NCBI GenBank assembly: GCA_018645725.1
Contig: JABGWD010000342.1
Span: 1 to 49,530 of the forward strand
DNA from: Opitutia bacterium
GTDB taxonomy: Bacteria; Verrucomicrobiota; Verrucomicrobiia; Opitutales; Seribacteraceae
DNA: 49,530 nucleotides
Direction of reading: 5' to 3'
Shown here: one piece after another, positions 1-49,530 of the stretch
Position numbering within the stretch: the stretch's first letter is position 1
Layout of the letters: the number at the start of each line of letters is the position of its first letter
The notes under the pieces: model-generated
What the model saw: the letters and a program-made list of their open reading frames with translations, nothing else
The model's database searches: none
What the model was told of the DNA's origin: nothing
Translations under genes and position numbers: made by a program

Positions 1-344
1 TCAGCAGCAGGAGCTTCCTCCAAAACGGGTGCAGCGGACTTCTTCGCTCGAGCCAGTTTGGCGGAAGCTTTTTTCTCAGCTCTTTCCAACCATTCTTCAG
101 GGCTCAAACGTCCTTGGCGAATAAGACTTTTGGCAGTATCGGTTGGCTGGGCTCCAACACCAAGCCAATGATCGATCCGGTCCATCTTGAGCTTAAGCTC
201 TTCGGTCCGGGCGTGAGCTTGGGGATTGTAGGTGCCTAGCACCTCGATGAACTTACCATCTCGGCGTACCGTTGACGGGGTTACTACCATGCGGTAAAAT
301 GGAGCATGGCGAGCGCCGTGTCTTTGCAAACGAATCTTGATCAT
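1..344 (-). CDS. rpsP: 30S ribosomal protein S16 (partial, C-terminus outside window)
   Basis: Small-subunit ribosomal protein S16, a primary 16S rRNA binder needed for 30S assembly. The visible 114 residues begin MIKIRLQRHGARHAPFY and continue with the family hallmarks VVTPSTVRRDGKFIEVLGTYNP and, near residue 70, a GAQPTDTAKSLI segment. After the S16 core (about 85 residues) comes a Lys/Ala-rich tail that runs off the left edge, so the stop codon is not seen. The ATG at 342-344 is the natural start; no strong Shine-Dalgarno precedes it. In most bacteria rpsP leads an rpsP-rimM-trmD-rplS operon, which would lie outside the window to the left. It is divergent from the tetR-led efflux operon. 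Confidence 0.96.
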   Translation of the reverse strand, partial: MIKIRLQRHGARHAPFYRMVVTPSTVRRDGKFIEVLGTYNPQAHARTEELKLKMDRIDHWLGVGAQPTDTAKSLIRQGRLSPEEWLERAEKKASAKLARAKKSAAPVLEEAPAA

Positions 345-390
345 GAGGAACGAAGTAAATGTGGACTGAGAATTGACGGAAAAGAGGAAG

Positions 391-419
391 AACAAAGGGA
401 AAATACTGCCTTTTGTCAA
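391..419 (-). promoter_or_regulatory. Candidate rpsP promoter
   Basis: On the minus strand a perfect -35 TTGACA (414-419) is followed after 17 bases by TTTGTT (391-396), a weak -10. It lies about 47 bases upstream of the rpsP start. The -35 is convincing and the -10 is poor, so this is tentative. Confidence 0.35.
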
Positions 420-486
420 TGAAATTCAACTTTGTGGCTCAACCCTTTCCAACCTGATTCACTTCTTTGACAAGTTGCAATAATGA

Positions 487-528
487 GTTGAAAAACTTGA
501 GTTTTTTCAAACAAGCGTTTAAATAAAC
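487..528. promoter_or_regulatory. Candidate TetR operator region (two inverted repeats)
   Basis: Just upstream of tetR lie two inverted repeats: TTGAAAAA (488-495) with TTTTTCAA (503-510) around a 7-base spacer, and GTTTA (517-521) with TAAAC (524-528) around 2 bases. TetR-family regulators usually bind palindromes in their own promoter and control the adjacent pump operon. Position and symmetry fit, but no binding consensus for this regulator is known to me. Confidence 0.35.
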
Positions 529-534
529 AGGCTG

Positions 535-1212
535 ATGCCTGCAACAACCCAAACAAGCTTACGGTCGGACAGCGCAAAAACCAAGAACAGGCTTTTGAAC
601 GCAACCGAGAGGCTCTTCGCGTCACATGGCTTTGCGGGCGTTACCATGAGAGGGGTGGCGGACAGAAGCCATACAAACATCGCCTCCGCCCACTATCATT
701 ACGGGTCCAAGGAGGGAATGGTCATGGCTATGCTCAAGAGAAGGATTGAGCCGATCAATGCAAATCGCCTGAAATATCTCGGGGATTCGAGAAGTCTTGC
801 CGGCAATCGTCCTCTGCGTCCTCGCGAAATCTTTCGAGCCCTGATCTTGCCGGTTTGCCATGAAATTGCCAAAAGCTCCGCCACGAGAGAAAACTTGGCC
901 CAGCTTGTTGCCCGCAGCTTTACCGAACCCGCCCGTTTCATCCAAAAGATGCACCAGCGCTTTTTCAGAGAACTCTCTGAAAATTTCATCGGGGAACTTC
1001 AGAGAACCTACCCAAAAGCTGACAAAAAAGATCTCTATTGGAACTTGCATCTGGTTATTTCCTCCATGCTCGGAACCTTTGCCCAACACAGAAGATTGAA
1101 TGATTTTTCGAAAGGGCTTTGTGACGAAAATGACGTCGAGGACCTGAGTCGCCGTCTCATCGACTTCGTTTCCACGGGCTTCGAAGCCGGCATCAATTCT
1201 TACTCCAAATGA
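535..1212 (+). CDS. TetR family transcriptional regulator of efflux operon
   Basis: A 225-residue TetR/AcrR-type repressor. Residues about 14-62 form the helix-turn-helix domain (KNRLLNATERLFASHGFAG, then MRGVADRSHTNIASAHYHYG), including the typical YHYGSKE end of the recognition helix. The remainder is a helical ligand-binding/dimerisation domain whose inducer cannot be read from sequence. It is the first gene of a four-gene operon and its TGA overlaps the ATG of the outer membrane factor (ATGA), so it is probably co-transcribed with the pump and autoregulatory. Two palindromes lie directly upstream of the start. The ATG at 535 is the first in frame that keeps the whole DNA-binding domain. 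Confidence 0.93.
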   Translation: MPATTQTSLRSDSAKTKNRLLNATERLFASHGFAGVTMRGVADRSHTNIASAHYHYGSKEGMVMAMLKRRIEPINANRLKYLGDSRSLAGNRPLRPREIFRALILPVCHEIAKSSATRENLAQLVARSFTEPARFIQKMHQRFFRELSENFIGELQRTYPKADKKDLYWNLHLVISSMLGTFAQHRRLNDFSKGLCDENDVEDLSRRLIDFVSTGFEAGINSYSK

Positions 1213-2648
1213 AAAAGATCTGCACATTCTTCCTATTCTTGCTTTTTCTTGCCGGTTGCATGCCAGTCCGGAAAAGCGAGCCTGGGCTTCCGGAGAAGAT
1301 GGCCCCGCCCTTTTGGACTACGAAAATTGAATTTCAGAAAGTCGTGCCCGAAGGCAATCAAACCTTTTGGATTGATTCCTTTGAAAACCCTCAACTCACC
1401 AAAGCCGTCCGGGATGCTTTAGTCAAAAACCCGGATATTTTGGGGGCAATGGAAAGAGTAATCGCGGCGGGGGAAAACGCCGTTGCCAGCGGAGCCGACG
1501 TTTATCCTTCCGTCAATGCGGATCTTTCCGGGATACGCAGCAAAAGGAATTTGATCGGCTTCAACTTTCCGAACGGGGACAGCAGTTTTACAAGCAAAAG
1601 CTTCAATTCCGGAATCAACGTCAGCTGGGAACTCGATTTATGGGGAAAACGCAGAGACATTCGAAAATTATCGAAAAAAAAATTCGAGGCGACGAGAGAA
1701 GAACTGGAAGCCGCTCGCCTTTCCCTAGCCGGTCAAGTTGCCAAAACATGGTTCGAAAGGATTGAGAACGAAGGACAGGTCAGGATAGCCAATGAGACTG
1801 CAAAAACGTATTCTCAAACGCAGTCATTCATTGAGAATCGTTTTGAGAAGGGTCTGGGGCTCGGTGTAGCCGGACAAGCCAGCGCATTGGACAATCACTT
1901 GGCAAATTCTTCCCTCTACACGGCAAACGCCAACCTATCTCTCAGAAAGAGAATTCTCGCTGCCACTTTGAAAAAGATCGAAATCCTACAGGGCAGGTAC
2001 CCATCTGATTCACCGGACCAAAACGGCACTCGCGTCCTCCCCACGCTCAATATGATCCCCGAGCCACCTTCACCCGCTCAGGCTCTGAGTCAAAGACCTG
2101 ACATCAAGGCCTCGGCACTTGAGATCGAAGCGAGCGGACTCGAGCTTGGAGTATCGAGAAAAAACCTGCTTCCCTCTCTTGTAATCGCCGGAGGTCCGGG
2201 AAGCCGATCCGAAAAATTCAACAACCTGCTTGACCAAAAATTCCGGGTATGGGAAGTGAGTGGCGCAATTTCGCAGCCAATTTTCCAAGGTGGACGTCTG
2301 CGTGCCCAAGTCCGCAAATCCAAAGCCCTCCAACAAGCAGCTATCAAGGATTTCAAGTCAACCGCCCTGCGGGCATTTTCGGAAGTCGAGAACGCGCTTT
2401 CCGCCGAACGATTCATGCAAGCGGAGGAGGCCCATTTGGAAAAAGCTGCCCTTGCCTCGGAAACAGCTGCCCGGCTTACCTGGGAAAGATACCAAAGGGG
2501 AGTCGAAGGTATTTTCAATACTTTGGATGCTCAAAGAAGATCATTTGAAGCAGAGAGCAGGCTCCTCTCCCTGAAAAAGGAAAGACTTCTCAATCGCATT
2601 GATTTGTATCTTGCCTTGGGAATGAAGGCTCTTTCCCCCCAACCATGA
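1209..2648 (+). CDS. Outer membrane factor lipoprotein (NodT/OprM-type, TolC fold) of RND efflux system
   Basis: A 479-residue outer-membrane channel for tripartite efflux. The N-terminus is a lipoprotein signal (basic MKK, hydrophobic run, lipobox LAGC with Cys17). The body has the duplicated OEP architecture: WIDSFENPQLTKAVRDAL opening the first repeat, the SWELDLWGKRRD motif near residue 140, and a second repeat with VSGAISQPIFQGGRLRAQV near residue 350, followed by long helices ending in a RYQRGVEGIFNTLDAQR segment typical of NodT-family proteins. It starts inside the tetR stop and its own TGA overlaps the next ATG, implying translational coupling with the adaptor and pump. Confidence 0.93.
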   Translation: MKKICTFFLFLLFLAGCMPVRKSEPGLPEKMAPPFWTTKIEFQKVVPEGNQTFWIDSFENPQLTKAVRDALVKNPDILGAMERVIAAGENAVASGADVYPSVNADLSGIRSKRNLIGFNFPNGDSSFTSKSFNSGINVSWELDLWGKRRDIRKLSKKKFEATREELEAARLSLAGQVAKTWFERIENEGQVRIANETAKTYSQTQSFIENRFEKGLGLGVAGQASALDNHLANSSLYTANANLSLRKRILAATLKKIEILQGRYPSDSPDQNGTRVLPTLNMIPEPPSPAQALSQRPDIKASALEIEASGLELGVSRKNLLPSLVIAGGPGSRSEKFNNLLDQKFRVWEVSGAISQPIFQGGRLRAQVRKSKALQQAAIKDFKSTALRAFSEVENALSAERFMQAEEAHLEKAALASETAARLTWERYQRGVEGIFNTLDAQRRSFEAESRLLSLKKERLLNRIDLYLALGMKALSPQP

Positions 2649-3856
2649 AAAATTTTATTCTCAAACTTATTCTCCCTCCACTTCTTCTTGCCTCCATGAT
2701 CGGAGTGGCTTGGTATCTTGTGCAGTTGCGCCCCGAGCCCAAAGCCAAGAACATCTCGAAGGAAGCCCCCTTCGTCGAGACCATCACTGTCCAAGCTCAG
2801 GTTTTGCGCTCTACGGTTTCGACTTCGGGTACGGTTCGGCCAAGAACCCAAGCCGACTTGCTTGCCGAAGTACCCGGTATCATCGAGGCCGTTGCGCCCT
2901 TTTCAAAAGAGCAGAACTCTTCCGCTTCCTTTCGGGCAGGTGGATTTTTTCAGGCAGGGGATCTTTTGCTTAGGATCGAAGAAGTCGACTTGCAAACTGC
3001 CGTCGCGGAGGCGGTGGCAAACTTGAGCCGGGCAAACCTGCAACTCATTCAAGAGCGCGAACTTGCCAAGCAAGCTCAAATAGAATGGGGCGGGCGGGAT
3101 TGGAGCAATGCACCCGAACTGGTCAGAAGAATTCCTCAAATTCAAAAAGCCGAAGCCGAAGCGAAAGCCGCAGAAGCCAAGCTTGCTCAATCCGAACATA
3201 ATCTCGATCGAGCTCAGGTCCGGGCTCCTTTCGAGGGAAGAATTCTTTCGACCATGGCTGACGTGGGTCAGCGCGTCGGGGGTGGCGCATCTTCATCCCT
3301 TGCTCAAATTTACGCTCTTGATTCCGCGGAAATCGATCTCTCCTTAAGTCGTTCCGAAATGCAATTCCTCGGGTTTTCCGAGCAATTGAACAAACCTAGC
3401 AAGGAGAAGATAATAACCCAAGTTCTAGATGCGAACGGGAAAATCGCGTACGAAGGCATCTTGGATCGCTCGGAGGGCATAGTTGATTCGCGAACCCGCT
3501 TGAATAGGCTGGTTGCCCGTTTTGACAATTGCTTTTCCAATCCTTTTAGAGAAACGCAGGAGCAGGAAGCCGAACCCCTGCAGATTGGTCAGTTCGTCAA
3601 CCTTCGCCTTTGGGGAGAAAAAGTCCACGTTTTTGTTGTTCCTGACTCCGCCTTTCGTACGCAAGATACCATTATGGTCGTGGATTCGAACGACAGTTTG
3701 AGAATTCGCAAGGTGGCAACCGTTTGCCGGCAAGGAAAACAAGTTTGGGTTTCCGATGGACTGCAAAACGGAGAACGTGTTTGCATTACGCCGGTCGAAA
3801 TCATCTCGGAGGGAATGAAAGTAAGAATCGCGGATCAGAACGATACCACCCCATGA
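2645..3856 (+). CDS. RND efflux periplasmic adaptor (HlyD/membrane fusion protein)
   Basis: A 403-residue membrane fusion protein linking the inner-membrane pump to the outer-membrane channel. An N-terminal membrane anchor (residues about 6-27) is followed by a lipoyl/biotinyl half-motif (TVSTSGTVRPRTQADLLAEV), a helical hairpin of roughly 100 residues rich in Ala/Glu/Gln (about 115-190), the second lipoyl half (LDRAQVRAPFEGRILS, about 195-210), and beta-barrel plus membrane-proximal domains. Substrate cannot be predicted. It overlaps both neighbours by four bases (ATGA). Confidence 0.93.
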   Translation: MKNFILKLILPPLLLASMIGVAWYLVQLRPEPKAKNISKEAPFVETITVQAQVLRSTVSTSGTVRPRTQADLLAEVPGIIEAVAPFSKEQNSSASFRAGGFFQAGDLLLRIEEVDLQTAVAEAVANLSRANLQLIQERELAKQAQIEWGGRDWSNAPELVRRIPQIQKAEAEAKAAEAKLAQSEHNLDRAQVRAPFEGRILSTMADVGQRVGGGASSSLAQIYALDSAEIDLSLSRSEMQFLGFSEQLNKPSKEKIITQVLDANGKIAYEGILDRSEGIVDSRTRLNRLVARFDNCFSNPFRETQEQEAEPLQIGQFVNLRLWGEKVHVFVVPDSAFRTQDTIMVVDSNDSLRIRKVATVCRQGKQVWVSDGLQNGERVCITPVEIISEGMKVRIADQNDTTP

Positions 3857-6800
3857 TTGCGTGGTTTGCCAAGAACGGTGTCGCCGCCAATCTTCTCATG
3901 GGGGTGATTGTCATTTCGGGAATCTTTTCCATTCGTGGGCTAAAGATGGAGCTCTTTCCCGATTTCGATCTCGATTTGGTAACCATCTCCGTTCCGTATC
4001 CGGGTGCTGCGCCATTGGAGGTGGAAGAGGGTATCTGCAAGCAGATCGAAGAAAAAATTTGGGATCTTGCGGGTATCAAGGAAATGAATTCCTTTGCCAG
4101 GGAGAACCTTGGTGTAGTCTCCATTCAAGTAGCGCTCGGAAAAGACGCCAAGGTTTTGGCGGACGAGATCAAGGTCAGGGTCGATTCAATCAGTACCTTC
4201 CCCGAAGAAGCGGAAAAACCGATAGTGGAGGTCGCAACTCAAAAGAGAAGAGTATTGGCTTTGGCCATCCATGGAAATTGCGATGAGAGATCGTTACGCA
4301 AACTAGCCGACAAAACACTCGATGACCTGACCAATCTACCCAATATTACTCAAGTGGAAATCATGGGGATCCGCAAACCGGAGATCAGTATCGAGATTTC
4401 CGAGCAGAATCTTCGCGAACATGGGTTGAGTTTTGACGATATCTCCAACTCCCTCAAGCAATCATCGGTCGACATCCCCGGAGGCGTGGCAAGAACGTCC
4501 TCGGGCGAAACCCTCCTGCGGGCAATGGGAAAGGCCCGTAAAGGTGAGGAGTTCGATCAAATCGAATTGATTTCCTCACCCAACGGGTCGAGCTTGAAAC
4601 TCGGGGATCTCGCAACAGTCAAAGACGCTTTTGAAGACAAGGCTCTTTACACTACTTTTTCCGATCAATCCGCGGTCACCCTTCGCGTCTTCCGAGTGGG
4701 CAAGCAAAGCCCACTCGACATATCGGAAAAAGTAAATGCCTACGTAGAGGAAACCTTGCCCGGATTACCCGAGGGAGTGGGCATGACCATATGGCAAGAC
4801 AGTTCCTATTACCTGCAGGGACGCCTGCAAATGATGATTAGGAATGCCTTGCAAGGCCTCCTTCTGGTATTTTTGGTCCTCTCCTTGTTTTTGCGACCAT
4901 CCCTGGCCGTATGGGTCGCCATCGGTTTACCCATTTCCTTTATGGGGGCCTTTGCCGCGATGGGGATAATGGGAGCATCCATCAACCTCGTTTCACTTTT
5001 TGCCTTCATCGTGGTATTGGGCATCTTGGTCGACGACGCAATCGTGGTAGGGGAATCCGTTTACACTTTGGGCTCCAAAGGTAAAAAACCTCTCATTGCT
5101 TCCATTGAGGGCACCCATTTGGTAGCGGTCCCGGTCACTTTTGCAATCTTGACCAGCATGGTTGCATTCGTACCCATGCTCTTTCTTCCGGGTTGGTTGG
5201 GCAAATTAATGAAAGACATTCCTCTGGTAGTCATACCCGCCTTGTTTTTCTCCCTAATCGAATCGAAGTTCATACTCCCCTATCACCTTACGCTTTGCCG
5301 TTTTGACAAGAAACCTCGAAATTGGCTGTCCAAGCTACAAGCTAAAATTTCTTCGGGGTTGGAAAATTTCATCAAGAATTCATACCAACCGTTTTTGGCT
5401 CTCTGCCTAAGGAACCGCTACCTTACCTTGTCGGCATTCACGGGCATCTTTGTCATTACGATTGGTCTTATCATAGGTGGACACGTTCCTTCGATCAGAG
5501 GCATCCCACCCGTTCCCTCCGATTACATAACGGTAAAGGTTTTCATGCAGGATGGCGTACCCGCATCATCCACCGAAAAGGCACTCGGGGAAATTGAGCG
5601 GGCAAGGTTGGAGGTAATCGACTTCCTAAGCAGTGAAGGGGAACCCAATCCATTCAAGCACGCCATGGTAACCATGGGAGCGCAACCTTTCACCGGTGGT
5701 CCCAAGAGTTCTTCAAATATTGTTTCGGGATCCAATATGGGAGAAATCAGTGTCGAATTGATCAAGTCCGAAGGGAGAAACAGGACAGCACCTCAAATTT
5801 CAGCTCTCTGGAGGGAAAGAATAGGCCCTCTTCCGGGTATCAAACAATTGTATTTCGGTGACGTGGCAGCCGGAGGAAGCCGAACCGCAATTGACGTTGA
5901 GATCGGAGGGCAAGACCTCAAGCGCATGACGCAAGCGGCTCAGGCGATCAAGGATCGATTGGCAACTTACGAAGGACTGTTCGATATTTCCGACACTTAT
6001 GCGGGAGGCAAACGGGAACTTAAGCTTAAGCTCAAGCCCGAAGGACGAGCCTTGGGCCTTACGCATGCCGATCTTGGTCGACAAGTCAGACAGGCTTATT
6101 ACGGAGAAGAAATTCAACGAATCCAAAGGGATCGAGACGAGGTAAAGGTAATGCTCCGTTACCCGATTGCAGACCGCAAGACCCTGACTGCATTGGACAA
6201 CCTCCGGGTCCGTTCCCCAAAGGGGGTCGAGGCACCTCTTGCCGAGGTGGCGACTATCGAACTGGGGCAAGGCTATCCGACGATTAATCGAGCCAACCGC
6301 AATAGGATAATCAACGTTCAATCCTCGGCAGACAAAGTGGTGGCAAAGATACCGTCCATTGAAAAGGATTTGGACGAGAGCTTCATTCCGGCTCTTCGAG
6401 AGAAATTTCCAAATCTGCGCTTTTCGTTCGTAGGAGAGAGAAAAGAGCAAAACGAATCGGATTCCGGACTCGCTCAAGCAGGGGGGATCGCCCTTTTCGT
6501 AATTTACGGTTTGCTCGCCATTCCCTTCCGGTCCTATGTCCAGCCTTTTCTCATTATGTCCGTCATTCCCTTTGGACTGATCGGCGCAGTATTGGGTCAT
6601 CTGCTCTTTGGAATGCCCCTGAGCCAATTGTCTCACTTTGGCTTGGTCGCCTTGACCGGTGTCGTAATCAACGACAGTTTGGTGATGGTTCATTACGTCA
6701 ATCAAAGAGCAAAGGAAGTTCCTGTGTTGGAAGCTGCAAAGCTTGCTGGCACCGCCAGATTCAGAGCCATTCTGCTTACCTCGCTGACTACCTTCGTTGG

Positions 6801-6987
6801 CTTGCTGCCGATTCTATTCGAGCGCAGCCTGCAGGCTCAATTTCTCAAACCCATGGCCATTGCCATTGGATTCGGCGTTCTCTTCGCAACCTTCATCACC
6901 CTTTTGATGGTTCCATGCCTTTATTTGATTCTCAACGATGCAAAGCAAATCACGAGATCACTCTTTACCCGTAAAAAAACGACTTGA
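3853..6987 (+). CDS. RND superfamily efflux permease (HAE1-like)
   Basis: A 1044-residue inner-membrane proton-driven pump. The start MIAWFAKNGVAANLLMG at 3853 was chosen because it overlaps the adaptor stop as ATGA and begins directly with the first transmembrane helix; upstream in-frame codons would add a non-homologous stretch inside the adaptor gene. The expected duplicated layout is present: TM1, a porter-domain loop, a cluster of helices about 360-540 containing the proton-relay motif GILVDDAIVVGE (Asp394-Asp395), then TM7 near 545, a second porter loop and a C-terminal helical cluster. It resembles HAE1-type multidrug pumps but the substrate is unknown. Last gene of the operon; convergent with the ArsR-methyltransferase gene. 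Confidence 0.95.
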   Translation: MIAWFAKNGVAANLLMGVIVISGIFSIRGLKMELFPDFDLDLVTISVPYPGAAPLEVEEGICKQIEEKIWDLAGIKEMNSFARENLGVVSIQVALGKDAKVLADEIKVRVDSISTFPEEAEKPIVEVATQKRRVLALAIHGNCDERSLRKLADKTLDDLTNLPNITQVEIMGIRKPEISIEISEQNLREHGLSFDDISNSLKQSSVDIPGGVARTSSGETLLRAMGKARKGEEFDQIELISSPNGSSLKLGDLATVKDAFEDKALYTTFSDQSAVTLRVFRVGKQSPLDISEKVNAYVEETLPGLPEGVGMTIWQDSSYYLQGRLQMMIRNALQGLLLVFLVLSLFLRPSLAVWVAIGLPISFMGAFAAMGIMGASINLVSLFAFIVVLGILVDDAIVVGESVYTLGSKGKKPLIASIEGTHLVAVPVTFAILTSMVAFVPMLFLPGWLGKLMKDIPLVVIPALFFSLIESKFILPYHLTLCRFDKKPRNWLSKLQAKISSGLENFIKNSYQPFLALCLRNRYLTLSAFTGIFVITIGLIIGGHVPSIRGIPPVPSDYITVKVFMQDGVPASSTEKALGEIERARLEVIDFLSSEGEPNPFKHAMVTMGAQPFTGGPKSSSNIVSGSNMGEISVELIKSEGRNRTAPQISALWRERIGPLPGIKQLYFGDVAAGGSRTAIDVEIGGQDLKRMTQAAQAIKDRLATYEGLFDISDTYAGGKRELKLKLKPEGRALGLTHADLGRQVRQAYYGEEIQRIQRDRDEVKVMLRYPIADRKTLTALDNLRVRSPKGVEAPLAEVATIELGQGYPTINRANRNRIINVQSSADKVVAKIPSIEKDLDESFIPALREKFPNLRFSFVGERKEQNESDSGLAQAGGIALFVIYGLLAIPFRSYVQPFLIMSVIPFGLIGAVLGHLLFGMPLSQLSHFGLVALTGVVINDSLVMVHYVNQRAKEVPVLEAAKLAGTARFRAILLTSLTTFVGLLPILFERSLQAQFLKPMAIAIGFGVLFATFITLLMVPCLYLILNDAKQITRSLFTRKKTT

Positions 6988-7043
6988 AGAGAGAATGTAC
7001 GGGCTTCTCCGATTACCCCCAAAAAAGAAAGCAAGAGCTTTGA

Positions 7044-7970
7044 TCAAACCTTTTGACCGTAGGCCAAAATCGTCTCGAAATGAGGCTCGACTCCCTCTTT
7101 GGCAACGGTTTGCACCTTTACCTTTCGAAATCCAGCCTCCTTGATCATTCGATAGAGTTGGTTCTCGGCAAACCCCAACCATTGATCACCATAAAGTTCA
7201 CGGGCTTTTTCAAACTGATGCTTTTTCAAGTCGAGGATGATCAGTTGACCGTTCTTCTTGAGAATTCGAAAGGCTTCGCTCAACGCGACCTCGGGACGAT
7301 GAGCATGATGGAGGGACTGACTCATCAACGCAAGATCTACGCTCGAAGCAGACAAGGGAACTTTCTCGATGTCCCCATGTTTGTAACTCAAGTTCGACAA
7401 GTTGTTCTTCTTGGCCAGTTCTTTTCCAATTCGAACCATGCTCTTGGAGCTATCTATGCAATATACTTTCTTCGCTCTCTCCGCCAGCAATTGCGAGATC
7501 ATGCCCTCCCCCGCACCCAAGTCGGCAATACTGATATTGGGCACAAGCCTGAGAAGGAAATGGCCAATGGCATCCCAAGAACGGCCCGGAACGTAATTTT
7601 TGCCCAACCGTCCGGCAACCTCGTCGAAATACTTCTCGCTGGCTCTGCGTCTGCGATCGACGATTCTGGACAATGCAGAACGGTCTGTTTTCCAAAATTC
7701 TTCCTCCGACTCCTCGACCAAAGCGAAGCGGATCAAATCGAAGCGCTGAGTAACCTCGGGATTCAAGTTATAAAAGGTCTTTTTTCCATCCTTTCGATCA
7801 CTCACCATGTCATGCCGACGAAGCAAGCCCAGATGGGAAGAAATCCTGGACTGACCCATTTCCAGGATTTCCTGAAGCTCGGCCACGGACAATTCTTCCT
7901 GAGCAAGCAACCTAAGCATTCTCAAACGGGTGCTGTCGGAAAGAACTTGCAATATTTCCGTTATCCTCAT
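7044..7970 (-). CDS. ArsR-family HTH fused to SAM-dependent methyltransferase
   Basis: A 308-residue fusion. Residues about 1-85 are a winged-helix ArsR domain (LQVLSDSTRLRMLRLLAQEE, then GQSRISSHLGLLRRHDMVSD) without an evident metal-binding Cys pair. Residues about 140-300 are a class I methyltransferase with SAM motif I IADLGAGEGMISQLLAE, an acidic CIDSSKSM motif and a DLALMSQSLHHAHRP segment, as in UbiE/COQ5-like enzymes. Such fusions are usually interpreted as regulators tied to methyl-cycle metabolism; target and substrate here are unknown. ATG 7970 is preferred over an upstream TTG at 7982 because the HTH begins immediately after it. It follows the long greA gene on the same strand, separated by a strongly structured leader. 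Confidence 0.9.
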   Translation of the reverse strand: MRITEILQVLSDSTRLRMLRLLAQEELSVAELQEILEMGQSRISSHLGLLRRHDMVSDRKDGKKTFYNLNPEVTQRFDLIRFALVEESEEEFWKTDRSALSRIVDRRRRASEKYFDEVAGRLGKNYVPGRSWDAIGHFLLRLVPNISIADLGAGEGMISQLLAERAKKVYCIDSSKSMVRIGKELAKKNNLSNLSYKHGDIEKVPLSASSVDLALMSQSLHHAHRPEVALSEAFRILKKNGQLIILDLKKHQFEKARELYGDQWLGFAENQLYRMIKEAGFRKVKVQTVAKEGVEPHFETILAYGQKV

Positions 7971-7997
7971 CGGTTCGTCCAACTACAAATCAAGGAA

Positions 7998-8070
7998 GAA
8001 AAGGGTTCTGGCAAATACCTTTTCCCTGCCATGAGGTCATCCGAGTGGGGTGACCTCAAGGTTCCGGCAG
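7998..8070 (-). promoter_or_regulatory. Structured 5' leader of ArsR-methyltransferase gene (possible cis-regulatory RNA)
   Basis: Read on the minus strand, this gap folds into nested stems. CTGCC (8066-8070) pairs with GGCAG (8026-8030), enclosing GAGGTCA (8051-8057) paired with TGACCTC (8033-8039). Downstream, GAAAAGG (8018-8024) pairs with CCTTTTC (7998-8004), and the loop of that hairpin holds TGCCA, which could compete for the GGCAG arm. No poly-U follows the first hairpin, so it is not a plain terminator of greA. It does not match SAM-I, SAM-II or SAH riboswitch consensus as far as I can judge. Confidence 0.45.
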
Positions 8071-8072
8071 AC

Positions 8073-9953
8073 TTATTTTGAATCAACCCAACGGGAAAGA
8101 GCTTCGACTTTCCAAGTTTGGACATTCCCCGCGACATCGGTTTCGACAACGTTGCCAATTTGCTCCCCCAATAACTTTTGCCCAAGTGGAGTAAGGTACG
8201 AAAGGACGTTGTTGTCAGGATCACTGTCCCAAGCCCCTAAAATAACGTATTCCTGGGACTCCCCATTTGCTTGGTCAGTCAAATTCACGATCGAACCAAT
8301 TCCAATGGAATCTTCCGGGGCATCGGCAAAATCGGTGGGCTTGGCGCGCATAATCTCGCCTTGAAGTTCTGCCTGACGGGCCAAAAGGAACTTTTGCTCA
8401 TCCTTGGCCATGTGGTATTCTGCATTTTCCCTGAGGTCTCCATGTTCTCTGGCCGTTTCGATAGCCAATGAATTGGCGGGGATTTTTTCCTTGGTCAATT
8501 CGTCCAAGTCGGCAATTTTCTTATCGTAACTGGACTGGGAAACCACAAGAGAATCATCGCTTGCCAAAGTGGATGATGGTGCCGACGAATCTCCGCCGTC
8601 CAACATCAACTGAATCTCAGGATATCTTTTTATGAAACGGGCAAGCAGCGAGCGTTTGCTCAAATCCTCGAAACCCGGATTAAGCAAGAGAGCTTGAGCA
8701 AGATCCTTGGCATTTTCCTCCGTACCCTTGTCCAGAATCTGAGGGAGAAGCTCTCGGTCATCCGAAAGAATTTCGGCCAGGGGGATCCTCCGGGTCGTGG
8801 CGGATTGAAGGGATTCGTAATCAATTGCCGAAAACACTGCCGTGAGCAAACGCGGTCCGACAAGGCCCGACAACAAATCCTTGAATTTGGCCAATTCGCG
8901 AAATTTAAGAATCCAGAGAAGAACCGGGGACTTGAGGCTCTGCTCGTCCAACCATGTCTTGAGAGATTTCTTCAGCAAGGCGGATTCCTCGCGATCAATC
9001 AGAAAATGAGCGCATTCGCCGGAAAATTTCAGGGACGTATCTTGAAGCAATGAGACGATTATCTTCTTCCAGTCGTCAGGGTAAACCCGGGCCACCAAAT
9101 CCAAGAAACGGGAATGGAACTTGGTGGGCATAAGATCGGCCAAACCGGGCAAATCGTCTTCGCATTCCTTCAAAATGGAGGCGGAGGTCGGCTCGAGTTT
9201 CTCAACGTCTTCCTCAACGTCGCGGGCCAAGTTGTTTCTCACCCAAATCCCATAAAGCCGATCGGCCTGACTTAAGTTGCGGGCTTCCAATATCGCGGCA
9301 GTCAGCTCCTCAAGCACCTGCGGAAGGTCTGCCTGCAAGTCTTCCTTTTCGGTTGCGAGGTCAAAAAGCTTTTCCGCCAAGGCGATTTTCACCTTTGATC
9401 TTTTCTCGTCGAAAAAATCCTGCAGGACTTCCTGCTCCGGTTTGACGGGTTCGTCACGCAAGACGTAAGGCTCGGTTTTCTTGTTGGGAACCGCGACGCG
9501 AGGATCTTTGACGAGCAGTTTCTTGGTTGCCGTCCACCACTTCTTCCCCTTTACGGGTCCTAACAGGTAAGCCAAGGTTCTTTCGATATCCCGGGTCGAA
9601 GCGCATCCGTCTTCACACTTTGACAAAATATCGATAATCAAGTCGACCGGTTCCTTTTTGGCCATCTTCTCGATCTCTTCGGGATTGGCCCTGTGCCTGC
9701 TCAGAATATGATCATCCTCGAGCACCTCGAGCTTCCCCAGACAGAAAACCGGGTCCATGGGGTGGCTCTTGAGGTCATCCTCTTCGAAGTCAACGAGGAT
9801 CATTCCTTTTTCGGCTTCGAAGCCAGAAATTTTCCCGAACCCCCAACTCCTGTGGATACAGCAAGCCCCTTCTTTCATCGCCTCAAGGGCGGCACGTGAA
9901 GATTCCAGGGCCGGATCTTGATCGATCAGCCGATCGATGATTTCAACATTCAT
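8073..9953 (-). CDS. greA: Long GreA-type transcription elongation factor with large N-terminal domain
   Basis: A 626-residue protein, against about 158 residues for ordinary GreA. The last 150 residues are GreA: a coiled coil with the tip motif GDLRENAEYH (Asp506 and Glu509 match the acidic residues that coordinate the catalytic metal for transcript cleavage) and a C-terminal FKBP-like domain (about 545-626). The N-terminus (about 28-75, GACCIHRSWGFGKISGF) looks like a small beta-barrel; residues 80-440 are helical with no recognised family. Chlamydial GreA is similarly long (715 residues), so this is probably a PVC lineage trait. It rescues backtracked RNA polymerase by stimulating RNA cleavage. 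A gap of about 110 bases with no visible feature separates it from the upstream MFS gene. Confidence 0.88.
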   Translation of the reverse strand: MNVEIIDRLIDQDPALESSRAALEAMKEGACCIHRSWGFGKISGFEAEKGMILVDFEEDDLKSHPMDPVFCLGKLEVLEDDHILSRHRANPEEIEKMAKKEPVDLIIDILSKCEDGCASTRDIERTLAYLLGPVKGKKWWTATKKLLVKDPRVAVPNKKTEPYVLRDEPVKPEQEVLQDFFDEKRSKVKIALAEKLFDLATEKEDLQADLPQVLEELTAAILEARNLSQADRLYGIWVRNNLARDVEEDVEKLEPTSASILKECEDDLPGLADLMPTKFHSRFLDLVARVYPDDWKKIIVSLLQDTSLKFSGECAHFLIDREESALLKKSLKTWLDEQSLKSPVLLWILKFRELAKFKDLLSGLVGPRLLTAVFSAIDYESLQSATTRRIPLAEILSDDRELLPQILDKGTEENAKDLAQALLLNPGFEDLSKRSLLARFIKRYPEIQLMLDGGDSSAPSSTLASDDSLVVSQSSYDKKIADLDELTKEKIPANSLAIETAREHGDLRENAEYHMAKDEQKFLLARQAELQGEIMRAKPTDFADAPEDSIGIGSIVNLTDQANGESQEYVILGAWDSDPDNNVLSYLTPLGQKLLGEQIGNVVETDVAGNVQTWKVEALSRWVDSK

Positions 9954-10066
9954 TCAGATTGGACTCGCAAGGTACAAGGTTAGAACTGTTCTTGGTAACA
10001 AGAGTACAAATCGTAACGAATGGAAGAATAAAAGCGAGAGAAAAGGAAAGCTAAATTGCTTGTTTT

Positions 10067-11413
10067 TTACCTTTTGCTCAGATCGGGTTGAGGAACACTC
10101 AGAAGAAAGAAGGCTGGAATCAGGAGAAAAACCGAACCGAGGAGATAGGCGAAGGATGAGCCGAATTTAAAATAGATCAAACCGGCAAGCAAGGGACCAC
10201 AGGCGCGAGCCATCGATCCCGACGAACGAAAGACTCCCAAATGGAAACCTTGATCAGTCTCTTTGGAATGGAGGGAAGTCAGGGCCGTCAAGGTCGGGCT
10301 TATGAATGCTACCCCGGTCGACATGAGGAACAGCGAAAGGTAAAACCAAGGCTTCCCATGAATCAACGAAATCATGGCAAAGGCGACAATCCCGATGAAT
10401 ATGCCAATCAGAGCCAGCTTTTTTTCACCAAGCGGACCAACGAATCGACGAACGAAAAAACCTTGAGCCAAAATGAGCGTAAATCCGATCAGCAAGAACA
10501 TCTTGGCGATATCGGAGGGCGTGTAGTCGAAGCGTTCGACGGCAAGAAAGGTAAGCGTGAATTCCATTCCGCTAAAAGATATCATGTAAAAAAGATAGGA
10601 GAGACACGTTTTCCGCACGGCGACATTGGATACCCTCCCGATCTGAAAAATCGCCGGTTTGGGGGCGTCGACAGTCGCCCTCTTGTCAAGAGGCAAAGTC
10701 TCCTTGAAACGGCTCGCCAACCAAACCCAATTGAGAACCCCAAGAGCCAGACTGATCACGGCGGCCAAAGAAAATTTGTTCAGGACGAAAACACCTTCGG
10801 CATCACTCCCCAATGGCTCAACAGTGGATGCCCATCCTCCCAAGGCAGGTCCGAGGATAAAACCCAAACCGAAGGCAACACCGACCAAAGCCATCCCCTT
10901 TGAGCGGGATTCCCGCGAAGTAACGTCGGCAATCGATGCCGTGGCGACGGAAAGGTTGCCACTGGCAATTCCTCCAAGAATTCGAGACAGGACAAGGACC
11001 CAAAAGTTGCCTGCAAAAACCCACAATCCATAACCCAAACAAGTTCCCCCAACGGTAAGCAACAAAATCGGTCGGCGTCCGAACTTGTCCGAAAGTCTCC
11101 CCCAAACGGGTGCAAAGAAAAACTGTAGGATCGCATAAAGCGACCCGAGGACTCCACCGAAAACAACGGTTTCAAAACGAAGGAAATTGTTTCCGGAATC
11201 CACTGGATCAAAAGCCATGCCATTGATCATGGAAACGAAATCCGTCAAAATCCCGCCCCCGTTGTCGATTTCTCGATCAAGATAATGGTCGAGCATCTCC
11301 GGGAAAAGCGGGAAGATGACCGAAAAACCAACCATATCGAGAAAGATGATTAGAAAAACTACCCCAAAGGTAGACCTTTTCCTCTTTGCAGAGGCTTCTT
11401 CTTCTTTGCTCAT
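10067..11413 (-). CDS. MFS transporter, TetA-like drug:proton antiporter family
   Basis: A 448-residue major facilitator with 12 predicted membrane helices. The diagnostic loop 2-3 motif is intact (GRLSDKFGRRPILLLTVGG), and the helix 4-5 region reads SRILGGIASGNLSVATASIADVTS followed by GPALGGW, as in TetA(B/C)-type exporters. Odd feature: an extra hydrophilic stretch of about 45 residues between helices 1 and 2 (HYLDREIDNGGG through DPVDSGNN), which would face the periplasm. Substrate is unknown; resemblance to TetA does not show tetracycline resistance. It lies 8 bases downstream of coaD and is probably co-transcribed with it. Confidence 0.9.
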   Translation of the reverse strand: MSKEEEASAKRKRSTFGVVFLIIFLDMVGFSVIFPLFPEMLDHYLDREIDNGGGILTDFVSMINGMAFDPVDSGNNFLRFETVVFGGVLGSLYAILQFFFAPVWGRLSDKFGRRPILLLTVGGTCLGYGLWVFAGNFWVLVLSRILGGIASGNLSVATASIADVTSRESRSKGMALVGVAFGLGFILGPALGGWASTVEPLGSDAEGVFVLNKFSLAAVISLALGVLNWVWLASRFKETLPLDKRATVDAPKPAIFQIGRVSNVAVRKTCLSYLFYMISFSGMEFTLTFLAVERFDYTPSDIAKMFLLIGFTLILAQGFFVRRFVGPLGEKKLALIGIFIGIVAFAMISLIHGKPWFYLSLFLMSTGVAFISPTLTALTSLHSKETDQGFHLGVFRSSGSMARACGPLLAGLIYFKFGSSFAYLLGSVFLLIPAFFLLSVPQPDLSKR

Positions 11414-11421
11414 TCTGCCTT

Positions 11422-11919
11422 CTACCCGGAAGTCTTGTTCTTGCGGTTTAGCCCGCGAAGGGCATCCAAGACGTTACGGGGAACCAAGTCGGTCTCCCTT
11501 TCTCCATAAAGGTGAACCTGCTTGATCAATTGTGAACTCGTGTAGAAATACTTTTCGTTGGGCATGAGAAAAATCGTTTCCAGTTCCGAATCAAGATGCC
11601 TGTTCATCTGAGCCATTTGAAATTCATACTCGAAGTCAGAAACGGCCCGCAAGCCTCTCACCAAGACGCTCGCTCCTTTTTCCCGAGCGTAATCCACCAA
11701 CAGTCCGTCGAAGGCTTCGACCGAGGCATTGGCGTGTGGTTCGAGGTTTTCGCGGACGAGGGAAACGCGCGTTTCCACGTCAAAAGCCGTTTGCTTGGCT
11801 GAGTTTTCAATCGAAACAGCAACGATCACTTGGTCAAAGAGACGACAGGCTCGGGACAAGACGTCCAAATGCCCATTGGTAACTGGATCGAAGGTTCCGG
11901 GATACAAAGCAATACTCAT
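11422..11919 (-). CDS. coaD: Phosphopantetheine adenylyltransferase
   Basis: Penultimate enzyme of coenzyme A synthesis, transferring AMP from ATP to 4'-phosphopantetheine. The 165-residue protein starts [19 protein letters not shown], containing the nucleotidyltransferase (T/H)xGH motif (Thr14-His17), and retains [20 protein letters not shown] and the second ATP motif region [12 protein letters not shown] 11919 is chosen because it immediately precedes the conserved first beta strand and has an AGGCGA ribosome-binding sequence 6-7 bases upstream; a longer in-frame reading adds 15 non-conserved residues. Divergent from pgsA. Confidence 0.96.
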
Positions 11920-12022
11920 ATTTTCGCCTAACTTATCGATGATGACACCGAAGTCCATCCTCAAGGGTCAATTGCCTTGTGATTGCAAAACTCAAGCAGG
12001 GTGTCTAGGAAGCTCCGATCAG

Positions 12023-12640
12023 ATGAACCTTCCCAATCTACTTACGCTTTCACGAATCCCTTTGATGCTTGCGGTCATCGGTCTTCTCTATACTTTGCCC
12101 CACGAGACTTGGCCATGGATCAGAACCTCCGCGCTACTGCTCTTTCTTTTCGCTGCCCTCACCGACTGGTTGGACGGTTGGTTGGCGCGCAAGTTCGGAC
12201 AAGTCTCCGAATTCGGCAAGTTCATGGATGCACTCTCCGATAAAGTTCTTACCTTGGGAATGTTTGTCAGTCTTCTTGCTTTGGGCGAACTCGGGAAATG
12301 GGCCTTGTTTCCGGTTTTGCTTATTCTTTCCAGGGAGTTCCTGATCACCGGCCTGCGCTTGGTCGCGGCAGGGAAAGGCAAGACTTTGGCTGCAGAAAAA
12401 GTCGGGAAACTGAAAACGATCGTTCAGCTTACCTGCATCTCCCTCTACCTGGGAAAAATCGCGCTTAAGGTCGATTTCATTCAGGTTTTTGCAGGAGAAG
12501 AAGAATTACATGGCCAACTGATTGAATTGCTGAAGACGTCGGGCGATCTAACCCTCCTTGCCGCCACGGTCATTACGGTTTTATCGGGAATCGTCTACCT
12601 GTCAAAATATTGGAAGTTCTTCTTGGACGAGGACGCCTAA
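12023..12640 (+). CDS. pgsA: CDP-diacylglycerol-glycerol-3-phosphate 3-phosphatidyltransferase
   Basis: Integral membrane enzyme (205 residues) that makes phosphatidylglycerophosphate from CDP-diacylglycerol and glycerol-3-phosphate. The full CDP-alcohol phosphotransferase signature is present: Asp48, Asp51-Gly52, Ala55-Arg56, Gly65, Asp69, Asp73. Start MNLPNLLTLSRIPLM at 12023 matches the family N-terminus; the frame is open further upstream over coaD but that part is not homologous. It is followed after 2 bases by pgpA, the phosphatase for its product, so the pair makes phosphatidylglycerol. Confidence 0.96.
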   Translation: MNLPNLLTLSRIPLMLAVIGLLYTLPHETWPWIRTSALLLFLFAALTDWLDGWLARKFGQVSEFGKFMDALSDKVLTLGMFVSLLALGELGKWALFPVLLILSREFLITGLRLVAAGKGKTLAAEKVGKLKTIVQLTCISLYLGKIALKVDFIQVFAGEEELHGQLIELLKTSGDLTLLAATVITVLSGIVYLSKYWKFFLDEDA

Positions 12641-12642
12641 GC

Positions 12643-13143
12643 ATGGATAAGCTTATCGTAGGCCTTGCTACCTTGGGACCGATTGGCAAAAAGTTACCGG
12701 CACCGGGAACATTCGGCTCCTTGACCGGTCTTGCCGTCTTTGGGATCCTCATGGCGACGCAGATGAGCGACAACTCAATGACAATTCATTGCGGTTTCGC
12801 CATTCTGGCCTTGTTGTCCATTCCAATTTGCGGTCAAGCGGAACGTATTCTCGACAAAGAAGACCCCCAGGAGGTGATTCTGGACGAATTTGTGGCCCAA
12901 CCCTTGGTTTTCATCGGAACTCCATTGAGTTTCGGTCAAGATTCGATTCTTCCAAGCCTCCTCATGCTAGCCTGCGGTTTTGCCCTTTTTCGCTTCTTTG
13001 ATATCCTTAAACCAATTGGCATAAGCCGCCTGCAAAAGCTTCCCGGCGGACTTGGAGTGGTTGCTGACGATGTTGCTGCAGCAGGTGCGGCAGGGCTTTG
13101 CCTTTGGTGCGTTTCAGGCACTTTTCCTTTGTCTTTTCCATAA
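12643..13143 (+). CDS. pgpA: Phosphatidylglycerophosphatase A
   Basis: A 166-residue membrane phosphatase that dephosphorylates phosphatidylglycerophosphate to phosphatidylglycerol. Family motifs are LPAPGTFGSLTGLAVFG near the N-terminus, the acidic EVILDEFVAQPLVF segment (about 75-90) and GGLGVVADDVAAAGAA near the C-terminus. The ATG at 12643 lies 2 bases after the pgsA stop. Directly downstream, 23 bases away, is ptsH. Confidence 0.94.
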   Translation: MDKLIVGLATLGPIGKKLPAPGTFGSLTGLAVFGILMATQMSDNSMTIHCGFAILALLSIPICGQAERILDKEDPQEVILDEFVAQPLVFIGTPLSFGQDSILPSLLMLACGFALFRFFDILKPIGISRLQKLPGGLGVVADDVAAAGAAGLCLWCVSGTFPLSFP

Positions 13144-13166
13144 TTTCTCACTCTTATCTGATTGAG

Positions 13167-13466
13167 ATGAGCGAATCAGGAGAAAAAAACGGGCAAAATT
13201 CGTCGAATTTTACCTTGGAGGTATCCAACAAAATGGGCGTTCATGCCCGTCCTGCCGCCATGATTGTCCGAATAGCCTCCCGTTTTGAAGGTGAAATTTG
13301 GATAACAAAGGAAGATGAACGCGTAAATGCAAAGAGCATCATGGGAATAATGATGCTCGCGGCAGCCAAAGGAACCATCCTCAAGTTCGAGGCTTCGAAA
13401 CCCGAGATTGAGACGCTAAAAAAGGAGATGATCGCACTTTTTGCATCCAAGTTCCAAGACGAATGA
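13167..13466 (+). CDS. ptsH: Phosphocarrier protein HPr
   Basis: A 99-residue HPr. The phosphorylated histidine lies in GVHARPAA (His26, canonical His15 after an 11-residue N-terminal extension). The regulatory serine motif is also kept, in NAKSIMGIMMLAA (Ser57, canonical Ser46), so control by an HPr kinase/phosphorylase is plausible although no hprK lies in the window. The start MSESGEKNG at 13167 has a GAG-rich upstream sequence. It is last in the pgsA-pgpA direction and faces ptsI tail to tail, unlike the usual ptsHI operon. No sugar-specific EII component is nearby, so a regulatory role or EIIs elsewhere are both possible. Confidence 0.95.
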   Translation: MSESGEKNGQNSSNFTLEVSNKMGVHARPAAMIVRIASRFEGEIWITKEDERVNAKSIMGIMMLAAAKGTILKFEASKPEIETLKKEMIALFASKFQDE

Positions 13467-13500
13467 CAAAAACTTGTCACTCCGACTTGACCTGCCCCGT

Positions 13501-15261
13501 TTACGAAATCAAATCCGAAACTCTTTCTTCGTAGAAATCCTTCAAGCTTTGATTGATTTCCGAAGGTCTCTTCATGATCCGTATGCGATCCAGTAGATCT
13601 CCAGCTTCTGCCAAGGTGAAGCGGCGGGCAAAGAATTTCAATTCGGGCAACATGGGGGAAGCCGCGCTCAAGGAGTTCACTCCGAGGGCAAGCAGCAAAG
13701 GCAGAAAATGAGGGTCCCCCGCAATTTCACCGCAAACCGTAACTTTGACTCCATACTCCTCCCCTACTTCGAACACTCGCTTCAACGAGCGAATGACAGC
13801 CGGGTGATGAGGTTCGTAAAGGTAGGCAATCTCGTTGTTAATTCGATCTACGGCAAGTAGGTACTGCACCAAATCATTCGTACCGACGCTGAAGAAATCC
13901 ACCTCGGAAGCAAGCATGTCGCAGATCGTTACGGCGGAAGGAGTTTCAATCATGCAGCCGACCTCGATCTTGTCGTCGAATTCGATTTCCTTTTCGCTCA
14001 GCTGTCTCTTTGCCGTCGAAAGAAATTCCTTCGCCCGTACGAGTTCCCCTACCCCGCTTACCATGGGAAACATGATTTTAACCGAACCGTAAGCGCTTGC
14101 TCTCAAGATGGCTCGTAACTGATCAAGGAAAACGTCAGGGTTTCGAAGGCAATATCGAATGGCCCGGAACCCCATGAATGGATTTTCCTCTTTTTCCCTG
14201 CCGATCGAATCGAGAATCTTGTCCCCACCCAAATCCAAAGTTCGTATGGTAACGGGTAGCGGATTGGCAGCTTCGACGATTTGTCGGTATTCGTCATATT
14301 GCTCCTCTTCGGAAGGTATTTCGTTTTTCCTGAGAAAAATAGACTCCGTACGGAACAGCCCCACACCCTCGCATCCATGGTCATTGGCCTTCCGCACCTC
14401 GTCGGGAGAATCTGCGTTGGCAAGAAACACAACCTTTTCTCCATCCTTGGTCAATGCCGGCAAGGATGTCTCCTCTTCGAGCAAATCCTTCATTTTTTTT
14501 CTACTCAGCCCGACCTTGCCATAGCGGAAAAGCGTGGTTTGCGATGGGTTGACAATGGCTATCCCTTCGAAACCATCGATCAAAAGAGAGTCCCCTTCGG
14601 AAAGTTGCTCCGTCATTTGCCTCAGGCCAACGACCGCAGGAACGCCGCTCGATCTCGCCATGATCACGGCATGACTGGTTCGTCCCCCCGCATCCGTGGC
14701 AATGCCAAGAATCTTGTCTCCATCCAGGGATGCAGTATCCGAGGGGCTCAGGTCTTCCGACACCAAGATCCTGGGTTCATGCAAAAAGGCTGTCCCCGCA
14801 GCCGTCGCGCCAACTAAGTTTCCAAGCAATCGCTTCGAGATGTCCTTCAGGTCTGAAGAGCGTTCCCTCAGATATTCGTCTTCAAGTTGGCTAAAATAAT
14901 CTATGTACCTCTGGGTAACGCGGTGGAGGCACTGCTCGACGTTGTCTCCGGATTTTCGAATTTCGGAAACAACGTCGTCGATGACCGCCTTGTCTTCGAG
15001 AACCATGAGGTGGGCGTCGAAAATCCCTGCTTCCTTTTCACCGAGATTCTTGGCCACGTCACCCCTGATCTTGGTTATTTGATCCTTCGTTTGAGCAAGG
15101 GCGTCTTCGAACCGGGATATTTCCGAATCCTGATCCGCTTCCTGCACCTCGTATTTCGGCACTTCGACGTTCCCATGAAGAAAGCGGAAAACCTGCCCAT
15201 GGGAAACCCCGGGAGAGGCGGGTATCCCATAAAAAACTTTTTCTTTGGATGCAGAATTCAC
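13501..15261 (-). CDS. ptsI: PEP-protein phosphotransferase, PTS enzyme I
   Basis: A 586-residue enzyme I that takes phosphate from phosphoenolpyruvate and passes it to HPr. The N-terminal domain holds the phosphohistidine in AGGRTSHAVIMARSSGVPAV (His197); the PEP-binding barrel contains GVGLFRTESIFL, FFSVGTNDLVQYLLAVDR and the catalytic cysteine in VTVCGEIAGDP (Cys510). Length and order are standard. The start is GTG (15259-15261). It converges on ptsH with 34 bases between, which include a short inverted repeat TGACAA/TTGTCA at 13464-13479. Its own promoter candidate lies upstream at 15298-15326. Confidence 0.96.
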   Translation of the reverse strand: MNSASKEKVFYGIPASPGVSHGQVFRFLHGNVEVPKYEVQEADQDSEISRFEDALAQTKDQITKIRGDVAKNLGEKEAGIFDAHLMVLEDKAVIDDVVSEIRKSGDNVEQCLHRVTQRYIDYFSQLEDEYLRERSSDLKDISKRLLGNLVGATAAGTAFLHEPRILVSEDLSPSDTASLDGDKILGIATDAGGRTSHAVIMARSSGVPAVVGLRQMTEQLSEGDSLLIDGFEGIAIVNPSQTTLFRYGKVGLSRKKMKDLLEEETSLPALTKDGEKVVFLANADSPDEVRKANDHGCEGVGLFRTESIFLRKNEIPSEEEQYDEYRQIVEAANPLPVTIRTLDLGGDKILDSIGREKEENPFMGFRAIRYCLRNPDVFLDQLRAILRASAYGSVKIMFPMVSGVGELVRAKEFLSTAKRQLSEKEIEFDDKIEVGCMIETPSAVTICDMLASEVDFFSVGTNDLVQYLLAVDRINNEIAYLYEPHHPAVIRSLKRVFEVGEEYGVKVTVCGEIAGDPHFLPLLLALGVNSLSAASPMLPELKFFARRFTLAEAGDLLDRIRIMKRPSEINQSLKDFYEERVSDLIS

Positions 15262-15297
15262 TGGAAGAGAGGGAGTGAGGTAAACGAAAAGATGACC

Positions 15298-15326
15298 ATT
15301 ATGTCATTTTTTTCGTTTTTGTGAAA
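15298..15326 (-). promoter_or_regulatory. Candidate ptsI promoter
   Basis: On the minus strand TTTCAC (15321-15326) is followed after 17 bases by CATAAT (15298-15303), 36 bases upstream of the GTG start of ptsI. The -10 matches 5 of 6 consensus bases; the -35 is weak. Confidence 0.35.
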
Positions 15327-15345
15327 CAAAAAGCAACGGCTCGAA

Positions 15346-16251
15346 TCATGAGCGAATTCGCGGTTGAGAAAAGAAAGCCTCACCTCCCCAAGCCTCTTTG
15401 ACGCAATCAATAACCTTATGAACGGGGCATTCGTCGGGCACAAAGGCAAAACAACAGGACCCGCTCCCTGATAGCATGGGACGCATCCCAAAACGATCGA
15501 AAAGAGTATCGAACAACGGTCGAACAAAGAAATATTTGTCCATAATGACATGCTCCAAGTCATTCGCCATACACTCTTGAATGCCGATTTCATCGTTTTC
15601 CCACGCTCCAATCTTTTGATCTGCGGATTCTCTCGAGGAATAGGCATCTTGTCTTTCGCTCAGGCCTGCGTAAACGGCTGCAGTGGAAAACCCGAGGGGT
15701 GGCTTGAACAAGAACAGTCTCCTGCCATGCAATCGATCATTCGCGTTATTGGTCAAAGGTCTTGCCTTTTCCCCCCGACCAGTCGCGACACAAGCGCCAT
15801 CCACTAGAAAACCAGGGCAATCGGAACCCAACCCGGATGAAATCTCCCTGAGTTCCTCGAAGGGCAACGGTTCGAGGTTCCACAGGTTAAGCGCTTTGAG
15901 CGTCGCTACGGCATCGGAACTCCCTCCCCCAAGACCAGCCATCGAGGGAATTCTCTTTTTTATGGTGATTCGAACACCGGTCTCGTCCCCGGTTGCTTGC
16001 CGCCACAAATCAACGGCCTGCCAAGCTAAGTTTTTGTCACCATCCAAGCCATCCGCTCCCTCGCAAGTGCAGGAAATTTCTCCTTTTGTTTCCGTTCGCT
16101 CCAAGGTAACAAGGTCGCAAAGGTCGATCTTTGCCATCAGGGTCACAAGTTCGTGGAATCCATCCGGGCGTGCGCCGATAACGGCCAAGCAAAGATTTAC
16201 CTTGGCCGGGGCAGGGAGAGAAATGCTCCGAATGGCCGTTTTTCGGTTCAT
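15346..16251 (-). CDS. ispE: 4-diphosphocytidyl-2-C-methyl-D-erythritol kinase
   Basis: GHMP-family kinase of the MEP isoprenoid pathway, phosphorylating CDP-methylerythritol. The 301-residue protein has the N-terminal substrate motif PAPAKVNLCL, the ATP-binding glycine loop PSMAGLGGGSSDAVA (about 106-120), LGSDCPGFLVDGACVATGRGE, and a C-terminal GSGSCCFAFV. ATG 16251 follows a good short-leader promoter (16265-16293). The gene is divergent from pyrF-ispD-ispF, so the window carries the ispD, ispE and ispF steps of one pathway in two facing-away transcripts. Confidence 0.95.
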   Translation of the reverse strand: MNRKTAIRSISLPAPAKVNLCLAVIGARPDGFHELVTLMAKIDLCDLVTLERTETKGEISCTCEGADGLDGDKNLAWQAVDLWRQATGDETGVRITIKKRIPSMAGLGGGSSDAVATLKALNLWNLEPLPFEELREISSGLGSDCPGFLVDGACVATGRGEKARPLTNNANDRLHGRRLFLFKPPLGFSTAAVYAGLSERQDAYSSRESADQKIGAWENDEIGIQECMANDLEHVIMDKYFFVRPLFDTLFDRFGMRPMLSGSGSCCFAFVPDECPVHKVIDCVKEAWGGEAFFSQPRIRS

Positions 16252-16264
16252 TGATTAATTCCGC

Positions 16265-16293
16265 ATTGTAGCCAAGCCGCAACTGAGTGGCGA
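16265..16293 (-). promoter_or_regulatory. Candidate ispE promoter, very short leader
   Basis: On the minus strand TCGCCA (16288-16293) and TACAAT (16265-16270, 5 of 6 to consensus) are 17 bases apart. The -10 ends 13 bases before the ispE ATG, so the predicted 5' leader would be only about six bases. Confidence 0.45.
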
Positions 16294-16342
16294 TGAGAAA
16301 GATTAGGATTGGCTCGAGTCATCAGGCAAGCATGATGAACGG

Positions 16343-17056
16343 ATGCACGATATGGTTCCATCTGTCATTTTGGCCTTGGACGTAGAGGACAAAAACAAAG
16401 CGCGCGCTATTCTCCAGGCGACGGGAGATAAGCTCGAATGGGTAAAGATCGGACTGCAAACCTATTTGCGAGACGGCCCTGACTTCGTTCGGGAAGTCGC
16501 TGATTCCGGCAAAAGCGTTTTCCTCGACCTCAAGCTTTACGATATCCCGAACACGATGGCCAAGGCATTGGAAAGTTTGGCCGATCTTCCCATCGGAATG
16601 CTCACCTTGCATGCATCGGCTGGTCCCGAAGCCCTCACGAGATGCTCTGAATTCGCCAATGAATTGATGCCTGACACACTTCTCTTGGCCGTAACCGTCT
16701 TGACTTCGATGGATCAAGAAGTCCTTTCTTCCATTGGCGTAAGTTCATCCGTCGAAAAACAAGTCAACCGCCTTGCTTCCCTCGCATCCGAGGCAGGTAT
16801 CGGTGGCATCGTCTGCTCTCCTCTCGAACTGTCCAGGCTTCGTCCCTTGTTGCCCGACAAGGTCAAGCTCGTTACCCCTGGCATCCGACCATCCGGCTCG
16901 GAGACCGGAGACCAAAGGAGAATCATGACTCCGGGCGCTGCACGCGACGCCGGAGCCGACTACTTGGTCATAGGACGACCGATTCTATCTCACGAAAACC
17001 CAGCTGTTGCCTTGGAGGAGATACAAAATGAACTTAACCCGGCCACAAGTTGCTAA
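16343..17056 (+). CDS. pyrF: Orotidine 5'-phosphate decarboxylase
   Basis: Last step of UMP synthesis (OMP to UMP). The 237-residue barrel has the catalytic DxKxxD motif in FLDLKLYDIPNT (Asp62, Lys64, Asp67) and the phosphate-binding KLVTPGIRPSGSETGDQ and YLVIGRPI segments, as in short bacterial PyrF. Start at 16343 or three codons later (MVPSVILALD) cannot be separated; no strong ribosome-binding site precedes either. The stop overlaps the ispD start by one base (TAATG), so it is probably coupled to ispDF. Confidence 0.95.
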   Translation: MHDMVPSVILALDVEDKNKARAILQATGDKLEWVKIGLQTYLRDGPDFVREVADSGKSVFLDLKLYDIPNTMAKALESLADLPIGMLTLHASAGPEALTRCSEFANELMPDTLLLAVTVLTSMDQEVLSSIGVSSSVEKQVNRLASLASEAGIGGIVCSPLELSRLRPLLPDKVKLVTPGIRPSGSETGDQRRIMTPGAARDAGADYLVIGRPILSHENPAVALEEIQNELNPATSC

Positions 17057-17769
17057 TGCACGCTGCTATCCTATTGGCTGGAGGAAGCGGAAGGAGAATG
17101 GGTTCTGCCGTCTCCGACAAATTGCTCCATCCGATCGGCTCCACAAATGCCTTCAGGTTGTCATGCGAAGCCTTTCTCGAGGCTTCTTCCATCGACCTCT
17201 TCGTCCTTGTCTTTCGGGATGAATCCCAACGGGAGGAAATCAAAAAGGAATTTGAGCTTGCTTCGGTCAAAACAGGACGCCAAGTCCCTTGCCAGATAGT
17301 CAAGGGTGGGAAAGAACGATGGAATTCCGTCTCCAATGCCCTTTCCGCCTGCGATCGATCGTGTGAATTCATTCACGTGCATGACTGCGCCCGTCCAATG
17401 ATACGTCCGGAAACGATCGACCGGCTTGCCGGGGAGGTTTCCCAATCCGGGGCCATTGCAGTTGCCCGTCCTCTCTCGGACTCGATCAGAAAAACTTTCC
17501 AACCTTCACTCGATCCTCACGTCCCTCAAAAAACGGAATGCCTGGATCGGTCTGCCCTTTGGCTAATGGAAACTCCGCAAGCAGCTCGCAAGGATTGGTT
17601 GGAAGATGGATTGCGGAAGGCGCGGAAGCAGGGGATTGCGGTCACGGATGAACTTTCGGCCATCGAGTTGACAGAACGAAAAGTAGCCTTTCTTGACCCG
17701 GGCTATCCAAACCCCAAGATAACAAAGGAAAGTGATCTTGCATATGTCGAATACCTCCTGGAAAAATGA
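17056..17769 (+). CDS. ispD: 2-C-methyl-D-erythritol 4-phosphate cytidylyltransferase
   Basis: Third MEP-pathway step, joining CTP and methylerythritol phosphate. The 237-residue protein begins MHAAILLAGGSGRRMG, the nucleotide-binding Gly-rich loop of the IspD family, followed by KLLHPIGSTNAF, GGKERWNSVSNAL, HVHDCARPMI and LMETPQAA. The ATG at 17056 shares one base with the pyrF stop. It overlaps ispF by four bases (ATGA); many bacteria fuse or couple these two enzymes. Confidence 0.95.
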   Translation: MHAAILLAGGSGRRMGSAVSDKLLHPIGSTNAFRLSCEAFLEASSIDLFVLVFRDESQREEIKKEFELASVKTGRQVPCQIVKGGKERWNSVSNALSACDRSCEFIHVHDCARPMIRPETIDRLAGEVSQSGAIAVARPLSDSIRKTFQPSLDPHVPQKTECLDRSALWLMETPQAARKDWLEDGLRKARKQGIAVTDELSAIELTERKVAFLDPGYPNPKITKESDLAYVEYLLEK

Positions 17770-18260
17770 GTGAACTGCCTTTTCGCATAGGTCATGGCTA
17801 TGACCTTCACCGCTTGACAGACGGGCGCAAATTAATCCTTGGCGGTGTGGAAGTTCCCCATGAACAAGGTTTGCTTGGCCATTCGGATGCGGATTGCCTG
17901 ACTCACGCTCTTGCCGATGCAATATTCGGGGCCCTCGGACTACCCGACATCGGACATTATTTTCCCGATGATCATCCGGAGAACGAGGGCTTGGAGTCCG
18001 TTCAAATATTGGCAAAGGCGGTCGAAGAATGCGAGTCGGCGGGGTATTCGGTTGGGAACGCGGACCTGACGATCCTTGCCCAAAGGCCCAAAATGGCTCC
18101 GCATATCGAATCAATCAAGAATTCTTTGTCCAAAACCCTGAAGATTGCTCCAAGCCAAATCGGTATCAAGGCAACGACGAACGAAGTGCTGGGCCCGATC
18201 GGGCGAGAGGAAGCAATCGCGTCTTTTGCCGTATGCCTTCTGATCAGAAAACAAGTTTGA
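17766..18260 (+). CDS. ispF: 2-C-methyl-D-erythritol 2,4-cyclodiphosphate synthase
   Basis: MEP-pathway cyclase (164 residues). Metal ligands are conserved in RIGHGYDLHRL (Asp13, His15) and GLLGHSDADCLTHALADA (His39), and the C-terminal NEVLGPIGREEAIASFA segment is typical. It overlaps ispD by ATGA. The TGA stop ends at 18260, directly against the stop codon of the opposing ndk gene, leaving no intergenic base and no room for a separate terminator. Confidence 0.96.
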   Translation: MSELPFRIGHGYDLHRLTDGRKLILGGVEVPHEQGLLGHSDADCLTHALADAIFGALGLPDIGHYFPDDHPENEGLESVQILAKAVEECESAGYSVGNADLTILAQRPKMAPHIESIKNSLSKTLKIAPSQIGIKATTNEVLGPIGREEAIASFAVCLLIRKQV

Positions 18261-18677
18261 TTAGCCGCAGATCTGATCCGCCTCGAAGAACCTGTTGATT
18301 TCTATCAGGGCGGATTCCGGGCTGTCCGAAGCGTGAGCCACGTTCTTCATGCGATCCGTCCCCAAATCACCCCGAATGGTGCCGGGAGGGGCGGTTGTCG
18401 AGTCGGTCGGACCAAGTAAATCCCGGATTCCCTTGATCACGTCTTCTCCTTCGAGAACCAGAGCAAGTACGGGGCGTGAACTCATGAATCCGGCGATCTC
18501 AGGGAAAAAAGGGAGGTCGGCGACATGAGCGTAATGTTCGAGCAACAGTTGCTCGTCCAAATGGATCATCTTGCTGGCAATGATCGAGTAGTCTTTTTCT
18601 TCGAAACGACTAATCACCTGACCGGCTATTTGTTTATCCAAACAATCTGGTTTTAGAAGGATGAGGGTTCTTTGCAT
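18261..18677 (-). CDS. ndk: Nucleoside diphosphate kinase
   Basis: Balances NTP pools by phosphotransfer through a histidine. The 138-residue protein has the active-site motif NVAHASDSPESA (His115) and GTIRGDL upstream of it, with MQRTLILLKPD at the start. Length is standard. It lies downstream of clpC on the same strand, after a 68-base gap containing an AT-rich palindrome (CGTTTTTT/AAAAAACG, 18721-18737). Confidence 0.96.
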   Translation of the reverse strand: MQRTLILLKPDCLDKQIAGQVISRFEEKDYSIIASKMIHLDEQLLLEHYAHVADLPFFPEIAGFMSSRPVLALVLEGEDVIKGIRDLLGPTDSTTAPPGTIRGDLGTDRMKNVAHASDSPESALIEINRFFEADQICG

Positions 18678-18745
18678 AGTTCAACACATGGTAGGGTTAA
18701 AACACCGGCTCTTGCTCAATCGTTTTTTCAAAAAACGCAAAATGA

Positions 18746-21280
18746 TCAGGAATCGGATTTTTTTTTGTCGTCGTCGGATGAGGGGATGGAAACTTTGTCC
18801 TTTCCGGATTCTTGAACAAAATTGATTTGGTCTTCCTCGTCTTCGTCCAAAAGCACTTGGATGGGCTTGGATTTGCGAAGGTTACCGGCAAGAAGTTCTT
18901 CAGCCAATCTGTCTTCAAGGTACTTTTCTACAGCCCTGCGCAAAGGACGGGCTCCTAGCTTCTTGTCGTATCCTTTCTCGATCAAAAATTCCTTCACTTC
19001 GTCGGAAATGCGTATCTTGAGCTTTTTCTCAAGCAGACGGTCGGACAACTTGCCCAATTCAAGGTCGACAATCGAACGCATGCTTTCCTTGGCCAAAGGC
19101 CGGAAAATAACGATTTCAGTCAGACGGTTGAGAAACTCCGGTTTGAAGGTCTTCTTGGCCTCGTCCATTATCTTGCTCTTGGTATTCTCGAAATCCTGTT
19201 CTTCGTCTCCCACGGCAAACCCCATGGAAGTACTGCGTTGAAGGATATGAGCTCCAACGTTGGAGGTCATGATCAAGATGGTATTGCGAAAGTCAACTTT
19301 TCGACCCAAACTGTCGGTAAGTCTGCCATCCTCCAAAATCTGGAGAAGTATTTGAGCTACGTCGGGATGAGCTTTTTCGATTTCATCGAAAAGGATGACG
19401 GCGTAGGGCTTGCGTCGAATCGCTTCCGTCAACTGTCCGCCTTCTTCGTATCCAACGTAACCGGGAGGAGATCCGATCATGCGAGAAACGGCATGTTTTT
19501 CCATGTATTCCGACATGTCTATTTGAATCAAAGAATCTTGATCTCCAAAAATTCTTTCAGCCAAAATCTTGGCCAAATGAGTTTTCCCCACGCCCGTGGG
19601 CCCAAGAAACATAAAGGATCCAATCGGACGCTTGGGATCCTTCAGGTCGGCACGCGATCTCCGCAATGCCTTGGCCACGACCTCGGTCGCAAAATCTTGC
19701 CCGATCAACTGTTCGCGCAGCTCGCTCTCGAGCTTGAGAAGTTTTTTCGATTCCTTCGCTTCCATCCGATTAAGAGGAATGCCTGTCCAGTCGGCAACCA
19801 CTTGGAGCATATCGTCCTCATCAACGGATGAACGCTTCTCCTCCCGCTGCTTTTTCCAACTTTCCAAAACCCGTTCCCGCTTGGCTCGCAATTTTTTCTC
19901 CTTGTCCCGGGCTTCGGCAGCCTCCTCGAACTTTTGATCGGATATAGCGCTTTCCTTGAGGGTACAGACTTCCTTGATCTCATCCGAGAGTTCTTCTATT
20001 TCGGGAGGTCTCTTGAGGGAATCCATTCGAGATCGGGCACCGGCTTCGTCAAGGGCATCAATGGCCTTGTCGGGAAGAAAGCGGCCCGTCACGTAACGGT
20101 CGGTCAACTTGGCGGCTGCAACCAAAGACTTGTCGGTAAAATTGACGTTGTGGTGCTCCTCGTACTTGGCGCGAATGCCCTTGAGGATCAAAATCGTATC
20201 GTCAACGGAAGGGGCATCGACTTTGACGGACTGGAATCGTCGGGCAAGCGCCGAATCCTTTTCGATGTGCTTTCTGTATTCGGCAAGTGTCGTGGCTCCA
20301 ATACACTGAAGCTCTCCACGACTCAAAGCGGGTTTGAAGATGTTCGAGGCATCCATCGCGCCTTCGGCGGCTCCGGCCCCCACGATCGTATGCATTTCGT
20401 CTATGAAAATAATGATGTTCTTGGACTTCTTCAATTCGTCCATGACCGCTTTGATCCGCTCCTCGAATTGACCCCGATACTTTGTTCCGGCCACCATAAG
20501 GGCCAGATCAAGGGTCACCACTTTCTTGTCGAGAAGATTCTCGGGAACCAACCCGGAAACAATCTGCTGGGCGAGTCCCTCGACAATCGCGGTTTTTCCA
20601 ACGCCTGCCTCACCAATCAGGACGGGGTTGTTCTTGGTCCTGCGACAAAGCACTTGCGTAACCCGGCGAATTTCCTTTTCTCGGCCAACGACGGGATCCA
20701 TTTCGCCTTTCTTTGCAATTTCCGTCAAATCCCTGCCAAAGGCTTTCAGGGCAGGGGTTTTCATGTCTTTGCCTTTTTCCTCCGTTCCGAGATTGCCGGC
20801 CACGGATGCCTCGGTTTCCTCGGAAGACGAAAAATTCGGGTCCAACTCAGAAAGAATTTCGTTGCGGCAACGATCCACGTCCACGTCCAAAGACTTCAGA
20901 ACCCGGGCGGCAACACCCTCTCCTTCCCGGAGAAGTCCAAGAAGAATATGCTCCGTGCCCACGTAACTGTGATTCAGTCCCTTGGCTTCTTTGCCAGCCA
21001 AAGCAAGAACCTTTTTTACCCGTGGAGTGTAAGGAACGTTGCCGGAAGGCTTGGCCTCCGGCCCAAGGCCGACCTGTTCGTCCACAGCCTGCCTGACCGT
21101 ATCCAAATCAAGCCCCATCTTCTGCAATACGTTGACTGCCACTCCTTGCCCAAGGTTTATCAACCCAAGCAGCAAATGCTCGGTCCCCACATAGTTATGG
21201 TGGAATCGATCCGCTTCTTTTCTCGCAAGAGCAAGAACTTGCTGGGCGCGGGGCGTGAAATTACTCATTGGTTCGGACAT
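18746..21280 (-). CDS. clpC: ClpC-type AAA+ protease ATPase
   Basis: An 844-residue unfoldase that feeds ClpP. It has a duplicated N-domain (two copies of the YVGTEHxLLGL motif, about residues 30-45 and 105-120), D1 with Walker [10 protein letters not shown] and [12 protein letters not shown], a middle domain with a UVR-type [12 protein letters not shown] segment that separates ClpC from ClpA, D2 with Walker [10 protein letters not shown], an MGF tripeptide as ClpP-contact candidate, and an acidic/Lys tail. In Bacillus the N-domain binds phosphoarginine marks made by McsB; mcsB lies just upstream. The start may be the ATG at 21280 or the fifth codon ([12 protein letters not shown]). A strong promoter directly precedes it. 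Confidence 0.96.
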
Positions 21281-21288
21281 AAGATTCT

Positions 21289-21317
21289 TATATAGTCGGC
21301 AAAACCCCTAAAGTCAA
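21289..21317 (-). promoter_or_regulatory. Strong sigma70-type promoter for clpC overlapping mcsB stop
   Basis: On the minus strand TTGACT (21312-21317) and TATATA (21289-21294) are exactly 17 bases apart. The -35 overlaps the mcsB stop codon. The -10 ends only 8 bases before the clpC ATG, so transcription would start within a base or two of the codon (leaderless), or about 14 bases before the alternative start. Confidence 0.6.
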
Positions 21318-22390
21318 CCTGCCGAAGGTGATGGATCGATCTGTGGAGCCCGGAGGAATTCTTTCCTCAGAAGTTCGGCCCGCAAGGAATCGCGAAAACC
21401 CGCTTCAACTGGCTTTCCGGCGGAAAGTTGAACGTGACCGGGTTGTACTTCGATAAACATTCGATCCGCCAAGCTGCGATATTTTTCCGGTAACATGCCA
21501 AAGTCGCTTGCCAACCTGACGAGGGAAAGGCAATCCATTGCCTCGGAACTTTGGATCAGGTAGCATGTCTTCAAGTTACCGATTGCCCGGCTCATTTTAT
21601 CCGTCAATCTCACTCCATCGTCCTGAAGTAGTTTTTCCCGCGCGAAGTTTTCCTGACGAACGATATTCTTCAGGGTGTTGTCGAGACGATCTATGATGGC
21701 GGTTTCGGATTCACCCAAGGTCTGTTGGTTCGATATTTGAAATATGCTTCCGTTTGCATCCGATCCCTCTCCAAACAAACCGCGCACGGCGATTCCAAGC
21801 TGATTGACGGCGTTGATGACCTTGTCCATGTTCTTCGACATGACCAAACCGGGAAGATGCATCATGGCGGAAGCCCTCATCCCTGTCCCCAAATTGGTCG
21901 GACAGGCAGTAAGGAAGCCCAATTCTCCATCGTAGGCATAACTGATGGCCGACTCGATTCCCGTATCCAAGGCATCGGCGACCTTCCAAACGCTCCCGAA
22001 GTCCAAACCCGGACGCAAGACCTGAATGCGCAAATGGTCCTCCTCGTTGATCATGATGCAACAATTCCGATCCTCGGAAAGAACAATGCCGGAGCCTTCC
22101 TCGACTTGTGACAACTCGGGACTGATCAAATGCTTTTCAACAAGGATTTGCCGATCAAGTTCGCTCAGGTCATCGACTTCGACCGAAAATGAATCGTTCA
22201 AGCCCTTCACGTCACTCAAGGCTTCCATGCACTTGGTCAAAACGGCTCTCTTCTGTGACGTTTCGGCACGACCGGGAAACGGGTACTCACGCAAATTTCT
22301 GGCCAACCGAATCCTCGTGCTGAGAGTCACGGGAATGGACTTGGGTAACTTCCTCCCCTTGCTTGGGCTGTTGAAAAGATCGTGAAACAT
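21314..22390 (-). CDS. mcsB: Protein arginine kinase McsB
   Basis: ATP:guanido phosphotransferase family member (358 residues) expected to phosphorylate protein arginines as a degradation tag for ClpC. Nucleotide-binding arginines occur in TLSTRIRLARNLREYPFP, the catalytic acidic loop is NEEDH (115-119), and a C-terminal RDSLRA (333-338) matches the RDxxRA phosphoarginine-binding motif of Bacillus McsB, separating it from creatine/arginine kinases. ATG 22390 is preferred to an upstream TTG at 22396, which would overlap the mcsA stop. It lies 2 bases after mcsA and 33 before clpC. Confidence 0.94.
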   Translation of the reverse strand: MFHDLFNSPSKGRKLPKSIPVTLSTRIRLARNLREYPFPGRAETSQKRAVLTKCMEALSDVKGLNDSFSVEVDDLSELDRQILVEKHLISPELSQVEEGSGIVLSEDRNCCIMINEEDHLRIQVLRPGLDFGSVWKVADALDTGIESAISYAYDGELGFLTACPTNLGTGMRASAMMHLPGLVMSKNMDKVINAVNQLGIAVRGLFGEGSDANGSIFQISNQQTLGESETAIIDRLDNTLKNIVRQENFAREKLLQDDGVRLTDKMSRAIGNLKTCYLIQSSEAMDCLSLVRLASDFGMLPEKYRSLADRMFIEVQPGHVQLSAGKPVEAGFRDSLRAELLRKEFLRAPQIDPSPSAG

Positions 22391-22392
22391 AG

Positions 22393-22881
22393 TCAAGCCA
22401 TGGTCTTGGCATCGTTTTCCATATCATGTAACTTATCTCGCAACTCAGCGGCTTTTTCGAAGTCCTCTCTCTCCACGGCTTCCTGCAATTCCTTCCGGAT
22501 CAACTCGATGGATTGCTCGAAATCGACTCTCGATTTGGAACCGGCGGGAATTTTGCCTTGATGCCTGATACCCGCGTGCATACCGTCCAACAAAGGGTCC
22601 AGAACGGGGCGGAACACGTGATAGCAAGCTTCGCAACCCAAACGCCCGCCCTTTTTGAAGTCTTGGTGAGTGGTGCCACAAGTCTCACAAACCATTGAAC
22701 CGGAGATCGAATCTTCATCCGCCCCATCCTGCTCCATCAAATTGCCAATGGAGAGGTTTTCGGGGTTGGTAACCCCTTTCTCCTGAGCGCAAGACTCACA
22801 CAAATCCATCTTGTGCATTTGCCCGTTCAGAATCTGAGTAAGATGAACGGTGGCTTGATTATCGCAATGGTGACACTTCAT
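22393..22881 (-). CDS. mcsA: McsA, zinc-binding activator of McsB
   Basis: A 162-residue protein with four CxxC pairs (Cys3/6, Cys28/31, and two more near residues 65-85) suited to bind two zinc ions, and a C-terminal UVR motif (IRKELQEAVEREDFEKAAEL) like that of ClpC and UvrB. In Firmicutes McsA activates McsB kinase and the two join ClpC in heat and thiol stress response. First gene of mcsA-mcsB-clpC here; the ctsR repressor gene that heads the Firmicutes operon is absent. Confidence 0.93.
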   Translation of the reverse strand: MKCHHCDNQATVHLTQILNGQMHKMDLCESCAQEKGVTNPENLSIGNLMEQDGADEDSISGSMVCETCGTTHQDFKKGGRLGCEACYHVFRPVLDPLLDGMHAGIRHQGKIPAGSKSRVDFEQSIELIRKELQEAVEREDFEKAAELRDKLHDMENDAKTMA

Positions 22882-22912
22882 GCAAAATTAGGTTTTTGAG
22901 TAAGATAAATAC

Positions 22913-22949
22913 AAGTTAGCTGAAAACATATGAAAACTCAACGCATATG
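22913..22949 (-). promoter_or_regulatory. Candidate mcsA promoter with repeated TCATATG element
   Basis: On the minus strand TTGAGT (22936-22941) and TAACTT (22913-22918) are 17 bases apart. Two CATATG hexamers, each preceded by T on that strand, flank the -35 (22944-22949 and 22927-22932), one 17-base step apart, as a direct repeat could for a repressor. The promoter elements are weak; the repeat is plain. Confidence 0.3.
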
Positions 22950-23002
22950 ACGCGCCAAAAGAGCTGAATTGCCCGGAAGTTTTTTCCAAGCGCGGAAAAG
23001 GT

Positions 23003-23869
23003 TCAAATCGTGATCCCGTCATTTTTAGCCTTTTCTCTAAACGACGCGATGAATTTTCGCGTCATGTCTCCGGGTTGACCGTTTCCGACGGGACGGTGAT
23101 CTACCTCGACGCAGGGAATAACCTCGGCCGCAGTTCCAGTGAGGAAACATTCGTCAGCCGTCCACAAATCGTATCGAGTCAACGCCTGCTCGCGATAAGG
23201 AACTTCCAGTTCGGTTGCCAAATCGATGACGGCGCCCCGTGTGATTCCGCGAAGGGATCCGGCATCAAGAGGAGGAGTAAAAAGAACACCCTTGGAAAGA
23301 ATGAAAACGTTGTCGCCCGTACACTCTGCGATTTCCCCCTTGTCGTTGAGCATCAATGCCTCTTGAAAACCAACGCGCTTGGCCTCGATCTTCGCCAGAA
23401 TATTGTTCAGGTAATTCAAGCTCTTGACTGCAGGGGGCAAGGCGGAGGCATTGATCCTGCGGGTGGGCACGGAAATGATTTTCAGTCCGTTCTCGTAGAA
23501 TTCCTCGGGATACAATTGAATCACGTCGGCAATAATGATGACGTTTGAAGGACCGCACCCGTCTGGCGTCAACCCAAGATGTCCTGGACCACGTGTGACG
23601 ACAAGGCGAACGTAACCGTTACGCAGTTCGTTTCTTCGACAGGTTTCGCAGACCGCCTCGCGGAATTCGCTACGCGTCAAAGGCAGGTCCAGAAGGATGG
23701 CCTTGGCCGAGTATTCCAAACGCTCCAAGTGCTCGTCCAGTTTGAAAACGCAACCGTCGTACAGGCGAATGCCCTCGAACACGCCATCGCCGTAAAGCAG
23801 CCCATGATCGAACACGGATATCTTCGCATCCTCCTTTTCGACGTAATCTCCATTTAGGTAAATCTTCAT
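23003..23869 (-). CDS. ilvE: Branched-chain amino acid aminotransferase (class IV PLP enzyme)
   Basis: A 288-residue fold-type IV transaminase. Diagnostic segments are FDHGLLYGDGVFEGIRLY, the PLP lysine in AVKSLNYLNNILAK, EALMLNDKGEIAECTGDNVF, and GSLRGITRGAVIDLA. The general pattern fits IlvE (leucine, isoleucine, valine interconversion with 2-oxoglutarate); D-alanine aminotransferase or aminodeoxychorismate lyase are less likely alternatives. ATG 23869 was chosen because GGAG lies 6 bases upstream and the family N-terminus starts there (MKIYLNGDYV). The gap to the upstream acsA stop contains a small perfect hairpin (CTTGGC/GCCAAG, 23903-23918). Confidence 0.88.
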   Translation of the reverse strand: MKIYLNGDYVEKEDAKISVFDHGLLYGDGVFEGIRLYDGCVFKLDEHLERLEYSAKAILLDLPLTRSEFREAVCETCRRNELRNGYVRLVVTRGPGHLGLTPDGCGPSNVIIIADVIQLYPEEFYENGLKIISVPTRRINASALPPAVKSLNYLNNILAKIEAKRVGFQEALMLNDKGEIAECTGDNVFILSKGVLFTPPLDAGSLRGITRGAVIDLATELEVPYREQALTRYDLWTADECFLTGTAAEVIPCVEVDHRPVGNGQPGDMTRKFIASFREKAKNDGITI

Positions 23870-23930
23870 CGTCAACTCCATTCCATGAACGAAAGTGACC
23901 GCCTTGGCGAGTGCCAAGAAAAAACTTTAT

Positions 23931-25913
23931 TCACCTATTCTCAATGAGGCTCTGAACAACGCCCGGGTCAGCCAAGGTGGAAACGTCTCCGATTTGGTCT
24001 GTTTCGTTGGTTGCGATCTTGCGCAAAATCCTCCGCATGATCTTGCCTGAGCGTGTCTTGGGCAAGGCAGGGGCCCAGTGGATGGCGTCCGGTGTGGCAA
24101 TGGGGCCGATTACCTCGCGGACCTTCTGCCTCAAGGCAGCCCTCAACTCATCCGAGTACTCGACGCCCGCATTCAAGGTAACGTAGGCATATATCCCCTC
24201 CCCCTTGACTTCGTGAGGAAACCCGACCACTGCCGCCTCCGCTACGGATTCATGAGCGACAAGAGCGCTTTCGACCTCCGCCGTCCCCATCCGATGACCG
24301 GACACGTTGATCACGTCGTCCACCCGCCCGGTGATCCAATAGTATCCGTCCTCATCCCGGCGACAACCGTCACCCGTAAAATAATATCCCTTGTATTGAT
24401 CGAAATAGGTGTCCTCAAAGCGTTTGTGGTCACCGTAAATCGTGCGCATCTGACCGGGCCATGGTTCCTGAATCGCAAGGACCCCGCTCACCCCGTTGCC
24501 CTGAATTTCCTCTCCGGATTGCGGATCCAAGAGGATGGGCTTGACCCCGAAGAACGGGAAGGTTGCGGAACCGGGTTTCAAGGGAGTGGCCCCGGGCAGT
24601 GGAGTGATGAGTATGCCACCTGTCTCGGTTTGCCACCAGGTATCGACGATCGGACATCTATCCTTCCCGGCATTTCGATGGTACCATCTCCATGCCTCGG
24701 GATTAATCGGTTCTCCGACACTTCCGAGGATACGCAAACTCGGCATCTCGTATTTGCTCGGCCATTCCTCCCCTGCGGCGGCAATTGCCCTGATTGCAGT
24801 CGGAGCGGTGTAAAACTGATTGACTTTCCATTTCTCGATAACCTGCCAATACCGGTCGGGATTCGGGTAAGTCGGAATGCTTTCGAACATGGTGGTTGTG
24901 GCCCCGTTGGCCAAAGGTCCGTAAACGATGTAGGAATGCCCGGTAATCCAGCCAATGTCAGCCGCGCAAAAGTAGACGTCGTCCTCGTGGTAATCGAAAA
25001 CGTACTTATGCGTAACCGCCGTATAAACCATGTAGCCAGCTGTGGTGTGAAGAACCCCCTTCGGCTTGCCGGTCGAACCGGAGGTATAAAGAACGAAAAG
25101 CGGGTCTTCGGCATCCATCTCCTCGCAAGGGCAATCACCGGAAGCTCCGGCCATTGCCTCGTCCCACCACAAGTCGCGCCCTTCTTGCATCTCGCAAGCA
25201 ATCCCGGATTCTTCGGATACGCGCCGGACGACGATGCAAGTTTCCACCGGTTCCCCCATTTGAGCCGACGCACTCGACATCGCATGGTCCGCATTCGGCT
25301 TCATGGGAATGGCCTTGGCTCCCCGGAAGGTTCCGTTTGCCGTGATCAAAGTCTTGCAGTTCGAATCAACAATCCGGTCAGCAAGAGCTTCTGCGGAAAA
25401 ACCACCGAATACAACCGAGTGCACAGCCCCGATTCGGGCGCACGCCAACATTGCAACGGTTGCTTCCGGAACCATGGGCATGTAAATCGATACGCGATCC
25501 CCCTTCTTGACCCCCCGGCTCTTGAGAACGTTTGCGAACTTGCAAACCTGTTCGTGAAGGGAACGGAAGGTGATGGTGGCATCCTCCCCGGGTTCGTTTC
25601 CTTCCCAAATGATCGCGGTCTTGTCCGGTCGGATATCGAGATGCCGGTCGACGCAATTGTAACAAACGTTTGTCTTCGCTCCCGAGAACCATTCGATCGA
25701 GACAGGTCCCGTCCGCCGGTCGTAATTGTGGCTTCTCACTTGATCCCACTTCGAGAACCAATGGAAGTCTTCGGCAACCTCGGACCAGAAACCTTCGGGA
25801 TCGTCGATGCTCCTCTGGTAAAGGGACAGGTAATCGTTCATGCTTCCGACATGCGATCCTTCGGAAACGCTTGAGGGAGGGGCTATTAATTCGCTTGATT
25901 CGGAATCACTCAT
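23931..25913 (-). CDS. acsA: Acetyl-CoA synthetase (AMP-forming)
   Basis: A 660-residue ligase activating acetate to acetyl-CoA through acetyl-AMP. Motifs in order: N-terminal ACAS segment ([19 protein letters not shown]), A3 P-loop [65 protein letters not shown], and the C-terminal acetylation-target lysine in [12 protein letters not shown] (Lys624), so control by lysine acetylation is possible. A polar N-terminal extension of about 25 residues precedes the conserved core. Divergent from queA over 85 bases in which no clear promoter stood out. Confidence 0.96.
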
Positions 25914-25998
25914 AAATGCTCTGAAGTTTTACGTTATTAAAAATACGAGAGTTAGGCGATTGCCCCCGACTTGTCGATGCGCTTTTACATTGAATCTT

Positions 25999-27057
25999 AT
26001 GCTTGCCTCCGAATTGGACTTCGAACTTCCCTCCGATCGAATCGCCCAGTCGCCAACCGACCGGCGCGACCGGTCCCGTCTGCTCGTCTACCGCCGGAAG
26101 AAAAGAGAGGTCAGTCATCATCATTTCCACGAATTGACCGAACTGTTGCCTTCCGACCTATCGATCTTCCGCAACGACGTTTCCGTTCTGAAGGCCCGCC
26201 TCCCGGGAAAACGGCCGACGGGAGGAACCGTCGAGTGCCTGCTTCTTCGCCCCGAGGGAACGCTTGTCGACACCTGGCGATGCCTGCTCAAACCCGGAGG
26301 AAAGACTGCCCGAGCCGGAAAGTTTTTCCTGCCAGACGAATATGAGGCCACGGTTCTGGAATCGCTCCCCTCGGGCGAATACCGCGTTCAGTTCGATCTG
26401 CCGAAAGATGACGATCCTGCAGATCTCGCTCAGCGCATCGGCGCACTCCCCCTCCCCCCTTACGTTCGTCGACCGGCGGATGAAACGGACGAACTCAGAT
26501 ACCAGACGGTTTATGCGAATACGAAAAACCGCACCGCCGTGGCCGCCCCCACCGCAGGCTTGCACTTTACGCCGGAGATTCTGCAAAGATTGGAAGAGGA
26601 TGGTCACTCCATTCACAACCTTACCCTATCCGTCGGACTGGGCACTTTTCGACCGATCGAAACAGAACGAATCGAGGACCACCCCATGCATGCGGAGGAA
26701 TATTCAATCGGGCCAAAAGCAAAGAAAGCCCTCCTTGCCAAGGACCGGAACAAACTCGCGATCGGCACCACTTCGGTCCGAACAATCGAGCACTACCTTT
26801 CGGACACTGACCCGAAACCTGAAAAACCAACCGTCGCGAAAGCCAACCTATTCATCCGCCCACCCTACTCCTTTCGCGGGGTCGATCATTTACTGACCAA
26901 CTTTCATCTGCCCGGTTCAACCCTGCTTTGCCTAGTCGCCGCTTTTCTTTCTCCGGGCAAGGAGGATGGTCTGGCGATCCTCAAGGATCTCTACGCTCAA
27001 GCCGTTGCCTCGGAATACCGATTTTTCAGCTATGGTGATGCCATGCTCATCTTGTGA
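25999..27057 (+). CDS. queA: S-adenosylmethionine:tRNA ribosyltransferase-isomerase
   Basis: Queuosine tRNA modification: transfers the ribosyl part of SAM to preQ1 in tRNA to give epoxyqueuosine. The 352-residue protein contains DFELPSDRIAQSP at the start, PLPPYV and YQTVYA in the middle, APTAGLHFTPEIL, LSVGLGTFRPI, and the C-terminal NLFIRPPYSF and LTNFHLPGSTLLCLVAAF. ATG 25999 matches the family start; the frame is open upstream into acsA but that part is unrelated. No other queuosine genes are in the window. Confidence 0.95.
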   Translation: MLASELDFELPSDRIAQSPTDRRDRSRLLVYRRKKREVSHHHFHELTELLPSDLSIFRNDVSVLKARLPGKRPTGGTVECLLLRPEGTLVDTWRCLLKPGGKTARAGKFFLPDEYEATVLESLPSGEYRVQFDLPKDDDPADLAQRIGALPLPPYVRRPADETDELRYQTVYANTKNRTAVAAPTAGLHFTPEILQRLEEDGHSIHNLTLSVGLGTFRPIETERIEDHPMHAEEYSIGPKAKKALLAKDRNKLAIGTTSVRTIEHYLSDTDPKPEKPTVAKANLFIRPPYSFRGVDHLLTNFHLPGSTLLCLVAAFLSPGKEDGLAILKDLYAQAVASEYRFFSYGDAMLIL

Positions 27058-27114
27058 TCACCAAATAAATTCCTTGAAATTGGAATCCCTAATTTGTCAA
27101 TTTGGTCCCCTACC

Positions 27115-29334
27115 TTGAAAACAACAAATAAATCTCTCGTTCGGTCCCTTTTGATAGGTTGCGTGTCAATGACCTCACCCGTCCTTTGGGGCAATGCGTT
27201 CACAATTTCCACTACTTTGCCGAGCGACCTCCAATCCGCATCCTCGGTGTTTTCAAAATACGTCGAGGTTTTCGGACTTCGGGTTTTGGCAACCTCGAGC
27301 GTATCCGATGCCAAAGTTCTTCACACCGCAAACGTCTTGGCCGAATACCTCGACAATGATGAAAATGGCGTAATCGACCAAGCGGAAGTTCTGACCTCCC
27401 TCATTGGCACGTCGAACTCCACAATTTCGACCATGGTGCTCTTTGCATCCCAAACCGAACAAGATTCTCTCGACTCAAGCTTGGCGAGCTTGGAAACAAT
27501 CATGACTCGCACGCAAAATTTGTTTGCCGATGAAATTTTCGAGAATGGAAGTCAGGGAGAAAACCGTGATGCAACCTTGGAGGAGGTTCTCCACTTGGTT
27601 ACCGACAAGGGATGGGACGAAGCATTCCCTGCTGTCTGGGGCGAAAAACAAGGAAGCAGCATCGCGAATGCAATGGACACGGCGCGAGGAGGCTATTTCG
27701 AGATCATCCCCGCGGCTTATCCTGCCAATGCATGGTATACCTATGACGACCCTACCTCAGACTACCCAACGCAAGTCACCGAGTACGTCTATTGGGCAAC
27801 CACCACTTACCTTGGCGGTCAAAACTGGAGCGGTCGGGTTCATTCGAACTTCACCAACGAATGGAAGCCCATCACACAGGCGGACCTCAACACCACCGAC
27901 CCCGCAGTCGTCTCTCTTCTGACCTCTTCGAGTTACAACTTTCCAATCACCCAACTTCCCGACGGCAACTATTCCGTGCCAAGCGTACGTGCGAGCGCTT
28001 CCTTTACGACAACAAGCGGATGGAAAAACAGTTCCTGGTTCGGTTACTTTTACGATCCCGGCAGCAATTGGATTCACCATCAGTATCTAGGGTGGCTCTA
28101 CCCTGTTGATTCGGGCTCGAGCGGCACATGGTTTTATCATTCGAGCTATGGTTGGATGTGGACCAACTCCACCGCCTATCCATGGATTTATTTTTATTCC
28201 CTTTCTGGTTGGAGATACTTTCTCTCTGGCAAAGGCTTTTACAAGGCCGATACAGGCGCGTGGACCGCGGTCGAAAGCTTCTCGGTGGAAACTTCGGGAG
28301 ACACAAACAATGACAACTCGAGTTCTCAGGCCGGATATGGAGATGAAAACAGCGCAACCGTATGGAGTTCCACGGCAAACGCATCGGTGTCCCTGTCACA
28401 CGCGACTTCCAATGGCAATTCGGTCATGACACTCACCAGCAACTTATACCCGGATTGGAACATCACCGGTGAATCCGATCATTACGTCACCACACCTTCG
28501 GCTCAGATCGAGACCGTTGAGATCATCCTGCATCCTGACTCTACGGCCAGTTTTCATAACGAATTGGTGGTCTACGATCCCACGTTCAGTGACGTCGCCC
28601 ATATTGGACGACCCAACAATTCGCTTCCCGATTACACCCACTGGAATTCTTCCACCCAGCCCAAGGAATTGCTCGCGGTCGATATGCTGTCCGTCGAAGC
28701 CTATGACATGACTTCCTCACATGGGGCGAACCCGAGATATACCGGAAAGTTACGCTTTAACGTTCATTATATTGGCGACAACGGACTGACTGGCGTAACC
28801 TGGCAAAGTGGAACGATTCCCCTGAGCAATGATTACTTCTATGCTCACACGCAACCCACGGGCGAATACCACCTCCACGGTTTCAAGGCAGGCATGGAAT
28901 TTGATTATTCGAACAAAATCATAGGCTATGCGCTGGATGGGCATGCGGTCATGGGAATGAACACGAAAATCCATCAACCGGTTATGGACAGTGCAAACGT
29001 TCTTTCCGGATATGATGCGAGTGCGCAGACCAAACCCGCCCTTTCCGGTTACGCCTTGATGGAAACGAGCAAATTAGTTGAAGCCCGAGGAGTGGATTTG
29101 AGCACGACCAATTTTCCAGCGGGCATTTTTCACGTCGATCATGAATACGCCAGCACGGTAGCTTCGGACTCCTACTCCCTGGACAAATACAATATGGGCT
29201 ACGTCACGCTTACGGATAAGGATGGTACGCAAAGAGTTGAAAAAGCCTATGTTCAAACCCGAACCTATCCCTACTTGGTACATACCTTGTACGGGGCCAA
29301 CACCAGCGGAACAACCAGTTCCTCCAATCAATAG
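27115..29334 (+). CDS. Exported EF-hand / Trp-rich module / YHYH-domain protein
   Basis: A 739-residue probable exported protein with unknown function. A start at TTG 27115 gives a good signal peptide (MKTTNKSLVRSLLIGCVSM, cleavage near WGNA); a TTG 7 codons earlier is also open and no ATG suits. Residues about 55-95 include the EF-hand loop DNDENGVIDQAE. Residues about 302-382 form a Trp/Tyr-rich module (GWKNSSWFGYFYDP, GWLY, WMWT, YP), also found in the protein at 32147-32947. The C-terminal third resembles the YHYH family: TGEYHLHG followed by IIGYALDGHAVMG. Convergent with the PQQ-type gene; the 60-base gap has CGCC/GGCG and GCAAAAG/CTTTTGC repeats that could form a terminator. Confidence 0.75.
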   Translation: MKTTNKSLVRSLLIGCVSMTSPVLWGNAFTISTTLPSDLQSASSVFSKYVEVFGLRVLATSSVSDAKVLHTANVLAEYLDNDENGVIDQAEVLTSLIGTSNSTISTMVLFASQTEQDSLDSSLASLETIMTRTQNLFADEIFENGSQGENRDATLEEVLHLVTDKGWDEAFPAVWGEKQGSSIANAMDTARGGYFEIIPAAYPANAWYTYDDPTSDYPTQVTEYVYWATTTYLGGQNWSGRVHSNFTNEWKPITQADLNTTDPAVVSLLTSSSYNFPITQLPDGNYSVPSVRASASFTTTSGWKNSSWFGYFYDPGSNWIHHQYLGWLYPVDSGSSGTWFYHSSYGWMWTNSTAYPWIYFYSLSGWRYFLSGKGFYKADTGAWTAVESFSVETSGDTNNDNSSSQAGYGDENSATVWSSTANASVSLSHATSNGNSVMTLTSNLYPDWNITGESDHYVTTPSAQIETVEIILHPDSTASFHNELVVYDPTFSDVAHIGRPNNSLPDYTHWNSSTQPKELLAVDMLSVEAYDMTSSHGANPRYTGKLRFNVHYIGDNGLTGVTWQSGTIPLSNDYFYAHTQPTGEYHLHGFKAGMEFDYSNKIIGYALDGHAVMGMNTKIHQPVMDSANVLSGYDASAQTKPALSGYALMETSKLVEARGVDLSTTNFPAGIFHVDHEYASTVASDSYSLDKYNMGYVTLTDKDGTQRVEKAYVQTRTYPYLVHTLYGANTSGTTSSSNQ

Positions 29335-29395
29335 AGCAAAAGACGCCGAAGTCTCAGGCGCTAAACCACAAGCATTTCTTTTCCTTTTGCCCCTC

Positions 29396-30649
29396 TTACT
29401 CGCCAAGGCAGAACAAGTGCTTTTCGCCCCGGATAAGGAGACGATTCGCAACGGGAACGGGCGAGGCGATTACGCGTTCACCCATGTCGCTCTCCGCTAG
29501 AAACTTGAAACCGTCCGTAACGTCGGCAATCAGAATGACACCGTCCTCGCGTGGAGCGTAGAGCTTCCCTCCGGCCACCGTGGGTGATCCATAATAACTC
29601 GAACTGGCTCGCGGAAAAGCATCTTCCCAATGGCTTTTGCCTGTCTTCGGGTCAATGCAATGAACTTCACCGCGATCCCGCAACACATAGATCTTTCCAT
29701 TCGCCACCGCCGGAGTGGGAACGAAAGATCCGCTGTCGGTCCGTGTCCATAGGCGATGGGAATCCGAAACGTCACCCTTTCCTCCAAGCTTGATTCCCGC
29801 CAAATGAGTACCCCGACCATAGGGTACGATCGCAACATCCCCTGCAACCACTTGCGAACCGACCACTACCCAGTTTTTCTTCTGCTTGGGATTGAAACCG
29901 GTCGACACCCATAACGTGGAACCATCCTTTGCCGAATGAGCGGACAGCCTCTCGGCCCCCCAGACGAGGATCGCTGCTTCCCCCTTGTGTTTGATGAGGG
30001 TAGGCGTGGCGTAGCTATGGTCGCACTCGGGGGGAGTTTCGTAATTTCGCTCGATCTTCCACGCGACCTTTCCGTTCTTCGGATCAAAGGCGACAAGCCA
30101 GGAATTGTTCTTTCTCATCAAGGCCACAATCACGTGTTTACTCGTGAGAATCGGGGAAGTGCCAAAGTCCCAGTAAAGCGTATCCTTGCCGTAGGAAGTC
30201 AGATCGTTCTTCCACAGAATCTTTCCCTCGAAATCCAAACAGGCAAAGTTCCCACTCTTGAAAAGAGCGAAGATGCTCTTTCCGTCCGTGACGACCGAGG
30301 GGTTGCTTCCCGACCCGTTCCTATGCTTACCCTTGCGCTCATCGCCGACTTGCTTCTGCCAAAGTCTCCCCCCATTCCAATCGAACGCCAACACGGCATC
30401 CTTGCCCTCGACCGGGCAGGTCAACAAAACGTGATCATCCCAAACAACGGGGGTCGAACAACCTTTTCCCGGCAAAGAAACTTTCCAAAGAAGGTTTTCT
30501 CCACCGCTTAGCTTGGTCGGATAGGACCCTTTGTCCGTGGAACCCAAGGCTTGCGGTCCCCGCCAAGCCGGCCAACGCCTATCAGGGTCAGCCAAGGCGA
30601 TGCTTGCCACAACGGATAAAAGATAAATCGAAGTCAAGATTCTGTTCAT
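29396..30649 (-). CDS. Exported PQQ-type beta-propeller protein
   Basis: A 417-residue protein with a signal peptide (residues 1-20, cleavage after SIALA). The mature start DPDRRWPAWRGPQALG is the WPxWRGP entry typical of secreted PQQ-like propellers in Planctomycetes and Verrucomicrobia. Blades carry the repeated AFDxxxGxxxWK pattern (VLAFDWNGGRLWQKQV, LDFEGKILWKNDL, AFDPKNGKVAWKIE, IDPKTGKSHWEDAF). Such propellers may be scaffolds or quinoprotein relatives; catalytic residues for PQQ dehydrogenase are not evident, so no enzymatic role is assigned. Confidence 0.88.
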   Translation of the reverse strand: MNRILTSIYLLSVVASIALADPDRRWPAWRGPQALGSTDKGSYPTKLSGGENLLWKVSLPGKGCSTPVVWDDHVLLTCPVEGKDAVLAFDWNGGRLWQKQVGDERKGKHRNGSGSNPSVVTDGKSIFALFKSGNFACLDFEGKILWKNDLTSYGKDTLYWDFGTSPILTSKHVIVALMRKNNSWLVAFDPKNGKVAWKIERNYETPPECDHSYATPTLIKHKGEAAILVWGAERLSAHSAKDGSTLWVSTGFNPKQKKNWVVVGSQVVAGDVAIVPYGRGTHLAGIKLGGKGDVSDSHRLWTRTDSGSFVPTPAVANGKIYVLRDRGEVHCIDPKTGKSHWEDAFPRASSSYYGSPTVAGGKLYAPREDGVILIADVTDGFKFLAESDMGERVIASPVPVANRLLIRGEKHLFCLGE

Positions 30650-30735
30650 GCTTCAAGTAGGAATGAAGAAAGGGTTTCCGATCAAGCAAATATAGCAACT
30701 CCTGAGACATTAAGCCAAGGAAATCGACATGCCAA

Positions 30736-30764
30736 TTGACCAGCGGCGTTTCATTCCCTACTTT
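30736..30764 (+). promoter_or_regulatory. Candidate promoter of small membrane protein gene, very short leader
   Basis: TTGACC (30736-30741, 5 of 6) and TACTTT (30759-30764) are 17 bases apart. The -10 ends 8 bases before the ATG at 30773, the same spacing as at clpC, predicting an almost leaderless transcript. Confidence 0.4.
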
Positions 30765-30772
30765 TTCGAACA

Positions 30773-31258
30773 ATGTACGACAACCCCTCCATTACCTACT
30801 CCTCGAATTCGGACCCCGAACTCTTTGGAGCAATGTTAATCATTGCGATAGCCGTCGTGATCGGCTTGCTCGTAGGGATTGGGATTGCGGCTGTCCTCTG
30901 TTACTTCATTTCAAATTGGCTGAAGGAAGTTCCCGAGGAAGACCGGGTCATGACGCCTGGCCAAGTTTGGCTTTTGCTCATCCCGTTTTTCAGCTTATAC
31001 TGGCAATTCCGAGTCTACATGCTGGACATCCCGCAGTCCTTCAAAAATTATTTTCAGCGACAAGGGAATCAGGAAGTCGGCGACTGTGGCAAAACAATGG
31101 GAATGTGGCTTTGCATATGTACCCTTTCCAGCTTAATTCCCATAATTGGATCGATCGTTGGAATGGGTACCTTGGTCTTTTTGATCATGTGGATGCTGAA
31201 GATCCACGAACTCAAGAACAAGATCATCGCCGACAGGCAAAAAACAGGCGAAACCTAG
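30773..31258 (+). CDS. Small membrane protein of unknown function
   Basis: A 161-residue inner-membrane protein. Three or four hydrophobic segments are visible: about 20-46 (a Gly/Ile-rich helix), 62-78 (VWLLLIPFFSLYWQF) and two near 110-145. The stretch NWLKEVPEEDRVMTPGQVWLLLIP resembles conserved membrane proteins of planctomycetes and verrucomicrobia but I know of no named role. Its TAG stop shares a CTAG with the stop codon of the opposing DUF1080 gene. Confidence 0.75.
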   Translation: MYDNPSITYSSNSDPELFGAMLIIAIAVVIGLLVGIGIAAVLCYFISNWLKEVPEEDRVMTPGQVWLLLIPFFSLYWQFRVYMLDIPQSFKNYFQRQGNQEVGDCGKTMGMWLCICTLSSLIPIIGSIVGMGTLVFLIMWMLKIHELKNKIIADRQKTGET

Positions 31259-32013
31259 GGAAGTTCGCGCAAGCGCATTCCCCGATAATCAACGGGGGCA
31301 CCCTCCGATTCCATGACCAAATGGCCTTCGCTCGGTTTGCATTCGTACCCACCGGACACTTCTTCGCCATTCACCCAGAGACGGATCTCCCCCTTGATCG
31401 CCCGGACGTAGTAATGATTCCATTTCCCCACCCCATTGCTCAACCGCTTGGTCGGGAATGAACGGGCGCTGTTCGGTTTGCCCACCTTGTATTTCGTCCC
31501 GTCCTTGGCGGTATAGGTAATTTCCGGAGTGAATGCCTTCATTCTTCCCACTCCGACCGGAAAAACGTCTCCGTGACTGGTAAACCAATTCGAGTGCTTG
31601 CCCTTGTTCTTCAAATGATTCTCTTCATACCCCAGATCGAGAATCTGGATCTCGATCCCCTGAGGAAGCCTGCCCCGTGGGAGCTTGTCCAAAACGGCCC
31701 GCGGGCACCAAATGAAGATGCCCGCATTGCCTGCATAACGCAAATGCTTCCACTCGATAACCATTTCGAAATTCTTGTATACTTTTTGGGAACGCAAACC
31801 CCCGCTCGGTTTTCCCGTGCAATGCATCGTGCCATCGTCCTTGAATTGAAACGTTTCCGGATCGCAGTTCACCTGGGCAAAATCCTTTTCACCAAGAGTT
31901 ACCCAATCGGGTCCTGAAATCCCGTCCAAAAAAGCCTTGGACGGAGTGTTTGGAACTCCTTGCAAAGAAAGGAGAGTACAAAGAGGAAGTAGGAATAGCG
32001 GAAAAACCTTCAT
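31255..32013 (-). CDS. Exported DUF1080 (3-keto-disaccharide hydrolase domain) protein
   Basis: A 252-residue exported protein: signal peptide 1-19 (MKVFPLFLLPLCTLLSLQG), then a concanavalin-like beta-sandwich of the DUF1080 family with YKNFEMVIEWKHLRYAGNAGIFIW, GIEIQILDLGYE, KWNHYYVRAIKGEIRLWVNGEEV and the closing GHLVMESEGAPVDYRGMRLREL. Members are abundant in Planctomycetes and Verrucomicrobia and some act on 3-keto sugars; activity here is inferred from family only. It overlaps the opposing membrane-protein gene by four bases at the stop codons. Confidence 0.9.
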   Translation of the reverse strand: MKVFPLFLLPLCTLLSLQGVPNTPSKAFLDGISGPDWVTLGEKDFAQVNCDPETFQFKDDGTMHCTGKPSGGLRSQKVYKNFEMVIEWKHLRYAGNAGIFIWCPRAVLDKLPRGRLPQGIEIQILDLGYEENHLKNKGKHSNWFTSHGDVFPVGVGRMKAFTPEITYTAKDGTKYKVGKPNSARSFPTKRLSNGVGKWNHYYVRAIKGEIRLWVNGEEVSGGYECKPSEGHLVMESEGAPVDYRGMRLRELP

Positions 32014-32080
32014 CCCCTAAAGTTGGTTTTCATGAAAGCCTATGGCAAGCGCGATTGAGAAGAAATCCAAACTTTGTCTT

Positions 32081-32115
32081 TCCGGGTAACGTTTTGAGAA
32101 AAGACGTTACCCGGA
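32081..32115. terminator. Long perfect hairpin between two secreted-protein genes
   Basis: TCCGGGTAACGT (32081-32092) and ACGTTACCCGGA (32104-32115) form a perfect 12-bp stem, extendable by a wobble and two A-T pairs to about 15 bp with a GAGAA loop. It lies 32 bases past the stop of the leftward 32147-32947 gene and upstream of the DUF1080 gene, so it could terminate the first. No U-run follows on either strand, so a classical intrinsic terminator is not proven; a protein-binding palindrome or RNA stabiliser is possible. Confidence 0.5.
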
Positions 32116-32146
32116 CTGACCCAAAAGTACAAAAGGCACGATCAAC

Positions 32147-32947
32147 CTAAGGAGAACCCCTCTCAAAGGACTTGGTCGAAAAATTGTAATAGGTCTTCCC
32201 CGGCATTTGCACCATGAGATAAATCCAAGTCGTATCCTTGTGCCTGTAAAGATGGGGATAAATACCGGGACCGGTCCATAGCCATTTTTGATCGGGACTC
32301 CAAAGCCAAAGGGAATGAGCATCCGCTTCGGCAGAGTAGAGCCATCCGTGATGCCGGTGCAAAATCCATCGAACGTCTTCGTTGGGCTGATAAAACGAGC
32401 CGAACCAATTGGAATCCTTCCAACCTGGTTGCGACAGCCTGACGGAATCAGCAAGAGCCGAAGGCAAGCGAGCATTTCCCAATGCGGAAGATGGGGTTTC
32501 TCCCGGTTTGACCCGGATGAACAAATGAGCCGTCAGGCCCTGACTGGTGGCTTGCAGGGCAACCCGGGACCTTTTGGATATGACTTTGGCCTTCGCAAGG
32601 ATGCCTGCGGGGACTTCTTCAATGGAAACTTGATCGCTTGCACTCGACCACTCCACCGCCGTAAAGGGCAAATGCGTGAGCGTTCCGTCATCCAGCAGGA
32701 GAGCAGCCTGAAGCGGCGAACTCTCTCCGGACAAGAGGGTGTTCTTGGAGGCAGTCGCCGACAAACCGACTGGTTGGGCAAAATCGGCAATCGGGCCGAC
32801 TTGGTTAACGATGCTTCCACTTGAATCCTTGGAAATCCCACTGAAAGCGGCACCCAAAACACCTTGGTGTTCGATTTGAGAAAAAGCGCTGCACGCAACA
32901 AGAAAAGATATTGCAAGAAGAGAATATTTTTTGGCAAAGACAATCAT
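32147..32947 (-). CDS. Exported protein with Ig-like domain and C-terminal Trp-rich module
   Basis: A 266-residue exported protein without a known function. A signal peptide occupies residues 1-24 (LLAISFLVACSAFSQ). Residues about 50-145 look like a bacterial Ig-like (Big) domain (LSATASKNTLLSGESSPLQA, then ALQATSQGLTAHLFIRVKPG). Residues about 175-265 are the Trp/Tyr-rich module shared with the 27115-29334 protein: GWKDSNWFGSFYQP, WILHRHHGWLY, WLWT, YPHLY, GKTYYNF. Here it is C-terminal; there it is internal. The putative -35 TTGACT (32992-32997) with a poor -10 lies upstream. A strong hairpin follows the gene. Confidence 0.75.
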   Translation of the reverse strand: MIVFAKKYSLLAISFLVACSAFSQIEHQGVLGAAFSGISKDSSGSIVNQVGPIADFAQPVGLSATASKNTLLSGESSPLQAALLLDDGTLTHLPFTAVEWSSASDQVSIEEVPAGILAKAKVISKRSRVALQATSQGLTAHLFIRVKPGETPSSALGNARLPSALADSVRLSQPGWKDSNWFGSFYQPNEDVRWILHRHHGWLYSAEADAHSLWLWSPDQKWLWTGPGIYPHLYRHKDTTWIYLMVQMPGKTYYNFSTKSFERGSP

Positions 32948-33071
32948 AATGGTATCGAATACTTCTTTAGAATGAAATTGTAAGGAATCTCAGTCAAGAG
33001 TATTCCTTTGCGCCTATTTGCTTAGATTCTCGACTTTATGAAGAGAATTCAAGACAATCCATAAAACGGTT

Positions 33072-33731
33072 ATGTTTATCAACAAAAGGCGGATAACGTT
33101 CGGAATCGCATTTCTAGGGATGAGCTATCTGAATGCAATGACTTTTGATTTTGGTCCGCTGGACAAATCAAGCGTGCTCGAAGTCGAGCTCAAGACAAAC
33201 GGAAGTTTTGCATTACAAGGTATCAGGGGAAACTTTTCGAATATCGGAGGCCAAATCAAATTCTTCCCATCGAACCCCAATTTGACCGATGGAGAAATAT
33301 TGCTCGATGCCCGGTCCCTGCGGTTTGGCTATCATCGGACAAACACGGATGCCCAAAAAAAGGACTGGTTGAATTCGGACGATCACCCCAAAATCGCTTT
33401 CAAATTGAAAAGCCTGAGTAACATCGTCTGGAAGGAAAGAGCAGTCTTCGCTCAAGCGCATGGCTCACTCTCTTTCAAAAAGGCCAAACATGACTTTTCC
33501 CTTCCCGTCGAAATTCGTTATTTCCGCGCCGAACGAAAAAAATATGACGGCAAACGGGGAGACTTGATTACCATCAAGGGAGAAAAAACCTTGAGATTGG
33601 AAGATTTGGACATGGTGGAAGGAGCCAAACTGGGAGAGATCTCGAATGCAGTTTCGGTAAAGATTTCCTTGGTTGGCGCATCGAACCGAGTTCGCCCTCT
33701 TCTCCCTACCCGCCTTCTTGCCTCACCCTAG
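33072..33731 (+). CDS. YceI-like exported protein
   Basis: A 219-residue protein with a signal peptide (1-22, FLGMSYLNA) and a YceI-like lipocalin-fold barrel: LDKSSVLEVELKTNGSFALQGIRGNFSNIGGQIKF, a segment LDARSLRFGYHRTNTDAQKKDWLNSDDHPKIAFKLKSL (the typical DDHP/FPxIxF strand pair), then HGSLSFKKAKHDFSLPVEI. YceI proteins bind polyisoprenoid-type lipids in the periplasm; ligand here is unknown. Convergent with ruvC; a weak hairpin (AGCTT/AAGCT then CATTTTT, about 33755-33772) may end the transcript. Confidence 0.8.
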   Translation: MFINKRRITFGIAFLGMSYLNAMTFDFGPLDKSSVLEVELKTNGSFALQGIRGNFSNIGGQIKFFPSNPNLTDGEILLDARSLRFGYHRTNTDAQKKDWLNSDDHPKIAFKLKSLSNIVWKERAVFAQAHGSLSFKKAKHDFSLPVEIRYFRAERKKYDGKRGDLITIKGEKTLRLEDLDMVEGAKLGEISNAVSVKISLVGASNRVRPLLPTRLLASP

Positions 33732-33771
33732 GTCATCTGCAAAAGGCCCGAAAGCTTACAAAAGCTCATTT

Positions 33772-34350
33772 TTAACCGGGTTGCCATGTCAGGGCATGAC
33801 AAAGAGCCAACCCCAAGCCATCGGACTCGTCAAAAGGAAGGGCCTCGGGCAAGCCGAGCATTTGAGCAAGGGTCTGAGACATTTGTTCCTTGCTTGCCCG
33901 GCCAAAGCCAACGACCGCCTGCTTGACCCGCAAAGGGGCATATTCGAAGACCGGAATTTCACGGATGGCGGCGGCGGACAAGGCGGCACCCCGGGCGGCT
34001 CCCATAATTTGAGCAGTCTTGAAGTTTTGAACGTAAATGGTTTCCTCGCAGGACAGGTGACGAGGCTTCCAAAGATCGATAAGATGGGCCACGGCTTGAT
34101 GAATGAAACCGAGACAGTCGATGGACGAAACCTTGGGCTTGAGCCTGATCGTTTCGGAATGAAGCAGCTTGTAACTCGACCCAGCGCATTCAAGCACCGC
34201 CAACCCCGTCCCCCGCAAACTCGGATCAACCCCGAGGATCCGTCCCTTGTAAGGCGTCTTCTTGATCAATAACTGCGGATCGACCGATTTCGAACCAGTT
34301 GATTGACCGGCAAGGTGCTGGGCCCATAACTTGCGTGAACTTTTGCTCAT
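33772..34350 (-). CDS. ruvC: Holliday junction resolvase RuvC
   Basis: Endonuclease resolving four-way DNA junctions. The 192-residue protein has the acidic active site: Asp42 in LGVDPSLRGTGLA, Glu in SCEETIYVQN (about 104), and the C-terminal DESDGLGLALCHA pair. An N-terminal extension of about 35 polar residues precedes the core compared with E. coli RuvC. ATG 34350 is preferred to an upstream ORF extension. ruvA and ruvB are not adjacent. It is the last gene of the leftward block, 10 bases after the TauE/SafE gene. Confidence 0.92.
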   Translation of the reverse strand: MSKSSRKLWAQHLAGQSTGSKSVDPQLLIKKTPYKGRILGVDPSLRGTGLAVLECAGSSYKLLHSETIRLKPKVSSIDCLGFIHQAVAHLIDLWKPRHLSCEETIYVQNFKTAQIMGAARGAALSAAAIREIPVFEYAPLRVKQAVVGFGRASKEQMSQTLAQMLGLPEALPFDESDGLGLALCHALTWQPG

Positions 34351-34360
34351 GGTTTCGATC

Positions 34361-35164
34361 CTAAAAAAGCATACGGATCCCTGCAATGACGATAAAGAGC
34401 CAGACCAGTCGCTCGAAAAGCGTTTGGTTTATGTATTTGACAATGAAGGGAGCGAGGGCTGCTCCGATGACTGCAGGAACGAACATCCACCAACTCACCG
34501 ACATGGATTCCCAAGTGATGATCTCCAAATCGATCATGAAGGGAATCTTGACGACGTTAACGATCAGGAAAAGCCAGGCGGAAGTCCCGATAAAAGCATA
34601 CTTGGGAAGCCCCATGGCGAGAAGATAAAGCTGAGCGACGGGTCCGGCGGCATTGGCAAGCATCGTAGCCACTCCTCCAAGCAAACCGAAGAACGCGCCA
34701 AGAATGATTGATCCTTTGGGAGAAGAACCAGAACCTTCGCGATCTGCGGAAGGATTGTTTTTTTTGCGGAACTTGACGGCAAAGTGCAAAACGGTCATCC
34801 CCAGCAAGATTCCTCCCACCACGTATTTAAGCAAACGCACCCGATCGTCCCCTCCCTGAAAGAAATCAAAAACCAACCAACCAACGATGGTTCCAACTAG
34901 AAAAAAAGGAAGCAAACGGACTATGAACTTCCAGTCGGCATGCCTACGATAAACAAGGGTTGCAGTAACGTCGGCGGATATCAGGACAGGTAAAAGCAAC
35001 CCAACGGAAAGAGGGACCCCGACCGGACCCAGAGCATCCTCAAGAACAAGGGCGTAAATCGCCACCGTAAGGTTTCCGGCCCCCGGCAAACCACCTTTGC
35101 TCATCCCCATGATGAGCGCCCCAAAGGCCAAAAGAAACCAATGAAGCGCCGTCAGTTTTTCCAT
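34361..35164 (-). CDS. TauE/SafE family permease
   Basis: A 267-residue inner-membrane protein with about eight hydrophobic helices. The family pattern is visible: FGALIMGMSKGGLPGAGNL at the N-terminus and a second half starting GAFFGLLGGVATMLANAAGPV, the duplicated G-x-x-x-G motifs of TauE/SafE/YfcA permeases that export sulfite or organosulfur compounds. Substrate is inferred only at family level. It sits between recF and ruvC. Confidence 0.88.
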   Translation of the reverse strand: MEKLTALHWFLLAFGALIMGMSKGGLPGAGNLTVAIYALVLEDALGPVGVPLSVGLLLPVLISADVTATLVYRRHADWKFIVRLLPFFLVGTIVGWLVFDFFQGGDDRVRLLKYVVGGILLGMTVLHFAVKFRKKNNPSADREGSGSSPKGSIILGAFFGLLGGVATMLANAAGPVAQLYLLAMGLPKYAFIGTSAWLFLIVNVVKIPFMIDLEIITWESMSVSWWMFVPAVIGAALAPFIVKYINQTLFERLVWLFIVIAGIRMLF

Positions 35165-35225
35165 CCCGAATCCGTTGATAGCTTAAGAACTTGCACGAGG
35201 AACGGCATGACAGAACTTTGACAAA

Positions 35226-35245
35226 TTGAAAAGCTAGCTTTTCAA
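35226..35245. repeat. 20-bp perfect palindrome spanning recF stop codon
   Basis: TTGAAAAGCT (35226-35235) is followed immediately by its reverse complement AGCTTTTCAA (35236-35245). As RNA it gives an 8-bp stem with a CTAG tetraloop at the very end of recF. On the minus strand only TTT follows, so it may be a weak terminator or a protein-binding site. Confidence 0.5.
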
Positions 35246-36313
35246 AAAGGTACCGGAAGAAACCCGAAAGGTTTCCCATTCGTTCGCTTCGTCCGGGGAT
35301 GGGAACGAAGTCCCCGAGGCAAAAACCTGAGCCCCGGACGGAAGCAATCCCTTGAAGTTCGCCTTGCGCTCGTCATCAAGCTCACCAAGGACGTCGTCGG
35401 CAAGAATCAACGGAATTTGATCCCGAACTTGCCGGATAAAGAAAAATTCCGCAAGACGAAGGGACAACACCAAACCCCGTTGCTGACCTTCGGAGGCAAA
35501 GGTTCGGGCATCTCTGCCATCCGCAAGAAAAGTAAAATCGTCACGATGAGGACCTCGACGCGTATTGCCCATTATCCGATCTTTGGCACGTTCGTCGACA
35601 AGCCGTTGGGACCACTCCTGCTCGCTTTCGAGAAAAAGGTCGGGTTTGTACTCGAGACTGGCTTCCTCTTGCTTCGCGGAAAGAGCGGCATAGCTTTCGG
35701 CAAGCAACCCGGAGAGCTTGGGAAGAGATTCGATTCGCATTTTTTGGATAAGCAGCGCGGAGGGAATCAGGGCCTGCTCAAAAGCATCGAGCTCGCGATC
35801 CCTTCCTCCTTTTTTGAGCAAGGCATTGCGCTCGCGCAAAGCCCGATGATAAAGCTGAAGATTGGCAAAATATTCCGCTGAAGCCGTAGAGAGCAAGAGA
35901 TCCAACCATTTGCGTCTTTCCGATGGACCGTCCCGAACAAGACGAAAGTCCCGGGAAGACAAGGCGACCGAAGGAAATTCGCCAAGGAAATCTCCCAATT
36001 TGGAAAGCTTTTCCCCATCGACGACCAGGCTTTTTTCCCCTTTGGGACGGAAAGACAGCAAAATCTCCCGTTCATTTCTTTTCTCATCCGCAAAGCGGAA
36101 GAACATCCTGCATTGGTCGCACTCGTCCCGAACAAGTCCTTCCGTTCCGGACTTCCGAAAGGAACGCAGGTTCGAAGACATGCCAATCGCTTCAAGGAGG
36201 TTTGTTTTTCCCTGGCCATTTGGCCCGATGAGAAAAACCCGATCGGTTTCGAAGACCAGGTTCGCAGACCGAACGTTGCGAAAGTTTTCCAAGTTGAAAT
36301 TCAGGAGGCGCAA
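35234..36313 (-). CDS. recF: DNA replication and repair protein RecF
   Basis: ABC-type ATPase (359 residues) loading RecA at gaps with RecO/RecR. It has NFNLENFRNVRSANLVF, Walker A GPNGQGKTN (30-38), the GPSERRKWLDLLLS segment, NTRRGPHRDDF, the signature SEGQQRGLVLSLRLAE and Walker B PLILADDVLGELDDER. The start is TTG (36311-36313), supported by GAAGG 7 bases upstream. It is not next to dnaA/dnaN as in many bacteria but follows a cysteine desulfurase gene by 9 bases. The stop lies within a 20-bp palindrome. Confidence 0.95.
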   Translation of the reverse strand: MRLLNFNLENFRNVRSANLVFETDRVFLIGPNGQGKTNLLEAIGMSSNLRSFRKSGTEGLVRDECDQCRMFFRFADEKRNEREILLSFRPKGEKSLVVDGEKLSKLGDFLGEFPSVALSSRDFRLVRDGPSERRKWLDLLLSTASAEYFANLQLYHRALRERNALLKKGGRDRELDAFEQALIPSALLIQKMRIESLPKLSGLLAESYAALSAKQEEASLEYKPDLFLESEQEWSQRLVDERAKDRIMGNTRRGPHRDDFTFLADGRDARTFASEGQQRGLVLSLRLAEFFFIRQVRDQIPLILADDVLGELDDERKANFKGLLPSGAQVFASGTSFPSPDEANEWETFRVSSGTFLKS

Positions 36314-36322
36314 GGCAGACCT

Positions 36323-37468
36323 TCAGGGGGAGATGACGGATGAACCTGACGAGTCTTGATCGAGTTCGTCCCGGGCATCGCAAAAGGCCGTGGCAAGGCT
36401 CATCCAATCACTCTCCGTCTGCTCCGCGTAGGAGCTTATCCGGACAAGACGCTTGGCCTGCTCTGGAGAAAAGCCCATGGCCAAAGGAACGGAAGAGGCA
36501 TCGTCCTTTCCAATCGAACAGGCAGAACCCGTGGAAACCTCGAATCCCAACTTGTCGAGCTTCCCCACGTATCGGAGGTTTTCATAATCGGGCATGAGCA
36601 ACATGGAAGTATTCCACAGACGGGGAACCTCTTTGCCAAGGATTTGCAACCCGGGAAAATCAACTAGCATGCGCGTCTCAAAGGAATCCCGCCAGCATGA
36701 TCGGTCGGGGAACTCGGGGAGAAGGGAACTCATCCCTTCACAGGCAACGCTCATGGCTTTGACCGCAGGATAATTTTCTGTTCCGCTTCGACGCCCTCCC
36801 TCCTGACTTCCTCCCAAAATGAAAGGCCTGGGCAGGTCACTGACCAAGATTCCGACACCCTTGGGTCCACCGAGTTTGTGGGCGCTTGCGCTCAAAGAGG
36901 AACAAGCTGAAAACCCGCAAGAAGGAAGTTTCCCGATCCACTGGGTGGCATCACAATGAAAGTGAATTTCCCGTTCTCGGCAAAGATCGGCGACCTCTCT
37001 CCAAGGTTGCAGAACCCCGGTTTCGTTATTGGCAGCCATCAGCGAAACAAACCGAACCCCGGAAACTTCGTCGAGCAAAGACGAAACATGACCAAGGTCA
37101 ATGACTCCGGTCGGTTCGACGGGAACGGTTTGAGCTCGTTCGGCGAACCAATGATCAGCAGGCGCAAGCACGCTCGGATGCTCGATGGAGGAAACCAATG
37201 CCCGAGCGCTTGGTTCGAAAAAACGGGCGGCATGAGCGAAAACAGCATTGTTTGCCTCAGTCGAGCCGGAGGTAAAAGTCACGCTCCCTGCATCGACCTC
37301 CAAAGAACGGGCTATGCATTCCCGCGCCTGATCAAGACGCACCCGAACCTCAACCCCGGATCGGCAAGGGGAAGACGGATTGCCCCAACTTTCCCTCAAC
37401 GCCTGATCGAAAGCTGCCCGAACTTCGGCGCTTGGCCTCGTAGTCGCGTTATTGTCGAAATACGCCAT
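36323..37468 (-). CDS. Cysteine desulfurase (NifS/IscS-like)
   Basis: A 381-residue PLP enzyme that removes sulfur from cysteine for Fe-S clusters or thio-modified tRNA. Features: FDNNATTRPSAEV at the start, FTSGSTEANNAVF, the PLP lysine in ASAHKLGGPKGVGIL (Lys198), GGSQEGGRRSGTEN, and the sulfur-carrying cysteine in VSTGSACSIGKDDAS (Cys317). The short active-site loop suggests the IscS/NifS group. No iscU or other Fe-S gene is adjacent, so the acceptor is unknown. Confidence 0.93.
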   Translation of the reverse strand: MAYFDNNATTRPSAEVRAAFDQALRESWGNPSSPCRSGVEVRVRLDQARECIARSLEVDAGSVTFTSGSTEANNAVFAHAARFFEPSARALVSSIEHPSVLAPADHWFAERAQTVPVEPTGVIDLGHVSSLLDEVSGVRFVSLMAANNETGVLQPWREVADLCREREIHFHCDATQWIGKLPSCGFSACSSLSASAHKLGGPKGVGILVSDLPRPFILGGSQEGGRRSGTENYPAVKAMSVACEGMSSLLPEFPDRSCWRDSFETRMLVDFPGLQILGKEVPRLWNTSMLLMPDYENLRYVGKLDKLGFEVSTGSACSIGKDDASSVPLAMGFSPEQAKRLVRISSYAEQTESDWMSLATAFCDARDELDQDSSGSSVISP

Positions 37469-37487
37469 TTGACGGCAACCGAGGAGA

Positions 37488-38225
37488 CTACCGGTTTGGA
37501 GGAACCGGTGGGATTCGAAGGGTTTGCCCTACCTTGAGGCTGTTCTTGCTTGGCAAACTGTCCCGATTGGCTTGGAAAATGCGATCGATATGAGAGGAGT
37601 CTCCGTAAAACTTGCGACTTATCGCGTACAGACTATCTCCTTTCTGCACGACGTAGGACCTGACTTGAGCAGGCTGAGGCGGAGGAACCGGTCGGGGAGG
37701 AACCACAACGGGAACCGCTGTTCTCGGCAACTGTCCCGCCTGCTCCAAAGGTGCCCCCAATCGGGCTTTGTAATCATCGACTTGGCGTTTGAGCTTGGCG
37801 TTTTCCTCCTGCAAGGCGATTAGCTCAAGGTAGTCCTCGTAGGGTTTGCCGGGCAGGTCGCGGATAATCTCGCGTTCCGCAGTGACAATCAATTGCTTCA
37901 CCTTCGATGCTTCTCTGGATTCGGGTTTGAGAAGGAGAAACCGGCGGAAGTGATAGATCGAGGATACGGGATCCTTGCGGGACTCCAAGGAGAGCAGAAG
38001 ACGACCTGCCTCAAGATGGGACTTCGGGCACTCGAGCATCCGGCGCGTCACGGAGAGAAATTCGTCCAGAGCTTCCTCTTCTTTGCCTACTTTGAGATAC
38101 GATCGGCCCCGGTCGAATGCGGGGTCGTCATCTTCGTGGATAACCGGACCACTGGGACCGCAGGAGACCACGACAAGCAGGGCAAAGATTGCCCAAATGC
38201 ATAACTTGAGGAAGTTGCCAGTCAT
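37488..38225 (-). CDS. LysM-domain lipoprotein
   Basis: A 245-residue lipoprotein: signal with lipobox VVSC (Cys about 22), a TPR-like helical segment (about 35-120, FDRGRSYLKVGKEEEALDEF), a short coiled coil (LIALQEENAKLKRQVDDY), a Pro-rich linker (VVVPPRPVPPPQPAQ), and a C-terminal LysM (SYVVQKGDSLYAISRKFYGD to LKVGQTLRIPP) for peptidoglycan binding. ATG 38225 overlaps the yjbQ stop as ATGA. Probably an envelope protein anchored in the outer membrane and touching the wall. Confidence 0.88.
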   Translation of the reverse strand: MTGNFLKLCIWAIFALLVVVSCGPSGPVIHEDDDPAFDRGRSYLKVGKEEEALDEFLSVTRRMLECPKSHLEAGRLLLSLESRKDPVSSIYHFRRFLLLKPESREASKVKQLIVTAEREIIRDLPGKPYEDYLELIALQEENAKLKRQVDDYKARLGAPLEQAGQLPRTAVPVVVPPRPVPPPQPAQVRSYVVQKGDSLYAISRKFYGDSSHIDRIFQANRDSLPSKNSLKVGQTLRIPPVPPNR

Positions 38226-38641
38226 TCGCCGAGATAGGTAAAGATCAGTTTTCGGGCATGCGGGGCGTTCCTGTGCTCCCAAAGAAACAAGCCCTGCCAG
38301 GTGCCAAGTTGCAAACGACCGTCGACAAAAGGAACGTTCTCGCTTGTCCGGGTCAGGGCCATCTTGACGTGAGACGGCATGTCGTCGGGTCCCTCGAGGG
38401 TATGGACGAAATAAGGATAATCCTCCGGAACAAGGTCTTCCATAAAACGTTCCAAGTCGACACGGGCGGTTGGGTCTGCATTTTCCATAAGAACCAGACT
38501 ACAACTGGTATGCCTGACGAAAACGGAAACCAAGCCATCCGAAAAGCCGGACTCCCTCAAGCCTTCGGAAACCGCATCCGTAATTTCGTAGGTCCCCTTT
38601 CCCTTGGTTCGAATCCCCCAATCTTTCTTGAAAACACCCAT
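38222..38641 (-). CDS. yjbQ: YjbQ family protein (secondary thiamine-phosphate synthase-like, UPF0047)
   Basis: A 139-residue member of the YjbQ/UPF0047 family. Conserved residues: VRHTSCSLVLMENADPTARVDLERFM, VHTLEGPDDMPSHVKMALT, and the terminal LQLGTWQGLFLWEHRNAPHARKLIFTYLGE. Some homologues show weak thiamine-phosphate synthase activity, but the physiological role is unsettled. ATG 38641 chosen; a TTG two codons upstream is also possible. It overlaps the LysM lipoprotein gene by four bases. Confidence 0.9.
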   Translation of the reverse strand: MGVFKKDWGIRTKGKGTYEITDAVSEGLRESGFSDGLVSVFVRHTSCSLVLMENADPTARVDLERFMEDLVPEDYPYFVHTLEGPDDMPSHVKMALTRTSENVPFVDGRLQLGTWQGLFLWEHRNAPHARKLIFTYLGE

Positions 38642-38661
38642 GATCAAATGAACGATAAGGT

Positions 38662-38691
38662 ATCATTAGCCCAGTAAATCGTTTTTGGCAA
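38662..38691 (-). promoter_or_regulatory. Candidate promoter of yjbQ-led gene group
   Basis: On the minus strand TTGCCA (38686-38691, 5 of 6) and AATGAT (38662-38667, 4 of 6) are separated by 18 bases, about 20 bases upstream of the yjbQ ATG. It would drive yjbQ, the LysM gene, the desulfurase and recF. Confidence 0.3.
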
Positions 38692-38718
38692 GGACTGAGG
38701 AAACATAAGGAAGCTCGC

Positions 38719-39333
38719 TCAACATCGCAGTTCGGTTTCCGAGTTAAGCCAAAGTCGAAGTGATTCGACCAAAGGGACGAGTTCGGCGAATGTCTTGCTT
38801 TCGCCGCCCACGGGATGACCAAGTACGGAACGGGCAATCGATCGATCGCTTTCCGCCAAGCCCGGGAGCCAGGATTCCTTGACCGGAAGACCCTCGTTTT
38901 GAGCAAAGAGAAAAAGTGCCTTGAAAAACACCGCTTGGGGGTGCCCTCCTTCGCACAACGTCGAGAGAGCAATCTCGAGCAAATTGAAAAGGGGTTGGGG
39001 TTCGAGGAGATGACGACCGTTATGCAGGTACAGCAAGGCGAGATCAGAGGCTGCCTGGAATCGGTCGTGCCGAATCGCCAGCTCACGCCTTTTGGCAAGT
39101 ACGCGCGATTCGCGAACGAAGGGAAGTCCGGTGGATTGAGTTTTTTCAAGGACAAGCTCCGCCTGATCGAAAAGATCCGGGAGGGGAGGAGATTTTCCTC
39201 GTCCTTTTCGCAAGAGAGCGACTTGCAAGCCTTCCGAACCGCAAAAGACGCTGACACGCAAATGATTTTCACCTGTCTCTACCCGACTAAGAACAATCCC
39301 TTCGATCGTTTGGGCAGGTGTAGCCATGCCCAC
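38719..39333 (-). CDS. recO: Probable DNA repair protein RecO (short form)
   Basis: A 204-residue protein whose N-terminus fits the RecO OB fold (TIEGIVLSRVETGENHLRVSVFC), followed by helices (SDLALLYLHNGRHLLEPQPLFNLLEIAL) like the RecO C-terminal domain. It is shorter than E. coli RecO and the zinc-binding Cys4 cluster of many RecO proteins is not seen. A GTG start at 39333 has AGGA 7 bases upstream; ATG 39327 is the alternative. The ybeY-linked position and presence of recF nearby support the call. Confidence 0.65.
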   Translation of the reverse strand: MGMATPAQTIEGIVLSRVETGENHLRVSVFCGSEGLQVALLRKGRGKSPPLPDLFDQAELVLEKTQSTGLPFVRESRVLAKRRELAIRHDRFQAASDLALLYLHNGRHLLEPQPLFNLLEIALSTLCEGGHPQAVFFKALFLFAQNEGLPVKESWLPGLAESDRSIARSVLGHPVGGESKTFAELVPLVESLRLWLNSETELRC

Positions 39334-39336
39334 TCG

Positions 39337-40113
39337 TCAATCCTTTGCGGAATCGCTTTCCGAGGGCTTTTTTTGAGCGGGTTTCCGGGATGATGCGCGA
39401 GGTTTCCCCTTTCCCGAACCCGCAGGGGAGCTCTTCCCTTTGCGTTTGGTTACGGCGCCTTTGGTTTGCGATTTTGCGGCGGGTGGGCTCACCGCGCCTC
39501 CGGATATCAGCATTTTCATTCCCTCACCCACCGTCATATCCAGGGAATGGATGTCGCTTCTGGGCAAAAGCAGAAGAAATCCACTCGTCGGATTCGGCGT
39601 GGTGGGGACGAATACGTTGGTCAGCTTTTTTCCGGTCGATTGCTCGATTTGGGTCGATGCTTCCGTGGTTACGAACCCCAGGACGTAACAATCGGTTCGC
39701 GGGTACTCGATTAAGACAACTTCTTTGAATACAGCCCTGTTCTCTTTCCCGAAGGTCTCGACGATTTGTTTGGCAGAACGGTAAACCGTGCTTAGGAAAG
39801 GCACCTTATCAAGTATTTTTTCCGTCAAGTTTATGAAAACCCTTCCCAAAAAATAGTTGGAAAGAAACCCCAGGAGCGTAAGGGACAGGATACCAATCAA
39901 AAGGCCGAGGATTGCCAAAAGAGTTTCCATGCCAAAGAAAACGCTTTCTTCCTTGAGCCCTAGCTCGTATGCCAAATGAGTGACCGGTTCCTGAAACAAG
40001 CCAAGAAGGAAATTGAGGACGAAGATGGTTGTGCCCAAGGGGAGAAAAATAAGCAACCCCGTTAGAAACGCGTTTCTAAATTTCCTTGAAAAGCTGTTGG
40101 GTTTTACGGACAC
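39337..40113 (-). CDS. DUF502 family membrane protein
   Basis: A 258-residue protein with two N-terminal membrane helices (about 14-38 and 58-85) and the DUF502 core: RVFINLTEKILDKVPFLSTVYRSAKQIVETF, then VLIEYPRTDCYVLGFVT and VFVPTTPNPTSGFLLLLP. The last 55 residues are a Lys/Ser/Pro/Ala-rich, probably disordered tail. Function of the family is not established. GTG start (40111-40113) with a GAGAG sequence 5 bases upstream; 11 bases after ybeY and 3 before recO. Confidence 0.88.
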   Translation of the reverse strand: MSVKPNSFSRKFRNAFLTGLLIFLPLGTTIFVLNFLLGLFQEPVTHLAYELGLKEESVFFGMETLLAILGLLIGILSLTLLGFLSNYFLGRVFINLTEKILDKVPFLSTVYRSAKQIVETFGKENRAVFKEVVLIEYPRTDCYVLGFVTTEASTQIEQSTGKKLTNVFVPTTPNPTSGFLLLLPRSDIHSLDMTVGEGMKMLISGGAVSPPAAKSQTKGAVTKRKGKSSPAGSGKGKPRASSRKPAQKKPSESDSAKD

Positions 40114-40124
40114 AAGAACTCTCG

Positions 40125-40604
40125 CTATTCTCCTTCACCGCCAGGGGCGAGAAGAAAATCAGGCCAAAGCCCAAGATCATCGACGAGGTCGAGGGTTTTC
40201 CGTTCCTCCCGGCGCATGATTTTTCGATCTTCATCTTCCTTGTCATCAAAGCCAACGAGGTGCAACCAACCGTGAATCAGGTAAAGGGAAAGCTCTTGCG
40301 CAAACTCAACCTCCCGGTTTGCCGCCTCCTCGATCGCCTGGTCCACGGATACGCAAATCTCCCCGGCCATTTCCTCCATTGGATCGGCGGGAAAAGTGAT
40401 TACGTCGGTGGGGCGGTAATCCTTCAGGAAATCTCCATGAATTCGGGAATGACGCGAGCGGTCAAGAAAAGCCACCGACAAACTTCCCGAACAATCATGA
40501 CGATGGAGGGCAAAAATCTTTTCGAAAAAACGATCGATCGAATCCGGTGAAAAGGTCAGGGATGGGTAAAGGTTGTTTACTTCGACTGTGAGAACCGAAC
40601 CCAT
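40125..40604 (-). CDS. ybeY: Endoribonuclease YbeY (16S rRNA maturation)
   Basis: A 159-residue YbeY/UPF0054 protein, a metal-dependent RNase for 16S rRNA 3' processing and ribosome quality control. The metal motif reads HGWLHLVGFDDKEDED instead of the common HGxLHLxGYDH: two histidines are kept and the third ligand position is Asp. YRPTDVITFPAD is the usual upstream motif. It lies 6 bases after pgpH in the conserved phoH-pgpH-ybeY order. Confidence 0.92.
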   Translation of the reverse strand: MGSVLTVEVNNLYPSLTFSPDSIDRFFEKIFALHRHDCSGSLSVAFLDRSRHSRIHGDFLKDYRPTDVITFPADPMEEMAGEICVSVDQAIEEAANREVEFAQELSLYLIHGWLHLVGFDDKEDEDRKIMRREERKTLDLVDDLGLWPDFLLAPGGEGE

Positions 40605-40610
40605 GCCACG

Positions 40611-43109
40611 TCAATTTCGCTTGTCGGAAAAAGGAGCGTTGGAGCTTCTGCGGTCATCCTCCTTGCCCTTTTCATCCTCCGGGTACTCAATGCGAGAATG
40701 CAACATATTGAGTGAAGTCTTCAGGAAGCTTTCCTTTATTTTCGAAATTTCCTCCAAGGTGAGTGGACATTCGTCAAGCTGCCCGTCTTCCAAGCGGTCC
40801 TGAAAGATATTTTCGAGCAACTCCTCTACGCTGTGGTGGGTGACCTTTGGCAAACTTCGGGCGGCAGCTTCGACGGAATCCGCAAAAAAGATAATCGCGC
40901 TCTCCTTGAAACGGGGCTTGGGACCGTCATACCGATAGGTCGATTCATCGGGCTCGCCCTCCGGTTCGCCATTAGGGAGCTTTTCCTGTTTCAGCCGCTG
41001 TTTGGCCTGATGATAGAAATACTTGACCAAGGTCGTGCCATGATGTTGGCGAATGACGTCGCGAATGACCTTCGGCAATCGATGTTCGCGAGCCATTTCG
41101 ATCCCCTCTTTGACGTGACTCTTGATGATCAATGCGCTCATCGCCGGATTCTGTCTGCCATGTGGGTTTTCAAAGCCTCCCTGATTCTCCGTAAAATAAT
41201 CGGGCTGACTCATTTTCCCAATGTCATGAAAGAGCGAACAGGCCCGGCACAAGATTGGATTGGCCTTCACGGCTAGTGCCGCATTTTCGGAAAGGTTGGC
41301 AACCATCAGGCTGTGATGGTAGGTGCCGGGAGCTTCCACTTGCATCCGCCTGAGCAAAGGATGATTGAAGTCAGTGAGCTCGAAGAGAGTCGCATCCGTG
41401 GCAACCTTGAAAGCATTCTCGACCAAGGGCATGGCCCCAAGAACGAGTCCTCCCGTAAAGACGCCGACAACCAAGGATGCGATGGCATGGTTTACGGCCA
41501 CCGCCCCGCTCCCTGAGGCAAAACCGAAACAAAGAGCCATGACCGCTCCGGTCAACCCGGCCATCGCTCCCGCCTTGAGAACGCTTCCACGCAAGCGCAC
41601 GTCACGACAGAAATACGCTCCCACCAAGGCCGAACTAAGTGAGATCGAAAGAGCCTCGATCCCGGCATTCTGCATGGAAGCATGAAAGATACTCGCCATA
41701 AGAGCGGAAAGAGCTCCCATTCGGGGTCCCACCGTGATCATCACCACCATGGGAGCGAAGGCAATGGGCATAAAATAAGGCAAAAGACCGGTCAGCAGAG
41801 CATTGCCCCCGAACAGATCGGTGCCTCCGAGCTCAAGAATAATACGCGATAGCCCCAAATTCACCAGAATCGCGATGGCCACGATGGTCGAACGGGCGCC
41901 GTCCTTCCAAAAATTGGGCAGAACCAAACTGACGTAAACAACCGAAAAGAGAAAGGTCGCAAAAGTAACGAATACCCTCTTGGGAAGAAGATCCATATCC
42001 TTGATTTTGCCATCGAGGTATTTTTCGTATTTCTCGAGCGTGAGCTCGTCCACTTCGACTCCCTTTTCCAGAATTTTATCGCCTTTCATTACCGATACTT
42101 TTGGCTGATCCATTTCTTGAATGGCCCGGTCCTGGGCAGCTGCGGTCGCCGCCTTGTCGATTGTCGTCAAGAAAAGGCCTTTGATGGCAAAACCCGAAAA
42201 AGTGGCGGCCATTCCGTTCCGAAATTCATTGGCCGCAATGGATGCGTTTTCATCGGAACTTTGGATCAAGTCGGAGAGAAGCAAACCTTCCTCGGGAAAA
42301 GGTCCGTCATTTTCCAAATGCAACTGAAGTTCGCTCAAATAATGAGCAAGCCCGGTATGCTCTTCCCTCAAATCATCCGGATCCAAATTGAATCGCAAGC
42401 CATCGAAAAGACCCGTTATGACGACCAGGCGATCCGCAAGATCAATCATCATGTCGTTAATTCTCGCAGTGGCATTTGCTTCCGAAATGAATTTCTGGTC
42501 GGAAGATGGGAACTCGACCACCCCGGTGTTGTGAATTTGTCCAAGAATTTTACCCAAGTAATCCAAGAGATTCTCATCTTGAGAAAAATCACGCCAGTGA
42601 GAGAGCATCTTTATTTCCTCATCCGTCACAACCAATTGGAATTTCGCCTTCAGTTCATCCTTCAGCCTGTTTTTTTCAATCGCTCTGTCATCCACGTCCA
42701 TGGAGCGCAGCATAAGCAAGCCGTCCTCAAGTCGGATTACTGCGTTGGAAAAACGGGCTTCATCATCGAAATTTCTACGGAACAAGCGAATTTCTCTACG
42801 AATTTGTTCCTCTTTTTGCATCCGTGTAATTTCGCTGACGTAACCAAAATCAATATCCGAGTAGAGGGTTTCGGGCGCTGATTCCCCCAAGGTCCTGAGC
42901 CCGGGGGGATCCTGACCTACAAAGCAGGTAAAGATTACCGCAACGGCAAAGGATATGGTCAGGAGGAGTTGTTTGCCCCAAGCTAGCCATACCTCGCGCA
43001 ACCCGGAAATTCGAGTTTCGGAAGAATCGTCATGTTCAAGCTCTTTGCGCCTGCGGGCTCTTTTGCGACCGTTTTTCTTGCGCAAGCCCTTTGTGTCCTC
43101 ACTAGCCAT
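40611..43109 (-). CDS. pgpH: PgpH-like 7TM-HD phosphohydrolase (c-di-AMP phosphodiesterase)
   Basis: An 832-residue membrane protein: basic cytoplasmic N-terminus (KKNGRKRARRRKELEHD), one helix, a large extracytoplasmic 7TM-HD sensor domain (about 85-390), seven helices (about 395-590) and a cytoplasmic HD domain. HD residues are visible in TYHHSLMVANLSENAA and CSLFHDIGK, then IKSHVKEGIEMAREHRLP and IRQHHGTTLVKYFY. PgpH in Listeria hydrolyses c-di-AMP; that role is inferred here. It sits between phoH and ybeY, the order seen in many bacteria. Confidence 0.93.
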   Translation of the reverse strand: MASEDTKGLRKKNGRKRARRRKELEHDDSSETRISGLREVWLAWGKQLLLTISFAVAVIFTCFVGQDPPGLRTLGESAPETLYSDIDFGYVSEITRMQKEEQIRREIRLFRRNFDDEARFSNAVIRLEDGLLMLRSMDVDDRAIEKNRLKDELKAKFQLVVTDEEIKMLSHWRDFSQDENLLDYLGKILGQIHNTGVVEFPSSDQKFISEANATARINDMMIDLADRLVVITGLFDGLRFNLDPDDLREEHTGLAHYLSELQLHLENDGPFPEEGLLLSDLIQSSDENASIAANEFRNGMAATFSGFAIKGLFLTTIDKAATAAAQDRAIQEMDQPKVSVMKGDKILEKGVEVDELTLEKYEKYLDGKIKDMDLLPKRVFVTFATFLFSVVYVSLVLPNFWKDGARSTIVAIAILVNLGLSRIILELGGTDLFGGNALLTGLLPYFMPIAFAPMVVMITVGPRMGALSALMASIFHASMQNAGIEALSISLSSALVGAYFCRDVRLRGSVLKAGAMAGLTGAVMALCFGFASGSGAVAVNHAIASLVVGVFTGGLVLGAMPLVENAFKVATDATLFELTDFNHPLLRRMQVEAPGTYHHSLMVANLSENAALAVKANPILCRACSLFHDIGKMSQPDYFTENQGGFENPHGRQNPAMSALIIKSHVKEGIEMAREHRLPKVIRDVIRQHHGTTLVKYFYHQAKQRLKQEKLPNGEPEGEPDESTYRYDGPKPRFKESAIIFFADSVEAAARSLPKVTHHSVEELLENIFQDRLEDGQLDECPLTLEEISKIKESFLKTSLNMLHSRIEYPEDEKGKEDDRRSSNAPFSDKRN

Positions 43110-43152
43110 TGGAAAGATCCTATTTTCTCATAAAAAAGGGTGGGGTCAAGGC

Positions 43153-44109
43153 TTAGCAATCGGAAGGCGGTTTCCCATAAGCCGAAATAATCGAGCTCAC
43201 CAAGGGATGACGAACCACGTCGTCATGATCGAATTCGTGGAAATGCAAGCCCTTGACCGAGGACAACGTCTTGCTGGCATGAACAAGCCCGGATTCCTGA
43301 CGCGTCGGCAAGTCGACCTGGGTGACGTCACCGGTGACGACCATTTTGCTCCCTTCCCCCAATCGGGTCAGAAACATCATCATCTGAGACCGGGTAGCGT
43401 TCTGGGCCTCGTCAAGCAGAGCAAAGCACTTGCTTAAGGTTCGCCCCCGCATGTAGGCCAAAGGAGCGATCTCCACAACCCCAGTCTCGACCAACTTACG
43501 GGCTTCGATCGGGCCAAGAACCTCATCCATGGCATCGTAGAGCGGACGAAGATAAGGCAGTAACTTCTCCTCCAAATCACCCGGAAGAAAACCCAGGGCT
43601 TCCCCAGCCTCCACTGCCGGACGGGCAAGAACAATGCGTTGAATTTCTCCTTCAAGCAAGGCATGGAGGGCCGCTATCATGGCCAGAAAGGTCTTGCCGG
43701 TGCCAGCCGGACCAATTCCAAAGACCAGGTCGTTCTTGAGAATCAGGTCAAGAAAGCGTCTTTGTCCGAGATTTCTCGGAACAACTGATTTCTTGCGTAT
43801 CTTCAAAACCAACGGATTCTCCAGAAGATCTTGCAATTCCTTGGTTTTCCCGCTCGAAACCTTTGCGAGAAACCTGCCGAAATCAGACTTCCCGGACACA
43901 AAGCCCTGCTCCCTGCCCTTGAGAAGAAGAGAAAAAAGTTCTCCACAACGATCCACGTTTTCTTGCTCCCCCTCTATCGTCAGGCAATTGCCCCGGGCTA
44001 CGAGACGGACCGAAAGCATGCGTTCGACCTCGTTCAGGTTTGCCGGGCTCTCCCCATAAAGCTGGTGCAGTTGCCTCTCCGTTTCGAATTCTATCTTTTG
44101 TTCCGGCAT
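43153..44109 (-). CDS. phoH: PhoH-like ATPase
   Basis: A 318-residue PhoH family P-loop ATPase. An N-terminal KH-like segment (about 25-65) precedes the ATPase core with Walker A GPAGTGKT (133-140), ARPAVEAGEALGFLPGD, YMRGRTLSKCFALLDEAQNA (Walker B) and VTGDVTQVDLPT. It is thought to work in RNA metabolism with YbeY. ATG 44109 is preferred, with AAGGAG about 10 bases upstream; a TTG at 44118 would place that site too close. First gene of the leftward phoH-pgpH-ybeY block. Confidence 0.94.
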   Translation of the reverse strand: MPEQKIEFETERQLHQLYGESPANLNEVERMLSVRLVARGNCLTIEGEQENVDRCGELFSLLLKGREQGFVSGKSDFGRFLAKVSSGKTKELQDLLENPLVLKIRKKSVVPRNLGQRRFLDLILKNDLVFGIGPAGTGKTFLAMIAALHALLEGEIQRIVLARPAVEAGEALGFLPGDLEEKLLPYLRPLYDAMDEVLGPIEARKLVETGVVEIAPLAYMRGRTLSKCFALLDEAQNATRSQMMMFLTRLGEGSKMVVTGDVTQVDLPTRQESGLVHASKTLSSVKGLHFHEFDHDDVVRHPLVSSIISAYGKPPSDC

Positions 44110-44411
44110 GAGACGCAAACTCCTTGAAGGCGGGACAGAACGGAAGATCCAAAAATCAAAACAAGCAACGCTCTCATCCGGGCTTTTTCAATTGCCCGAA
44201 ACCCTCAAGAGCCAATGCGGAGGGAAGGAATGCTTTGCCCCTTGGGATCGATTCACCGCAGGAGATAGGTCGGAGGAGGAACTTCATTGAATGAATGAGT
44301 AAATATCGGAACCATCATTCGGCAAGCATCGAATCAAAATATGATCCGATTGAAATTGCCAATGATCGCAAAAACGTCATGACAAACTTTTTCATTAAAA
44401 TTTCCTCCACC
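44110..44411. other. Intergenic region between divergent phoH and glgA
   Basis: About 300 bases without a convincing gene. It contains a short hairpin (CGGGC/GCCCG, near 44178-44197), a purine-rich GGAGGAGGA (44272-44280) and a 13-base palindrome TTCATTGAATGAA (44283-44295). An in-frame ATG at 44295 could extend GlgA by 39 residues, but they are polar and unlike the family. A 60-codon open frame at 44108-44290 has no recognisable features. No tRNA or repeat array is seen. Confidence 0.6.
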
Positions 44412-45899
44412 ATGAAAGTTCTTTTCGTCAGTCCCGAAGTCAGCCCGCTTGTTCGAACCGGAGGACTCGGTGACGTCGTCGGCAGCCTTCCGATCGCAAT
44501 CAAAGAGCTAGGGATCGACGTGCGAATCCTATGCCCCCTCCACCGCGAATGCAAGGCCCTGAAAACGATCTTCTTTCCCAAGACGGGAACAGTCAGGTTA
44601 GGCAAAGACAAGATTCCCGTCCGGATAGGAGAGACGACGTTGGGGCCCTCCGGAATCCCGGTATACCTCATTGAAAACGATTCGCTCTTCGACCGGTCCG
44701 GCATTTATGCAGACTCGGATGGTGATTACCCGGATAACCCGACCCGGGCATTCGTCCTGTCAAAGTCCGCCCTGCTCATAAGTCAAATCACCGGTTGGTC
44801 GCCCGACGTTTATCACGCTCATGACTGGATGGCCGCCTCCCTGCCTGCATACCTGAATTCAACTCGGCCCAAGGCCAAGCGGGCAAAAGCAGGAAAATCC
44901 GTCCTGACCATTCATAATTTGGAGCATCAGGGCCATTGCTCTTTTCAAGATTTCGTTCGGTCCGGGCTCCCCGAAAGTTTTTGGGGAATCGATGGGTTCG
45001 AAAGCAACGGTTCCATGAATTTGCTCAAAGGGGGAATTCAGCATGCCGACAAGATCACGACCGTCAGCCCTACTTACGCGCAAGAAATAAGGACCAAGCA
45101 ATTCGGCCACGGTCTTGAAGAAAGCCTGACCTACCGGGGCGCGGACCTATTGGGGATCCTCAACGGAATCGACGAAGCGAGTTGGAATCCGCAAAAAGAC
45201 CCGGCTCTCCCCTGCCCCATCAATCCCGATTCTCCTCAATCCGGAAAAGACGCCTGCAAAGAATCTTTGCTGTCCGAAATGAGGTTGCCGGCAACCTCGG
45301 ACGCCCCCCTGTTCGGAGTGGTGTCCCGCCTGTACCGGCAAAAAGGGTTGGATTTGCTAATCGAGTGTCTCCCCTCGCTGATGTCCGAATCGAAGGCCAA
45401 TTTCGTTATCTTGGGGAGCGGGGCAAAGGAAGAGGAAAATGCATTTCGCGAACTGGCGGGTAAGTTCCCTGACCGGATCGGGGTATTCATTGGGTTCGAC
45501 GATGGATTGGCACGCAGAATTTTTGCCGGAAGCGATTTCTTTCTCATGCCCAGCCGGTTCGAACCTTGTGGGTTGGCTCAACTGTACGCGATGCGTTACG
45601 GATCTCTTCCAATAGCGCGAAAAACGGGTGGCTTGGCCGACACCATAAATCACTTTTCGCGTTCCACTGGCACAGCCAACGGATTTCTTTTTAAAAAACC
45701 GCAGCCGAAAAGCCTGAAAATGGTTATTCACAGGGCAATCAAACTATTCGGAAACCCTGCGCAATTCTCAAAAATTCGAATGAACGCTCTCAATTCCCCT
45801 TGTTCATGGGATAATGCCGCCAAGCGTTACGCCGAAGTCTACGAGTGGACTATGAAATTTCACGGGGAAGAAAAGCAGGGTCCGGACAGACGTGCATAA
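44412..45899 (+). CDS. glgA: Glycogen synthase (ADP-glucose, GT5)
   Basis: A 495-residue GT-B glycosyltransferase that extends glycogen from ADP-glucose. The start MKVLFVSPEVSPLVRTGGLGDVVGSLP at 44412 is the GT5 N-terminus; note RTGGL in place of the usual KTGGL (Arg15). Other catalytic features are intact: DVYHAHDW, TIHNLEHQG, GILNGID, VVSRLYRQKGLDLLIE (Arg and Lys for phosphate binding) and MPSRFEPCGLAQLYAMRYG (EX7E). No ribosome-binding site directly precedes 44412, while a purine-rich one lies ahead of an in-frame ATG at 44295, so the exact start is uncertain. No other glycogen genes are in the window. Confidence 0.92.
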   Translation: MKVLFVSPEVSPLVRTGGLGDVVGSLPIAIKELGIDVRILCPLHRECKALKTIFFPKTGTVRLGKDKIPVRIGETTLGPSGIPVYLIENDSLFDRSGIYADSDGDYPDNPTRAFVLSKSALLISQITGWSPDVYHAHDWMAASLPAYLNSTRPKAKRAKAGKSVLTIHNLEHQGHCSFQDFVRSGLPESFWGIDGFESNGSMNLLKGGIQHADKITTVSPTYAQEIRTKQFGHGLEESLTYRGADLLGILNGIDEASWNPQKDPALPCPINPDSPQSGKDACKESLLSEMRLPATSDAPLFGVVSRLYRQKGLDLLIECLPSLMSESKANFVILGSGAKEEENAFRELAGKFPDRIGVFIGFDDGLARRIFAGSDFFLMPSRFEPCGLAQLYAMRYGSLPIARKTGGLADTINHFSRSTGTANGFLFKKPQPKSLKMVIHRAIKLFGNPAQFSKIRMNALNSPCSWDNAAKRYAEVYEWTMKFHGEEKQGPDRRA

Positions 45900-45979
45900 C
45901 TTTCCGTTCGTTTTTATGATTTCCTCTTGCGGAAAGCAAAAAAGAACAGGTACCCTTCGGGCTTCCATCATATGAATAA

Positions 45980-48484
45980 ATGACGTCAAACGGACCCTCC
46001 AGAACCTTTACGCGAGAAGCGGTTGAAGCCTGGCTTGCCCGCTTGTCGACTGCCGACTGGGAAACGAGCATACCAAAGACGCAACTTCGGGAAGGACGGA
46101 AATTCTACAGGGAAGGCATGCTCAGCACCATCGACTTGCAAAGTGGACAAGCAGTCGTTACCCAAAAGGTCAACCGGGAGGAAACCTACTCGGTCATAGA
46201 ATGGAACGGAAAAGGTCCCGAGATCAGAACCTCCGTGGATGACGAGGAATTCGGAATCGTGCTAGCCACCGCAGGGCTCTACGAAATCGAGGAACTCATT
46301 GCCGAAATACACGAAGACGACCCGCTCTTCGATGATCTTCCCACCCCTGAGGACGAGCAAAAGCAAACCGATCCCGACCCCACTCCGGACGATGAACCGG
46401 AAGAGGGCAAGGACGCGGCTCAGGTCCCTCTCCTCATCCTGCTTGAAGTTTCCAACAAAAACGGGCTCACCGCCACCCCCATGTGGCAAAAGGAAGCAAG
46501 TGAGAGAATCCCGGCCTACGGAAAAACAGAGCACGAGGAAATCGAACAGGCGGATCGACCCGCCCTCATGAGATTCGTTGCCGAGGCAGGGGAACGAGGC
46601 TTCGAATTCGACAAGGCCAAAGGAGTTTTCTCAATGAAGGACTGGAAAAAAGTCGCCATCCTCGCCGAAGACGCTCTTCCCCGGTGGGACAAGGCATTCA
46701 GCTTGGAGTTTTCCGGCGATGCTCATCTTCTTCGCGAAGGACAACGCATCCTCAGTTGGGAAATCGAAGCTCGGAGTCGGGATTCATCCTCCATGACGCT
46801 CAGGGAAAACTTCAGGCTCGGATCCCTTCGACTCGGAGTCGAACACAGTCGCAAGATTACCAAGGCGAGAAACGGCGCTACCTTTATCAGGGGACATGGC
46901 TTGGTTCGACTTGATCAGGATCAATTGGACGATTTCGAATGGTGGCAAAGAAATCGAGGCGATTCAAAAAGAGCGAACTGGCCCAGATACATGCTTTTTT
47001 CCCTCTTTGCCCGCAAATACTTGCGAGCCCGACAAGACGGAAAACTTGCTACCTGGCAGTCATCCATTCGAGAGCCCCAGACCAATGGAATCGCCAAGAG
47101 ATTCTCCTTCCTCAGACCCTATCAAAGAGATGGTGTCGCCCATATCCATGCCCTGCACAAACTCGGTTGCCACGGTTTGCTGGCGGACGAGATGGGCTTG
47201 GGGAAAACCGTTCAAACCCTTGCCCTGATCGTGGGGAACAAGGAAAAGGATCTACCCGATCTGGTTACTTGCCCTGCCTCGGTCGTTCCTGTCTGGGTTC
47301 GCGAGGCAAAAGAAAGGTTTCCCAAACTCAAGGTAAGAATACTCAACAAGGAGAACCAATTCTCCGACCAGACGGAGAGTTGCCTTTGGGTGGCCAGTTA
47401 TACCCAATTGCGACGGCACAGAAGCCACCTTGAGAAATTTGGTTTTCGCTACGCCGTACTTGACGAGGCTCAACTGATCAAGAACCCCAAGGCCAAGATT
47501 ACCCAGACCTGTCTATCCATCAAAGCCCGTCACCGCCTTGCTCTGTCCGGAACCCCAATCGAAAACACGGCCCTGGACCTGTGGACCATTTTCCGGTTTC
47601 TGATGCCCGGTTTGCTCGGTGGGCGCAAGGACCTGGAAAGAGACTTGCTCGAGGATCCCGAAGACACGATCAAGCTTCTTCGCAGACAAGTTACCCCATT
47701 CGTCCTGAGAAGGATCAAGAGCGAAGTCGCCACCGAACTGCCCCCGAAGTTGGAAACGGAGTTGGCGTGCCCCCTCAACGACGAACAGCGAAAAGAATAC
47801 AGAAAGCTTACCGAAGGAGCGATCGAACGACATGGGGAAGACCTTCAAACGGCGATCAAGGAAGCTCCCACTCACGTTTTTTCTCTCCTGACCCGATTGA
47901 GGCAAACGTGTTGTGACCTCGGTCTTCTTCCTTGGCGAGAAAACCTGCCGACCACCGGATCGAAAGGTGACGTTCTGATCGAAAAACTCGGGGATCTGTC
48001 ATCGTCGAAAGCCAAGGTCATCGTATTCAGTCAGTTCACTTCCTTCCTGGCCATTCTCAAGAAGAACATCCGACTCAGTCACCCCGACCTTCAAATCCTC
48101 GAACTGACCGGTTCGACACGCGATCGATCGACCCCCGTCGAAACCTTCGAATCCAGCCAAGGTCCGACCGTCATGTTGGCATCGCTCAAAGCGGCGGGTT
48201 TGGGCGTCACCTTGAAATCCGCAGATTACGTCTTTCTCATGGATCCTTGGTGGAACCCGGCAGTTGAGGAACAAGCCATCGACCGGGCTCATCGTTTGGG
48301 GCGCGAAAAACCAACCTTCATTTACAGGTTGGTTGCTCAAGGTACAATCGAGGAACGCGTTCGCAATCTTCAGCTTGAGAAGAAGGAAACCTTCAGGAAA
48401 ATCATCGGGGAGATCGACAAACCCACTGGCTTGGCCGACCACTTTTCTTCGTTAAAGGAACTGATCGAGCTCAAGGATGGCTGA
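45980..48484 (+). CDS. SNF2-family DEAD/DEAH-like helicase with degenerate SWIM-type N-terminus
   Basis: An 834-residue Swi2/Snf2 ATPase. The N-terminus (about 30-110, QLREGRKFYREGMLSTIDL) looks like the segment that precedes a SWIM zinc finger in related helicases, but its Cys/His ligands are missing. An acidic linker (about 112-145) follows. The ATPase core starts near 378: FLRPYQRDGVAHI, Walker A LLADEMGLGKTVQ, DEAQ box VLDEAQLIKNP, LALSGTPIEN, and in the second lobe KVIVFSQFTSFL and DPWWNPAVEEQAIDRAHRLGR. It is likely a DNA-translocating remodeller; targets are unknown. A hairpin CTTTCCG/CGGAAAG (45900-45936) lies between glgA and this gene. Confidence 0.92.
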   Translation: MTSNGPSRTFTREAVEAWLARLSTADWETSIPKTQLREGRKFYREGMLSTIDLQSGQAVVTQKVNREETYSVIEWNGKGPEIRTSVDDEEFGIVLATAGLYEIEELIAEIHEDDPLFDDLPTPEDEQKQTDPDPTPDDEPEEGKDAAQVPLLILLEVSNKNGLTATPMWQKEASERIPAYGKTEHEEIEQADRPALMRFVAEAGERGFEFDKAKGVFSMKDWKKVAILAEDALPRWDKAFSLEFSGDAHLLREGQRILSWEIEARSRDSSSMTLRENFRLGSLRLGVEHSRKITKARNGATFIRGHGLVRLDQDQLDDFEWWQRNRGDSKRANWPRYMLFSLFARKYLRARQDGKLATWQSSIREPQTNGIAKRFSFLRPYQRDGVAHIHALHKLGCHGLLADEMGLGKTVQTLALIVGNKEKDLPDLVTCPASVVPVWVREAKERFPKLKVRILNKENQFSDQTESCLWVASYTQLRRHRSHLEKFGFRYAVLDEAQLIKNPKAKITQTCLSIKARHRLALSGTPIENTALDLWTIFRFLMPGLLGGRKDLERDLLEDPEDTIKLLRRQVTPFVLRRIKSEVATELPPKLETELACPLNDEQRKEYRKLTEGAIERHGEDLQTAIKEAPTHVFSLLTRLRQTCCDLGLLPWRENLPTTGSKGDVLIEKLGDLSSSKAKVIVFSQFTSFLAILKKNIRLSHPDLQILELTGSTRDRSTPVETFESSQGPTVMLASLKAAGLGVTLKSADYVFLMDPWWNPAVEEQAIDRAHRLGREKPTFIYRLVAQGTIEERVRNLQLEKKETFRKIIGEIDKPTGLADHFSSLKELIELKDG

Positions 48485-48519
48485 AAGTCCTGAATTTTGA
48501 CTGAGTTTCGTTCCCCAAC

Positions 48520-48542
48520 GGCTTGTGGAAAAAGTACAAGCC
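48520..48542. terminator. Hairpin between convergent SNF2 and PEP-CTERM genes
   Basis: GGCTTGT (48520-48526) and ACAAGCC (48536-48542) form a perfect 7-bp stem with a 9-base loop, between two convergent genes. No U-run follows, so it is only a candidate bidirectional terminator. Confidence 0.35.
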
Positions 48543-48571
48543 TCAACCAACCATAGAGGTAGGGTTGCGAA

Positions 48572-49530
48572 TCAAACAGCCGAAGACTTGTCGGACTCGT
48601 CCCTTTTGCCGAAACCCTTGCGAAAACGTCGGAATAGACGAAAACCCGGAAGCAAGAGCAAACCCGTGACCATCACGTAGGTCGAAGGCTCGGGAACAGC
48701 CGAATACCGCAGGTAAAAGTCTCCGGTACCATTATACCAAACACCCCACCCTCCATTAAGATTCCCGTTGTGGTAGTTGTAAGCCCGGTCATCTATGTTA
48801 AAATAAGCCCCTGCATCTTGCCAACCATTCCCATCCCAAGCTGCCCCCCCTGGCCCGGTTCCCCAATTAATGCCTGCATGATTATTGCCATCGAGGAAAA
48901 GAATGCCGTTGTCTCCGCTATGAACGCCAAGACCAGCTACTCCACCGCCGACACCATTGCTGTCAACGCTGAATATATTCAAGTCAACCACGGCGCCAGC
49001 AGTGAAGGCAAGGGTACCAAAACCCAAAACGTCGAATTCGTCATTGAAGGAATTTTGGATGACTCCGCTATTGAAGTCCGCAATTTCCCAATCAAAAACA
49101 GCCCCGTCATTGAAGACCAAAGTCGTGACCGTCAAGTCGCCCATTGCATTGGCTGCCGAGTCACCCGTGCCAAGAGTGACTTGCTGATTGGATGGCGTCA
49201 AGGAGGAGGAAATCCCCCGCCCGGGAGAAATGGCATTTATGTCGGTAGTCGTAGTCCCGTCTCCAACCGTTATGGCAGCAAAGGTACCGTCTCCACCGAC
49301 CATGCTCTTGCCTGATGCCGAGCCTTGAATGGTCGTATTGAGCAGAGAAATATCTCCTTCAAGTTCAAGCTTTCCCTTGTTGATCACGACAGTATTTCCC
49401 GCCCCACCCAAAGCATTCGCGTGGGCCGCAACCAAGGTTCCGTCGTTGATTATGACGTCGTCGCCCCCACTATTCGTGAAATCATTTCCCGAGTTGGACA
49501 ACTTCAAACGACCGACCCCCGACTTGGTCA
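48572..49530 (-). CDS. Autotransporter-strand repeat protein with PEP-CTERM anchor (partial, N-terminus outside window)
   Basis: At least 319 residues, entering from the right edge. The first visible residues (TKSGVGRLKLSNSGNDFT) match the autotransporter-associated beta-strand repeat, as do NDGTLVAAHANALGGAGN and INKGKLELEGD. A beta-rich, Gly/Asn/Asp-rich part follows. The C-terminus is a PEP-CTERM sorting signal: VPEPSTYVMVTGLLLLPG, a hydrophobic helix, then an Arg cluster (FRLFRRFRK). A polar tail of about 15 residues follows the Arg cluster. Such proteins are exported and processed by exosortase; the start codon is not in the window. Binding partner or role is unknown. Confidence 0.85.
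   Translation of the reverse strand, partial: TKSGVGRLKLSNSGNDFTNSGGDDVIINDGTLVAAHANALGGAGNTVVINKGKLELEGDISLLNTTIQGSASGKSMVGGDGTFAAITVGDGTTTTDINAISPGRGISSSLTPSNQQVTLGTGDSAANAMGDLTVTTLVFNDGAVFDWEIADFNSGVIQNSFNDEFDVLGFGTLAFTAGAVVDLNIFSVDSNGVGGGVAGLGVHSGDNGILFLDGNNHAGINWGTGPGGAAWDGNGWQDAGAYFNIDDRAYNYHNGNLNGGWGVWYNGTGDFYLRYSAVPEPSTYVMVTGLLLLPGFRLFRRFRKGFGKRDESDKSSAV

Follow-up and report, generated by a model that had tools for sequence, protein, structure and literature searches.

That C-terminal domains can place exported proteins at the cell surface is, as a general idea, already known. Type IX secretion C-terminal domains (CTDs) are C-terminal beta domains of a size similar to the module described here, and are borne by many exported proteins; choline- and glucan-binding repeats and GW modules are aromatic hairpin units of about 20 residues, or carry GW dipeptides, on surface-attached proteins. 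PEP-CTERM was inferred to be a sorting signal from its C-terminal position, its many copies per genome and its occurrence on diverse proteins with signal peptides (PF07589; Haft 2006, PMC1569441).

Here we describe a lineage-specific domain of about 105 residues, found in two genes of a window of 49,530 nucleotides (the whole stretch of DNA analysed) from an Opitutia bacterium. The module resembles PEP-CTERM in being C-terminal and multi-copy, in its diverse signal-peptide passengers and in its lineage, PEP-CTERM having likewise been first found in a Verrucomicrobium; however, PEP-CTERM consists of a short motif, a transmembrane helix and a basic cluster, whereas the module is a soluble all-beta domain. 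With the type IX CTDs (the Por secretion tail families of NCBIfam) it shares the form of a C-terminal beta domain on many exported proteins, but it differs in its Trp-rich hairpins and matches no CTD model. The working principle that we propose for it is similar to that of the choline- and glucan-binding repeats (PF01473 group) and GW modules (PF13457): we consider the chances about even that it is a C-terminal domain whose binding keeps proteins exported by the Sec route on the cell surface or within the extracellular matrix.

An aromatic module common to two exported proteins

Protein A (746 aa; 27094-29331, plus strand, with a possible TTG start) comprises a signal peptide (KSLVRSLLIGCVSMTSPVLWGNA), judged by sequence alone, an N-terminal domain (residues ~33-294; 27190-27975, plus strand), an internal copy of the aromatic five-hairpin module (27982-28272, plus strand) and a YHYH domain (28816-29295, plus strand). 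Protein B (266 aa; 32147-32947, minus strand) has a signal peptide, an Ig-like N-terminal domain without a Pfam match (32447-32896, minus strand) and the module, which extends to the C-terminus of the protein (32150-32461, minus strand). Both copies of the module are supported by profile search, BLASTP and AlphaFold2. Protein A had been described in the original prediction as an EF-hand/YHYH protein; the second part of this name is borne out by a match to PF14240 (E 2.6e-9, residues 575-734), but the EF-hand-like loop DNDENGVIDQAE was judged by eye and the N-terminal domain in which it lies has no Pfam match.

BLASTP aligns residues 291-387 of A with residues 157-258 of B at 34% identity over 102 aa, with 71.2 bits and E = 4e-18. 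The raw local score is 179, against a maximum of 74 among 1000 shuffles of B's segment, and the module alignment has 30 identical columns. Judged by this similarity the two segments are homologous. The Trp/Tyr-rich segment predicted to be common to A and B was therefore recovered by BLASTP, and all the conserved residues that had been named for it are found in the alignment; the profile gives a slightly longer module (27982-28272, plus strand, in A and 32162-32461, minus strand, in B) than the limits first proposed (28018-28263 and 32150-32425). A recent exchange of the module between A and B was rejected, as the module tree places the two copies in separate clades.

The modules of A and B match no family in Pfam or NCBIfam, and attempts to assign 34-77 modules to a family in these databases were likewise unsuccessful. 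PDB sequence profile searches gave 0 matches, and no description of the module was found in the open literature. Within the scope of Pfam (2025), NCBIfam (2026), the PDB and the open papers searched, the module represents an undescribed domain family, in agreement with the prediction that it belongs to no named one.

Predicted structure of the module

AlphaFold2 confidently predicted an all-beta, aromatic-rich domain for the modules of B (pLDDT 92.4, pTM 0.83, 34 sequences) and A (pLDDT 90.7, pTM 0.81, 77 sequences), as had been anticipated in the proposal of a small beta structure. Both models have the same ten strands, arranged as five consecutive hairpins with a period of about 19-20 residues, an agreement that is one of strand assignments rather than superposed coordinates and that comes from predictions sharing overlapping alignments, and hence not fully independent. 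In the B model (108 residues) the strands are 18-21/25-28, 36-39/43-51, 54-59/63-67, 74-77/82-86 and 94-97/102-105. Within strands, aromatic positions alternate with aliphatic ones (36/38 versus 37, 56/58 versus 57, 64/66 versus 65, 74/76 versus 75, and 83/85 versus 84). Across the 34-sequence alignment five Trp residues (W36, W56, W64, W66 and W83) never vary, and W44, H39 and P73 are invariant or nearly so.

No close solved relative of this arrangement was found. Foldseek searches with both models against the PDB, and against viral models too, returned nothing at E <= 0.001. The best structural rows from VIA, for which Z values under 8 often arise by chance, were LptC for the B model (Z 3.5) and the OCRE domain of RBM5 for the A model (Z 4.4, rmsd 3.5, 55 residues); both were rejected as the fold because these scores are too weak. 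No carbohydrate-binding fold was convincingly matched by either model.

Copy number and distribution

The original prediction placed the module in two proteins, which proved to be an understatement. A profile built from these two sequences gave 37 matches in the genome to which the window belongs (3.93 Mb, 470 contigs), about 36 of them credible, the weakest being doubtful as it contains stops; the true copy number may differ from this count. Many of the module genes in this genome lie at contig ends (for example on C402, C90, C230 and C422), perhaps because the assembly breaks at long genes rich in repeats.

With a later profile, made from the 34-sequence alignment, all 25 genomes of the genus were matched, with 3-40 copies each. 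Within the family to which the window belongs, all genomes listed have matches, and several have at least 17. Across the order, 56 of the 277 genomes carry the module, and these represent 27 of its 90 genera, in a patchy distribution and often with multiple copies. Three genomes with the module lie outside the order in a phylum sample of 388, and two in a class sample of 384, one with 11 copies; the module is thus almost absent from the phylum beyond the order. The named relatives that carry it are MAGs labelled Opitutia and Opitutales. There is no sign of spread by plasmids or phages, as no plasmid or phage record was matched.

Position in proteins and passengers

In the genome of the window the C-terminus can be read for 32 copies. 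In 24 of them no more than 20 residues separate the module from the stop (no more than five in 23), and eight are internal. In other genomes 49 of 51 sampled copies, drawn from high-scoring matches, end within 20 residues of the stop. The contrast that had been drawn between an internal copy in A and a C-terminal one in B is correct, but the typical place is C-terminal and A is the exception.

Module carriers with a complete start have N-termini that, by eye, are mostly signal-peptide-like. The passengers scanned include cadherin arrays, LRR, M23 peptidase, FGE-sulfatase and YHYH, with further pairings of a glycoside hydrolase catalytic core with cadherin, FG-GAP with LamG, and a beta-propeller with InlB-type repeats. 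Of 486 protein pairs with similar modules, 391 have no detectable passenger similarity. The passengers are mutually unrelated, in support of the prediction of a mobile module joined to unrelated partners. One protein (L034:812-2209, plus strand) bears the module at the end of an FGE-sulfatase (formylglycine-generating-like) region, an unusual pairing of exported enzyme and tag.

Possible function of the module

As with the carbohydrate- or surface-binding role suggested in the original prediction, surface retention as the function of the module is an inference. Under this model the passenger would cross the envelope by means of its N-terminal signal peptide and a general route, and the module would fold outside the cell. 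The conserved Trp and Tyr residues, at alternate positions of most strands (Ar-x-Ar), would form an aromatic surface, with aliphatic residues on the opposite face, although the aromatic residues could instead be mainly a structural core. The ligand of this aromatic surface would be a repetitive structure of the cell surface, a surface glycan or capsule being the likeliest, so that one handle could serve many passengers. Surface binding is favoured because internal copies (eight of 32) are more readily understood for a binding domain than for a signal read from the end of the protein, and because a type II secretion signal is disfavoured and a type IX signal unsupported.

A secretion or sorting signal of an undescribed machine would also agree with the near-exclusive C-terminal placement among the relatives sampled. 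PEP-CTERM itself does not account for the module: PF07589 had 0 matches in the genome of the window and none in any of the eight family genomes tested, whereas 1-82 copies occur in most of the order's other genomes, and the module-bearing C-termini that were read have no PEP motif, transmembrane helix or basic cluster. A role for the module as a simple replacement of PEP-CTERM was rejected, as other families of the order carry both, and so was dependence on exosortase, whose presence in 34 of 38 genomes, both with and without the module, does not discriminate carriers; one carrier (G149, 85% complete) had no exosortase that we could find. A type II secretion signal is disfavoured by three genomes (G078, G101 and G164; 90-94% complete) that carry 8, 5 and 3 modules, respectively, yet have no match to secretin (PF00263), which most other carrier genomes have. 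The type IX CTD models of NCBIfam had no match in 34 members at E <= 10, and type IX secretion is unsupported. The module might instead be a folded C-terminal secretion or sorting signal read by a dedicated, lineage-specific outer-membrane machine, functionally like a type IX CTD; we regard this as possible but unlikely. Its position, multiplicity, diverse passengers and signal peptides all fit, and the eight family genomes in which PEP-CTERM went undetected suggest that the family may use another tag. However, a quarter of the own-genome copies are internal, other families of the order carry the module together with many PEP-CTERMs, and SprA_N (PF14349) went undetected in 38 genomes, although the control set gave no match either, which makes this absence uninformative. 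We are equally doubtful of the broader idea that this folded Trp-rich domain is the tag of an undescribed sorting or surface-display system of marine Opitutales-type bacteria, with its own receptor or machine; if it were, dozens of exported proteins per genome would use the tag, in a family without detected PEP-CTERM.

Two further readings retain binding but change the ligand. That the module is a carbohydrate-binding module for a growth substrate, such as an algal or other polysaccharide, and aids enzymes, seems improbable to us: it is an aromatic-rich beta domain, and a glycoside hydrolase catalytic core occurs in one carrier and LamG in another, but most scanned carriers are adhesin-like (cadherin, FG-GAP, LRR or InlB repeats) or non-CAZyme enzymes (M23, FGE-sulfatase). 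We think it about as improbable that the module is a protein-binding or self-assembly domain for proline-rich or other peptides, in the manner of OCRE and WW. OCRE is a twisted six-strand antiparallel sheet in which exposed Tyr residues bind polyproline (PMC5127646). Its Pfam model (PF17780) had sub-threshold matches in five of 77 members (best E 0.029), the commonest such match together with DUF6600, and the WW model matched two of 77 (best 4.6e-4); in the structural comparison, too, OCRE heads the rows for the A model. However, the OCRE match seen in detail scores 7.6 against a curated cut-off of 24.7, the structural score is in the range common by chance, Foldseek gave no support and OCRE is not among the rows for the B model. 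Consecutive antiparallel aromatic hairpins, which in OCRE form a twisted sheet, are predicted for the module too, but OCRE is a eukaryotic splicing domain of about 55 aa and six strands, whereas the module is bacterial, exported, Trp-dominated and predicted to have ten strands; the likeness would be one of analogy only. As for the choline-binding systems, the PF01473-group and PF13457 models had no match among 77 members at E <= 10, one of 34 members touches a PspC-related choline-binding model of NCBIfam at E = 3 only, and the fold of a choline-binding repeat or GW module is not among the structural rows listed for the A and B models, though the module may still share it.

One HMM made from this alignment would be enough to annotate tens of proteins in each genome. 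The module is a handle on many otherwise unannotated exported proteins of an uncultured marine lineage, makes the keeping of secreted proteins at the surface of these bacteria a testable question, and might serve as a surface-display tag.

Two observations concern the secretion genes themselves. All eight family genomes have exosortase and none has a PEP-CTERM match; the exosortase of this family is apparently without classic substrates, or a variant signal is in use. The three carriers in which secretin was not matched belong to genus g15, and in G149 secretin occurs only as a stop-containing fragment, which suggests that type II secretion and type IV pili have been lost in parts of genus g15.

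Evolution of proteins A and B

An orthologue of A in one genome (G016) has an identical domain order and 86% identity. A second, in G017 (L155:1128-3341, minus strand), adjoins queA, as does A in the window, and keeps the N-terminal domain and module with other sequence following the module. A third, in an SP85 MAG (L031:2110-4599, plus strand), also keeps these two domains, and A aligns with it over residues 8-401 only. A paralogue in G016 (L156_949_1995) consists of the N-terminal domain alone, its alignment to A (residues 2-294) stopping at the module boundary. The N-terminal domain of A therefore occurs both with and without the module. These relatives, which break at the module boundary or differ after the module, are direct evidence that joining has been modular at either edge.

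The region after the module in the G017 orthologue (contig C4), of about 320 aa, differs from that of A and by eye resembles the N-terminal domain (EVLEHLMH versus EEVLHLVT). The C-terminal region of L031 also differs from that of A, yet contains YHYH (GVYHYHKYPTC).

The N-terminal domain of B is conserved in the genus (35-54% identity), with orthologues in 16 genomes, including that of the window, in frames mostly of 259-286 aa. The B orthologues examined have the module at their end, and in the module tree these copies group as a single clade. In G017 (contig C4) the orthologue of B (L158:1689-2504, plus strand) occupies two frames, of which the second holds the module; a frameshift, an assembly error or decay would explain the split.
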